Shown: one piece after another, positions 1 to 64,000 of the stretch
Numbering within the stretch: position 1 is the first letter of the stretch
Layout: each line of letters begins with the position of its first letter
Source: Populus alba
Taxonomy: Eukaryota; Streptophyta; Magnoliopsida; Malpighiales; Salicaceae
Assembly (NCBI RefSeq): GCF_005239225.2
Contig: NC_133302.1
Coordinates: 10,387,991 to 10,451,990, forward strand
Reading direction: 5' to 3'
Length of the DNA stretch: 64,000 nucleotides
Notes under the pieces: model-generated
Database searches by the model: none
The model's input: the letters and a program-made list of their open reading frames with translations, nothing else
What the model was told of the DNA's origin: nothing
Position numbers and translations under genes: made by a program

Positions 1-175
1 TTCAATTCTAGAGATCAAACTTTCTATCTCTACTTTTGTTTTCTTAACGAAAAAAAAAAAAACTAAATTTATTATACTATTAATCGGTAAAAGATTTGAA
101 TTCTTGTTATATCTTGAACTCATTCTACGAGCTGAAACAAATCCAATGTTGACTTTGAAGACATGAGCTACTAGA

Positions 176-672
176 ATGTATAGATTTAGTGTATTTTGTA
201 TTGTAGGTGTGGTAATAATTTTTTATAAAATATTTTTTTATTTAAATAATATTTTAAAAAAATTATTTACATCAACATATCAAAATAATTTAAAATTATT
301 AATTTAAAAAAATAAACTTTTAAAAAACAATTTCAATAAACAAACTACTTATTTAAACCAAAATCACCATGTCATCATTATATTTGATGTGGCTAGGTTG
401 TAATTCAAGGCATAATGTATAAATTTAGTGCATGTTTGGTATTGTAAGTATGATCATGATTATTTTTTATAGTGTTTTTTTTAAAAATATATTAAAATAA
501 TATTTTTTATTTTAAAAAATTATTTTTTATATCAATACATGAAAACAATTTAAAATTACTAATTTTAAAAATAAATAAATAAACAATTTTAACCATGAGA
601 TCAATTTATTTAAACCAAGATTACCTTGTCATCATTATATTTAACGTGGCTAGTTTGTAATTCAGGCATGAA
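176..672. repeat. Tandem duplication of an AT-rich dispersed repeat (two units)
   Basis: Two consecutive copies of about 240-255 bp. Each opens with a 'tgtata(g/a)atttagtg' stretch and a 'tattgta(g/a)gt(g/a)tg' motif, passes through A/T-rich blocks, and closes with 'gtcatcattatattt...gtggcta' and 'ttgtaattca(a)ggcat'. The first unit runs to about 416, the second from 417. The opening resembles a very common Salicaceae dispersed repeat (recall, not searched). Non-coding. Confidence 0.65.
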
Positions 673-1240
673 ATTAGCTGTCTTGTGGTTAATTAAGTAT
701 CGAGATTAATTCGGGCGCAATTTAATTAATTAGATTTTAAATTTATTTTCTAGATTTATTTTATAGAGATTATTAGTTCAAGTTTCACAAATTTTAATAT
801 TATTAAAAAAATTTATATAATTATTAATTTTTATAAAATTAATTAAAATACACACAAACAAATCAAAACATCAAAGTTAATAATAATAAAAGTATATGGG
901 CTCTTCCCTGCCCTATCATTATTAATTATATTAAAAAGAGTAAAAAAAAGGCATGATTGTGTTTCTTAACGGCATCGCTACATGAAATAACTTTGCACGT
1001 TTTCTTGACAAGTTGTTGTCTACTTTTCTTCACTTCTATTCTTACACGCATTCTCCACTGTAATAATAATAATAATAATGTTAATTGCGTGGCCATTATG
1101 CGATGTCTTTAATTTATAACATTTTTTATTTATTTTTTTAATATTTTGGGTGCTCATTATTGTGCCTACTAGTCATATATATATTATTATTACATAGTTA
1201 GCAAAAGTATATAATAAATTATATCATGATGGATTGGAGT
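673..1240. other. AT-rich intergenic DNA
   Basis: A/T-rich sequence with a short (taa)n run near 1061-1080. No reading frame, RNA gene or structured element that I can support. Confidence 0.6.
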
Positions 1241-1532
1241 AAACACTGTGTCTTCTCTCATATATCATGATGATGGGTTGGAGTAATGTTTTGTATTTAT
1301 TTTTTTGTCCTTTTAGTTTTTCTTTGCTCTGCCTATTAAATATTTTTAATAATTTTATTTTTTTATATTACATTGATTTCAAATTTAATTTATAATTTAT
1401 TTTAATTTATTTTTTATAAAATTATCACATATTAAAAAACAAACTATCATTGAATTAATACAAGATTTTGCACGAAGCAATTTCATTTTATAAAATTTAA
1501 ATTTAAGATTTGTAGGATCAATATTGAAAATA
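1241..1532 (+). repeat. Dispersed direct repeat, copy 1
   Basis: This segment is recognisably the same as 2270-2548: 'tgtcttctctc' near the start, a region rich in 'tttttatatta(c/t)att', 'aatttataa(t/c)ttatttta', a 'tgaa/gatt' block followed by 'ttttgca', and the end 'ggatcaatattga'. Divergence is high, so the repeat family is old. The parent element is not recognised. Confidence 0.6.
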
Positions 1533-1592
1533 AAAAATAAAATAAAATAAAAAAAACATGTTTGCTTTTGAGGAAAAACAACTCCTAAATTT

Positions 1593-1876
1593 AAGGGTGT
1601 TTATTTTTGGTTTGGTTCGCTTTTAAAAAAAAAACCAAAACCGAACTGAAACTGATTTGGCTCGGTTTTTTCAATTTCCTAATTTTTTCCGGTTTAGCTC
1701 AGTTTTTTTTATTTTTTCGGTTTGAATTTGGTTCGATTCGGTTTTTTCAGTTTCAAGCTTATAAAACTAAACCAAACCGGTCGGGTTTTTTAAAAATTTT
1801 AATCGATTTCTTTTTACAGCTCGGTTTTTTTCTGATTTTCTTGGTTTTTCGGTTTTTTTACTCATCCCTACTTAAA
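1593..1876. repeat. CGGTTTTTT-rich repeat, possible MITE
   Basis: A run of degenerate 'cggtttttt' and 'ggtttggttcg' units in both orientations ('ccaaaaccgaactg' and 'cggtttgaatttgg'). It is bounded by an imperfect inverted pair, 'agggtgtttattttt' at the left and 'ttttactcatccct' at the right. This layout fits a short inverted-repeat element common in plant genomes. The apparent reading frame inside it is low-complexity Phe/Leu and not credible. Confidence 0.5.
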
Positions 1877-2269
1877 TTTTCCATAACAATTAGTTAACTA
1901 GCTAGACATTAACTTTTGTCTTTCTATTGTATGATTTTATAAGCTGGTCAACCGTATCCTTTTGAAGAAAAAGACTTGCTCTCTCCAACTTGATGGACCG
2001 ACCATTCCTTCATCTTCATCTTGTTCACACGGCCATTCTTGTCTAATGGCCTTCTGAAACACCACTAAATTAGATTTTAATGGATGGTTTTACATAAACT
2101 CACCATTGTTTTGTGTTTATTTTATTAATTTAATTTAATAAACATGATTATATTCCATGATTATTCATGGAAATTCAAACCTAAAAAACAAGCCATGCAA
2201 GCTCTAGGTAGTTTGAAATGGTCATTATCGCCAGCTGTGTCTGATTAGAGAGAAACCTAAAAGAGAAGG
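1877..2269. other. AT-rich intergenic DNA
   Basis: No gene or structured feature seen between the CGGTTT-rich repeat and the second copy of the dispersed direct repeat. Confidence 0.5.
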
Positions 2270-2548
2270 AAACATTGTGTCTTCTCTCGTGGGACAATGG
2301 ATTGGAGTAGTGTTGGGTGTTTTTTTTTATCTTTTTTTTTTTCTGGTCATTAATTTCTTTTATTAATTTTCTCTTTTTATATTATATTAGTTTTATATTA
2401 AACTTATAACTTATTTCAGTTTATTTTTTACAAGGTTATGTAATATTAAAAAAAAAATTACTATTAGATTGATACTCAATTTTGCATAAAGAAATTTGGT
2501 TTTATTACCTTTAAAATTTAAGATTTCAAGGATCAATATTGACAATGA
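2270..2548 (+). repeat. Dispersed direct repeat, copy 2
   Basis: Second copy of the repeat at 1241-1532, in the same orientation. Both end at 'ggatcaatattga'. The about 1 kb between the copies holds the CGGTTT-rich repeat and unrecognised AT-rich DNA. LTR or dispersed-repeat origin cannot be decided by reading alone. Confidence 0.6.
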
Positions 2549-4380
2549 AAGAAAAAAAATTAGGGTTTTTTTTCTTCTTTTTTTTTTGTATTGTTCACAT
2601 ATCTTTTAAATAAAAAAAACAGTTGACTATAGGATTATGACATGATATTAAAGTTCCTATCCAATTTTGCCACGATTCTTAGATAATGTTATAGGTTTTT
2701 ATTCGAAAGCAAACAATTTTTTTCTAAAATACTGTGTACCTAATATACAAAATAAGAAATAAAAGATTTCTCATGAATATATTCAATGGAAATAAAAATT
2801 CTTTCTTAAATTTTTTTACTAATTTTTTACATTATTTTATCATATTTATTAGTTTTTCGCCTCAATCACATATAAAACATTGAAACATTGTCTTAATATT
2901 TTTTAAAAATTTGCTTTTGAGATTATGATAGATTTTTATTTTAAAAAAATATATATTTATAATTTGAAAAAAATATTTTTTTTGTTCAAACAATCAAAAG
3001 ATGTATAAATAAAAAAATGAAGTTTAGGTTGAATATATATATAATTCTCCAAGGTAATTTTATTCATTGTATTGCTTGCAAATATTTATTTTTATAATTG
3101 TTTAATTAAATGAAAAAAAAATCTATAAAAACATGATTATTAAACCCAATAAATATTATGATCTAGTTAATAAATTAGATAAATTAACTGAGTTTGATAT
3201 GACCAATCCAAAAAATTATAATTCCAATATTTTTTTTAAAAAAAAACAAACTATTAAATCCACATTGTTTTTTTTTCTTTTAAAAAAATCTAGCTAAATT
3301 AGTCAAATTATTAAAGTGGCTAGACCATTCAATGACTCTCACCTAATTTCCTTTAAAAGTCAACTCATTCATATGCCAAGTTTACGGGTCAAGGACACAT
3401 GCATGAGACGGACATTACATTTCTTTTTCCTAATTTTTTTTATTTTATCTTTTTGCTAACCTTTAAAAAGACCCGGCAGATATGGAGCATGTTTTTAAAA
3501 TCACCTCGAAAAATGATATAATCTTAATTGATGTATAGTTCAATATCAATGTATTTATTTATTCCACATGGAAATAACAATCAAATCTCTAACTGCTCTC
3601 TAAAAATAAAAATAAAAGACATAAAAAAAGATGTTTTATGTGAGTTCAATTATGTGTAATAATTGGTATTATTTATATATTAAAAAAATAAAATGAAACT
3701 ATACAACTCTTAAATTCTTCGAATTAAACTAAATAATTGGCATTTCAATTCAGATACGTGAATCAATTTAGGCTAATGAAATAAAAATTTTAAAATTAAA
3801 AAAAAATAATCAAATCTAACCCGTCCTGATATATTGATTTATTGATCCAGGGTTTGGATTAAGCAGGGTTTGCTTTTAAATCACATGAAAAACTGATTTA
3901 ATCAAACATAAATGGACAAATGGAGTTAATTTGTTATCGAAATGAAACCTAAGTGAGACTAAATCAACAAATTTTAAAGATTTTTGTTTTTAAAATAAAG
4001 TTGTTTTAGTTTTTTATAAAAAATAATTATTCAAGACAATATTGTTTCATTAAAAAAACTCTATAGATCAAGTCAACATGTCAACTAGTTGACAAGCTCA
4101 ATTTAAGATCTATATCTTGTACTTGTTAAATATATTTATTCAACATAAATATATTCCCACACAAATATATTCTGATCAAGTCAATAGAGAGAATCAAAGG
4201 TAATTTTTATTTAGAGTTTTAATTCAAGTGATAAGTTTTTATTTGATGATTAGAACTATAACATATGTGTCAATATTTCATAATGGAAATATCCATAAAT
4301 AATAATATTTCATGACGTTTTATTCCCTTGCCCCTCGCCATAAAAGAAAGAAAGAAAGTTGCCCAGTTATTTATTTGGGC
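2549..4380. other. AT-rich intergenic DNA, no gene seen
   Basis: About 1.8 kb of strongly A/T-rich sequence with many homopolymer runs. I see no extended frame, tRNA-like structure or terminal repeats. Confidence 0.6.
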
Positions 4381-4392
4381 ATATCATGTGAT

Positions 4393-4697
4393 GTAAGGTG
4401 GGCCCCACTAAAGAATAATAATTAAGTGTCTTATCCATGTCATTAATCATTCTTTTTATATATAAAAAAAGAAAAGAAATAGACCAAAAAGTTACAATTA
4501 TTTTGCCGTCATAAGGTTTTGCAGGGACCGCAGGGCGGTCCCTTGAAATCAGGCGACAGCGAATCAAAGGTGCGATCTCCCGAATCACAACCGGCCGCCG
4601 ACCACGGTTTCATGCCCAGTTCTTTAGTTTTTTCTTGACAATCCCAAGACCATTCCGTGGGGGTAATGTACACGTGCTCCACGCGCAATCTTAACAT
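4393..4697. other. GC-richer island with TCP-type site, TATA-like run and short minus-strand frame
   Basis: In an otherwise A/T-rich region this segment carries a palindromic 'gtgggccccac' core (4398-4408; TGGGCC/site-II-like), a TATA-like 'tttatatataaa' near 4456-4467, and a GC-rich stretch at 4502-4690. The GC-rich part has a 7-bp stem (gggaccg 4524-4530 with cggtccc 4536-4542) and a CACGTG G-box near 4671. A 62-codon frame on the minus strand (4697-4509) ends in a Gly-Pro-Pro-Cys-Gly-Pro-Cys motif, but I recognise no family. It could be a promoter or first-exon relic. Function unknown. Confidence 0.35.
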
Positions 4698-5200
4698 TGC
4701 AGTAGTAGTCGTATTTTTCTAGCCTTTGAACTCTCTATAAGGACAAAAAAAAAATAAAAATCAACAAACTTAACTAGTCATATTCAACACAATTTCTGAC
4801 CAATTCAATAAATAATATAACTTGTAATTCAATTTTATTTCAAATCAATTCATAATTAAACAAACTTAATTCATAATTAAAAAAACTCAATTAATTTATT
4901 ATATCAATAAAATCAATTCTCATAATACATTATTTAATTACATCTAACACATTATGTCATTGACGAGTCTTCATCATCAAAATTATAAAGATGTCGATGT
5001 GCAAAAAAAATTGTCTCATTCTTCTTTATTATAATATTGATGCTTAGCCTCCATAACCTCGTAAAGTCTATAACAACACAATGAGAACTAAGTGAAGAGA
5101 GTGGTACACACAACATTGTCGGAAGCATCATGAATGATAGCAACGACTCTATGACTCTCCATTGTTAAAAGATAAAAGCATTATAAGTCTTGATTCAAAT
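4698..5200. other. Intergenic DNA with a degenerate coding-like segment
   Basis: Mostly A/T-rich. On the minus strand near 5165-5090 a short stretch reads like the start of a protein (Met-Glu-Ser-His-Arg-Val-Val-Ala-Ile-Ile) and runs into stops within about 30 codons. No family can be assigned, and it may be chance or an exon relic. Confidence 0.2.
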
Positions 5201-5208
5201 TTTCCCAA

Positions 5209-5335
5209 GTCAAATACACAAGCCTGCCTTTCAAGGAGCTTTCCTGTAAAAAACTTACACAAACCCTATTTCTTGAGGAACTTTCCAATCAAATACTTAT
5301 ACAAATCTCGTTTTCAAGGAGTTTTTCTTGTTTGT
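5209..5335 (+). repeat. Three-unit tandem repeat of about 40 bp
   Basis: Three adjacent units with a period near 40 bp, each carrying 'a(a/t)ac(t/a)(t/c)a(c/t)acaa' followed by 'ctt/ttc-(a/t)(g)aggag/aact-ttc'. They begin near 5211, 5250 and 5290. The period is not a multiple of three in every unit, which argues against a maintained coding repeat. Confidence 0.45.
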
Positions 5336-5455
5336 ATCAAAAAGTTTGAGTCTTTTATTTACATTTTTACTCTTAGATCCATTGATTTCCTCTTCTTCTT
5401 ATTCGATGTTGTATTCTTCTCTTCTTTGCCATTGATTCATCTCCAAACAAGTTGA

Positions 5456-6120
5456 ACAACATTGGATTAGTATTTCTTTTGGACAATTTGAGAACTCTTT
5501 TTGTGATGTCTTTTTCTATTTAATTCATTAATTTCCTCATCATTTGAGGAGTTATGGCAACTATCGTCTTGGGTAGATTTATGGTTAATGGATTGAATGA
5601 GAGAAAATGTAGTGGTGGTGGTAGGTCTGTGATTTTAAGAATCCTCACACACAACTACGTACAAGGAACACTCTTTTGCATTTCATTCTCTTTATTACAT
5701 ATATTTAATTTTTTCTACACTTTACTAACTTAAACATCAAATATGCGTCCAACATGTTTTGCAAGAGAATACCAACCACAATGTAAACTACTAGTCAAGC
5801 CAAACGTCAAGAAATTTTCAAAGCTCATTAAACAGTAATGAAAAGACACAAAATCATTTTTTTTTTATTTGTTAGTAATCATGTAAGATGTGTTGGTAAT
5901 GCATGTACTAATTTGATGTGTGTAGTAAAAAAAAATACACTAAGAATTAAGTAGCAAACAATTGAAGTTCATGATGTAATTATTAGGCAGAATTAGTTTT
6001 GATGTTGATTCAAAGATACAAATAGCTCAACTTGTTAGATGTTAAATTCTTGAGAATTTCATAATTAAATTGATTTGGATTTCAACAATTAGCATATATT
6101 TTTGAAAGCTAGTGGATCAT
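5456..6120. other. Intergenic DNA, nothing recognised
   Basis: A/T-rich with no supported gene. A short T-rich tract lies at 5858-5870. Confidence 0.5.
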
Positions 6121-6345
6121 TGTAATTTGTTTTTTTACTAGTTATATGTTTGATATTGTAGTGTAGATTATTTTTTTAAAAATTATTTTTTATTGAAAAT
6201 ATTTTAAAATAATTTTTTCTATATATATTTTTTTTTATTTTTTACATCAACTCATTAAAATTATTGAAAAATATTAAAAAAATATTAATTTAATATTTTT
6301 TAAAAAATAAATATTTTTTAAAAAATATATAAAAATAGAAGCTAA
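6121..6345. repeat. AT-rich dispersed repeat fragment (same family style as 176-672)
   Basis: Contains 'tgtttgatattgtagtg', then 'tttttattgaaaatattttaaaata' style blocks and 'acatcaactcatt', the order also seen in the duplicated repeat at the left end of the window. Non-coding, probably a MITE or MITE-derived sequence. Confidence 0.4.
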
Positions 6346-6650
6346 AACTTAAAGAGTAATAGTTAATCTTTATTTAATTAAATTAAAAAAAAATTGAATT
6401 TCACTTATATTATATATTACGTTGCCGCTAGGTTGATTAAAGAATATACTTGTCAATAAAAAAACATTTTCATTACCACAAGAGAGGTGAGGATCTCGGG
6501 AAAAAGAGTGTTTTTTTTTTTTTTTTTAATAAACAACTATAGTATTATCATTTATTATTAAAGGACAGGAACACATACGAAGGCCTCTCTTATTTCCTTA
6601 TCACAAGTACGAACACTTTGGGGTCTGTCTTTGCCTCTCTGGGATCTGCC

Positions 6651-6696
6651 CGCCTCCCATATTCAGAACAGATCGCCTCCCATATCCAGAGCAGAT
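6651..6696 (+). repeat. 23-bp direct tandem repeat in the CAT leader/promoter
   Basis: Two adjacent copies of a 23-bp unit beginning 'cgcctcccatat' (6651-6673 and 6674-6696) that differ at two positions. They lie about 230-275 bp upstream of the transporter start codon, so in the promoter or the 5' untranslated region. No known cis-element name is claimed. Confidence 0.6.
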
Positions 6697-6924
6697 CCAA
6701 TCCATAAAACTTGATTGTATTATACGGAGGGAATGCGGGCAGGGTTTGTATTGCTTAGATTTTAGTTTTTGTACATGATAGAATTAAACTCTTGAGGTTT
6801 TTTTTTTTCTTTTTATTTGTAAGTAAGAAACATACCCAGTTGCAGCTGGTAAATTACTTATTGATAGGAGGACAGCGAAAGTTGTTGTCTTTGCAAGGGA
6901 TTAAAAAAAAAGTCGAGAAATTTG

Positions 6925-9900
6925 ATGGGTTTTCTTGTTGATTCACATAAAGGTGGTTGTGGAGTAGGGGGTGGTGGTGGTGGTTGTTTTAGGAGTTTGA
7001 TAAGGAGAAAACAGGTTGATTCTGTTCATTCTAAAGCACCTGGTCATCATCGATTAGCCAAGGAGTTGTCTATTCTTCACCTTATTGCTATTGGTTTGTT
7101 CTTTTTCTCTCAATTCTTCTCTTTGACCAAAGAATTTTATCTGGGTTTTGTTTTTTGAATCATGGTTTTGATTGTCTTGTGCTTCTTCTTTCATTTTTGT
7201 TTGCTACTTTACCGGATGGATGAGTTGATGCTGATCGTGTTAATTGGTTTCAGGTTTTGGCCAGAAATTTTAAGCTTTCTTGCCTGTTTTTCTTTGGATG
7301 TATCATTTCCTTGTTGTCTTATCGAAATAACATTTCCTTTGCTTAACTTTTTATTTTTGATTGAAATTATGTTTTATTAAAACATAAGCCAAAACCTGAT
7401 CGTGCTAAGCACCGTCTAAATGCTAATTTGAAAAGTTAAAATTATTTTTTTTATCCTTTTTGTAACTTTCAGTTTTTTGTGTTAGTTTTCTAGCTTTTGA
7501 ATATTGGTTCTTGTGCTATAGCTTGCCTTCTATCTTTGAATTGCTGACTGTTGAACTCTGATCAGGCGTTGGCTCAACTATTGGAGCTGGAGTTTATATT
7601 CTTGTTGGAACAGTTGCTAGAGAGCATTCTGGACCAGCTCTATTTATATCCTTTTTGGTTGCTGGAATTGCTGCTGCTCTTTCAGCCTTTTGCTACGCAG
7701 AACTTGCAAGTCGTTGTCCATCTGCCGGCAGTGCGTATCATTATTCCTATATATGTGTTGGAGAAGGGTAAGTATTTGTTGTTTCTTGTTTGAAAACTTA
7801 TTTACTTCGGTGGCAGTCTCTCTTCTGTTTGGTTCATGGTTTACATCCTGTTATCTCTTTATTCAAAGGGGATAAATAAGTTGATGCTTTGCTTTTTTTT
7901 TTTTTGATATGTGTAACTGTATTAAAGGGAAAACTATACAAAAATACTAGGGACATACCTTAAGATGTATATCGTCCCGTTACCCAAATCTATCTGACCT
8001 TAGGCAGCAGGAAAAAAAAAAAGCTAAAGAAAACTCAAATATATCTGAAAAAAAGACTGTCTGGACAGCAGCTAGGAAGCGGTCAACCGGTTTGTTGACA
8101 ACTTAGAACCGGTCAACTGGTTCTGCAAAAACAGCAGACATGCTAAGAGGAACTCGAAGAAAAGCAAAGCAAAGGTACCTCATGACTCTAGCAGACACCA
8201 TATGGACCTGAGAGCAACTGGAATCTGATACTTTGGTTCTAGCAACATGTTATTGGGGGATTTGGTTGGTCATAATATGGTTCCATGATGCAACCTACTT
8301 TTGGCACATTTCTTGCTGTTTTTGATATGATTATTGATTTATGTAATAGCATACCTCAGGCATTGTGTTTGGATAGTTCTTTGTTTGTATTTGGGTTCTA
8401 TTTTTGGATTGGATATAGTTTTTGTCAGAACCTGCAATGCCCTTTGCTTATTGATTCCTGCATTTTCAATTTGCAGTGTTGCTTGGTTGATTGGCTGGGC
8501 TCTAATATTGGAATACACAATCGGTGGTTCAGCAGTTGCTCGTGGCATATCCCCAAATCTAGTTCAGTGACTTTCTGTTACCCAAGCTTCAATTTACTTA
8601 GATGTGGCACTTTTAATTCTTTGGGTTTAATTATTTCAATCTTATTGTTTCGAGTATAATTATTTTACATTGTTTTCTTTATAGATGAAAATGGTACACA
8701 TTTTCCAATTTTCAAGCATTGCTGTCTTGATGCCTAGTGGCTAATTGCATCTTGTTGTTGAATTGGAATTTTGGAAGAACAGAAAATTAGTAAAATTGTC
8801 GATTCTTTCATTTCTTTTATGATGTATGAATGAGCATGCAAGTAATTCTTTTCAGATGGTCAAGCTATATTGATAATACCTTTCATTGGAGTCTAGCTTC
8901 AATTTAATTTGAGCGCTTTGATAGCTGCCATTTACATTAAGACTTGAAGAGTCATTTAGGACGTCCTTGTTTCCTTTGCAGGAAGTTCTAACATATTAGT
9001 GATCTTCCATTTTCACCACTACAAAATAAATTTCTACGATGCCCCTAGTTATAAGTGGTGTTCTTTAGGTTAGATCCTTGGTTTCAACGAAAAATATAAA
9101 GAAAAAGTAGAAAAGGAATTGCTGATACTCCATTGTGATTAGTTGACAAGCAAGTTGTTGGTCAATACTTGGCTTTTTTTCCTTGATGAGAGTCTTATTT
9201 TATTCCCCCCCTCTTATCTATCTAGGCATTGTATGTTCTCCATATTGTGATAGTCTGTGTGCTTCCCTTTCTGTCTATTTTTGAATTATTGTTTTTTTTC
9301 TTACTTGTCTTGTTTTATGCTTGTAGGCACTGTTCTTTGGAGGTCAGGACAATCTACCAACATTTCTAGCTCGTCAGCATATACCTGGGCTTGATGTTGT
9401 GGTTGACCCATGTGCTGCTGTTCTGGTATTGGTTGTCACTGGGCTGTTGTGTGTGGGAATAAAGGAGGTACATACCATAATTCTTTATCATGTTCATTTT
9501 CCCCTTTTGACTTGCAATTATTCTGAGGTAAAGTTCTCCTTTCTTTCCTTGCTATTATATTAATCTCCTCGAGTAACATCATTGTGCAGAGCACTTTAGC
9601 ACAGGCCATAGTAACCTCCATAAATGTGTGTGCCATGCTTTTCATCATAATAGCTGGTACTTATCTTGGCTTCAAGACTGGATGGGCTGGATATGAACTT
9701 CCTACTGGGTAATAGGCATCCCACGTTGTAAAATCATTTTTGAAACATTTTGTGCAGAAGTTTTGTAACTAATATGATATTTCTGAACTCACAGGTACTT
9801 TCCCTTTGGGGTGGATGGGATGCTTGCAGGGTCTGCAACTGTATTTTTTGCGTACATTGGTTTTGATTCAGTTGCCAGCACTGCTGAGGAGGTATGCACC

Positions 9901-12057
9901 TTCCTGGTGTTTTTGTTATTCCTTCCCGCTTCTCTTCTACTGTAGTTATTTCATGTGTAGTCTTCATGTTCATGGGTACATGGTGACTTGTGGAGTCTTA
10001 TTTCGTGTTTCATATTTTCTGACAGGTGAAAAATCCACAACGAGATTTACCTTTAGGCATTGGGCTCTCGCTGTCTATTTGTTGTTCTTTGTACATGCTG
10101 GTCTCTGTTGTCATTGTTGGTCTGGTACCTTATTATGCAATGGATCCCGATACCCCTATCTCATCAGCTTTTTCTGTACACGGGATGCAATGGGCAGCGT
10201 AAGTTTGTTGTTTTGGTCAAATGCATGGTACATCAATTTTTTCTCCAAAATTATATGGAAGTAATTGAACCTTCTTGGTTTATAAGTCTTTGTGCTGCTT
10301 GCGTGTTCAGGTACTTGATAACTGCTGGGGCAGTTATGGCTCTCTGCTCAACATTGATGGGGTCAATGCTTCCTCAGGTAATTTAACAGAATCTTCCAGG
10401 TGCTTGTATACCATATTTTTCTGACTTGCTGCTCCTGGATGCTATCTGTCATATGATGAATGTTATTCTTGATTGTTCTTCACTGGCCATGCACCTCATG
10501 ACTGCCCACATACACTGACTTTTAGTTCAAGCAGTGTATTTTGATTTCCTTTATTTCATTAATATGGTTGATCTTCAAAACTTACATTGTGTACTTATAT
10601 GAATCAATATATGTTTTTTACATACCTGTATCGCTGTTTTTTCTGACATTCCAGTACTTTATGGGTAGGCTCTACACTGTATTTTTCCTCTGCCATAATT
10701 CTCTCTTTTTAATAAAATGAGGAAGTTCTAATTAGAAAGAGGGAATTGTACACTATGACATTGAGAGTAATCCTATCAGAAAGTGAAATAGACACAGGAA
10801 TCTAGATCAAAATAATAAAGCACTCCAATTCCCCTGAATATCAGTTCAGGAAATGTCCCTAAAAGCACTTGCTATGTGACACCACAAAGAAGCCAGGAAA
10901 AGCATCCAATCCAACGTTAACTTTCATGATGTGAAGTGATGATTGATAATTCTGCATCGCCCTCCTTCCAAATGCACCAAAAAACTGCACTAGGAAACAC
11001 ATCTCTTTAGTTCTTAGATTCTTTCTCTGACCCAAGACACCCCGAAAAGAAATCAGCAACACTTGTTCCACCATCCTCGGAATTGCCCAACACTAACAAA
11101 TGCAAACAATCTTTGCTGCATATATTGAGCTGAAGGGCAATGCAGAAAGAGATTGACTTAGAGATTCTCTATTACGAGGACACATAACACAATTATTAGG
11201 AGTAAGGCCTTATGATGCTTTCGAATCTACAACAAGTCATTGGTGTCAATCTCATTGACACCATTCTCAAGATGAAAAGGTTGACTCAATAGGCTCATAA
11301 AGGGGTTCTTGAATATGAACCCTGGGGACAACTACTATATAGATGGTTAAAGCAAGAATGTGTTATTAGTGGTGTTGATAACTGTGTGTTTATATTTATT
11401 CTCTAATTGGTGATTATTGTGCACGCCTGTCTTAGTGGGAAAAATGCTTAATCTGTTTCTCGCCTCTTACTTTACTAGATTCACCAAATGTTAACTGTAC
11501 TATTCTGTTCTTCCGTGATGATTTTTTGTTGTTGGTGTATTGTATTTACCTTTTCTTTATCTCCAAGTCATCAATTAACACAGCTTTTGTCTTTCCCAGC
11601 CTCGAATTTTGATGGCAATGGCTAGAGATGGATTGCTGCCATCATTCTTTTCAGATGTAAATAGAAGCACCCAAGTTCCTGTTAAGAGCACGTTGGTGAC
11701 TGGCTTTGGTGCTGCAGTATTGTCATTTTTTATGGATGTTTCACAGTTAGCTGGGATGGTATGTGAACTTTGAATCAAGTAAATGTGCAATATAGTATTG
11801 TTGTAGTTGATGAGGCTTGCTTGCATTTTGCTTGGACCCATTTACTTCAAATCTAAGCAAGAAAGACAATGGATGGGAAATGGCTGAGTAACCTCTCTGT
11901 TTCCTGTTTCCTGTCTTTCGGGAGTCATATTTACCCATAAGTTCCTGATCAAGGAAATAGGAGAATTTTTTGCTCTTATCTTCAACTGTTAATGAGGGCT
12001 GACCACAGCTATTTTTTTACTTCAGTTATCAAACAAATAGGTGGCTTTCTGGGAATG

Positions 12058-12096
<39 letters not shown>

Positions 12097-14893
12097 CCTA
12101 TCTCTGACATGCCCCTTTGTTTTAAGATTGTTACCAGTTTCTATGATCCAGCTCATTCAACAATTCAAATCAATATCTTGAAAAGAAAATAATTGAGCGC
12201 TTCATTATTTGGCAATGCTGCTCCTTATATTATGTATGTGTGTGTATGTCGATATATACATATTTCCCACTTACACTAAGATATAGTGATTTCCCCTTGA
12301 AATCCATTATTATGAAAAAGGCAAAGCCCAAAGAAAGAGACAATGAACCATCTTTGGTGATAATTTCAAGATGGATTTATATTTCTTGCAGTTATAGTCT
12401 GACCACATCTTTTACATTCAAATTATTAGTACCTAGACTATGCATTCACCGCTGTCAGCACCACTCCAATCAGGAACATTATTGCTGAGCATGGGACGGA
12501 TCAACTAAAGTGGTTCTTTGAACGAAAACTAAAATACAAGAGTTGCAATCTATTCTGATTCAATAGAAATGAAAATTTATATTTAATTAGTATTTATTAA
12601 AATTTATTTTAGAATTTCTTAGAAATTATTATTCTAAAATATCCTCCTCTGTGAAAAAGGCTTGCACTCCTTTTTACAAGAACAATGACTGTGGGAAACC
12701 TCAGCACTTTTCAAACATACAAATTTTATTTATGTAAATGTCAGAATATTCTTGATAATGCCATTTTGTGCAGGTCAGCGTGGGCACACTTCTTGCTTTC
12801 ACTATGGTAGCAATTTCTGTATTGATACTGAGATACGTACCACCAGATGAGGTGCCTTTTCCATCTTCACTTCAGGAGACTATCGATTCTGTATCATTAC
12901 GGTACAGTAGCCAAGATGTCTATGAGGAAAAGGCAGCTATTCATGCGGGTACCTCTAAGGATAGCAAATTGCCTTTACTAGGCAAAGCAAAAACAATTGA
13001 ATATCCTTTACTTGTAAAACAAGAAGCTCAAAGCAATTGTAAGTTCTTTGCAGCTATCACTCTTTACTTTTCTTGGCATGCATATGAATATTACTTGTTA
13101 GACTGTAAATAATCTAAAAACCTCGCATTTCCAATCATGGCCCAATTACAAGGCATGTGTTACAGAATTCCTGATTGGCATATGTAAAAGATATATTGCT
13201 TATATTACAGTGCTTTGAAATATTTGCAGATGGAATTCATACATCCACAGTCCTTTCTGTCCTGCCCTAAACTTTAATTTAAAGATGTTAGACCTGACTC
13301 TTAGTACTCTGACCTCGTGTAGTACATTAGCAAAATTTAATGTGTCAACTTTTTCATCAGATGGTTTCTCTCTCTAATTTTCCTTTGTACGAATTGTTTC
13401 AGTTGTCCTGAATGAAGGGAAAAGGCGAGAAATTGCTGGCTGGACCATAGCAGCCACATGCATTGGGGCGGTTCTCCTTACCTATGCAGCTTCAGACTTG
13501 AGTCTTCCTAGGTGGGTCAATATTGATCATAACAGTAATTTACAGTTACACACATACATCCTATAATGCTTTTAGACAAGATGGGAACCATTTTCTGCTT
13601 TTCTTTCAATGTTAATGTATTTGTTTGGACTCTTCTTCCATCAGTCCTCTTCGTTTTACAACGTGTGGAGTTGGTGGTGCACTTCTCCTTTCTGGTCTGA
13701 TTGTGCTGACCTGCATAGAACAAGATGATGCAAGGCACAGCTTTGGGCATTCAGGAGGTATGTTGCTATTTCTTCTTATACCCTGTGTTGTTTCTTATTT
13801 TTGTAAGGCCAGTCTAGTTAATACCTGCATATGTGTTTGATGGAAATGTCGGAATATGTCAAGTGCTTGTGTTGAATGTGCTATATGTATGTAACCACTG
13901 GCCCTATTTGTTACAGAATAAAAAATGCTCAATTGTCTTGGAATGTCCTAGCAGAGTTGGGGATTGATCTTTGTGTTTTGATCCCAAGTAAAATGAGTTC
14001 TCATGTAGGTTAATTACTCACTTAAACCTGGGAGGGAAGAGCATTTTCAACAGTCTAACCACGATACTTGCTCATAATATGTGGACATTTTAGTAAATCC
14101 AGCAGTTAAGCTACTAGTGCCTGTGAATCCTGAGATAGTTTCTGGATAGAACTCTGTTTAGGTTTTACATTGACCCAGAACAGCGTGAGAGTGTGCTATA
14201 TGTGTTTTATTCATCTTTTTGAAGTCCTATCGTGTACTGCATTTAATAGTGATATTAATTACTTGAATCAGTGTGTGTTCTTATTACCAGGCATTCATTT
14301 ATACCATAAACACACACCAACTTGCCAACACACAATCATATGTACAATATAGCTGCTTATGTTGGTGTTACAGTGTTAATAACTCCTTTGATTAAAGGTT
14401 TTAGTGAAACTAAAAGCAAATTAAATATCTTTTCAGGTTTCATTTGCCCATTTGTTCCACTTCTTCCCATTGTCTGCATACTCGTCAACATCTACCTGCT
14501 GATTAATCTTGGGTGAGTAAATAAAAATCAAGCTGCAGTTACAATGCAATTTCCCTTCAGAGAAGTAGTCTTTTGCCTGTATGTTGAACTTTACGTTGTG
14601 TCCCTGTGGGGGGTAGAATTGGGCCTTGGAAATATTTATCCACCTTTGCTGTTTTATGATTTTGTTCATTCTATGGATCTCCATTTCTCTTCTCACAACA
14701 TGCTCCCTCCCTCCCCTTTTCTCTCTGACCTTTCAGTGCTGCCACCTGGACCCGTGTTTCTGTATGGCTTATTGTTGGAGTGCTTGTTTATGTATTCTAT
14801 GGACGGAAACACAGCTCACTACTGGATGCTGTCTATGTACCTGCAACTCATGCTGATGAAATTTATCGGAGCTCTGGAGAAAGTTTGGCATAG
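6925..14893 (+). CDS. CAT2: Cationic amino acid transporter, CAT2-like (14 exons)
   Basis: Exons: 6925-7093, 7566-7767, 8477-8561, 9327-9467, 9590-9708, 9795-9891, 10026-10198, 10311-10377, 11600-11758, 12774-13038, 13403-13511, 13645-13757, 14437-14512, 14737-14893. All junctions are GT-AG and phases sum to 1932 nt (643 aa), close to Arabidopsis CAT2. The start MGFLVDS matches the plant CAT2/CAT4 N terminus. A glycine-rich tract at residues 13-20 follows, then the APC permease core with GAGVYILVG (exon 2), [12 protein letters not shown] (exon 3), [16 protein letters not shown] (exon 6), [14 protein letters not shown] (exon 9), a hydrophilic loop in exon 10 and the C-terminal CAT helices (exons 11-14). 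The family has about 14 membrane helices and moves amino acids; CAT2 orthologues are tonoplast proteins (family knowledge). The conserved frame and splice sites suggest a functional gene. The exact CAT2 versus CAT4 orthology is by recall. Confidence 0.95.
7768..8476 (+). other. CAT intron 2 with a small foreign-looking insertion
   Basis: The intron (709 bp) contains a poly-T run at 7892-7904. The following segment (to about 8220) is richer in A/G and carries a near-duplicate pair: 'gcggtcaaccggtttgttgaca' near 8078 and 'accggtcaactggttctgca' near 8108. The change of composition suggests a decayed transposon fragment. Family not recognised. Confidence 0.35.
10735..11335 (-). mobile_element. 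LINE-type retrotransposon 3' fragment inside CAT intron 8
   Basis: Read on the minus strand, this part of the 1222-bp intron shows a broken reverse-transcriptase-associated zinc-binding (zf-RVT) signature: an Asn-Cys-Val-Met-Cys-Pro segment near 11190, then [10 protein letters not shown] near 11140 (the H-L-F-x-H-C motif). Downstream is a degenerate tryptophan/arginine region that usually precedes the LINE C terminus. Stops and frameshifts abound. It lies antisense to the host gene and away from both splice sites. The identification rests on motifs read by eye. Confidence 0.5.
12060..12092. repeat. (TA)n microsatellite in CAT intron 9
   Basis: About sixteen TA dinucleotides in a row inside the ninth intron. 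Likely length-polymorphic. Confidence 0.9.
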
Positions 14894-15140
14894 AATTCGT
14901 TTCCAGTTTATAGCGTCCAGGATTCAATCCCGTGCGTTCCTTACAACAGAATCTCTTTGTTGTAATATTGTATTTTACCTTCCCCCAAGTGCTGTTTGTA
15001 TTCTTATGACACCATTGATGGCTGAAATCCGTCGTGTAGTTTATGTATAAGGTGGTGGTTTGGGGACTTGCATGTACATATTCTGATTCAAGAATGAAAT
15101 CCGTCTTGTGTAGTAAACATTGATTGATCCTTTATTTTTG
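14894..15140 (+). other. CAT 3' untranslated region (approximate)
   Basis: Sequence after the stop codon keeps a mixed composition until about 15140, then becomes A/T-rich intergenic DNA. There is no perfect AATAAA. The 'aatgaaa' near 15093 is a possible weak signal. The end point is a guess from composition. Confidence 0.35.
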
Positions 15141-16739
15141 ATGGATAATTCATGGCCATTAGCATCCATAAGTTTTGAAAGTGGACCAAGACCGAGTGTT
15201 TCAGTTTAAAAAAAAAAACAGTTAAAAAAAAACATATGAGCTAAATATAAAGGCAATGTTGTAAATAACTTAAATGGGGACTATATAAATGTCTCTCTAA
15301 AGCCAAGAAAGGGGCTAAGGGATTTTTATTATTTTTTTCATCAAATTATGAGATAAAAAACATGAATTCAAGCTAGATTAAAAGACTAAAAAGGGGTTTA
15401 GAGGATATAAACTAGAGACCTAAAGGCTTTTCTTTTAGAGCTTTTATGTGAGAATTTTAGGAGTTAAAGAGAGAAAAAGAGGGTGAAGAAAGCTTGATTT
15501 CTTTCGCAATATTTTAATGATATCTTGTGTTTAGAAATTAAATCACTTTCACCAATCATTGTTTTTTTAGCATAAATTATTAGCAAGTGTAGAATATAGA
15601 ATATTGATTCCTACGAGTGCTTGTAATAATGTTTTGTTTTTAGAATTATATTTTTAAATGTGAAAATTTAATGGGTACTATGAGAATTGTAAAAAAATTA
15701 AAGAAAATAGTATCCCTCTTTTGGTGTGAGATTCTGACCTTAGTTTATAATTAGGGAATGAATTAAATTGTCAAATTGTTAAGGAGTTTGGGTTGAATTG
15801 TATTATGATAGATATGAAATGAATGAGTAAAAAACCAGTTTCACAAAAACCATGAAGAGAAACTTATGATCCTATTTAAAGCTAAGTACTGGTTAGGAGA
15901 ATAAAAAGAAATTTAAACTAGTTGACCTAATCAAATGTGATAATTGTGTTGGATTACATCCATATAAGGTACAAAGTGTAGAGGAAAAAGAAAAAGAAGA
16001 AGAAAAAAAGGGCCTAAAGCATTGATAGGAGAAAATAGGGATTAATGGGAGCCAAAACAAATATTTGTTTATCTATGAGTGTTCAAATAAGTGTTGATGT
16101 ATTAAAGATGAAGTGAAATAGATTTAATTAGTTTACCTAATTGTGGTTGAGTTTCTAATGAAGCTTGAATTTTTGAAGTTTGTAAGATATCGACAAGATA
16201 AATGAGCATAGATATATAATTAATTTGTGAAAACATAGAATAAATGATGAATTAATGAAATTGAGATGAAATCATAAATGTAGTATAGATATAAAAATGT
16301 AATAGAAGCAAATATAGATATGGCTAAATTAATGGACGATCAAAAGTGGGAACCTTGGAGAATTTAGCTTAAATAAATTGACATTTGCTATGAATAGAAT
16401 GTGTATAATACGTTAAGTAAATGAAACAAATTTAAAAATGGTAGAAATCCTTACTTGATTGAAACTTGTATTCAAAAGAGTATTCCTTTTATTATTATTA
16501 AAATAATGTTAATGAATGGATGCCTCTAAGTATGAAAGAAGCTGCAAGGATTCATCTAGCAGCAGAGCACCACTATTTGAGCTAGAAACTAGGAGGTGTT
16601 TTGCATGACTATCCGTTATTAAGTATAAAATTCTTAATGATATAGCAATTGTAGTCTTCTTTAAATTTTTCTTCATAAATGTATGTATATATGAATATAT
16701 CAACAATAACAGGATCAATGGAAAAATGGTGATTTTTTA
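15141..16739. other. AT-rich intergenic DNA, no gene seen
   Basis: About 1.6 kb of A/T-rich sequence without a supported frame, RNA gene or terminal repeats. Confidence 0.55.
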
Positions 16740-16975
16740 CTTACACCTTAAACAGTACTAATAGCGTCCATTTATCTAACGAAAAAGAATTTTTTTTTTA
16801 CTAGTACCTTGAATGGTACTAGTGGCGTCAATTTATTTGATGACCGGAAAGTTTGTTGACTAGTACCCTGGATGGTGTTAGTGGCATTAGATTGTCTGAC
16901 AACTGGGTTTTTATTGACTAGTTATCCAGAGGTACTAGTGGTATCAGCGAGACATATGATCGGGATATCTGAGTC
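16740..16975. repeat. Four-unit tandem repeat (about 59 bp), each unit with an internal inverted repeat
   Basis: Units begin at 16740, 16801, 16860 and 16918 (periods 61, 59, 58). The second unit carries 'actagtacc' followed after a short spacer by 'ggtactagt', a hairpin. The same arms are recognisable but decayed in the other units. After the arms come 'gtggc(g/a)t' and a 'tgac(c/a)(g/a)' block. Non-coding; origin unknown. Confidence 0.6.
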
Positions 16976-17129
16976 GCTTAACTACTTCGAGGAGTTCTAT
17001 GGCATAAATAAAATTATTGAACTAATAATAATAAATCTTTGGCTAGAAAGAAATTTAAATTGTGAATTACATGATTTAATTCTATAGCTTATTTATATTA
17101 TATGTTATAAGAAATTTCAAGTACATCCC

Positions 17130-20100
17130 AACCTCGCATGTAACATTAGATTAGCCTTGGTAGCACATTCAATGCAAAATCGTTGTCGACTAGTATCTTC
17201 CTAATCAGGACATCTTTACATCGCACTGTAATATATAATGACTTGTTATGCCCAGTACTGTTAGGATCCAATTCATCTTTGATGAAAACTGAAGTACATG
17301 TAATTTAAAGCTTGGATCCTCCCCACTAAATGTTTCATAGTTTCTTGGTTGGTATCTTGAGGCACATAGGCCTCATTCAACACCTTTTGTAGGGCCTTCC
17401 TTTATAGCTCGAGGCTCAAAATTAATGACAACAATGATATTCTGGCAGGAGTTTTCATAAGTTGCTTAACAACACTATATTTGCTATGTTTTATCAACTT
17501 TAAGAACTCATTGGTCTCCTTTTCATTTATGAGTTTATTCATTTCCTCAATCATGTTAACCACTTCTTTCCCTTTAGCCTTCATTTATTTCTCAAGTTTT
17601 TTTAGGGTAAAGCATCCTTTGATACGTGTTAGGTCTCCAACTTCCACTTGTAAGATGGGTGTTAGTTGCGTGCTCTAGAAGAAGTGCCCATAGTTATGAG
17701 GTAAGGCATTGTAGTTTCTTTTATTTGCCACTATAGGTTTAGACAAGACCTATTTGGGCAACCCGCCTACAATAAATTGCACCCAACATACTTTCTTGTT
17801 TTTGCTAGATTCACCCACCATGGACACCTCTCTATCCGTTCCCTTTTTAATTCAAAAAATTCTTTAAATCATCATTTGTATCACTTTGTTGTGGAAGCCT
17901 TCGTACTAGTTGATAATGTGACCTTCTTCATTGTGATACTTATAAAAATCATGCTTGTTAGCCCTTTATAACTACCTTTTTTGTGTCCAACTTTTGCCAT
18001 CATCTCATAAACTCCATCCATATGTATTTTTAAACTCATTGGGTCTTTCACCTTTAGTGTGTTTACTAACCCATTACTCGAGACATGATTAGGTAAAGGG
18101 TTTGTACTCACATTTAGAGCCTCCTTAAATGTTATCCACCCAGCTTTAATTAATTGCAAGAGCTTTTTCTTGAAGGATTGCAAGTATGAATGCTATGTTT
18201 TGCAATGCCAGTATGATACTCATACTATCTTAAAACAAATGCATTAATAGTTTTTCATTGTATACTAGTTTTATCATTTTGTTGCAATAGAATTTGAAAT
18301 AAGTAATAGAGCACTAAGCTCTAGTGTATTTGATAAACTAGAGAACACATAAATTCTTTGGTACAACCACATTCAGAACTGGACATATTTCTACGACTTG
18401 CATTGGATTATGCAAATCTACTCCTTCAATATCCCTTATTTTGGCTTCTGATGATTCCATTTTATCTTGATCAATATCATCTAATGATCTTGTCTTATGA
18501 GTTTCATTGGTGAATGCATCTACAACTATAAGGTTGGTGCCGATATTGTTTACTACATAAATGATGCATTATATTAGGGGTCCTGACCCTGTTCGCCCAT
18601 CCTATTTTTAGGTTGAGTTGTTGCTTGAGCTTGAAAAAAAGTGATGGGCCAATTTGAAGGACCTTTACTAGATGCATTTCTAAGCACTTGCACGAGAATC
18701 CATATTTTCGTATCGAAGTTGGGTGTTATAGATTTTATGGATTGGAGCTCTTTGGGGACCTATATTTTAACCTGTAATATATTCATGTCATTTAAAAATG
18801 AATGTATGTATGCTTATGAACAAATATATGTACATGCATATTGGGTATGAGTTAACCCGTTCAAAGAGTTAATCCATGACTTCCTTGTTAAGCATGGGTA
18901 AAATACGTAACTTGATAAATTTGAAAAGGTTTTCCCCGATTCCTTAAATTGGTTGAATCTCATATGCATTAGTAAGTATCATAAAAAGGGGTTTGGGCCC
19001 TTCTTATTTATCAAAAACAAGTAGTTCATATAAAGAGTTTTCCTATATCTCCACTCATTCTCAAATGTCAGCCTTTTATTAGCTATATTCTTAATAAAAT
19101 TTAAAACATCATTCAAATACTTTTCATACTTATGATCATAAAGGCTTTTACTCATAACTTATTTGCCTTCCAAGCCACCATAAAAATCAGCTTGTTAGTC
19201 TGTTCAATCTTGTAGCGGAACCAAATATTATCTTAAAGCAATGTATCATTGCTTGTAGCTAGTGATTTATTATTCCTACCTAACATTTAAGCTGTCTTTT
19301 TTAGCTCCTAGATCTAGTTCTAGTTTTCCATATCGAGCTTAGCTATCTTTATATTTAGTTGTATGTAGAAGTTGTCGATGTTGTCCTGTTGATGTGGTCC
19401 TACTAATGTGGTCTCCTACCTTTAGAGGTCTTTCTTAGAGTCACCAACTCTTTTTCCAGCATCACGTGCTTGTTCAGCAGGTCATCATACTTGGCTATCC
19501 TTTCTTTCAACTATTCTTGGATTCCATACATAATTTCCTTAGACTGCTTATATGTCTCTTTCTGGCTCTTTCTTGCTCTGAATCATGTATTAATTCAGTT
19601 ATTTGCTCATCATTTTCTCTTAATTGTTGGTTTCAAAAAGGCCTTTTTCTTTTCTTCTTTCAAAAGTTGGTTTTCTAAGAATTTTTATTGACTCTTGCTA
19701 TTACTCAGCTCAATCCTCAACTTATCCATATGCAAATCTTCTTCATTATTTACCTTTTTTTCTCTTGGGTTCCATGGTGGTGAATGATCCCTCCTTGTCG
19801 ACTAATATTTGGCTTTGCATTCTCGTGCTTCTAAGCACCTTGGATAATTCACCATTTCTCTATACTAAGTAATTAAGGCTGATTAAGAATTTCTTTTGTT
19901 GTTCCTCTTTTTAGACTAGAACAAGTTGTTTCCAATCACATTTGATTGCGTCTGATTCAACTACAGAATTAAAATCTTTGAAAAACCAATATACTTGGCT
20001 AATCCCTAGGCCCAAGGTCCTTGACATATACTAAATGCCTCTGAGCTGCCTAGCTACCAATGAGGGTGAGTAGCTGATGTAACCAGTCAAACCAATCAGT

Positions 20101-20660
20101 GGTGCCCATGTTTTATCATCATAACTCATAAGATAAGATGAATTGCCTACTTAAAGGGCTTTCCATCTGAAACTGCTATGAGGGAGTGTTTGGTAATTTT
20201 TTACCCATACCTTCTCATTTAGGTTATTCCATTCCTCACTCAAAATCAACATTAAAGGTCTCATGTTGAACCACCAAAAATTATTAAAAGCTTCTTTTGG
20301 TGTCTTCAAATGACTGACTATCCATATAAATAGTAAAGGAACACAACACTGCATCACTCTTTTATAGTCTACAATGGTTTATGAGTAAGAGAGTTTCAGC
20401 TAAGACAACTGAGGTGGACTTATTCTTTGTTCATTCATATTCGACGAAGGCATTGAGAACTTCAATACTGATGATCCCAACAGCTTCCAAAAGAAAGAAA
20501 ACTTACCTGAAGTGACAAAAATAACAGCTTAGTATTTCTCTTTTCCTAGCTTTCCTTTGTCTTTATCTGCCTTCAGCTTATTCTCAATTAACTTCAATTT
20601 AAATCCTCTGTTAGACGTCCTATATTGATCAACATGGTCTACATGCAATAATTTCATGAC
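17130..20660 (-). pseudogene. Degenerate gag-protease region of a TAT/Ogre-lineage Ty3/gypsy element
   Basis: Read from high to low coordinates. Near 20645-20540 there is an N-terminal gag stretch (ENMDVEVMKLLHVDHVDQ). A coiled-coil region lies at 19560-19400 with a stop inside (KYDDLLNKHVMLEKELVTL). At 18183-17881 is a block with AGWITFKEA...NPLPNH, typical of plant TAT gag. At 17584-17402 is the conserved FLKLIKHSKYSVVKQL and MKTPARISLL block. Near 17215-17160 is a protease-like ILVDNDFALNVLP, where the canonical form has DNGSALNVLP. Many stops and frameshifts break it, and no reverse transcriptase or integrase follows, so the element is truncated on its 3' side near 17.1 kb. The lineage call rests on these recognisable motifs. 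Confidence 0.7.
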
Positions 20661-21571
20661 CTCGACATCCATGTTCTCGATTCTTTGTCTGAAATATTGT
20701 GAGGGTCATTTAGAAAGTTCAAAATCTGAGTATACTCTTCAATGGTAGGGATCATGTCAATATTCCCAAAGGTAAAACATCTATAACCTGGATTCCTGAA
20801 AATACATCAAGGCCTTGACTGTAAAAATCTAAACTAGGATCCTTATTATGTGGGCAATTCTCCTATAGTTTCTCTCAAACAAAGTCTCATCCATATATCT
20901 CAAGATTGACACAAGCTTTTTTATATTATTTATAGAGTAATGTACTTTGTTCATATACGGTAGTTCTCTGACCTCGGTCCTTAAGGAATCCCCTTCAACT
21001 AATTACATCATCTTGGATCTTTCCCCATACTTAGAAAAAGTCATGGAAATCATAGTCTTAGTTAAAAAAATCCTGCAGAGTTCAGGATTTTAATCAGGTT
21101 TGCCTTAATGCAAAATGAATTATTAAGGAGTCCATACCCTAAAGGTAGATTCTAGATTATTAAATGAGGGGTAAGTTCACTACATGGTCTTAAAAGGGTT
21201 TATGATTTACCTAGTGACCACCTTTTATGAAGGCAGTGTAGAGGTTTACAAGGAATGACTGGGGCACAATGTAACTGCCATTACCGAGTAAACACTCATC
21301 TTATAATTGGTTGTTTCATGAATTTGAACCTCAACTGAAAGTTATGAGGTAGACTGTTACTCCCTATTTAACCTAGAATTGAGTTTATTCAAAAATTAAA
21401 ATGCTTGAAAGCATTAATCCATACCTATTGTACTTATGCATGAGCTATTGATAAAAATAGATTCTAAAGTAATATGTAAAAAAATATGGTAAAATCAAAT
21501 TAATCAGACCAATAAAAATAAATAGGTAAAAAAATCAAACAAGCAAAGTTCAATCCAACCAGACAAGTTCT

Positions 21572-21584
21572 AGCAGAGTCGTCA
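21572..21584 (-). other. Primer-binding site of the TAT-like element (tRNA-Arg type)
   Basis: On the minus strand this reads TGACGACTCTGCT, one mismatch from TGGCGACTCTGCT, the tRNA-Arg-type primer site known for Ogre/TAT elements. It lies directly inside the LTR-like segment that starts at 21585 and upstream (minus strand) of the gag relic, as expected. Confidence 0.55.
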
Positions 21585-23270
21585 TCCTGTTTCGATGTAC
21601 ATGACGTTGAATGGCGGAGCAACCTCTTAGAAATGAGAGAGTTTTGGGTTTAATCATAAAGTTATGATTATAGGGTTTAAAAGTCATCACCTAGTATTAT
21701 CGTCACTAGAAAACTTAATAGTTTGCAAAATTCTTGGTAAAGAGACTAGTTGTACAAAGAAAAGATGCATCAGCCCCAATGCACCTTATCTATGGTAATC
21801 TACATCATTGATTGATTGTTAATCCTAAGGCATGTTTCTATTTGCTGATCTCATTTAGGGTTCAAAGTAGATATCTTTTCATAATGAAGTCTCTACCTTA
21901 TTGTGTTAAATCTTAACCGTTCTAAAGCCTAAATTTTAGCATCGCATTTATTTTTTATTTTGTACTTTAGTACCTGAGGGTATACTTTACAATGTTATTT
22001 TATACCCTCAACTATTAAAAGTCTACAACTAAATCTTAACACTTTGAATATTAATTAAAGAAATTAATTGCTATAAGATTTTTGATATTTTAGTCAAGTC
22101 TTAATGGATAATCATAAACTGATTATGATATCTATTTTGTATTTTTAACATAAGATAAAAATATGATTTTATCTTTTAAAAGAATATGCATAAAAAAATA
22201 TTAGGATTTAGTCGTATGCATGAAAACAAAATATATTTTTTTGTATTTTTGAGGTGAGGAATTTTTTGAATTTTTTTAGAATTTTTTTTAATTTAGAGAA
22301 AACTGGGTATTTTAATACGAGCTTCATATCTCATAATGTAAGTCTATAGTTCAATATTAAATGATATTGTTGAAGAAAAAATGTTTTTTTTTCCTGAAAC
22401 AAGGAAATTTTGTTTCAAAATTTTTGAATTTCTTTTGGAATTTTTGGAGAAAAATAAGGTATTTTTAACACCGAGTCTGTATTTCATAATATAAGTATAC
22501 AACCCAATATTAGATAAAAGTTTTGGAAAATACGTGAGGAACCCATAAATATTTTTAATATAATCCTTGATTTTTTTCATATTTTTATTAGGCTTGTTTG
22601 GCTAAATATTAAATTAAAGACAAAGTAAAACTAAGGGAAAGGCATTAAGGGGTATTAGGCAAACACACCCTTAGTCTAGGGATTGGGCTGATTGGCCTCT
22701 TAGCCTAGTCTAGTTTGGTCGGGTCGGGTCAACCAAAGACCCAATAATTTCTATTTTTTTTTTAAAGTAGATGGATTTGGCCCATCCCATCTATCTTTAT
22801 TGGCAAAAAGAGGCAGGAGGACATGAATTAATTCATGTCTTGCATGCATTCATAAACCAAATACAAGTTGTTAAGGAGGAAGATTACCTGGCGTAGGGGT
22901 GGTCGCTATTAGTGGCAATGAAGGCTAGCGTGGTTGAGAATAAGACCCCTGTTGCTCACATTGCTGTTGTTATTGGTCATAGTGGTTTTGAAGAAGAAAG
23001 AAATGAAAGGAAAGTTGTGGGTGTTGCTTAAAGAAGGAGAAGTTGAAGTTGGTGGAGGGAGGTTAGTTCTAACGGTGGAGAGAAGGAAAATGTTGCTGCA
23101 GTGGCTGGAATGGGTGTTCGCGGTGGTCTTTAGAGGAAGAGGAAGATGGTTGGTTGGATAGCTAAAAAATGGTGTGTAAATGATGTTTTTTTGCTCCTTT
23201 TTTCACTAGGATTTCCCCCTCTCTTTGCTCAAAATTCACCTCTTTTTTTTTTATAGAAGATGAAAAGGGA
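21585..23270 (-). mobile_element. 5' LTR (partial) of the decayed TAT/Ogre-like element
   Basis: Matches 29772-30440 over many blocks: 'gaatggc(g/a)ga', 'c(g/a)tcacctagtatta', 'gactagttgt', 'ccccaatgcacc', 'ggataatcataaactgatta', 'atttagtcgtatgca'. It lies outside the primer site. A minus-strand TATA-like TCTATAAAAAAAAAGAGG at about 23246-23263 fits an LTR promoter. The outer boundary is not visible; similar LTR-like sequence continues toward 24 kb. Confidence 0.55.
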
Positions 23271-23612
23271 ATATCTGGTCTTTATTAGAAATAAATCTTA
23301 GCTCTTGATTTAAACATGAAGGATCTCAATTGTTGGTCAAAAGTCATCATCATAAGCAGTGAAACTAGGCTGTAAAAACTAATTGGGTCAACCTCTTTGC
23401 GGTGGCGTCGCAATGGCTATAAAGGAGAATAGCTAGAAGGAATCATGTTAGGGTCTAGTACGATGCTGGGTCACGAGAGTTATGTCTTGTTTGTCCTGCT
23501 TGGTGGAGAGGTGAGGAATTAAATACCTTTGAAAAGTAGTCCACTAGACAACTTTTCAAGGACGAAAGGTTGAAGATGATGAACAATGCTAGATGACGCG
23601 TCTTCTAGCACT

Positions 23613-23633
23613 TTATATATATATATATATATA
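23613..23633. repeat. (TA)n microsatellite
   Basis: A run of about ten TA dinucleotides within LTR-like sequence. Confidence 0.9.
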
Positions 23634-24044
23634 ATCATTCTTTACTAAAACAATACTATTTTGGTCAAAACAACACCAAAAATACAATGTTTTAAATAAA
23701 AGAATGTTGTTTTGGCATTTAAGGTTAATTTAGGTTTAAAATCTCTTATTTCAATTTCAATCTTCAATATTTTGTTTTATTTAATGAAGTCCTTAATTGA
23801 ATTTTGATTCTAAAAATTAATTCAATTTCACCCCTGTCCAATGTTAAAATGACCTTATAAGTTTAGCCTGTTTTTTTCAATTTGGTCCTTAATCTTGGAT
23901 ATTTTTAATTTCATCTTTGGTTAACCTTCAAACTTCTAATTTTTTCAATTTCATCCCTGATTTCACTCAATTAGGTCTTTAAATTCACTCTCCTTGTCAT
24001 ACCCTAGCGAGAGCTTGACGTCGTGGTGACCTTTTCTAGAGCAG

Positions 24045-24400
24045 GGATTGATGTTGGGGTCTTTGTTTTATGAAAAAGGGAGTCGCCATCTAGTATTATG
24101 GTCACTAGAAACCTAACTGCTCTTTCAAAGATTCAAAGGCAAGGGACTGATTGTGTAAAGAGAAGATTTTAGCACCTCTAGTACATCTTACCTAAGGTAA
24201 GCTACTTGGTATTTGGTTTGCCTATAATTGCTATGGTGTTGATGTTCTCTAACCCCATCAGTTTCCTAGGATAAGCCTGTTGTGATGAACGTTATCGGCT
24301 TCAAAGTCTAAGGGAAAGAACCCTTGACCAATATGGATCATACCTTTAGATATGTTTATAGAGTGCCAAAGAAACGGTCCAAATTTCTTTAAGTCTATGC
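24045..24400 (-). mobile_element. Second TAT/Ogre-like LTR segment
   Basis: Contains 'gagtcgccatctagtattatggtcactagaaa', here given only in part, then 'gactgattgtgtaaagagaagat', 'agcacctctagtacatctta' and 'cctaaggtaagct'. These blocks occur in the same order near 21690 and 29870. It is a divergent third copy in the same orientation. It is followed by unrelated LTR-like sequence with its own minisatellite (24759-25137) and, further right, a minus-strand TATA-like box near 27058. It may therefore be the U5/R end of a separate, about 3-kb LTR. Confidence 0.5.
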
Positions 24401-24758
24401 TTGATTTGAAATAAATTCAAAATTTATGAATTTAGAGACAACTAAGATAGAAATCTAAGGAGATTCAATGTGTTTAAGAACTCATTTTTCATTTAGTATT
24501 TCAAGTGTTCGCGACTCGTAAATTGTAAGGAAAAGAAAAGAAAAAAAAAAACTAAGTTAAAAAATCTAAGAAAAATTCAAGGTGCTTTGAAAGCCAATTT
24601 TTCCTTAGTATTTCATATTTTCATGACTCATAAATTGTGGAATCAAAATTTGAAATGTCTTCAATTATAATTGAGGCTTCTTTTAAGGATATGCAATTAA
24701 ATTGTTCTAAATAAAATTTTAGGCATAAATCTACCCTTGTGTTGAAAATAAACAAGTT

Positions 24759-25137
24759 GTATTCCTATTAACAATATTTTGGACATTTACCTTTCATAGG
24801 TTTTATTTGCCTTTATATTATTAAGGATAATGACTTGTTATTCCTAAAAAATTATTTTTGATATTTGCCACTTTGGGTTTCTTTATCCAAATATTAACAG
24901 TGAACAATGGCGAATTATTCTTAATAATATTTTGAATATTAACCTCTTTGGGGTTTGTTTATCCAAACATTTGTAGTGAATAATATTAAATTATTCCTAC
25001 TAATATTTTGGATATTAACCCATTTGGGATTTCTTTATCCAAACATTACTAATAAATAACAAATTATTCCTAATAATATTTTGGATATTTATCCCTTTGG
25101 GATTTCTTTATCCAAACATTAATAGTGAATAAAGACG
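24759..25137. repeat. Five-unit minisatellite, about 76-bp period
   Basis: Units begin near 24759, 24838, 24915, 24991 and 25064 with periods 79, 77, 76 and 73. The shared core is 'ttattcctaataatattttgg', followed by 'atatt(a/t)a/tcc..tttgggatt' and 'tctttatccaaacatta'. The units grow more alike toward the right. It sits inside retrotransposon LTR-like DNA. Confidence 0.75.
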
Positions 25138-26805
25138 AATTTCCAAAAAGAAGATTTTATATTTTTGGAATATTGACCAATACCCTTTGAAATTTACAAA
25201 TATGTTGTAAAATCCAAGATGCAAGAAAATAATTTTTATGTTTAAGAAATCCATGCTAAAACACATTTTTTTGAAACCTTGAATATTTGCTTTTTTGAAA
25301 AAAAAAAAGAAGAAATTTAAAATATGTTAGGGTATTGGTCGCATACAACATACCAAAATTTTTTACATTTCTGTCAAAACACAGACAACGCAATTTAACT
25401 AAGTATCATAATTATAAAAAAAACAAACCGTACACGTGTATTCCAGAATTCACAGGAAGCTTAAAACAATTCAAATCCAGCAACAAAGACCCAACATTGC
25501 AACTTAAATTTAAAGTTTGAAACAAGTTTGGCCATTACTCTAAAAGAAAAAAAAAAGCACAAGTCTGCATGAACCAAAAACAACAAAGTCCTGAAACTGA
25601 AGCTTATAATAGAAGCCATACCCCACCACCCATCCTTTTCTTGATCTTTAAACAAATGTCATGCTCATTTCACACAGCAGGAAAGAACACATTAAATGCT
25701 GATACTACAAAACACAGTATATGTTATCTTATTTTTACAAGAAACAGAGAGAAAAAAAACATGAAACTAGAACTTGCAAAAAACATAGTCCCCTTAACTA
25801 AAAGGACCCCCCAGGTTTTTTCACTCTTTCTTCTACACCTATAAGCCATAACTACTCCTATGTAATGTTCCAGTTGCACAGAGATGCTCCAACCAAAGGA
25901 AGGCAGGGATGACGAAGACCTTTAAAACCTACGGTCTCTCACAGTAATAGAACTGGAAAGCTAAACCAGCCTTTTAACTCAAAGCCTAAACATGACATGA
26001 CCCATCATTTTTTACAAAGAGGAGCAAGTCATATACACATGGAAGTTGAACATTTGAAAACCAAACCTAATACAGAAAACATTGTTCACGCCTACCCTTT
26101 TTCTAATCTCTGATACTATCATGGTTTGTTTTATACAAAAATGAAAGAACCAAAAGAGCATGGCTTTCATCATGTATATCAAAGACACTAAAATAGAAAC
26201 AACAAATCAAATGGCCAGCTATCTCTCTTTCAAAGAACAGGAAGGAAAACATGACTCCAAAACCAACTGAAATATCACCTCAACTGAAGAAGGCTTTCTC
26301 TCATTTTTCTTTTCCTTTTATACATAGCTTTATCTAGGAGTCGAGCTCATCCTATGCACCATCCTAAGGCAGAGATATGTGAACAAAAGAGACAAGGGGT
26401 TGGGAGGGCCTTTAAGGCTCACAGTTCCTCACGAAGGAGGAAGAGGAAGAAACACATAACTCTAACATAGACAAACATCTAAACTCAAAGCCATGGAAAA
26501 TACAATGGTCAAGCATATAACCTACTATCAGCATAAAGAACGAACATCCAAAGCAAAGGCAGAAACAAAACTGGAATAGAACAAACAAAATAGATGCTAG
26601 TTTTGAAAATAACAGGAAAAACAAATAGGCCTAAACTTATACCTACATATCTTACTTGCAAAAATGGGGTACAAACTAGTGGCAGTCACTGCGTGTTTGC
26701 CTTTTGGTGACCTAAAGAAAAACTCCTTCTGTCGTTAGGAACTTTTTAAAACTCTTTAGAGCTTGTTAAATTCCTTTTTGGGAAGGTAGGATAAATTGAT
26801 GTTAA
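25138..26805. mobile_element. Probable LTR-derived DNA, non-coding
   Basis: About 1.7 kb between the minisatellite and the pyrimidine-rich tract. It holds no credible frame; the short frames are isolated and unlike any family I know. Its position between the U5-like segment (24045-24400) and the minus-strand TATA (27055-27062) makes an R/U5 part of a long LTR the simplest reading. Confidence 0.35.
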
Positions 26806-27054
26806 CCTCCTCTCTCTTTCGTTGTTTCCTTCTGTTTCTACTCTCAACCCTCTTCTTGTTCTCTTGATTCTCTATTTTCCATTTCCTTTTTGTTTTCCTT
26901 TTCTCCTCCATCTCTACTTCTTCTTCTTTTTTGCGTGTTTAACTCTCTTCGTTTCCCTTTACTCTCTTTGTTTTTTATTTTTTTTCTCGCCCTGTACTCT
27001 TCCCTTTTTTTTTTTTCTTCCTTTCTCCTTCCCTTTCTCCCTTTTTCTAGCTCG
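26806..27054 (-). repeat. Pyrimidine-rich tract (purine-rich on the minus strand)
   Basis: Almost uninterrupted C/T sequence on the plus strand ('ttcctttttgttttcc', 'cttcttctttttt', 'ctccctttctccc'). On the minus strand it is a G/A-rich leader immediately downstream of a TATA-like box. Frames across it are low-complexity on both strands and rejected. Confidence 0.6.
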
Positions 27055-27062
27055 TTTTTATA
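27055..27062 (-). promoter_or_regulatory. LTR TATA-like box
   Basis: On the minus strand the sequence reads GCTATAAAAACGAGC. It lies directly upstream of the purine-rich leader and in the same orientation as the neighbouring TAT-like LTR segments. Confidence 0.4.
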
Positions 27063-27608
27063 GCTGAGCAAAACACTTGGACACTAACATAAAACCCCTC
27101 TCATCCCAGCCGTCTCTATTAGGGATGGAATTCCAACCATTAGATGATGGTGAGGCTCCTTCTGCGTCCTCTTACCCAGCTGGCACTGGAGGTACAAAGT
27201 CGTTCCCTCTCGTAGCTGTCATCTTAGCGTGAAAAAGGGGATTGTTTTGTACAGTGCAAGGACGAGAGAAATGCCAAAAAAAATAAATGGTAGGAAACAG
27301 CTATAGAGGAGGGAAAAGGTTGCAAACGGGGGTACAATACCATGCTCATTAATTCAAAATGGGGATATTTTAAAACAGCGCGCCTTGCTTCCTTAGTTGA
27401 AGAAAGGAAAAACAATGCACATTAAAGTGTAAAAGCATGACGACGTCGTTTGTTGCTAAAATGCAAGGCAAAGGCAATTGGTATGCAAATTAATCCTGTC
27501 CCTGTTTTCCATTTCTTCAAAACCCAACCAAGTTTCTTCCAATTTTTATCTGCCATTAATTCCTTTATTTCAGTCTTTTTTCAATTCAGTCCTGCAAACT
27601 TGGGGCAA

Positions 27609-28262
27609 AATCCTTCTCGTGGAAGAATTTTCACTTTCACATTAGATATTCAAGCGTGAATATCTTGAGCTTTTGATATCGACATCAGGTGACTCCAAAA
27701 CCAAAATTCATCTGCACATGTAGGACTACAACTTTCATGAAGGATTCGAAGTGAGATAAAATCGTTTTAAAGAACAAAATTCAACAGTAATCTGGTTAAT
27801 AAAAAAAGGGGTCTCTTGATCTGATTCAGAAACTGACAACGCCGAGCATCCCAATATGACTGAGAGTATGAACTAAGAATAAAGACCAATAAAATTGTGA
27901 TGAAAGTAGGGTCTTTAGTGCAAAACTCAGGTCAGAATCCTTCTCACGACAGAATTCTCTGCTTTCATGTTTAGATATTCAAACAGGGATATCTTGAGCT
28001 TCTGATATCGAAATCAAGCGATTTGAAAACCCAAATTCATCTACATGTATAGGAATACAACTTCCATGAAGGATTGAAAATGAGATAAGTTCATTTTGAA
28101 GAATAGAATCTGGTTGCAACCTTGTTGGTCAAAAAAGATTTCCTGATTTAATTCAGGAAACTGACAATGCCAAGCATCCTAATTTGACTGAGAGTTTTCC
28201 ATAAAAATAGTGAGCCCTAGGACCCAATAAAGGTGAAGGTCAATTCTTCAACATCTCATGAG
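27609..28262. repeat. 327-bp tandem duplication (two units)
   Basis: Unit 1 starts at 27609 and unit 2 at 27936. Shared blocks in order: 'aatccttctc', 'agatattcaa', 'atatcttgagctt(t/c)tgatatcg', 'aattcatct', 'atgaaggatt', 'tctggtt', 'gaaactgacaa', 'agcatcc', 'gactgagagt', 'caataaa'. The two differ by many substitutions. This is the expected position of a U3 region of the LTR whose TATA lies at 27.06 kb, so it may be an enhancer-region duplication (inference). Confidence 0.7.
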
Positions 28263-29130
28263 TGACAGAATATAATCAGGATGGTTAGATATTGCACGAA
28301 ACCAAGTCAGAATCAAGACCTAAGTTGGAACAAAAAAATTGCGACAGCAGCATAATCAGTTTTTTAGTGCAACTTCTTATCCAACCTTAAAGACCAGATA
28401 ACAAAGGAAAAAATTTAGCATTATAAAGACTCCTAATTAACCTAAGAATCTTAACAATTTCGATAGCAAAGGGGAAGGATAAGGAGAGTAGATCCCAGCT
28501 GAAACAGGGTTCGGAAAACATTTCTTTTTTCTTTTCTTTTGTCAATTTTCCAACAACCTTGAACTAAACTCCTGCCTTCACTTTAAAAGGGATGGATATA
28601 CACCATCTTCATATGGCTCAAAAAAATGAGTAACAACACTCCTTTTGCAAAAAGGTCTTTGGTTTTGGATTACTTCAATTTGGACCTTAATTGACCTCAA
28701 AACTTTTATTTTCATGCAATTTTAAACCTAATTTCACTTAATTGAGTTTGGAAAAAATTAAATATAGTCCTTTAAAATTTCATTCTTAATTAAACCCAAA
28801 TTAAGCTTCTAAACTTATTGTTTTACCAATTAAGTCTCTAATAAAATTAATTTGATATATTAAAAGTCTAATTAAGTTCTTACACTTAATTAACTCTTTC
28901 AATTTAACCCAAATTAATCCTAAAATTTAATTAAACCTTTAATTGGGCTCATGATTAAATCAAATTGTCCTATCAAAAGCCTAATTAAGTCCTCATACTT
29001 ATTTTTTATATAAATTCATCCGATAATCATTTGATTTAACCTTGAATTTGCATTATCTTTTAATTTTGAGTACAATAGAGTACGATTGGGCTCCTAAATT
29101 TATCCAAAATTTAAGCTTGATTTCTCTATA
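28263..29130. other. Non-coding, probably retrotransposon-derived DNA
   Basis: Contains 'caatttggaccttaattgacc'-type and 'taattaagtc(c/t)t' phrases repeated in degenerate form (28680-29040). These are similar to 23740-23990 and common in plant LTRs. No gene seen. Confidence 0.45.
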
Positions 29131-29589
29131 CATTTGAAACCCTTCTCAGCCTGTGTTTTTCAAGTTGCTAGTCTTTTTGTTATTATTTTTGTTATTATTT
29201 TTAAAATGAAAAAGGTAAATTTGGGTGGAAATATAAAAATGGATTATGACATGGACATCAAATCTGCTAGTATGATCTTGCCATTCTTCGAGCTTCTCTT
29301 TTTGCTCATTCAGCTCTCCCCTATCTTGATACTACTCTTTCAACTTCTTCAATTCCTTCTCCAGAATTTGTAGCTCGGGTTAGACTATGGTGACTCATTC
29401 TTTTAAGGCATTGTTTCTTTCTTGGTAATCCCTTGTGTCCAATTTGACTGCCCCTTCTAGCTTGATCTTTTTATTGAGCTCTTAATCCTTTTTCTTCTTC
29501 AATGCTAAGATTGACCAACCTATTCTTTTCTTTTACAGCTTCCAAACCTCCTTCTATTATTATCTCTTTCCTCTTTTAAATAAGCTATT

Positions 29590-29771
29590 AATTATTTTTC
29601 TGCATGTGTTTTGCCTTTAGAAGTCCTTTTTAAAGTAACCAACTCTTTTTCTAGTATCATATTTGTTCATTAGATCATTATACATGGACATCTTTTCTTT
29701 TTAACTGCTCTTGGATCCTCTGCACAATCTCCTTATACTTCTTTGTCATTATTTCTCCATTCCAAGTCTTA
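29590..29771 (-). pseudogene. Second gag coiled-coil relic fused directly to an LTR
   Basis: The plus-strand text 'ccaactctttttctagtatca' and 'cttggatcc' with 'atctccttatacttct' matches 19440-19560, the coiled-coil part of the other TAT-like gag. Unlike that element, it is followed at once by the LTR segment at 29772. The leader, primer site and N-terminal gag are missing, which indicates an internal deletion of about 2 kb relative to the first copy. Confidence 0.55.
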
Positions 29772-30440
29772 TATTTGTCGTGACATACATAACACCGAAT
29801 GGCAGATTTGCCTTTTGAGAATGTTAGATGGGGGTTTCAGGGTTTAATTATGATTATGAGGTTCAGGGGTCGTCACCTAGTATTATGGTCATTATAAAAC
29901 CAAATAGTCTATGAGAGTTTGGGTAAGAGGACTAGTTGTGTAAGGGGAAAACATATAACCCCCAATGCACCCTACCTAAGGTAAGTTGCGTGGCTTGTCG
30001 ATTGTTTTTCTAAGTGATGTTTTCATTTATTGGTCTTGTCTAAGGTTCAAGGCAGATTTTCTTTTGTGAGGAAGTCTCTACTTTATTGGATCTTAATTGT
30101 TCGAAGTTCTAGATTTATCATCATATTTATATCTGATTCTTAATGTTCCAAGTAACAAACTAGTTATTATGGGATTTTTAATATTTTTTTCAAACCCTAA
30201 TGGATAATCATAAACTCATTACGATATCCATTTTTGCATTTTAAAACATGATAAGAATTTGATTTTTTTTTTCTTTTTAGAAAATATGCATGAAAAGCTT
30301 TTAGGATTTAGTCGTATGCACGAAACAAAACATCTTTTTGATTTTTTTTAAAAAATAAAGTTCATTTTTGAAATTTTGAATATTTTAAGGGGGAAATCAT
30401 ACATTTTGATGCCGAGTCCGTAAATTTAGGTTCATTGGAT
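29772..30440 (-). mobile_element. Third TAT/Ogre-like LTR segment
   Basis: Collinear with 21585-22460: 'accgaatggcaga', 'gggtttaattatgattatgagg', 'gtcgtcacctagtattatgg', 'cccccaatgcaccctacctaagg', 'atggataatcataaactcatta', 'tttagtcgtatgcacga'. The first part is followed by T-rich spacers as in the first copy. Divergence is substantial, so this is an old insertion. Confidence 0.6.
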
Positions 30441-30769
30441 TATTATTATTTATTAGGTTTAACCATATTCATTAGGGATATTCTATTAGACTCAAGATTC
30501 TTTCTTATATAAATACTTTTTTGTGAAGATGTTTTTAGGGGAAGACTATTTTTAATATAAAAAATCAATATTTTTGTGATTTTTTGTATAGTTGAGTGAT
30601 TTTAATATTAAGTTCTTGATTGAACTTGAAAACTCTTTGAATGATTTATGAACTTCACTGTGATTTTATACTATTTATTCATGTCTCTTTATAGGTGTAG
30701 GGTGAGAGTAATCATTATGTATAACTTTATTTTTTCAAGGCAAGTTCTTGTTGGATCAGGTTACAAACC

Positions 30770-31529
30770 ATTCAAATATGATTTTAGTGTATCTTGAGAG
30801 GTGTCCATATTATAAAGTGCCCTACTTTTTGACATTCAAAGAATTTTTATTTTTTTTTAGATTTCAATTTTGATCTAGACTTGTCTCCATTACTCAAACC
30901 TTTATTATTTGTTTTACCCCTTATAATCAAGCCTTGTGCATTATCATCTTTATGACTCTTTTACACTCACTTTTTCAGCTCCCTAGGGTTTAAAGAAGAT
31001 TCAACATCTTCTAAACTAAGACTATCCATTCAATACAGAAAAGTATCAATAAAATGATCATAACATAGAGGTAAAAAACATATAAAATCAAAACCTGGTC
31101 CTCATCTTCAATCTTAACATGAATATTTTATAAATCTAAAATTATTATACTAAATTAATTAAGATGGTCTTTAATTGGTATGTTTTTTTTTTCATTCAAA
31201 GAGTATATAACTGATGCTTCAAATACATTCATCAAATATTTGGTCATGTATATAGTTCTTAACTTTATCCACAATTCAACACATGTAGTCTCCTTATAAA
31301 CCTCTCTCAAAACCTCTTCAAACAAATAAAGTTGAATAACATTGTACTTTTTCATTATATCTTTTTTCACCTCATCATCTATTCTCTTAGAAAAACTGTT
31401 AAATAAACCTTGTTGAACTAACAAATCAATCATCTTAATACACCACATAATAAAGTTGTTCTTGCTATTAAATTTCTTTACATCAAACTTCAATGCCGAT
31501 ATTATTTTTATCGACATCGCGAAAGCCAA
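30770..31529 (-). pseudogene. Ty1/copia gag relic
   Basis: The best frame (31529-31155, 124 codons) has the UBN2-type gag layout: KFNSKNNFIMWCIKMIDLLVQQGL, shown here in part, then VIQLYLFEEVLREVYKE, LWIKLRTIYMTK and IPIKDHLN. It then breaks. Further along the minus strand, frameshifted pieces read LYWMDSLSLEDVESSLNPRELKK and a worn zinc knuckle FFECQKVGHF near 30830. No protease, integrase or RT follows. A remnant of an old copia insertion. Confidence 0.7.
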
Positions 31530-31546
31530 CTAATAATCAGGCAAAC

Positions 31547-31559
31547 TTTGATACTAGTT
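31547..31559 (-). other. Degenerate tRNA-iMet primer-binding site of the copia relic
   Basis: On the minus strand the sequence reads TAGTATCAAAGT, two or three changes from the TGGTATCAGAGC typical of copia elements. It lies 18-30 nt upstream of the gag start. The LTR would begin just beyond it, but its outer end is not visible. Confidence 0.4.
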
Positions 31560-33462
31560 TACTTTGAAATATACCTTAAAATCTCAAAGGAACAAGATGA
31601 ACAAGCACATGAGTACACATAGACTTTGCATGGTTTAGCAACTTAAACCTACTCTACATGCGAGATTATCAAAGAAATTCATTATGAGAAAGTAAAAAAT
31701 TATAAAATGTCACATAAAAATATTTTTTATTCAAAATGTCAAGATAACCTAAAACTCATTTTTTTTTATATACTAAAATGTAGAGAATAGATGCACTAAC
31801 AAATAAATTTTAATTCTAAAATATAACAATTTAAAATTTTTATATATAAACTAAATACATGAATATTTGTTTTCTTCCTTGAACTTTATAATTTAAGACA
31901 AAACCAATAACTATTACCACAAACAAACTCGATATAGACTTATTTTATTTTCTGTTGGTATACGCCTCCATTCAATGTTGGTGATGAGGAGGCAAGTCAT
32001 ATTTTTTTGGAAACAAGGGTGCAATATCAACCTATCGATGACCTGATAAATAAAGGTATATATTTTTAAATGAGTGAAAATCTAGCACATAAGAGACTAT
32101 TTAGCAATGACTACGATTGTTAAGAAAAAAATAAAATGGCGCAATATTTTGCTGTATTTTGTGAGGGGAGTTATCATGGCATGGAATAGTGGTTCCTTTT
32201 TTTTCCCCTTCAAGTGTTTTTTTTTTTTTTTTAAATTATTATAAAATATTATATTATTGAGATTATAAATAAATAATTTGTTTCACTAATGAATTTTCAT
32301 CGATCTCATAAAAATATTTCGAAGTTCAGTCGGTATGGAATTTCACATAATAAGATTTAATTTTATTATTTAAAAATATTAAAAGTTGAGGACCAATTGA
32401 ATGTTGAAAGAAAAAAACATGCTTTTTCTAAAAAAATTTAGTGTACAAAAGGCCTAGGTTTTCAATATTAGGTATCAAAAGTTCCTTTTGTTTTTATTTT
32501 TAAGTCCTTTTAGTTTTGGAATTTTATTTTTTGTCTAAAACTTTGTTTTACTTGCATTTCAATCTATGAATTTGAGAGGTAAGATAAAAAGATGCTAAAA
32601 AAAAAGAAGAAGAGAGAAAGCGGTTGATTGACCACTTTTGCTGGAAAATATCATCTATCCTAATATTTACCTTTATATTTTTTATTTTTTAATTTAAATT
32701 TGATTTTTTAAAAAAATTAATTAATTGAAAAATATATTAGATATATTACTTTATTAAATTCATAATATATTGAGGTGTTATTTTATTAAATATCATTCCA
32801 TCTTTACTTTGTTTTCGAATAAAATTGTAGAAGTCCTATTATAATATTCACAAGCATTTTTTTTCTATAGATCATCATCATTTTTTTATTTGGTGATTTT
32901 CTTGTGATTATTTATTTTTATTATTATATAATTAAATAAAAATAAAATTATTAAACTCATTCAAGTTTATAAGCCTAGCATGAATTTAACAATTCAATTA
33001 GATAATTTAAGTGGGTTCAAGATATTATTGTCTTAGTAATTAAAAAAGTAATTGCATCTTAAAACAAAAACCAGTCTGAATTTTGAGTGAATCATGTGGG
33101 TTGTATATATATATATATAAAAGTTAGGGGGTTGTTGGTCAACAAAAATAGGAATCCTTGAAATCTTTAATTTTTTTTTTATAAATAGGATTAAGATTTA
33201 ATAGTATTAAAGATCTCTATAAGCAGAAAGTATTTCCTTTCTTTAATTTTAAGGTCTCTTTTCTTTAGAAAAAGCCTCTCTACGCATAATATTTCTGTTT
33301 TTTTTTTTTTTTTTTGGATTTTGTTATGCTTGAAGAATTTCATTGATTATTGAAAATAAAAATTATTTATTGGATAAAGACATTAATTTGATTGGTCCAT
33401 GTATGCAACAAGAAATTCCTTAATAATAGGACCGGCATGCCAAGAATATTATAGGTTTCTTA
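31560..33462. other. AT-rich DNA including the decayed copia LTR; no gene
   Basis: Begins with probable LTR sequence and passes into A/T-rich intergenic DNA with homopolymers (32218-32232 poly-T, 33298-33315 poly-T) and a short (TA)n at 33104-33118. No supported gene. Confidence 0.5.
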
Positions 33463-34288
33463 GGTCTGTTTGGTATTGAGATTGCTGTTGTGGTTGTGGT
33501 TTTTAAAAAAGTTGTTTTATAAAAAGTACTGTTGGTTTGAAAAAATATATGTTTGGTTAAAACTGTGGTTGAAATTGAGGTTGAACAAAAAGTAGTTTAA
33601 TGTGTTTAGTAAAAAAATGCTTTTTAAATTGAGGTTATAAAATAATTAATATATATATATATATATATATATATTAATGATTTTTAATTTAAAATTGTAG
33701 ATTTAACCATTGTTATTATATCATGAAATAAATAATATTGATATCAAATATTTTTTACTCTTCCATTAAACTATGTGCAATGTCATTACATACGAAATCT
33801 ATCCAATAAGGACTATATTTTTCATGGTTTCTTAAGCGCGCAACAACAAAAACTGAATTTTTTGTTACGTCATTAAGCGATCTCCTTTTAGGTTTTTGAA
33901 TAAAACACAATTAAAATAAACATAAAAACTGAATTTCTTTTTATGTAGTGTTATTAAATAATATTAAATACTAGTTTTTCAAGTAAAACACAATTTTTAA
34001 AAAAAAAATTACAATTTTATTATGTACAAAATTCATTCGACAAGAACTACAGAAAAAATAATTTTTTGAGCGTACAATAAAATTAAGTAAAATATTATCA
34101 GGATTAAAATTGAGATTACAATACGAGTAAATTTAATTCACCTTAAACTAATTTTTTTAAAAAATAATATTGTTCATGTTCACGTGAACAATGCGAGTAA
34201 AATCAATTAATTGCACTAATTTTTCAAGAAAAAAAAAACTAAACTTCTCGCAATGTTTTTCAAAAAAAAAAAAAAAAACTAAAACTGT

Positions 34289-34322
34289 AACAGTGCAAGT
34301 GAATTAATTCACTCGCACTGTT
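34289..34322. repeat. 34-bp near-perfect palindrome inside the DNA element
   Basis: Arms 'aacagtgc(a)agtgaatt' and its complement meet at 'aattaatt'. Only one internal position is mispaired. It would form a cruciform or long hairpin. Confidence 0.8.
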
Positions 34323-34465
34323 GCAACAATGGCTCCACTGTTCTGCTTTTCTACCCTACGAGAAGCAGCATTTTGCTGCTTCTCCAAAACATGTGGTGCG
34401 GTTGAGAATTTGATGGATCTCACCATCAAAAAACAATTTTTTCTTGTTAACCAAACGGCATTTGG

Positions 34466-34498
34466 CGTGGCTGCGGGTGAACCTCACCCGCAGCCACG
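34466..34498. repeat. 15-bp perfect inverted repeat with 3-nt loop
   Basis: Arm cgtggctgcgggtga (34466-34480), loop acc, then the perfect complement (34484-34498). It is GC-rich and adjacent to the right terminus of the DNA element. A second, shorter hairpin (agaagcagca / tgctgcttct) lies at 34361-34383. Confidence 0.85.
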
Positions 34499-34516
34499 TT
34501 ATCAAACAGGCACTTA

Positions 34517-35867
34517 CTAATTAATTCACCCGCGCGTTAAGGGTAAAATATCTTTTTACATGGAAAAAAATATGTATAAGCATTGTTTCATAACAAGAAA
34601 AATATTAATTATAAATTCAAAATAAAAAAATTTATATTAAATAAAATAAATTGAGGAGCAATGGATCAGTATATTAATAAATATTAAAAAATTATTAATC
34701 CTAATTAAATTCTAAATTAAAAAGCTGAGAACAAGAATAAATTAAGATATTTAATCTTATGATATAAAGAACCTTTAATTTATCTAATGTAATTATATGC
34801 TATAATTTTTTTTTATAAAAAGAATAATTAAAATTTTATCAAAACAAACTAATTTACAAGTATATGTCTTATTATTCTTATTAATATCTTTAATTTAAAA
34901 ACAATCTAATATTCTATTCTAAGTTATTTATTTAATAAAAATAAAAAACAATCAAAGACATCCAAAAAAAATTAGAATGATTAAAAAGAAAGATAAAAAT
35001 AAAAGATATATTTCTAACTAAAACCTCAGTCTCATTAATATGCTAATTTTTGTTTTGTATTTTTCTTCAAGTATATTTATTTCTTAGATAACATGCTATA
35101 AACTAGTAAGTTGACCTTAAAACCTATCAATCTAATTTCTTATCTAGCTCAAAATTTAAATTACTTGGATAGGGTTAACTCGATATAACATAGTCGATTT
35201 GAAGTGTCTAAAAACAATTCGGATAATTAGTAAAAATCCAATTTAACTTAAAAAAAAAGTTATAAACAAAAGTTTTTTTTTTAATATTGAGACGAATAGA
35301 TCTTGGATAGACTCGAGATGGCTAGAAAATTGCCAGAGAAATGGCTGAAAAATAAGGATGTGGTTCTTTGGATCTAAAAACCAATTAACCCATTTTATGT
35401 GAAAACACCTCAAACACACTCTTATAATCTTCATAAACTAATTTCTCTACTAAAAAAAACCTAAATCAATTAAGAAAACACAAAATTAAACCCAAGAAAA
35501 TTTGAAGTTTGACCTACTTTTTTCAGTAATATAAAAGTCCAAAAACATCTTGATAGCACTCCTTTCATCGGGAGAAACACTATGACACAAAACTATTTCT
35601 TTTGTTAACAAAATCTCACCAACCATCTCTCTCCCTTCCAATATTTTACAATGATCCTCTCTCTCCCCTTCAAACTCAAAAACTAATATGTAAAAAAAAT
35701 AAAATTTTCTATTTTTCTATTCTATTTTTTATAGTTAGAATTAATTGTATGTATCGTATCTATCCAACATCTAATCTAATATATATGATACTAAATTATA
35801 TATGATACTAAATACTGTTGGAATAACTATATTAATGTGGAAAAAGATGTATTAAATTAGTATGGAG
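34517..35867. other. AT-rich intergenic DNA, no gene seen
   Basis: About 1.35 kb between the DNA transposon and the Athila-type insertion, without a supported gene. The last bases (35868-35872) are the target duplication of the retrotransposon. Confidence 0.55.
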
Positions 35868-35872
35868 GCAGT
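35868..35872. repeat. Target-site duplication GCAGT (left)
   Basis: GCAGT immediately precedes the LTR and recurs at 47700-47704 immediately after the other LTR. This is the 5-bp duplication expected for Ty3/gypsy integration. Confidence 0.9.
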
Positions 35873-37595
35873 TGACACGATCAAAAGCTTGATGTCTCTT
35901 CCCAAGTGCAGGAGTGTCAAAGTAATAAATAACCCGGCAAGACCGGGGTCAAACCACAGAGAGGTTAATTGTATAAATTATAAATAACAAGACAACAACA
36001 ACAACAACAACAACAACAATAATAATACTCAGTACGTGGCGTTGTTATACCTGAGAATGATCTAAAGATCGGGTCACAGGTTTCCAGCCTATATACTGAC
36101 TTTATGAAAAGATCAAAGATATATATTATATAATATAAACAGAATGTAAATAATAATAATAATAACAATGATAATAATAATAATAACAGAAGATGAAGAA
36201 ATTAATGAGAACTTTGAGATAAAAGATTAACGTAAGGATTAAACAATGATAAAAACAAATGTCAAGGTTAGAGGATCCACTTATGGTACTTCAAACAAGT
36301 ATAATATAAACTCTTATTACTCAATTGGAAACCACACATAAAGGAGGTTCCAATCAGATTATAAATTGTTAACATGATTACATTAATTATCTTATTCGAA
36401 TAAAGCTAATACTTGTAAATGTTGGCAGGCATTCATGATTATAACTTATGTTAACAAACAAATCAAGTTCCTTTCATAGCTCAGGTGTCGGTTAAACCAT
36501 ACAGTATGGGCTATGAAAGTGCCAAGTATTTGTTGTACCAAGTGTTACACAACATAAATCTAGATTAACCATTTAACAAGCAAAGTATTAAAGTGAACAA
36601 GATAACAAATATAAAACATGTTAGTATCCAACGTTAAGGTCCATGTTAAGTTTATATTATACTTGTTCTTACATCATTAGTGTACCCTTTTCACCTTGAC
36701 ATAATTAACTTAGCTAGACATAATAAAAGAAAGAAATATAAATGAGCAAGACAAGAACATAAATGAGAAAGAAGTTAACTAGACAAAGGAAAGGAAATGA
36801 AGTGCATAAACTTGATATTAATGAAAGCAAGACATAAGCAATACAAAGAGAGAAAGCAAGAGCATGATCTTGATCTGAACACCAAGATGCCTCAATACAT
36901 GGTAAGTGCCTCCTTTTATAGGCCAAAATTTGGAACTATTGATTTGTTGACTAATTGATGAGTGGGTGGCCACATCTTGACTAGATAACAATCCTTATCT
37001 TCTTGTCTGATCAAGACGTCATTGCTAACATCATAATTTGCCCAGAATCCTCAAGAATATTCTAGGAAATTGTCTCAGCTTTCCAACAAAAAAAATATGA
37101 GGTCATTTGGACTTCTAGAACTCAAGATATGGGCTGAACACTAAATAGTGTCTGGGCTGCAGGACAGCTTCGGACTTCTTCGTTGTTCCTATATTTTGGA
37201 CTTGAAAACGGCCTTCTTAGATCTTGGTGTCCAAATGAAAGTTGTAGGCCTATGTTTTACCTTTCCATCCATATAAAATGGACCTAAATCCGAGATCTAG
37301 AGCTCCAGATATGATCCAATTACCGAGCACTGTTCCGGTTTGGACTGCACCGACATCTCTTTTCTAAGTTTGGCCATCTCTTTGTCCTTTAACTTTCAAT
37401 GCTTAAACTCATCAATCAATCCTTTTATTTATGTGATAGTCCTGCATTTAAAATGAGCATTTACCATAAATTAAGGTATCTTATAATATCAAACTTGTTA
37501 TTATAAAACATACTTTAGTTAAGGAGTTATTGATACTTCAAGTGCAAAATGATGATATAAAACCTTGATAAACATGCACTTTTAAGTACTAATCA
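35873..37595 (-). repeat. 3' LTR of the Athila-type element
   Basis: 1723 bp, TG...CA on the minus strand (TGATTAGTAC... to ...CGTGTCA). Nearly identical to 45977-47699. A TATA box (minus strand TATAAAAGG) lies at 36912-36920. The LTR includes a (caa)n stretch near 35995-36017 that differs in repeat number from the partner. Confidence 0.95.
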
Positions 37596-37608
37596 CACCC
37601 CCCAACCA
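37596..37608 (-). other. Polypurine tract next to the 3' LTR
   Basis: On the minus strand GGTTGGGGGGTG abuts the LTR, the standard position for plus-strand priming. Confidence 0.75.
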
Positions 37609-37932
37609 GCTTATTACTAGTCCCTAGTAATCTAAAGCGTTAAAATAGAGAAACAATTTGCAAGTTCCACAAAGCAAGGCATTCATCATTCAACTTCCAT
37701 TAATCTATCCAGATAAACAAACTCTCATTAAATTTATATTCCTGCTTCATACTTCTTAAACAAGATATTAATAAACCTTCTTTTTGTGTGCTCAATGAAA
37801 ACATAGATGATGGGGCTTTTGTTGGAAGAAAACAATATTATGTTCAAATGTTTACGGTGAACTTCCTTGGGTTGGGATTATTTTTTTTCTTTTTATTTAT
37901 ATACACATACAACTTAAAACACAATGTATCTT

Positions 37933-38234
37933 TAACCCATGTAACGAGTTTTAGGCTAATGACTCCCAGACCAGTTGGTCTTAGGGCATTAGGTGTTGAG
38001 ACACCCCTACGAGCTTAACAACTCGGGTTGCAGATACTAATACGTAGATAGTGCAATGTTTGATTCCCTTAAGCTTTTCTCCTTAACCCATGTAACAAGC
38101 TTTGGGCCAATAGCTCCCAAGTTAGTTGACTTTAGGGTACTAGGTGTTAAAACACCCTTTCGGGCTTAATTGCTTAGGTTATGGAGGCTACGAAACCAAA
38201 CTTATCCACGTTTTATTATCATCAATACTATCTT
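37933..38234. repeat. 151-bp tandem duplication in the element's 3' non-coding part
   Basis: Unit 1 starts at 37933, unit 2 at 38084. Each contains 'taacccatgtaac(g/a)ag', '(c/t)tttaggct/gggcca', 'ctccca(g/a)', 'gttg(g/a)(t/c)ttagggc/tta/act', 'aggtgtt(g/a)a(g/a)acaccc' and 'gcttaa'. The 'ggtgtt..aacacc' part is self-complementary. Located between LOG and the 3' LTR. Confidence 0.75.
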
Positions 38235-38287
38235 TCTTTTTTTTTCTTTTTCTTCTTCTTTTTTTTTCTTTTTTTTTTTTTTTTTTT
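38218..38287. repeat. T-rich homopolymer tract
   Basis: About 70 bp almost purely T with scattered C, purine-rich (A) on the element's coding strand. Low complexity; frames through it are meaningless. Confidence 0.8.
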
Positions 38288-38643
38288 GCAAATTATATAC
38301 TATCCTTTACCCGTAGTTGTTACCTTCAACAAAAGAACATAATTACTGTAATAATCCAATGTGCAACCCACAATCATATGTTAAAGTGTGTGTGTGAAAA
38401 TGAAGGTTTAATAATACTTGTTAAATGAGTATATGAGCAGAATCAAGTGATAACAATGTGAGAATTTGTAAACCTGAATATTTCAAGAAGTATTATGATA
38501 GACCTTGGTAATGAAACTTACTAAGATGCGTCTCTAGAGTCAATAAAATTGATTCCATACTCTGCCATCCTAATAACAATTTTGTCAAATGGTTTTAATA
38601 ATAGCAAAAACAGTTAGCAAGTTAGTTTTTTTTTTTTTTTTTG

Positions 38644-38668
38644 AAGTACTACCCTCTCCCCCCAACCA
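38644..38668 (-). other. Second, internal polypurine tract
   Basis: On the minus strand a GGTTGGGGGGAGAGGG run follows 'gaggacaatgtctcgtttt'. A similar internal purine tract after the coding part is known in Athila-type elements. It lies 160-185 nt after the LOG stop codon. Confidence 0.55.
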
Positions 38669-38828
38669 AAACGAGACATTGTCCTCAATGTTCGAAGGTA
38701 GAAAGATAGAGTATAGAAGACATCACCTGAAACAGCGAACAATGACAAACCTGAAATACACTTAAACAAACATAAGAAGTAACAAAACAAAATAATATGC
38801 TATTAATAAAACCAAAAGACACAAGTTT

Positions 38829-39482
38829 TCACAGATGAAGGCTCAAATCTAATCTAAGCTTTTTACGGCTTTCCTTAGTTGACCAATCTAGGCGACTCAT
38901 GCAGGGATCAATGAAAGGGATGAAAGATTGTAGTTGGTCAATCAATTGTTCAACAGTAACAGTAGAGATTATGATTTGTCGTGCCGAAGATGTTAGAAAT
39001 TCCTGTTCCACAGCTTGATCAAGGAAAGACAGCAACTTATCATAAAAACCATTAACGTTTAACAAACCTATAGGTTTATGGTGAATGTGCAGTTGGGCCC
39101 AAGATGAAATATGAATGATCTCTTCCAATGTGCCCAGACCACCTGGTAAGGCAATGAAGGCATCAGCATGGTTAAACATGGTATTCAGTCGATCAGACAT
39201 TGTTGGGACCTGTAGTTCTTCTCCAATTGTTTTTCCAATGATGTCCCCATTTGCTAAAGCTTTGGGGACAACCCCCAAAACTTGACTGCCTCCCAAAAAT
39301 GCAGCCATTGACACACCTCCCATTAACCCAAGGCTACCTCCCCCATACACTAAATGAATCTTTCTCTCAGCTAGTACCCGACCAAGATGATTTGCTGATT
39401 CTAAAAACTCTTTTTCTTTCCCAGGACTGGATCCACCGAAAACACAAATATTTTTTATGTGATGACTTGAGGAACCTGCCAT
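38829..39482 (-). CDS. LOG: LONELY GUY-like cytokinin riboside 5'-monophosphate phosphoribohydrolase inside a retrotransposon
   Basis: An uninterrupted 217-codon frame. LOG enzymes release active cytokinin bases from their riboside monophosphates in the cytosol/nucleus. The fold signature is complete: CVFGGSS (13-19), LVYGGGSLGLMG (44-55), catalytic-type Arg98 in TMSDRLNTM, the PGGLGTLEE nucleotide/catalytic motif (113-121) with its Glu, and KPIGLLNVNGFYD (136-148). Full length compared with about 215 aa for the family. Departures from classical plant LOGs: Gly replaces Cys in VFCGSS, and Leu99 replaces the Lys after the catalytic Arg; the C terminus is KKLRLDLSLHL. Plant LOG genes usually have several introns and this has none. 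It is co-oriented with the element and preceded by a TATA-like box. Activity is plausible but untested. Confidence 0.9.
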   Translation of the reverse strand: MAGSSSHHIKNICVFGGSSPGKEKEFLESANHLGRVLAERKIHLVYGGGSLGLMGGVSMAAFLGGSQVLGVVPKALANGDIIGKTIGEELQVPTMSDRLNTMFNHADAFIALPGGLGTLEEIIHISSWAQLHIHHKPIGLLNVNGFYDKLLSFLDQAVEQEFLTSSARQIIISTVTVEQLIDQLQSFIPFIDPCMSRLDWSTKESRKKLRLDLSLHL

Positions 39483-39547
39483 TTCTACACACTTCTATAT
39501 TTGATGAATGTATGGGATGAGTAGAAATGAAGGGAAGGAAGAGAAGA

Positions 39548-39554
39548 ATTTATA
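39548..39554 (-). promoter_or_regulatory. TATA-like box upstream of the LOG frame
   Basis: The minus strand reads CATCTATAAATTCTTC, 66-72 nt before the LOG ATG, which would give a leader of roughly 35-40 nt. Upstream of it is a 25-bp (GA)n microsatellite (39614-39638). Together this looks like a host-type promoter carried along with the gene (inference). Confidence 0.45.
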
Positions 39555-39613
39555 GATGAAAATTGAAAATGCAATCATACCACCTATATGTAGGCCAACT
39601 GTAGTCTCACAAA

Positions 39614-39638
39614 CTCTCTCTCTCTCTCTCTCTCTCTT
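39614..39638. repeat. (CT)n/(GA)n microsatellite
   Basis: Twelve or so uninterrupted CT dinucleotides between the two accessory ORFs. GA on the coding strand of the element, where plant promoters and leaders often carry such runs. Confidence 0.9.
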
Positions 39639-39740
39639 TATTAATTATTTATTTTGAAAAAGCATGTGTATGTACAGGTAGTTGTGATTGTGGCTCACAT
39701 CTTCCCTTGGTTTTACGTCCAAGAACGGCTTAAACGCCCT

Positions 39741-40289
39741 CTATGGGTCGGGGATAGGCTTCCCATCCAGTTTTCTTAAAAACTGGCAAACAGGGTCTTT
39801 TTTAGTCAGATTCCCAAGACTAAGTCGATCATGTTCTTTATGGAATTGTGGCCATAAATCATGAATTACACGATGCACATCTCCACTAGGATGCGTCTCA
39901 AGGGTCAATAAAAGATTATCTAAAGACCCCTTACTCAGGCCATCCTTAATGAATTGTATTTTATCTTCACGGTTTACAGATACCATTCCTAAAGAACGAC
40001 ATGTCGCATTACAAGTCCATCTGGCACATCGATGACAGACTTTCAGTCGTTTTGCACGACGTTTCTTTGCAAAAGTGCTTTTACCTGTTCCAGGCATGTG
40101 TGAAATGAAAGAATTGGAGGACTCACCTGATAATCGGACCTTTGCTTCAATTAGCCAGCGAATATCTTCAGGAATTCCATGATTCATTAACAACCTCAAT
40201 CTTGCACACCTAGCACGGTAAATTTTTGTAATCGCATTCTGAGGCAAAGCGGGAAAATACCTTTTCAACTTTTCAAGAGTGGTGTCCAT
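39741..40289 (-). CDS. Basic four-cysteine protein resembling carlavirus-type nucleic-acid-binding proteins
   Basis: An intact frame between pol and LOG. The start is taken at the second Met (MDTTLEK, 40289); an upstream in-frame Met lies at 40319 (192 aa in that longer form, used for numbering here). Key region: STFAKKRRAKRLK (81-93), an arginine/lysine patch directly followed by CHRCARWTCNATC (95-107), a C-x2-C-x4-C-x3-C zinc-finger-like cluster, then a 'KIQFIKDG' stretch (120-127). A basic patch of that form followed by four cysteines is the hallmark of the small nucleic-acid-binding proteins of carlaviruses. The resemblance is by eye and distant. The C-terminal 65 residues match nothing I know. 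GTGKST (77-82) looks like a P-loop but lacks the first glycine at the right spacing. Role in the element unknown; RNA/DNA binding or silencing interference are possibilities. Confidence 0.5.
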   Translation of the reverse strand: MDTTLEKLKRYFPALPQNAITKIYRARCARLRLLMNHGIPEDIRWLIEAKVRLSGESSNSFISHMPGTGKSTFAKKRRAKRLKVCHRCARWTCNATCRSLGMVSVNREDKIQFIKDGLSKGSLDNLLLTLETHPSGDVHRVIHDLWPQFHKEHDRLSLGNLTKKDPVCQFLRKLDGKPIPDP

Positions 40290-40483
40290 TTTCAAAAGAG
40301 AATTAGAGAAGCGATTCAAAGAAGGAAGAAAGAGCTAAGAATTATACAAACATATACAGATATCAGTTATTTGGGAAACTGAAAGAACCGACTTAAGTCA
40401 CGGAGTACCGTTATCCGCCATTTGACCGGGGTGAAAGAGAGACTAGCAAAACAACAAAACACAAAACAATGTGAGAAAAAGAA

Positions 40484-43400
40484 TCAATCTTTATATACAG
40501 GATCACTCAATTCAATAGAGTCATTTTCAACCGAAAAATTGTCAAAATAAACTTTCAAACGATGCCCATTTACCTTGAAAACATTGTCATTCTTTGGATT
40601 CTCAATATCACAGGCCCCATATGGATACACATGTTTCATAATAAAAGGACCGCTCCATCTTGTTCTTAGTTTTCCAGGAAATAAATGGAGTCGAGAATTA
40701 TAAAGCAAGACTTTTTGACCAACATTGAATGTTTTTCTCAGTATTTTCTTGTCATGAAACTCTTTAATTCTTGCTTTATGAATTTTTGAATTGTCATATG
40801 CATCATTTCTTATTTCCTCAAGCTCATTTATTTGCAATTTTCGCAGCTGACTAGCATCATCAAGGCTTGAATTGAAAGCTTTAATAGCCTAATAAGCTTT
40901 ATGTTCAATTTCCACAGGCAAGTGACAAGGTTTTCCATAGACTATTCTATAAGGTGACATACCTAATGATGTTTTATAAGCAGTTCGATAAGCCCAAAGT
41001 GCATCATTAAGTCTTAAAGACCAGTCTTTCCTATTAGGGTTCACTGTTTTCTCCAAGATCTATTTGATCTCCCTATTAGCAAGCTCTACTTGTCCACTTG
41101 TCTGAGGGTGATAAGGGGTGACAACTTTATGTGTGATTCCATATTTCTTCATTAAAGACTCAAATGGCTTGTTGCAAAAGTGTGTTCCACCGTCACTTAT
41201 CATGGCTCGAGGGATTCCAAATCGACTTAAAATGTTTTCTTTCAAAAACTTTATCACTATTTTGTGATCATTGGTTCGACTTGGAATTGCCTCTATCCAT
41301 TTTGAAACATAATCTACTGCGACCAATATGTACAAGAAACCAAATGATGGAGGAAATGGACCCATGAAATCTATACCCCAACAATCAAAGATCTCAATGA
41401 CAAGAATAGGATTTAAAGGCATCATGTGACGTTTCGAAATAGATCCCAACTTTTGACAATTTTCACAAATCTTACAGAATGCATGTGAGTCTTTGAACAT
41501 GGTGGGCCAATAGAATCCACTTTGTAAGATTTTTGCAGTTGTCTTTCTTGATGAGAAATGACCCCCACATGCCTCAGAATGACAAAATTTAATGACACTA
41601 CTTACCTCATTGTCAGGAATGCATCTTCGAAATATTTGATCAGGACAATATTTGAATAAATAAGGGTCATCCCAATAAAAGTTCTTTACTTCGTTCAAGA
41701 ACTTTCTTTTGTCTTGGGTACTCCAATGAGCTGGCAATTGTCCTGAAACAAGAAAATTAACAATATTAGCAAACCAAGGCATCGTAGAGACAGAAAAAAA
41801 AGATTCATCAGGAAAGTAGTCATTGATTGGTGTAATGTCAGATCTCGAATCGGTTGTCAATCTTGACAAATGATCCGCGACAACATTTTCGGTGCCTTTC
41901 TTGTCTTTGATTGTGATATCAAATTCTTGAAGTAACAAAATCCACCGCACCAATCTAGCCTTAGAATCTTTCTTAGAGAGAAGATATTTCAATGCTGCAT
42001 GATCACTAAAAACAATAACAGGTGAGCCAACAAGATAAGATTTGAACTTGTCACATGCAAATACTACTGCAAGTAATTCTTTTTCAGTGGTAGTGTAATT
42101 CATTTGAGCACTATTTAAAGTTTTACTTGCATAGTAAATCACATAAGGTTTCTTATCTTTCCTTTGTCCCAAGACAGCACCCACGGCATAATCACTAGCG
42201 TCACACATTATTTCAAAAGGTAATGACCAATCAGGAGGTTGAATGACAGGAGCAGAAGTAAGCAAGTTTTTAAGTTTAACAAAGGTTTCCTCACAATGTT
42301 CAGTCCATTCAAAAATATTATCCTTTGTTAGAAGGTTACTCAAGGGCTTAGATATTACACTAAAATCTTTGATGAACCTTTTGTAAAAACCAGCATGTCC
42401 TAAGAATGATCTAACATCTTTAACAGATTTTGGTGTTGGTAAGTTGGCAATTAACTCGATTTTAGATTTGTCAACCTCAATTCCTTTCGATGAAATAATG
42501 TGACCAAGTACAATGCCGTTTGTTACCATAAAGTGACATTTTTCCCAATTCAGTACAAGATTCTTCTCTTCACACCTGCTCAAAACCTTTTCTAAGTTAG
42601 TCAAACAATCATCAAATGAATCACCAAAAACAGAAAAATCATCCATAAAAATTTCAAGAAAACGTTCAACCATATCACTGAATATGCTAAGCATGCATCT
42701 TTGAAACGTGGCTGGTGCATTACATAATCCAAAAGGCATCCTTCGATATGCAAAAGTACCAAATGGACATGTGAAAGTAGTCTTCTCTTGATCTTCCAAT
42801 GCAATTTCAATTTGATTGTAACCTGAATAACCATCTAGGAAACAATAAAATTCATGACCTGCAACTCTTTCTAGGATTTGGTCCATGAAAGGTAAAGGGA
42901 AATGATCTTTTCTAGTCATTGAATTAAGTTTCCTATAGTCAATGCACATGCGCCAACCCGTAACAGTCCTAGTTGGAATTAACTCATTTTTCTCATTTGT
43001 TATCACAGTGACTCCAGACTTTTTGGGTACAACTTGGGTAGGACTTACCCATTTGCTATCAGAAATAGGATAAATGATTCCATTATCTAGAAGCTTAATG
43101 ACTTCATTTTTCACTACTTCTTTCATATTAGGATTAAGCCTTCGTTGCATTTCTCTAGAGGGTTTAGCATTTTCCTCCAAATAAATCCTGTGTGTGCAAA
43201 TCAAAGGGCTAATTCCTTTTATGTCAGCTATGGTCCATCCTAATGCATTTTTGTGCATTTTTAGAGTCTGTAATAACTTACCTTCTTGATGCGCATTAAG
43301 TTTGGAAGAGATTATTACCGGAAAAGTTTCATTTTCTCCCAAAAATGAGTATTTAAGATTAAATGGTAACGGCTTCAATTCAGGTTTTGGTGGTTGAACA

Positions 43401-45746
43401 CTTGAAGGTATGGGCTCAATTGATCGTGGTGGCAATTCTTCAATTTGTGGTCTCCAATTGCATGCCTTTGATTCCTGAAAGTAGACCATTTGCAAATCAT
43501 CAGATTCATCAATCTCAGTTTCACTAGAAGTGGTTTGTAATTGATCATGAACTAATTTTTCAATAAAGTCCACTTCCTGTAAATCATTATCATCTCCAGG
43601 TTGCTTGTAAATGTTGAAAAATTCATCTCCAATGTCATGTTTCCAAATGATAGCTTCATCAGTCCATTCCTACAATTAATCAATGCATTAGAAGTGGCAA
43701 GAAATGGACGTCCTAAAATGACAGGAATTGAATTACATGCTTCAACAGGTTGCGTGTCCAAGACAACAAAATCCACAGGATAAATGAATTTATCAACTTG
43801 TACCAACACATCTTCAATTATTCCTCTAGGCACTTTTACAGATCTATCGGCGAGTAAAAGAGTTACAGAGGTTGGTTTTAACTCACCTAGATTGAGACTC
43901 TGAAAAACTGAATATGGAAGTAAATTCACACTAGCTCCAAGATCAAGTAAGGCTCTTTCAATTTTATGTTCTCCACTAAAGCAAGAAATTGTAGGACAAC
44001 CAGGGTCTTTATATTTCAAAGCATTATTGTTCTGAAGAATGGCACTTACTTGTTCGGCTAAAAATGCTTTCTTTTTCACATTCAATTTTCTCTTCACAGT
44101 GCACAGATCTTTCAAAAATTTAGCATAGGAAGGAACCTGTTTAATAGCATCCAACAAAGGTATATTGATCCTTACCTGTTTGAAAATTTCAAAGATTTCA
44201 GAGTTGTGACTAACTTTCCTTTGTTTGATCATGGCATGAGGAAATGGAAGTGCTGGCGGGGAATCAGCCTTTTCTTTGCAATGTTCAGGTTCAACCCCTT
44301 CCTTACCCTCAGAGATAGACTCATCATCTTTCTCACAAGGTTCAAGAATAGGTTTTTCAATAACCTTACCACTACGAAGAGTGATGACTAATTTGACTTG
44401 ATCCATGTGTTGGCTTCCAGAACTACTTGCATTTGCATTGTATTGCCCCTTTGGATTTTGCTGTGGTTGAGAAGGAAACTTACCTTTCTCTTGGAAACTG
44501 AGAGCAGATGTTAATTTTGCAAGAGCATCTTTAAAATCGGTCATGCTTTGAGCAAGTTGAGTGTTGATTGTCTCCTGCTTTTCAATGAATGCATGCAATG
44601 TTTCCTCAAAATTTCTTCTAGGAGGTGGAGCATAAGGAGGTGCATATCCATGAGAATTTTGAAAATTATGGTGTGCTTGAAACGGTGGATGTGAAGTTTG
44701 TGCATTGTTGCTATCACTCTTCCAACTAAAATTTGGGTGATTTCTCCAACCAGGGTTATATGTTTGTGAGTATGGGTTATGGTTGGGTCTTTGGAAACTG
44801 TTTAAAGCATGAGCTTGTTCATGGAGGCATTCCTTGAAAGAAGGCAAAGTTGGAAAATCATTGGTTGCATGCTCATTTGTTTCACAGATTTGACACACAA
44901 TGTCTTGAACAGATTTTAATTGACCACTCTTTTTTAATTCTAGTGCCTCGACTTTTCTAGCTAAAGATGCAAACTTGGCTTGGAGGTCATGATCTTCCCT
45001 AAGGTTGTGCATACCCCCACTAGATGTATGAGGTTGAGTTTTACCTGGTGCCTCATAAGTACCTGTGGTGTCCCAATTTTGAGCATTTTCAGCTAGCAAG
45101 TCTAGGTACTCCATTGCTTCATTAGGGTCTTTATCTTCAAAAGTTCCATTGCACATCAATTCAACCATTTGCCTATCTCTAGGTGTTAAACCCTCATAAA
45201 AATGTGAAACCAATCTCCATGTTTCAAAACCATGATGTGGGCAAGTATTAAGCAAATCTCGATACCTATCCCAACATTGGTAAAATGTTTCTCCTGGCTT
45301 TTGAGTGAAAGTGATGATTTGTCTTTTGAAAGAGTTTTGTTCTGTGAGATGGAAAAAAACTTCTTTAAAAATTGTTGTTGCATATCATCCCAAGCATGAA
45401 TGGATCCTGGTCTCAAATTTTGTAGCCATGTTTTAGCTTTATCTTTTAATGAAAAAGGAAAAAGCTTTAATCGAATGGTGTTCATGCTACAATTTGAGTC
45501 ATTATAGGTATTACAGACCTCCTCAAATTCCCTTAAATGCAAGTATGGATTTTCTAAGTCTAAGCCATGAAAAGATGGTAAAAGTTGAATAATGTCTGGC
45601 TTAAAATTAAAATGAGATGCATCAGGAGGGAAAACTATGCATGAGGGTGCACTTGTTCTTGTGGGATTCATGTGGTCTCTAAGTGTTCTCATACGGTTAT
45701 TCTCATTATTCTCATTATGAAGTGATTGATTATCTTCTTCGGCCAT
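40484..45746 (-). pseudogene. Athila gag-pol, interrupted by stops and frameshifts
   Basis: Starts at 45746 (MAEEDNQ). The gag core contains PSFHGLDLENPYLHLREF and DKAKTWLQNL. Two small length changes in homopolymers near 45340-45365 shift the frame. Gag resumes (LLNTCPHHGFETWRLVSHFYEGL) with a worn knuckle near 44890 in which the last Cys is Phe. The protease motif is LLDLGASVNLLP. A frameshift near 43620 separates it from pol, an 837-codon frame (43573-41060). There RT has [11 protein letters not shown] (207-217), [14 protein letters not shown] (242-255) and FMDDF (309-313). RNase H has [14 protein letters not shown]. Integrase has an HHCC-like zinc region, [15 protein letters not shown] and [13 protein letters not shown]. 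An in-frame TAG (about 41060) and another near 40891 interrupt the integrase C terminus, which ends at 40484. All catalytic residues remain, but this copy cannot make the full polyprotein. Confidence 0.9.
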
Positions 45747-45952
45747 ATTTTCTGAAAATGATGAGGATACCCTACAAAGTCTACCACTTAATGTACGTGA
45801 CCAAACTTTCATGCACGTGTAAGAAGAGAATAAAAGCAAGAAAAGAAAATAGAAGAAAAGAAACAAAACAAAACAAAGGAAACAAAAATAGATAAAATGA
45901 AAAGTGAAAAGAGAAAATAAATTAAATATTATAATTTATACAAGAATTTACC

Positions 45953-45970
45953 TCCCTGGCAATGGCGCCA
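45953..45970 (-). other. Primer-binding site (tRNA-Asp type)
   Basis: The minus strand reads TGGCGCCATTGCCAGGGA, two changes from the 3' complement of plant tRNA-Asp, the primer used by Athila elements. It is separated from the 5' LTR by six bases. Confidence 0.85.
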
Positions 45971-45976
45971 AAAACT

Positions 45977-47699
45977 TGACACGACCAAAAGCTTGATGTC
46001 TCTTCCCAAGTGCAGGAGTGTCGAAGTAATAAATAACCCGGCAAAGACCGGGGTCGAACCACAGAGAGGTTAATTGTATAAATTATAAATAACAAGACAA
46101 CAACAACAACAACAACAACAATAATAATACTCATTACGTGGCGTTGTTTATACCTGAGAATGATCTAAAGATCGGGTCACAGGTTTCCAGCCTATATACT
46201 GACTTTATGAAAAGATCAAAGATATATATTATATAATATAAACAGAATGTAAATAATAATAATAATAACAATGATAATAATAATAATAACAGAAGATGAA
46301 GAAATTAATGAGAACTTTGAGATAAAAGATTAACGTAAGGATTAAACAATGATAAAAACAAATGTCAAGGTTAGAGGATCCACTTATGGTACTTCAAACA
46401 AGTATAATATAAACTCTTATTACTCAATTGGAAACCACACATAAAGGAGGTTCCAATCAGATTATAAAATTGTTAACATGATTACATTAATTATCTTATT
46501 CGAATAAAGCTAATACTTGTAAATGTTGGCAGGCATTCATGATTATAACTTATGTTAACAACAAATCAAGTTCCTTTCATAGCTCAGGTGTCGGTTAAAC
46601 CATACAGTATGGGCTATGAAAGTGCCAAGTATTTGTTGTACCAAGTGTTACACAACATAAATCTAGATTAACCATTTAACAAGCAAAGTATTAAAGTGAA
46701 CAAGATAACAAATATAAAACATGTTAGTATCCAACGTTAAGGTCCATGTTAAGTTTATATTATACTTGTTCTTACACCATTAGTGTACCCTTTTCACCTT
46801 GACATAATTAACTTAGCTAGACATAATAAAAGAAAGAAACATAAATGAGCAAGACAAGAACATAAATGAGAAAGAAGTTAACTAGACAAAGGAAAGGAAA
46901 TGAAGTGCATAAACTTGATATTAATGAAAGCAAGACATAAGCAATACAAAGAGAGAAAGCAAGAGCATGATCTTGATCTGAACACCAAGATGCCTCAATA
47001 CATGGTAAGTGCCTCCTTTTATAGGCCAAAAATTTGGAACTATTGATTTGTTGACTAATTGATGAGTGGGTGGCCACATCTTGACTAGATAACAATCCTT
47101 ATCTTCTTGTCTGATCAAGACGTCATTTCTAACATCATAATTTGCCCAGAATCCTCAAGAATGTTCTAGGAAATTGTCTCAGCTTTCCAACAAAAAAAAG
47201 ATGAGGTCATTTGGACTTCTAGAACTCAAGATATGGGCTGAACACTAAATAGTGTCTGGGCTGCAGGACAGCTTCGGACTTCTTCGTTGTTCCTATATTT
47301 TGGACTTGAAAACGGCCTTCTTAGATCTTGGTGTCCAAATGAAAGTTGTAGGTCTATGTTTTACCTTTCCATCCATATAAAATGGACCTAAATCCGAGAT
47401 CTAGAGCTCCAGATATGATCCAATTACCGAGCACTGTTCCGGTTTGGACTGCACCGACATCTCTTTTCTAAGTTTGGCCATCTCTTTGTCCTTTAACTTT
47501 CAATGCTTAAACTCATCAATCAATCCTTTTATTTATGTGATAGTCCTGCATTTAAAATGAGCATTTACCATAAATTAAGGTATCTTATAATATCAAACTT
47601 GTTATTATAAAACATACTTTAGTTAAGGAGTTATTGATACTTCAAGTGCAAAATGATGATATAAAACCTTGATAAACATGCACTTTTAAGTACTAATCA
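45977..47699 (-). repeat. 5' LTR of the Athila-type element
   Basis: 1723 bp, matching the 3' LTR apart from about ten substitutions and six small indels counted by eye. Promoter TATA box (minus strand TATAAAAGG) at 47015-47023. Transcription from here would read gag-pol and the two accessory ORFs. Confidence 0.95.
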
Positions 47700-47704
47700 G
47701 CAGT
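47700..47704. repeat. Target-site duplication GCAGT (right)
   Basis: Matches 35868-35872 exactly and directly follows the terminal CA of the 5' LTR. Confidence 0.9.
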
Positions 47705-47740
47705 AGTGAATCTACTATTATATACGTATTTTTGGACAAT

Positions 47741-47936
47741 TACGTATTTACAAAATACCGTCTCAATTCATCACATTTCATCAGATCCGAGATGTGATGG
47801 TTTTGAAGAATGAATTGGATATGGACAGTTCCAATAAGATTTCTTTCTTGAACAAAAATTCATTTTTTGATTTATTTCATTTATTCCATAATCAAAACAG
47901 GGGGATACATGTTACACCATGATTTTGAATCAGAAG
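47741..47936 (+). pseudogene. ycf2: Plastid ycf2 fragment (nuclear copy)
   Basis: Translated on the plus strand the segment gives [20 protein letters not shown], then [20 protein letters not shown] and, after a frameshift in a G run near 47900, [10 protein letters not shown]. This is an internal part of the chloroplast Ycf2 protein. The frame is broken and both ends are lost, so it is non-functional organelle DNA in the nucleus, either direct or by way of the mitochondrial genome. Confidence 0.8.
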
Positions 47937-48945
47937 TGTTCGATTGGTATCACTCACATAATACTTTTCTTTTATTTATAGTAGCCTTGTGGCATAGTCT
48001 ATCTTTTCCTTGTCCTTTTCCCTCCACACTTGCCTTTGTACTAAGTTGAATATAGGTAGGAAGGCTTAGTGGAAGGACGACACTCTCTTCAAAGGTGCTT
48101 CTATAGCTTTCAGCCTTGAAAACATAATGATTTCAAACTTTCTTTTTTTGCGCATATTGCTTTCTTGTCTTTTCTGGCTTTGGGCCTTTCTTACACAGCT
48201 TAAGTGGAAGGCAAGAAAGGCCCCCTTCGGGGGGTTCACAACGCTCTCAATCTCGTTATCGAAAGAACTTCCCCTTTCTATTTTTAGCCTAGTTTCTTAT
48301 TTTTCTTCTTCTTATGTTTTTGCTTCTAGACCAAACAATGCCCTTCTTCGCAGTTCCTAATAGAATAGTTAGCAAAGCAACCTTGCCCCTCACTGCCAAT
48401 AAGTCATCGCCCCCCCCAACTTTCCGAATCCCTTGCAAGATGCTCAAGATCTATAGTTGCTAGGCTTGGTTGGCATGCTTATCTTGGGGTAGAAAGGTCA
48501 GGCTCTGACCCGAGTAACATAGGGCACGTGGAATCTTATGTGAATTAGCAAGGACCACCTTACAAGGCTAAATACTCCTGGTAATGTGCTCACTGTTGTA
48601 AGCAATTTTCCCGGAGTTGTAGCTTTTATCTCCTGCCAACCTTTTCTTTAAGAACACAAGTCCAAAGCGAGAAGTTCTCCAGTATGCCCAGGAATGAAGT
48701 GAAAATCGATAGGTACTCTTTTTGCTCACACTAGGATATACGAATTTTCGACTAATTCCATGAGCTGATGTCCGAAAACATGGGCTGAGAAAGGCTGGAA
48801 CCACTTATGCAAACACTTGTTTGGCAGTTATCAAGTCAATTCCTTTACCTACCAGAAGGGCTGTTTTGTCAAGAGTGGCATTTCATCTCAATAGTGAGCC
48901 TGTTATCGGCCTGGATAGGGGAAAAATTTAGGAATAATCCGTTTA
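47937..48945. other. Mitochondrial-looking DNA (probable NUMT)
   Basis: About 1 kb with markedly higher G+C than the surroundings and the look of plant mitochondrial intergenic DNA: 'aaggcccccttcggggggttcaca' (in part), 'ttcccctttct', 'gggctgagaaaggctgg'. It directly adjoins the ycf2 fragment. I find no mitochondrial gene in it. The call rests on composition and style only. Confidence 0.45.
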
Positions 48946-50120
48946 GTTACATAAATTTTTAAAATAAAAAAATTGACGCTGATGCTAATAAAGATAAGTA
49001 TATAAAAGGATTTTTTTTTATATATCCAGAAAAGAATCAATTTAGAGAGCCCTTTGTGGCTTTTGGTGGCAACTTGATCAAGGCCTTATTACTTTAAGAG
49101 AAGCTCCCATCCAAGGTCACTTTGGATCTTTAGATACCTATGAGATTTATGGATACTATCTAATAGTAAAAAGTATAAATAAAAAATTTTTCTATATACA
49201 TTCAAACCACTATTGATCATATTTATTTTTATTGAGAAATCAAAGAAGTTGTACAAGGGTTGATGTAACTATTAGTCAAAAGACATCTCTCCCTATTCAA
49301 CTGCCCGTCTAAGAGCATTTGGCTTCAGAATACTTTTTTTGTCTTTTTAAAGAGAGAGAAAAAAAGCCAATTACCGAAAAAGAAAACAACTAGACTAAAA
49401 AGGTCAAAAATAGACTTTGTAAAATAGATTTTTTTTTAGAATGGGCCTTGACAGCATAATAATTTAAAAAAAAACAATTGCATGTTTGTTTTATTGTGAA
49501 ATTTGGCACTTAAAATTTCAATTTTTTTAATAAACAAAACTAAATCCTATCTAATCAAATAAAAAATTAATTTAACGCTGGAATATCTTTTTAACATCTT
49601 GAGAACTATAAGAAACTATTAAAAACTAATTATGAGCTCAAAAATCCATTTAACTTAATTTATAAAAATCAAAATTAAAAAAATAGTCGTTAAAATCAAC
49701 AATGCAATGTGAGGGAGTCCACATAAAAATTACCTTGGCTTTTAGTTTTTTTTTTTTAATTGTAAAATTACTCTATATAGTCATGAAAATTTTTCTTAAC
49801 TCAAATAATTTTTTTCATTTAAAAAATTGTTGTGGCCCTTCCCAAAATTCATCACTCAAATCAATAAATAATATAAAACGCACTATCCATTATGTTATCT
49901 TCTTGATTTATCCAGGAAAAAAAAAAAACTTATAGTATTCTCTTCACAAACAAACAAAAATAATATAAGATTAAAAGTTTATGCAAAAAAAATCCATGCC
50001 AATTTAAATTATTGTTTATTACCTGCAAATGGGTAACGGGTAAAACATAACCCATACTCATTTTAACCCAACCCATTTACCACCACTACCTATCAAGTAA
50101 CCGAATAAAAGCAGAGAATC
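48946..50120. other. Intergenic DNA, partly unexplained
   Basis: The first part (to about 49170) includes a coding-like stretch near 49020-49100 (REPFVAFGG, with frameshifts) that I cannot assign. The rest is A/T-rich with no supported gene. Confidence 0.35.
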
Positions 50121-50449
50121 ATGGGAGAAAACAGAGATAGGTTTCAAACAAGAGCTGCTTTCTCAGCAAAGTAGCATGTGGAAGGTACATACAAGCTATT
50201 TGTGGATCGGCTTCAATGACGAATAATAAAGCCAATTGAGAAAATGATGGAAGATCGCCACCTGCAATCAGCACCATAATTAAAGAGAGGCATACGCCTC
50301 TACTAGGGCAGATAAAAGCGAGAACCCATTTACCAATACAATCGATTCCTGTATATTCAACAATTACATTGTAGAATTTGCATCTCTAGTTAAAGAAGGT
50401 TCAATAAAAGGGTTTCTTCTCTGACCTTGATAACAATTAAAAATATAGG

Positions 50450-52827
50450 TTACCGGGATTCCCAATCCTTCAACTTTTTGCTTCCTTTGGGTTTAGCTAT
50501 AGCAGCATTCATTCCAGCCATTTTTGCATTGTACTTTGCCCGCAAAGGATCATTGTATGTCCACCTGCAAAATAAAAACACAGCAAGCATTTGTTTGAGA
50601 GACATACATAACAATCTATCCGAATTGTTTCTTTTGTTAGTTCAATAACCTCTTGATGCCAAAAAAAAAAAAAAAAAGGAGAACCATTCTGGCAATTTGA
50701 TTGTTATTGTCACTATAACAACGATTGTTTTAGGATCCATTTGGCGGCCAATTCAATAAAGTAGAGACAAGCAAAACAATATAAAAGCACAAAAATGTAA
50801 AGGACATGCTGTTCACAACTGTCACGAGTAATTTAATTCAAAATGGCCCATCAATACAAACTTAAAAGATCGGCCCCCAAAAAAAACAGTGAGATAATTG
50901 TCATTTCCAAATCCCTTACCTATTTATAATTTAAGACAAGGGTCATAAAACTGAAGAATGTGATGGTAACTACCCTTGCTATCAAAAGAGAACGACTCTA
51001 TAAAAGGAGTAAATATATTATCCCACCAGAGACGTGCATGAAAACACATGGAAAAGAGGAAATTTTATTTTTTTTATATATTTCAGGGGGAGCATTTGAA
51101 CCTTGCAACACCAATTCCCAAGGCCTCAGCTTTGAGTCAATGCCTCTTTGCCAAAAAAAAAAACAAAACGGTAGAGAATAGATTGTTCATACTATAAGCC
51201 ACCTTAATAGCCTAAATGGTTCACTTATACTTGGCGATGCTTTTGAATTAGATTGCGATCATCTTCTACAATTTAGTATAAAGCATCATATTCAAATTTG
51301 GATTTCAATTTCTTCATCAACAAGAATGTAATGCAAAACACTTACAAGTTTGAGACTAAAACTCAAACAAAATCAGAGTTTACGAACATATATAATATTC
51401 AAAAACTGCCATCAGGAACATGGAAAAGACCAATTCTGTTTCTTGTTATATATGCTACCTATGTCCTTTAGCAGATGTAAAATCCTTTTAGTGTATTTCA
51501 ACAAGTGCAAGTATCTACCTTCAAACCTAAAACTAAAGGGGAATGAATGAGACCATCGAGTGCTCATGTAACAGCAGATATGATATAAAGTCAATTTCAC
51601 AAAATAAGAAGAAAGATTTGAATGGACTTACGGATTGTTCCAATCAGTGGTATCCTCATTGACAAGATGGGTCCATTTTGTTCTTCCACTACGACCAAAG
51701 TGTTTGACTTGCATAACTTTGGGCAATATGGTTTTATCCATGTTATCTTCTCCAGTCGGAGCTGAGAAATCACGTTTGAAAATGCCATCTGTTCCAACAG
51801 TTGCTGCTCGGTCATCGGGCTCATCCTGGAAGAAAGCACCCTTGTGGTAATATTTCTGCATAAACCTCCACTTCTGCTTTGATGGTGCAGCAGGTTTCGG
51901 ATTCTTCCTCTCCCACTCTCTCCTCTCTTCCTCAGTCATGTTCCGGACCCTCTCAATCTCTTCCCTTTCCTTCACCATTGCCTCACGGTCCTCCCTATCC
52001 CTCTTAATCCTTGCAATCTCTCTGACCTTCCAAGCCTCGTACTCCTCTGCCTCATTCATTTCATCATCGGTATCCACATCAGCAATATTTGCCTCCATCT
52101 CCAGATTCTTCTGAATCATTTCCTCTTTCTTTATCTCCTCAACCAATATTTGCTTGGTCTCCACCTTCCTCTCCTCCAATTTCTTCCTCACCTTATCCTC
52201 GAGTGCTCGTTCTTCAGCCTCAAGCCGCTCACGCTCAGCAATAGTATCCCTCTCCGACTTGGGCACAAAAACAGGCTTCACCATAGCCATCCCTGTCATT
52301 TCCTCCTCAGAATCAGTCTCATACTCCGACTCCTCTTCCTCTTCCTCCACTTCATCCTCCTCCTCCTCCTCCTCTACAGGAAGAAGCGCAGCCTCCTCTC
52401 GCTCCCTCTGCCGCAACTTCTCCTTAATCCTTCTCCTTCTTTCCTCCAACGCATCCTCGTCGTCTTCCTCCATATCCGCCCATTCTTGCTTCCGGGTCTC
52501 TTCCTCCTCCGTTGAAATAATCTCAGCCTGCCGAATCCTCCTATGATCCGCCCTCATTTCATCGCGATTATCAATCCTAGTCTCCGCCAGACGACGCAGC
52601 CTCGGATCATCTTTCCTGGAAACAACATCCAAATCGTCCCTGCTGGGGAAAGCTTTCTCCAAGGAAGCCACCCTAGCCATCCTAATATCTCCATCTTCTT
52701 CCGCATCATCTGCCCACTCCGGTGCTTTACCAGGCCAATACCTTTTAACCTTGGTCTGTCCAATTTTACCCCTAAGCTTATCCCTAATTGCTAGCGCTGT
52801 ATCACTAACACCTGCTGTAACCGACAT
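50450..52827 (-). CDS. MFAP1: MFAP1-like spliceosomal protein (2 exons)
   Basis: Exon 1 is 52827-51632 and exon 2 is 50564-50450, joined across a 1067-bp GT-AG intron (gtaagt donor, ttgcag acceptor); 1311 nt give 436 aa, the size of the Arabidopsis MFAP1-related proteins. The N terminus has KVKRYWPGKAPEWADD. A very acidic Glu-rich block spans 151-176. KPVFVPKSERDT (184-195) opens the MFAP1 C-terminal domain, rich in charged helix and with WRFMQKYYHKGAFFQD and GRTKWTHLVNEDTT. Exon 2 ends YNAKMAGMNAAIAKPKGSKK...WESR. Family members are nuclear components of the precatalytic (B-complex) spliceosome and act in pre-mRNA splicing. Frame and splice sites are intact. Confidence 0.95.
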
Positions 52828-52928
52828 ACTGAAGATCTCCCTCCCTTCCTAATCCCCGGTAGCTCAGTTTTGCTTAAGAAAAAGAGTTATGAAGGAGAGT
52901 GGGATTCAGTTACCTGCTATTAGCGAGA

Positions 52929-52937
52929 TTAGGGTTT
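52929..52937 (-). promoter_or_regulatory. Telo-box (AAACCCTAA) upstream of MFAP1
   Basis: AAACCCTAA on the minus strand, about 105 nt before the ATG and about 50 nt downstream of the TATA box. This motif is common near transcription starts of plant translation, growth and RNA-processing genes. Confidence 0.6.
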
Positions 52938-52982
52938 GTTGATTTTCCAATTTCAAGGATGGCTTGCTTTGCTGCGATTTAT

Positions 52983-52990
52983 TTTATATA
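52983..52990 (-). promoter_or_regulatory. MFAP1 TATA box
   Basis: The minus strand reads GGTATATAAAATAAATC, about 155 nt upstream of the start codon, which implies a leader of roughly 120-130 nt. Confidence 0.6.
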
Positions 52991-53098
52991 CCAACATCAC
53001 TCTTTTCTGCTTCCATCGCTCCTACAACATTAGGAGGAAACAAAAACGGCGGCGTTTCTTCTTGTTTTCTTAAGAGAAAATGCTTAGCCAATGAATTA

Positions 53099-53178
53099 AT
53101 AGTAATAATAATAATAATAATAATAACATAAAATTCTAAAAAAGAAACCTATAAATTTGGTTGACATTCTTATCGTCA

Positions 53179-53218
<40 letters not shown>

Positions 53219-53219
53219 G
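53099..53219. repeat. Facing (TAA)n and (TTA)n microsatellites
   Basis: A (taa)n run at about 53099-53126 and a (tta)n run at about 53180-53218, complementary to each other and separated by about 50 bp. The pair could fold into a long weak stem. Likely polymorphic. Confidence 0.85.
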
Positions 53220-54480
53220 TGTTTTTGTTACTATATAAATTTTTTTAATTTTTAATTTCAGCCTCAAACTTTGTTTGGGATGATTTAGTCTTATTTAAGT
53301 AACAATTGATTTTAAATTATTATAAAAAAGTGGGATTGAAAAGAAAAGACCAAAATGAAAAACATATCAAATATGGATGGAGGCGTATTATAAGTTTTGA
53401 AAAAATATATTTTAGTTCTTCAACTTAAACAATCACATAAATTATAAAATTTTGGTTTCTTGAAATTGTTCCAATTCTATTTTAGTACAAATATTTATTT
53501 TTGTTATTTTTTTATTCATGATTAAGAGATGAGAGAGGGGGGTCATCGAATTATAGCGGTACAGAGAGAAACTTGTTGTTGGCAATGATTTAAGCCACCA
53601 AAATAAATAAATAAAAATTTGTATCAAATTGTTTCATTTGATGAGAGAAATTCATATTAGGTATTTTTGTACCTTAAAAATTCATGAAGAAAACATTAGA
53701 GTTCCAATTGATTTTTGATTTCGGGTTAAGTTTGGTTTTTTGAGCAGTTTTTTTAGGGTTTTTGAAGATAGGTTTTTCATGATTTCTAAGATGTTTTAGG
53801 TAAAAAAAAAAAAAAAAAAAAAAAGATTAGAAAACAAGTTTTTGGGTCAAAAGAACATAAGCCCTAATTTTTCACTACCACAATAATCAAAATCTAAGCA
53901 AAATAGATAACGCATCGTCTGTATTTTTTTTTTAAAAAAAAAAAAAAAAAACAAGCAACACAAATTTTTTTTAAAAAAATGCCTGACCCTTTTTTTCTCT
54001 AATTTTTTTGTCTACTTTTTATAAAAACTTAATTATATTTACATTAATATCATTTTTTCTCTTTTATTCTATTTAGAAAACTTCTTTTAAAAAATATTAA
54101 TTTTTTGATTATATGTTTAATTTTTGAAGAAATTTTTCTACTTCATCTATAAACGTTTTGTTTTGTTAAATTTTTTGAACAAAAAATATTTTTGAGAAAA
54201 ATTACATATATATCTTTATATAAAAAATAAAAATATTTAACTCAGGACGAAAAATAAGTAGCTAATTAAATAACATATAAGCTGTACACGATTCCTTGTG
54301 AAGTATCAAAAAATTAACCACTACCATTATCATGATAAAATTACTGAAACCAGGGTTGGGTTCCGCAAGAACATGCGCCCGTCCTACAAACAATTTTTTC
54401 ATTTTTATACAAACACCAAGAATGCAACCTCGCTTCAAGAAAGACAAGTATCAAACCAATGAGGTACAGGATACCCGGCA
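53220..54480. other. AT-rich intergenic DNA between MFAP1 promoter and RFC3 3' end
   Basis: Contains poly-A/T runs (53802-53823, 53926-53951). No supported gene. Confidence 0.55.
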
Positions 54481-54749
54481 AAATTTATTGAAAGGCTCTT
54501 AACTTGGGAAGAAGAATAAAAATGGCAGCAGGTGACAAGAGAGCGAACCGATAACCAAGATTTGCAATCACATTGATTATATGAAACAGTGCCAGGAATC
54601 TTAGCATTTTTCATAGATCATAAATACGACGACTACAAACTCAGCTACAAGAAGACATTGCCAGAAAACGTCTCCATAGGAGTAGAGTTGCTACCTCTTC
54701 CTCCTCCCTACACCTTTAAACCATGCGCGCTAATATGTTGCAACCTTCT

Positions 54750-57700
54750 TCAGCCAAATGTAGCAATGAGGAAAGCCTTATAGATGCTCATGAACTTGGC
54801 CACAAACGCTGGAAGATTAATCATAAAATAAAGTGTCAAAGAGCTATTTGAGCTCAATAGGCTTTATGAAAAGACATTCTGTTTCTACACATGGGAGCTG
54901 ACATCCGATTTCAAGCAATCAAATTTTGTATAGAAAAACTAGAAAAAGCCTAGGATCATGTATCTCTCTGAAATATTTCCTAATGCAATTATTTAATCGT
55001 AATAACAGAGTGCTTCTCTAATGAAGTGTGCAGTGACATCTTCCGCAAGTCAAGGGAATAGATATGAAATCCATATTCAAGCATTCACACTTCGCAAACC
55101 AAGATGCTAGGACATATCAAGAGCGGATTGGATTTGGTTAGACAATGTGTGGTTGGTAAACAAGGATCGGTTTTTTAGCAAGGCACAGAATATATCGTCA
55201 AATACTTGATATGATTCCACAAGATCTAGCTTCATTCGAGGAAGGGATTCTAGTCAATTGAAGGGATTGAATAAAGATAATTAAAGACTGGATTTGTTAT
55301 CTCATGTTTGCTTTTCATGAGAAAATACCAATTGAAGTGGGGAGGGTTTCTTCAAACAAGGAGCTGGGTCAACTATTCAATCAAATGATTTTGAGCATGT
55401 TTCCCATCTCTTCTCGAGAAAGAAGTGGGCCATTTCTTTGAAAAATTATTCTCAATTTCATAGGTGGCAATTCCATCAAGACCTCTTCATTAGTTGGGGG
55501 AATACACAACAGCACAAGCTCACAATGTTCTATATCAAAGATCGTGATCTGAAGTAGATAGATTTTGAATTAGTAAAAGTAAAGTCAATTGAAAAAGTTA
55601 CAAATCTCAAGAGAAAATGGTGATAAGAAAATGGTGGACAATTAGATGACTCGTAAATGTTAAGAAAAATGATGATGCCTGTGGTAATATTTTATGAAAT
55701 TCAGCAACTTGAGGTAAAAAAAAAAAAAAAAAACAAGGACAGAAGGCTATGTGTTCATCCATGCAATTTCTTAAAAATACTTTGAGATCTCCTGCTTCAA
55801 CAGAGAAACTGTCCAAAAACATTTTGGGATGGAGTAAGCTTCATGCTGCAATCTTAATATACTTGGAAAGAAATGGAAACCAGCAATGCAAATTAGTTTA
55901 TACTTGTGACAACTGATTCTATCAAATTGATTTCAAGAAAAATAAAGTACCTTCAAGGTGAAATATGGCTTTCTGTCCCATACGCATCCTATGTTCCTGT
56001 TGGAATATGAAAAACATTCAGAGAAGAATGGCAGGAGAGGACAAAAAATGACTTGAGATGCATTTTATTATATCTAAGAAACAACCCAGGCCATTCACAT
56101 TGTCAATAATAGCTAACGCTTCCCTTTCACTGCTAACTTCATAAAATGCTAGAGTTTTCACATCAAAATTTCCAAAATAAATCGTTATAATCAAAATTTT
56201 CACATTCTTGTTACTCTACATTCATATATCTCACTCCTTTTTCAAAGGTTTCTGAATTTCTTCCAGGAAAAAAAGGCATCACTTGTAACATGTCATGGCG
56301 TGCATGCAATTGCCTAACTCTTTAGAGGTCCTTCGAAGAGACCACAAACATTTCTGCTATAATGTTGAATCAAACAACAATGTAAGCCATATCCTTGTAT
56401 TTTACTTTATGTTTCTACCCCTTTATGTTCATTATGAATTAGGTGATAAACAGTAGTTATTAGCTCAAAGTCTCTCATTGTGGTGCTTGCTGGCATATGT
56501 GCAGTGAGACTTTCTAATCAATCAAAAATATCTAAGTAAAAAGAAAATAATTTAGACAGTAAGTTAACAAAATCAGTTTTGTTTACAGTTAAAGAACTGA
56601 GTTGAGATAAATATGATTAAAGCCAGTGTTTAGTTTTGTTAATCAATCGTGCAGACCATTTGAGTGTAACTTGGCACAAATCAAATGAAGCAAATCAGCT
56701 ACCAAATCAATTTGCTCAGAGGGAGAAAGGAGTACTGTAACCAAAGCAGATAAACTGAGAAATTATAACGTACATAGTATGCAGCCCAATGGCAAACTTC
56801 ATGCTTTAATTCCTCATCCAATTTCTTCAATAATTCAGAAAGTAGCTTCTGAGACAAGATATAAAAATAAAATAAACTTCAAGCCAAGGATAAAGTAAGA
56901 AAATGGTAGTTGTGGAAAAATATATTGAATTCCTTACCTTCAGAATAATTTCTGGAGGAATACAGTTAATAAGCAGTTCATACAACTTCCCTCGAACCTG
57001 AAACAGCCTAAAGCATATGGGGAATGTGTTTGGTTAGAAAATTTAAGTGAAGAAAAATGATTTAAAAGGTTATAAAAATCAAATCTTCATTTTCTATCAG
57101 ACATCACACGACATAGGATGTTTACCTTTTAGGGCTCTGCTCCCTCATAATGTCTGAACATATTTCAGAAACATACTCCTCCCAGTCCATTGGAGGAATT
57201 GCTTGGTTACTTGAAAACGGATATCTACAAGCACAATGACAGAATATAAGAGCATTACTAGAAGCTGTGTGATGGAAGCTGTGTGATGCTACCCTTTTCC
57301 AGCAGAGAGTTGCAAAAAGAAAATGAGAAACAGCAGTACTAATCAGACAGAGATGGTATAGAGCTTAACTGTTGAACACGGCAAGTCTCAAATGAAAGTA
57401 TAGCTCTTCTCAAACTCCTATTTGATTTATCTGCTATACGAGAAGCAAATCCCAGTGGAAGCTGTAGTCCTTCTTTCTTTCCAATAAATTCCAATACCTT
57501 AACAATCTGGACAAAGGAATTTCATAAAACTAGTTATATAAGAAGGAATAATAATAAAATTGACTATCTCGGCTAACACTCCTTAAGTGCTATTGTCTAA
57601 TATGGCCAATTCCACAAAATATAAGTAAGAAAAAAGTGATAGGAAGAGATTCATGAGATAATTAATGTTAAAAAAACTCTATCCAGGCATAAGACCAATG

Positions 57701-59885
57701 CATGTTTGAATTTCCATGTCAAATTCCATCCCCTTGTAATAAATAAACAAATAATTGTTATTTTATGTGTTGGCAAATGCATGAGCTATTCAAATGTAAC
57801 TAATCTGGAACATATATCAGTTTCCAAGAAGAAAACAAGACTTATCCAACCTGTTCCTCCTTAGGTGCATTTATTCTCACATTCAGACAGCGAGACCTAA
57901 TTGCTTCAGTAACCTTTGAAGAACTGTTGCAGCAAAGAATTAGACGGCAAGAGGCACTGTATTTTTCCATTGTTCTACGAAGAGAATGCTGTGCTTCTCT
58001 TGAAAGCTTGTCAACCTCATTGAGCACTAGTACTGCCCTTACAAAGTAAAATATCAACAGTAAAGTTCCAGAAATAGGTAGTCAATGAGAATGAATGCTT
58101 TAATTACAACCATCCCAGCCATTCAACTGGATAAAAAAAAATTGAAAAAAATAAAAATAAAAAGAGAGAACCAACTGAAAAATGTAAGCAAATAAAGAAC
58201 ACTTGCAAGGTTAGCTTAACCAGAATGAAAAGTTGACATCACAAATGACCATTAGCAAACAAGCAATTCATGAAGATAAAAATGCAAATTCATAATGAGA
58301 AATCATTTAAATACAATTGAATGCCCATATCCACTAAATCAAATTGGAATTGGTTGTTTGCCTCAGAAGCCACTTGCATGTCACCAATCAGTGATCATCT
58401 AAAGATATGCAGATGCAACATGAACCTATGAAGATAGTGAACATTTATTTTATGTTCTAGTTTTCAGAGACAGTGAATAATAAATTGTACCAAAATCTTC
58501 ACAAGAACTGCATCCATCTCAGACATTCACATATTCTTCTCAACTGGTTATAATTAAGTACGCATTTTGGTTTGATATGATTACTGGATACAAAGTACAG
58601 AAGATGTAAAAATATATATGAATCATGATGTTGAAAGAAAGATTAAACAATCCAAAATTACCCTTATATCCTTTTTTTCCTTTTGTATCGATTGGCCTAT
58701 TCTTAGCCATCTCTTTAATTATCTCCTGAACTATATATCTGTCCTGGAATCCTACATCACTAGGGCTCAGCTCCACATGATTTGTGCTTGACAATGTGGT
58801 CAGCTCTAGATCGATAGTTCTACTTCCAGCCTGAAATGAAATCATAAATGAGAATTGAAAACGAAGAATTAGCAAAGGTATAGTTGATTTAAAAACAAAA
58901 ATGATCATTAGAGTTCAGTACTGCTCACTCAGCTGCAATACCAAAATACTGTCTGAACTTAAACCATGTAAAAAAACTAACTTATCATTGTATAAAGTAA
59001 GGAGCAAAACATTACCATAGATTTGAATTAAATAAATAAATAAACAATATTACCCATCCCTATGGGCAAAACATATCAGAGAACTCTAATTAATCTGGCC
59101 AAAAACCTATTCATGTGGCAACTTCTATCCTCAGTAAAATGTAAGATGCCAGAGAACAAGTGCATTCTGGAAACAGAAAACAAACTACACACATCCCATA
59201 AAAGATTATTGAACATGTGAAAAAAAATCAGCAAGCAAAATTAAAAAAAAATAAATTGAAAGAGGTGAGACTTACATCGATTTTCCATGTCCTATTTTCC
59301 ACCTTCACCTGCAACCAAACAATTACCAGAGTTAAATAAAATTCTTAACACCCCACAAGCTGTAAGTTAAAACCCAGGATAAAGAACAACAAAAATCCTT
59401 GACTAATTAATAAATGCAGAATTTTACAACAAAAAAGGGCCCATAAATCCAGATTGTGTTATTTTTCCCATCATTTATTTTCTCAGTAACCAAACAAGAG
59501 GCATGAGGCAGCACAAATACAAGTAGAGAAACAAACATTAAAAGAAACAACAGTAAAAAACAACAAAAAAAGAAAGAAGCGAGTGACCTTTTCAGCACTG
59601 GTGCCAAAGATCTGGCGGAGAAGGGCCATGATTAGGGTTTTCTTGCCAGAACCAGAGGGCCCATAGAAGAGCAAATGTGGACAGTCCTGTTCAGTGACCT
59701 AAATACCAAAAAAGAGAGGCATTAGAGTACAATAAACAGAACATTAATCAAAATACCACAAATTAACACTAAATATAGATTAAAACAAGATGGGGAGGTA
59801 CCAGTTTCTTGAGGTTTTCGGCGATTTCTTGATGAACGATGACCTGGTCTAGGGTTTTGGGTCTGTACTTGTCAACCCACAACAT
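54750..59885 (-). CDS. RFC3: Replication factor C subunit 3 (11 exons)
   Basis: Exons from the start: 59885-59802, 59698-59588, 59308-59276, 58830-58662, 58032-57851, 57506-57370, 57224-57126, 57007-56938, 56848-56774, 55996-55951, 54808-54750. All junctions are GT-AG, with 1065 nt in phase and 354 aa, the same length as Arabidopsis RFC3. The N terminus is [15 protein letters not shown] (RFC box). Walker A is GPSGSGKKT (41-49). The Walker B-like motif is LNEVDK (136-141), with Asn where active ATPases have Asp, as is usual in RFC3. The SRC motif is at 179-181. The C-terminal collar domain ends [11 protein letters not shown]3 is part of the RFC1-5 clamp loader that places PCNA on DNA in replication and repair in the nucleus. 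The exon 8 acceptor was set at 57007 because only this keeps LFQVRGKL in frame. Confidence 0.97.
54809..55950 (-). other. RFC3 intron 10
   Basis: The longest RFC3 intron (1142 bp). Its middle is somewhat G/C-richer, but it shows no recognisable transposon or gene. The poly-A run at 55715-55732 is unremarkable. Confidence 0.6.
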
Positions 59886-59930
59886 CTTTCTTTTGATTCT
59901 TCCGGAGAGAGAGGTGAAAGGGATTGTAGT

Positions 59931-59939
59931 GGCGGGAAA
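59931..59939 (-). promoter_or_regulatory. E2F-type site in the RFC3 promoter
   Basis: The minus strand reads TTTCCCGCC, a perfect match to the plant E2F consensus TTTSSCGC, 46-54 nt before the RFC3 ATG. E2F sites drive S-phase expression of replication genes, so the site fits the gene's role. Confidence 0.7.
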
Positions 59940-59963
59940 GACTGGCGTGAGAGGGTGAAGCTT

Positions 59964-59983
59964 TTTATTTATTTATTTATGCG
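59964..59983 (-). promoter_or_regulatory. Possible RFC3 TATA-like element
   Basis: A run of 'ataaataaataaataaa' on the minus strand about 80-100 nt upstream of the start codon. It could serve as a TATA element or be a simple repeat. Confidence 0.3.
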
Positions 59984-59999
59984 ACACTACCCCGCCCTA

Positions 60000-62900
60000 C
60001 AGGCATTATATTTTAGAAGTGAATTAAAAAAATTAAAAATTTATTTATTTATTTTATTTTAAATTAATATTTTTTTTATATCTTTCATATCATTTTGATT
60101 TATTTTATAATGAAAAGCATTCTAAATAACCAATATTACATTCACATGCATGCATAGTGTTATAGATTCCTAAAGAATAGTTTTTTTTTAATTTATAAAA
60201 AAAATAAATTATTTTATAATATTTGATAATATTATAATAAATAAATAAATACTTTTCAATATTTTATAATATCATGAAAAATACGTTACAAAATAAATTA
60301 TTAATATTTGATTATTTTTTAAATTTATTTAAAATATATTAAACATTAAAGTTTATTAATAATATAACAAGACGAGTCCATTCCCGGAGCTAGCATTTTC
60401 ATCAATTCCGTTAATATAATATTTGTTGATAATTTTAACAATTAGATTACAATAAAGTTGAATGTATGTGGGGATTACCACTAGTGACATCTCATAGATT
60501 TTACAGTAAACAATCCCTCACTAAAAGAAAATTCTTTTGCTATTTCATTTGATAAAACACTTTTTTATTATTATTAATGTAAATGTTCAGACCAGCTTGC
60601 GTGTACCTCTACTAATCTTATAGATTCTGATATTAACAACCATGTAAACTTATAGTGATTATCATCTTAGCGATAAATCACTTATCTAATATTAGCAGAG
60701 AATATGAATAACTTTCCTCAAAACTCAAAAAAAAATAAAATTCACACCATAATCGCAACTTAAAAAACCAACCGTAAAAAAAGGAAAATAGAAAATATAA
60801 GAGAAAAAGGTGATTGAGAGCGAGATTTAAGGAAACAAATTACCAAATAAAAAGGAATTCAAGAAGCTTCAATGGAGATTTTACAAATATCATAAAAAAA
60901 AAAAAAAAAAGGCCATAGAGAGACTTACAATGACTTGTTTCCTTTAAGGTGTGGGGTTTATTCTTTGTTAAAGAAATGGAAAGTGTAGAGAAAAACACTT
61001 TTCCTTTTAGGAAATGGTTGTGTTCTTCTCGTTGAAAATAATTTTTTTAGAAAGTAATTTTTAGTCAAAATTATTATTATTATTATTATTATATACTTTA
61101 CAGTACCATATATTTTTTTATTAACATCATAATTCATTGAATAAAAGTAATAACAATTAAAAAAATATTCATAAGAATCCTAATTATTTTAATTAGAGAG
61201 GAAAAAATATTTTTTTTAATTAAACAACTCTCTTTCCTATATTTTTCATGTATTTCTTATATTTTGACCAAAAATATTTTTTTATTAGAAGTATTGTTTT
61301 TTAGATAAAATTTTATTATGATTATGAAAGCAAGTTTGGATTAGAAATAAAAGGAAACATACATCAACCATTTTTATGTATTTCTATGAAAAATATAGGA
61401 GTAATATATCTAGAAAAAAATACTCACAATAAAAAATTACCAAAATAAATATTATATTCTCATTAAATATTTATAAGAAATTTAAAAAACAAAACTCTTT
61501 ATATTCGGTTAATGCATAATTACTAATAAAATAAATGTTAACATAACCATAAAACACATATTTCTTAAAAATTATGACATAATTGGATAATTCTTTAAAT
61601 ATCAATTTTATAAGTTTACTAGATGAGAAATTTATTCTAAAGCTAATAACATAACAAAAAAAAGGACATTAAGAATCATTTAACAAAAAGGCTAATCATA
61701 CTTAGGCTTGGAAAAAAAAATCAACATATTTTGTCCAAGAAAACGATCAAGTGCACATTTGGTATAGAAGGCTAGGTCTATATGCCTATCTTTCCTTTTC
61801 TTTTTATAATGGGTGAACAATATATTATTATTGCATGAAATTTTTTTAATAAAATAGATGATGCATCATTGGACTAGGGAGACAAAATTTCATCTTCTAA
61901 TTCAAATTTCAGCTATCTCTAGTGCTGAAAAAAATTTTGGGTACAAGTTTTGAGACATTAAAAAACTAAAACTAAACTTGTTTTAACCTAAAAACACCTT
62001 AAAAATATTCTAAAAACCTCAATAAAATCATTTCATCCCTAGAACACTTTTTTATTGCTTTAAAACTCAAAATCAAACAAAATTAAAAAAAAAATCAATT
62101 AAGGGCTCTTATTTATTGAGTTCCTCTCTTCAAGATGAATGCATTGACACCAAGATTATTTTTTTTTTTGGCTTGAAATATGGGTGATCAAAACCTTTTT
62201 TTTTTCTCCTTTTTTTTTAATGACTTTTTCTCTCATCTTTTAGAATCAAAGAAATGAAACATGATGAAAAAGGAAGTTTTAGGATCAAAACAAAAAAAGA
62301 AACTAAAATCATAATGACTAAAAATATAAAAATAGAAAACTTGAAGGAAAAAAAATGAAGTTTCCATTAAAAAAAGACATGCAATCCCCAATGGGGGAGA
62401 AAACAATAAAAAATAACCTATGCATTTTAGTTTTATTTTATATCACTAATGAAGTTCATTATTTTATTAATTAAAAAAAATAAAGCTCAACATTTAGTTT
62501 CAAAGCATTACATTTGCTAATGCTTTTTATATTTAGTGAATCACAACACACCGAGCCATAGAAAGCAGTAAAATAAATAGTCTTGATGTCCTTTAAGTCC
62601 TAGCGCTAAAGTTTAAGAGATTTTGGTATTATTATGGTGTTTTATGCTTTTGATGCTCTATTGTGTTGTGTTATTGAACAAAAGCAACATTTGATAATTT
62701 GTTATTATATTGTGGTGATAAATATTTAAATAAAATAAATAATATTTAATTAATTAAATTCTATTGTTATGCATTTGAGATATAAAATAATGAATAAAGA
62801 TGGTAAAATATAAAAAAATATATTTTAAAAGTATATTTCAATTATATTAAATTATTTATAGCTTATTAATCTTGTTATGTGTATACATATGTGTATGATT

Positions 62901-63546
62901 TATTACATTAATTATTTAGCTTAAGAAACTAAAAAAGTGAAACTTAAATCATATAATAACACACACATGCTATTTCTATATAATTAATAATATAGAAAAA
63001 TAAATATTTTGAAAATCAAGTTTTGCAAAACATTAGCATTTTTGTTATGCACAAGTTTGTTAAAAAAAAAAAAATACATTTTATATACTCTAATTTGGTA
63101 ATTCTTTTCACTTTATCTGTATTTTTTTTAAAATTATAGTTTACATCCTAGATCAACCCAAAATTTTAAATTGAATAAAATGACAAATCTATCCTCATAT
63201 ATAATATAACACAAACATCATAAATCTTTTTTCAAACTTGATTCCTCTTTCTTCGGACATGATTTCTTTCTCTCCTTCCCATAAACACAAAATCTCACCA
63301 CATCTATTTTCATAAGTTATTGTTCATAGAATCTTATTGTAAATCAATCGATTTCACTTCCTACTTTATTCTTCATCTTTTTCTTCAAGTACTATTGCTA
63401 TTTATCTTTCTTACATTAAAAACTCAAATAGGCATTTGTAGAAATGGCAATTCCAAATTGTTTGTTTGGGATGATTTTATCAATATATCTTTTGTATTCT
63501 TTCTTGGTAAAAATACACAAGTAGCAACACATTTTTTTTTAACATC
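60000..63546. other. AT-rich intergenic DNA, no gene seen
   Basis: About 3.5 kb of A/T-rich sequence with (tta)n at 61071-61091, poly-A near 60893-60910 and scattered homopolymers. I find no supported frame, RNA gene or terminal repeats. Confidence 0.6.
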
Positions 63547-63551
63547 AGACC
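63547..63551. repeat. Target-site duplication AGACC (left) of the TRIM
   Basis: AGACC precedes the left LTR. AGAC, the last four bases of the window (63997-64000), follows the right LTR, consistent with a 5-bp duplication cut off by the window edge. Confidence 0.7.
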
Positions 63552-63996
63552 TGTAAGATCCCACATCGGCGGGTGAGGGGTGTGTTGTTGGCCTTATTAA
63601 TAGTGCTGGTGCTAACATGTTGAACGCGTTTTGGGACGTCAGGTTCAGTAGTGGGCTCGCATTATCAGGAACAAAACCGTGAGGGCGGTAAGGCCCAAAG
63701 CTGACAATATTCAGCATGTTGGGCCGGGCTGTTACATTTGGTATCAGAGCCGACCTCACTGGCTGTCCGGTTGTGCCGACGGGGTCGTCGGGCTCCTTAA
63801 AAGGGGTGGATTGTAAGATCCCACATCGGCGGGTGAGGGGTGTGTTGCTGGCCTTATTAATAGTGCTGGTGCTAACATGTTGAACGCGTTTTAGGACGTC
63901 AGGCTCAGTAGTGGGCTCGCGTCACCAGGAACAAAACCGTGAGGACGGTAAGGCCCAAAGTGGACAATATTCAGCATGTTGGGCCAGGCTGTTACA
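63552..63996 (+). mobile_element. TRIM (terminal-repeat retrotransposon in miniature)
   Basis: A 445-bp element with two 185-bp LTRs (63552-63736 and 63812-63996). Both begin TGTAAGATCCCACATCGG and end GGCTGTTACA. A perfect tRNA-iMet primer site TGGTATCAGAGC (63739-63750) follows the left LTR. The internal part is only 75 bp and ends in the purine tract AAAAGGGGTGGA. It has no coding capacity, so it would depend on another element for movement. The LTRs differ at about ten positions, roughly 5 percent, so this is an older insertion than the Athila-type element. Confidence 0.92.
63739..63750 (+). other. TRIM primer-binding site (tRNA-iMet)
   Basis: TGGTATCAGAGC, a perfect complement to the 3' end of plant initiator tRNA-Met, two bases inside the left LTR. 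It fixes the element's orientation as plus. Confidence 0.9.
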
Positions 63997-64000
63997 AGAC

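Follow-up and report, generated by a model that had tools for sequence, protein, structure and literature searches.

A LOG-type gene and a carlavirus-type gene carried together by a high-copy LTR retrotransposon of Populus alba

We show, by comparison of genomic copies, that a gene of the LOG (phosphoribohydrolase) family found in the window, that is, in the whole 64,000-nucleotide stretch of Populus alba DNA analysed here, is carried as an accessory gene throughout a high-copy, putatively Athila-type family of LTR retrotransposons in Populus. In these elements it lies beside a second cargo gene predicted to encode a carlavirus-type nucleic-acid-binding, cysteine-rich protein (NABP). The original prediction, in which a cytokinin-activating LOG gene was carried by a mobile element of a kind not previously described, proved half right: the mobile, many-copy and constrained LOG gene stood up to analysis, whereas the absence of a described family and the cytokinin-activating character did not. 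Neither of the outcomes named beforehand as telling against it, a lone neutral copy or LTRs belonging to two insertions, was found.

The element, its copies and its precedents

The LOG gene lies within a single LTR retrotransposon insertion of about 11.8 kb on the minus strand (35873-47699), with GCAGT target-site duplications on both sides and paired LTRs whose ends are TG...CA [Table 1]; as originally proposed, it is thus part of the mobile unit. A derivation of the two LTRs from separate insertions was ruled out by the matching duplications and by another copy of the element with a duplication of its own. The LTRs, of 1,723 bp each, show mismatches at 10 of 1,719 aligned columns, with 8 gap columns and a K2P divergence of 0.0058, which under assumed rates would place the insertion roughly 0.2-1.2 million years ago. 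Gag, protease and RT-RNaseH-integrase follow one another in Gypsy order, then NABP, LOG and the 3' LTR, all in the same sense. The frames of the window copy are broken, gag changing frame between about 45.2 and 45.4 kb and integrase having a stop at about 41,060 past which it remains readable; because gag-pol is broken, this copy is not an intact element. The primer-binding site agrees at 16 of 18 positions with the complement of what we take to be the tRNA-Asp 3' end, as expected for Athila, and points to an Athila-type lineage. An imperfect 101-bp tandem duplication (74%) occupies 37929-38180, between LOG and the 3' LTR, and a host-type gene with an MFAP1 domain (E 7.3e-77) lies at 51628-52827 on the minus strand, about 4 kb past the element's 5' LTR end.

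Table 1. Features of the retrotransposon insertion in the window
Feature	Position	Strand	Basis or remark
Target-site duplication GCAGT (left)	35868..35872	.	sequence
3' LTR (element sense)	35873..37595	-	1,723 bp
Polypurine tract adjoining 3' LTR	37596..37607	-	sequence
LOG-type gene, 217 aa	38829..39482	-	Pfam, structure matches
LOG codons 206-217, basic patch and LDLSLHL (EAR-type LxLxL tail)	38832..38867	-	alignment
TATAAAT, 72 nt upstream of LOG ATG	39548..39554	-	promoter role inferred
Carlavirus-type nucleic-acid-binding (cysteine-rich) protein (NABP) gene, 182 aa from ATG	39741..40289	-	Pfam
pol: RT, RNase H, integrase start (integrase frame stops early)	41060..43573	-	Pfam, ORFs
Remaining gag and aspartic protease, different frame	43552..45255	-	Pfam, ORFs
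First part of gag	45186..45866	-	Pfam, ORFs
Primer-binding site, 16/18 to complement of tRNA-Asp 3' end	45953..45970	-	sequence comparison
5' LTR (element sense)	45977..47699	-	1,723 bp
Target-site duplication GCAGT (right)	47700..47704	.	sequence

The 416-Mb Populus alba assembly surveyed yielded 1,781 first-look candidates for LOG, a number that rules out a lone capture of the gene, and 1,723 for NABP; 150 of each were scored. All 150 scored LOG matches were full length with 94-100% identity, and a count from the table gave internal stops in 13 and none in 137. NABP, or a remnant of it, precedes LOG at 30 of 30 loci, the window copy among them, and at 20 of 20 further loci NABP and then LOG were accompanied by an LTR match beyond LOG (at locus L041, a short piece only). 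The NABP-LOG order thus held at all 50 loci, with NABP partly decayed at some, which bears out the expectation that other copies of the element would carry LOG. A second insertion (L035/L052), flanked by a duplication of its own (CCGTG), has LTRs free of mismatches over 1,708 columns (15 gap columns), a sign of recent movement. For two further copies the 5' LTR was not found as a full match in the DNA around them, and a full LTR pair was recovered from one (L035/L052) of the three copies examined for 5' LTRs.

The motif TATAAAT occurs within -85 to -55 of the LOG start in all 65 rows examined, which represent 62 distinct places, and the last 80 nt of the LOG leader are 95-100% identical across rows; this motif may represent a LOG promoter, but recent common origin could also account for its conservation. 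The NABP leader likewise has a block, from -140 to -71 (40360-40430 in the window), that is 97-100% identical among 41 loci and in which a TTTCAG could be a 3' splice site.

Elements carrying LOG domains are already known. The abstract of Steinbauerova 2011 is said to describe two Athila-like elements with similarity to LOGL4. A paper that calls its result 'in line with' Steinbauerova 2011 reports a YgdH/LOG domain in the Gypsy consensuses of two Citrus species, Citrus sinensis and C. clementina, and, once its filter is lifted, also of P. trichocarpa (PMC9289625). Those elements resemble ours in being LTR Gypsy elements with a LOG domain and in having Populus as a host; the text of that paper drawn on here names the domain only, with no analysis of NABP, tail, pocket, copies or selection (PMC9289625). 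Carlavirus-type genes, EAR motifs and a pocket change in LOG-bearing retrotransposons were not met in the open-licence literature searched, and the combination of an EAR-type tail, an altered pocket and a virus-type partner described below appears to be new. Among other systems, an orchid Ty3/Gypsy element with an m6A demethylase domain also has an enzyme as an extra Gypsy domain, although the enzyme and the taxon are different (PMC9289625), and maize Grande gene23 and other aORFs likewise lie between pol and the 3' LTR (PMC7264820). Unlike the element LOG, the Grande gene is described as antisense, with its own promoter and no clear similarity to known proteins (PMC7264820).

Pocket, tail and relatives of the LOG protein

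The 217-aa LOG frame begins with an ATG and is a genuine member of its family, as predicted: it matches Pfam PF03641 (E 3.9e-37), its nearest solved relative by sequence is AtLOG3 (2a33; E 4.9e-59), and its AlphaFold model (pLDDT 84.7) retrieves 2a33 as the top Foldseek match (E 5e-23). Its PGGxGTxxE motif, catalytic Arg and Glu and modelled fold are those of the LOG family and are common to AtLOG3 and AtLOG8 (1ydh), to which four Populus element relatives are 49-51% and 44-47% identical, respectively. The element LOG differs from these two enzymes in the replacement of pocket His, Lys and Glu, in a basic patch followed by LDLxLxL, and in having no introns, which host LOG genes typically have; both its intronless state and its gag-pol sense, read from the frame and the element order, agree with the original description.

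Of the pocket set associated with cytokinin activation (Met, His, Lys, Glu, Trp), the window LOG thus keeps Met and Trp only. In CgLOG of C. glutamicum, Arg99 and Glu122 are catalytic, Lys100, which contacts adenine, and Glu125 are adenine/prenyl residues, and alanine substitution of AMP-binding residues nearly abolished phosphoribohydrolase activity, in a passage that gives no mutant-by-mutant list (PMC4979012). The catalytic residues correspond to R98 and E121 of the window LOG, and Lys100 and Glu125 to L99 and H124. Relatives (120 listed of 6,708 and 120 listed of 7,412) were assigned by hand, from names and the tree, to Sapindales-type, other, host and Populus-type groups, the last comprising all remaining rows with the window included; the 156 non-Sapindales element-type rows are here termed derived, and four fused or odd rows (P0238, P0239, P0241, P0280) were left out of the pocket and tail table. 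Among the matches listed, derived rows keep the catalytic Arg in 148 and the catalytic Glu in 152 of 156 cases. The pocket Lys/Glu pair, again among the matches listed, is kept in 10/10 host, 14/17 Sapindales-type and 1/156 derived rows, so changed in 155 of the latter (Lys considered alone is kept in only 2), and in Populus-type rows the pocket His is replaced without exception (134 of 134) by Ser, Phe, Tyr or Pro. All 50 Populus loci read, which were selected for resemblance to the window LOG, have Leu/His at the pair and retain the catalytic Arg and Glu. Two of the fused rows, the Xanthoceras predicted proteins P0238 and P0239, hold two LOG units in tandem, in P0238 with a gag-like stretch between them, and are probably gene models running across two elements.

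The replacement of Lys and Glu weakens the claim of cytokinin activation, and judging by its pocket residues the element LOG may have an altered or lost activity. An active, cytokinin-releasing element LOG might drive host cell division and so favour transmission through the germ line or meristem; the kept fold, PGGxGTxxE motif and catalytic residues, the purifying selection on LOG and the Lys/Glu pair of most Sapindales-type proteins are in keeping with such a role. Against it stand the pocket changes just described and the near loss of activity in CgLOG upon alanine substitution of adenine-binding residues, which include Lys100 (PMC4979012), and we regard it as rather unlikely.

A second peculiarity of the element LOG is its C-terminus. 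LxLxL and DLNxxP are EAR motifs, of which LxLxL is associated with TOPLESS recruitment, and the window LOG carries such a motif as we take it to be defined. Of 184 LOG matches listed, 133 end in LxLxL or DLNxxP (last 10 residues). Among the matches listed, the tail is present in 116/134 Populus-type, 18/22 other element-type and 0/17 Sapindales-type rows, many tail-less element-type rows being shortened frames, and LDLxLxL was absent from all 8 host database proteins; the two Arabidopsis rows (AtLOG3, AtLOG8) stop before the C-terminus and were excluded from these counts. Across 23 rows that bear the tail, Leu is invariant at positions 213 and 215 and is present in 22 rows at 217 and in 19 at 211, while positions 214 and 216 vary, part of the invariance being due to the choice of rows that bear the tail; in the same rows, so chosen, mean entropy is 1.84 in the linker before the tail, 0.88 in the core and 0.74 in LDLxLxL.

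A short LxLxL can have other meanings, and the conserved tail could instead be another targeting or assembly signal, serving nuclear import or export, gag binding or LOG oligomerisation. The basic residues that come just before the leucines in tail-bearing rows would suit a signal of this kind, as would the 12 of 17 Sapindales-type proteins, among the matches listed, that end in the basic patch without leucines. The LxLxLxL spacing right at the C-terminal end, with the positions in between left free, is however the classical EAR pattern, the region before it (residues 204-211) is disordered in the model (under pLDDT 50), and a signal other than EAR seems to us improbable. The EAR reading nevertheless does not cover the whole clade, since Sapindales-type LOGs are without the motif and mostly have the classical pocket. 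One protein (P0258) has the tail together with a classical pocket, so that the tail may predate the pocket change; alternatively, the tail was lost in Sapindales-type proteins.

The prediction that element-borne LOGs would form one clade was largely upheld. A tree of 51 rows places all 40 element-type LOGs in a group apart from 10 host LOGs, none of them from poplar, with support 98/94; the 40 come from Populus, Xanthoceras, Acer, Reevesia, Parasponia and other sources, most non-Populus rows being so labelled by sequence rather than by surrounding element. A 31-row tree gave the same clade (98/97.9), although two alternatives to a single-capture clade survive the AU test (p 0.066 and 0.333). 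When a piece of AtLOG3 was used to look for exons of host LOG genes, the 150 scored matches had 51-56% identity, as expected for element copies, and no host gene stood out. In Xanthoceras, the LOG P0254 and the NABP P0087 have consecutive locus tags (ACOSQ2_032186 and 032187), and in three further NABP/LOG pairs the longest contig is of the same size within the pair (4,511; 8,723; 3,394), which suggests that the two genes are linked there as well. Three poplar proteins named 'LOGL10' in public records (P0210, P0233, P0267) have the element-type pocket and tail and, on this likeness, are likely to be transposon genes annotated as host LOG.

The virus-type partner and selection on the two genes

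The second cargo gene, which had escaped the original prediction, encodes a protein that passes both Pfam cut-offs (PF05515/PF01623; 31.6 against 23 and 26 against 20.9 bits). Its listed relatives (120 of 565) span Populus, Xanthoceras and many other sources; in an alignment of the window protein with 33 of these 120, 31 of the 34 members, window included, match PF05515 and PF01623 at E 0.01. A basic patch followed by a cysteine cluster is common to this protein and the cysteine-rich NABPs of carlaviruses and allexiviruses (PF05515, PF01623), from which it differs in being borne by a retrotransposon and in matching in its central part only; it is on these Pfam matches over part of the protein that the putative carlavirus link is based. 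Viral proteins of the family are described as silencing suppressors, one of them being a transcription factor that causes hyperplasia (PMC12172455). A scan of viral contigs with LOG and NABP found no relatives, and the structure model of NABP (pLDDT 49.5) was left unused.

Comparison of copies shows LOG and NABP to be both under purifying selection, with pN/pS below 1 for LOG as anticipated. LOG was sampled through every 7th entry, from 7 to 140, of the NABP list (n=20), since ranking by LOG biases its pN/pS downwards, and a value of about 0.19-0.20 from LOG-chosen loci was set aside as biased. With restriction to indel-free frames leaning both estimates towards constraint, pN/pS was 0.32 for LOG (bootstrap 0.17-0.66; 11 intact copies of 20 NABP-chosen loci, 3 of the 11 being places also among LOG-chosen loci) and 0.30 for NABP (0.20-0.45; from the 19 of 30 LOG-chosen loci whose copies are free of indels, 4 of these having stops).

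At the other NABP-chosen loci LOG was broken or cut (6 of 20) or deleted with an identical junction (3 of 20; L055, L071, L073). With up to 2 mismatches tolerated, the 35-base deletion junction occurs at 65 genome places, of which 40 are exact, and its reversed control at none, and 24 of the 65 directly adjoin one of the 150 listed NABP matches, as read from the tables. Elements keeping NABP have therefore spread without LOG, which is dispensable in cis. That LOG is a mere passenger, a host mRNA captured long ago and copied along, its constraint reflecting few recent source copies, would agree with these broken and LOG-deleted copies but is very doubtful given the upper bound of its pN/pS, the retention of full frames and leucine tail between sequences only about 60% identical, and first-look candidate counts that are about the same for LOG and NABP.

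A possible host-directed module

A regulatory module broader than hormone activation alone is suggested by the tail motif together with the virus-like gene. With constraint, tail, pocket change and viral relatives of NABP counted in its favour, we give an even chance to the proposal that LOG and NABP form an accessory module directed at the host nucleus. The element LOG would then work in the nucleus as a 'LOG-EAR' protein, recruiting or titrating a corepressor of the TOPLESS class and either hydrolysing a changed nucleotide or only binding it. NABP would dampen RNA silencing or act as a transcription factor, and the two together would increase the permissiveness of the host cell towards the element. 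Because the LOG-deleted subfamily also spread, LOG may be a helper able to act in trans. A bolder version, in which a captured hormone enzyme with a rebuilt nucleotide pocket has been turned into a TOPLESS-recruiting nuclear effector and paired, in the manner of pathogen effectors, with a silencing suppressor or transcription factor of plant-virus type, is possible and we put it forward tentatively.

The LOG-bearing family appears to occur in several rosid lineages and, in a single poplar genome, numbers more than a thousand candidate copies. Some poplar 'LOGL10' annotations may be transposon genes, not to be counted as host cytokinin genes. If the proposed module is real, it would show that selection can maintain accessory genes acting on the host in a plant LTR retrotransposon, as it does in retroviruses. 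The great number of copies, the LOG-deleted subfamily as a natural control and the predicted TOPLESS binding would make the family a system in which to test this.
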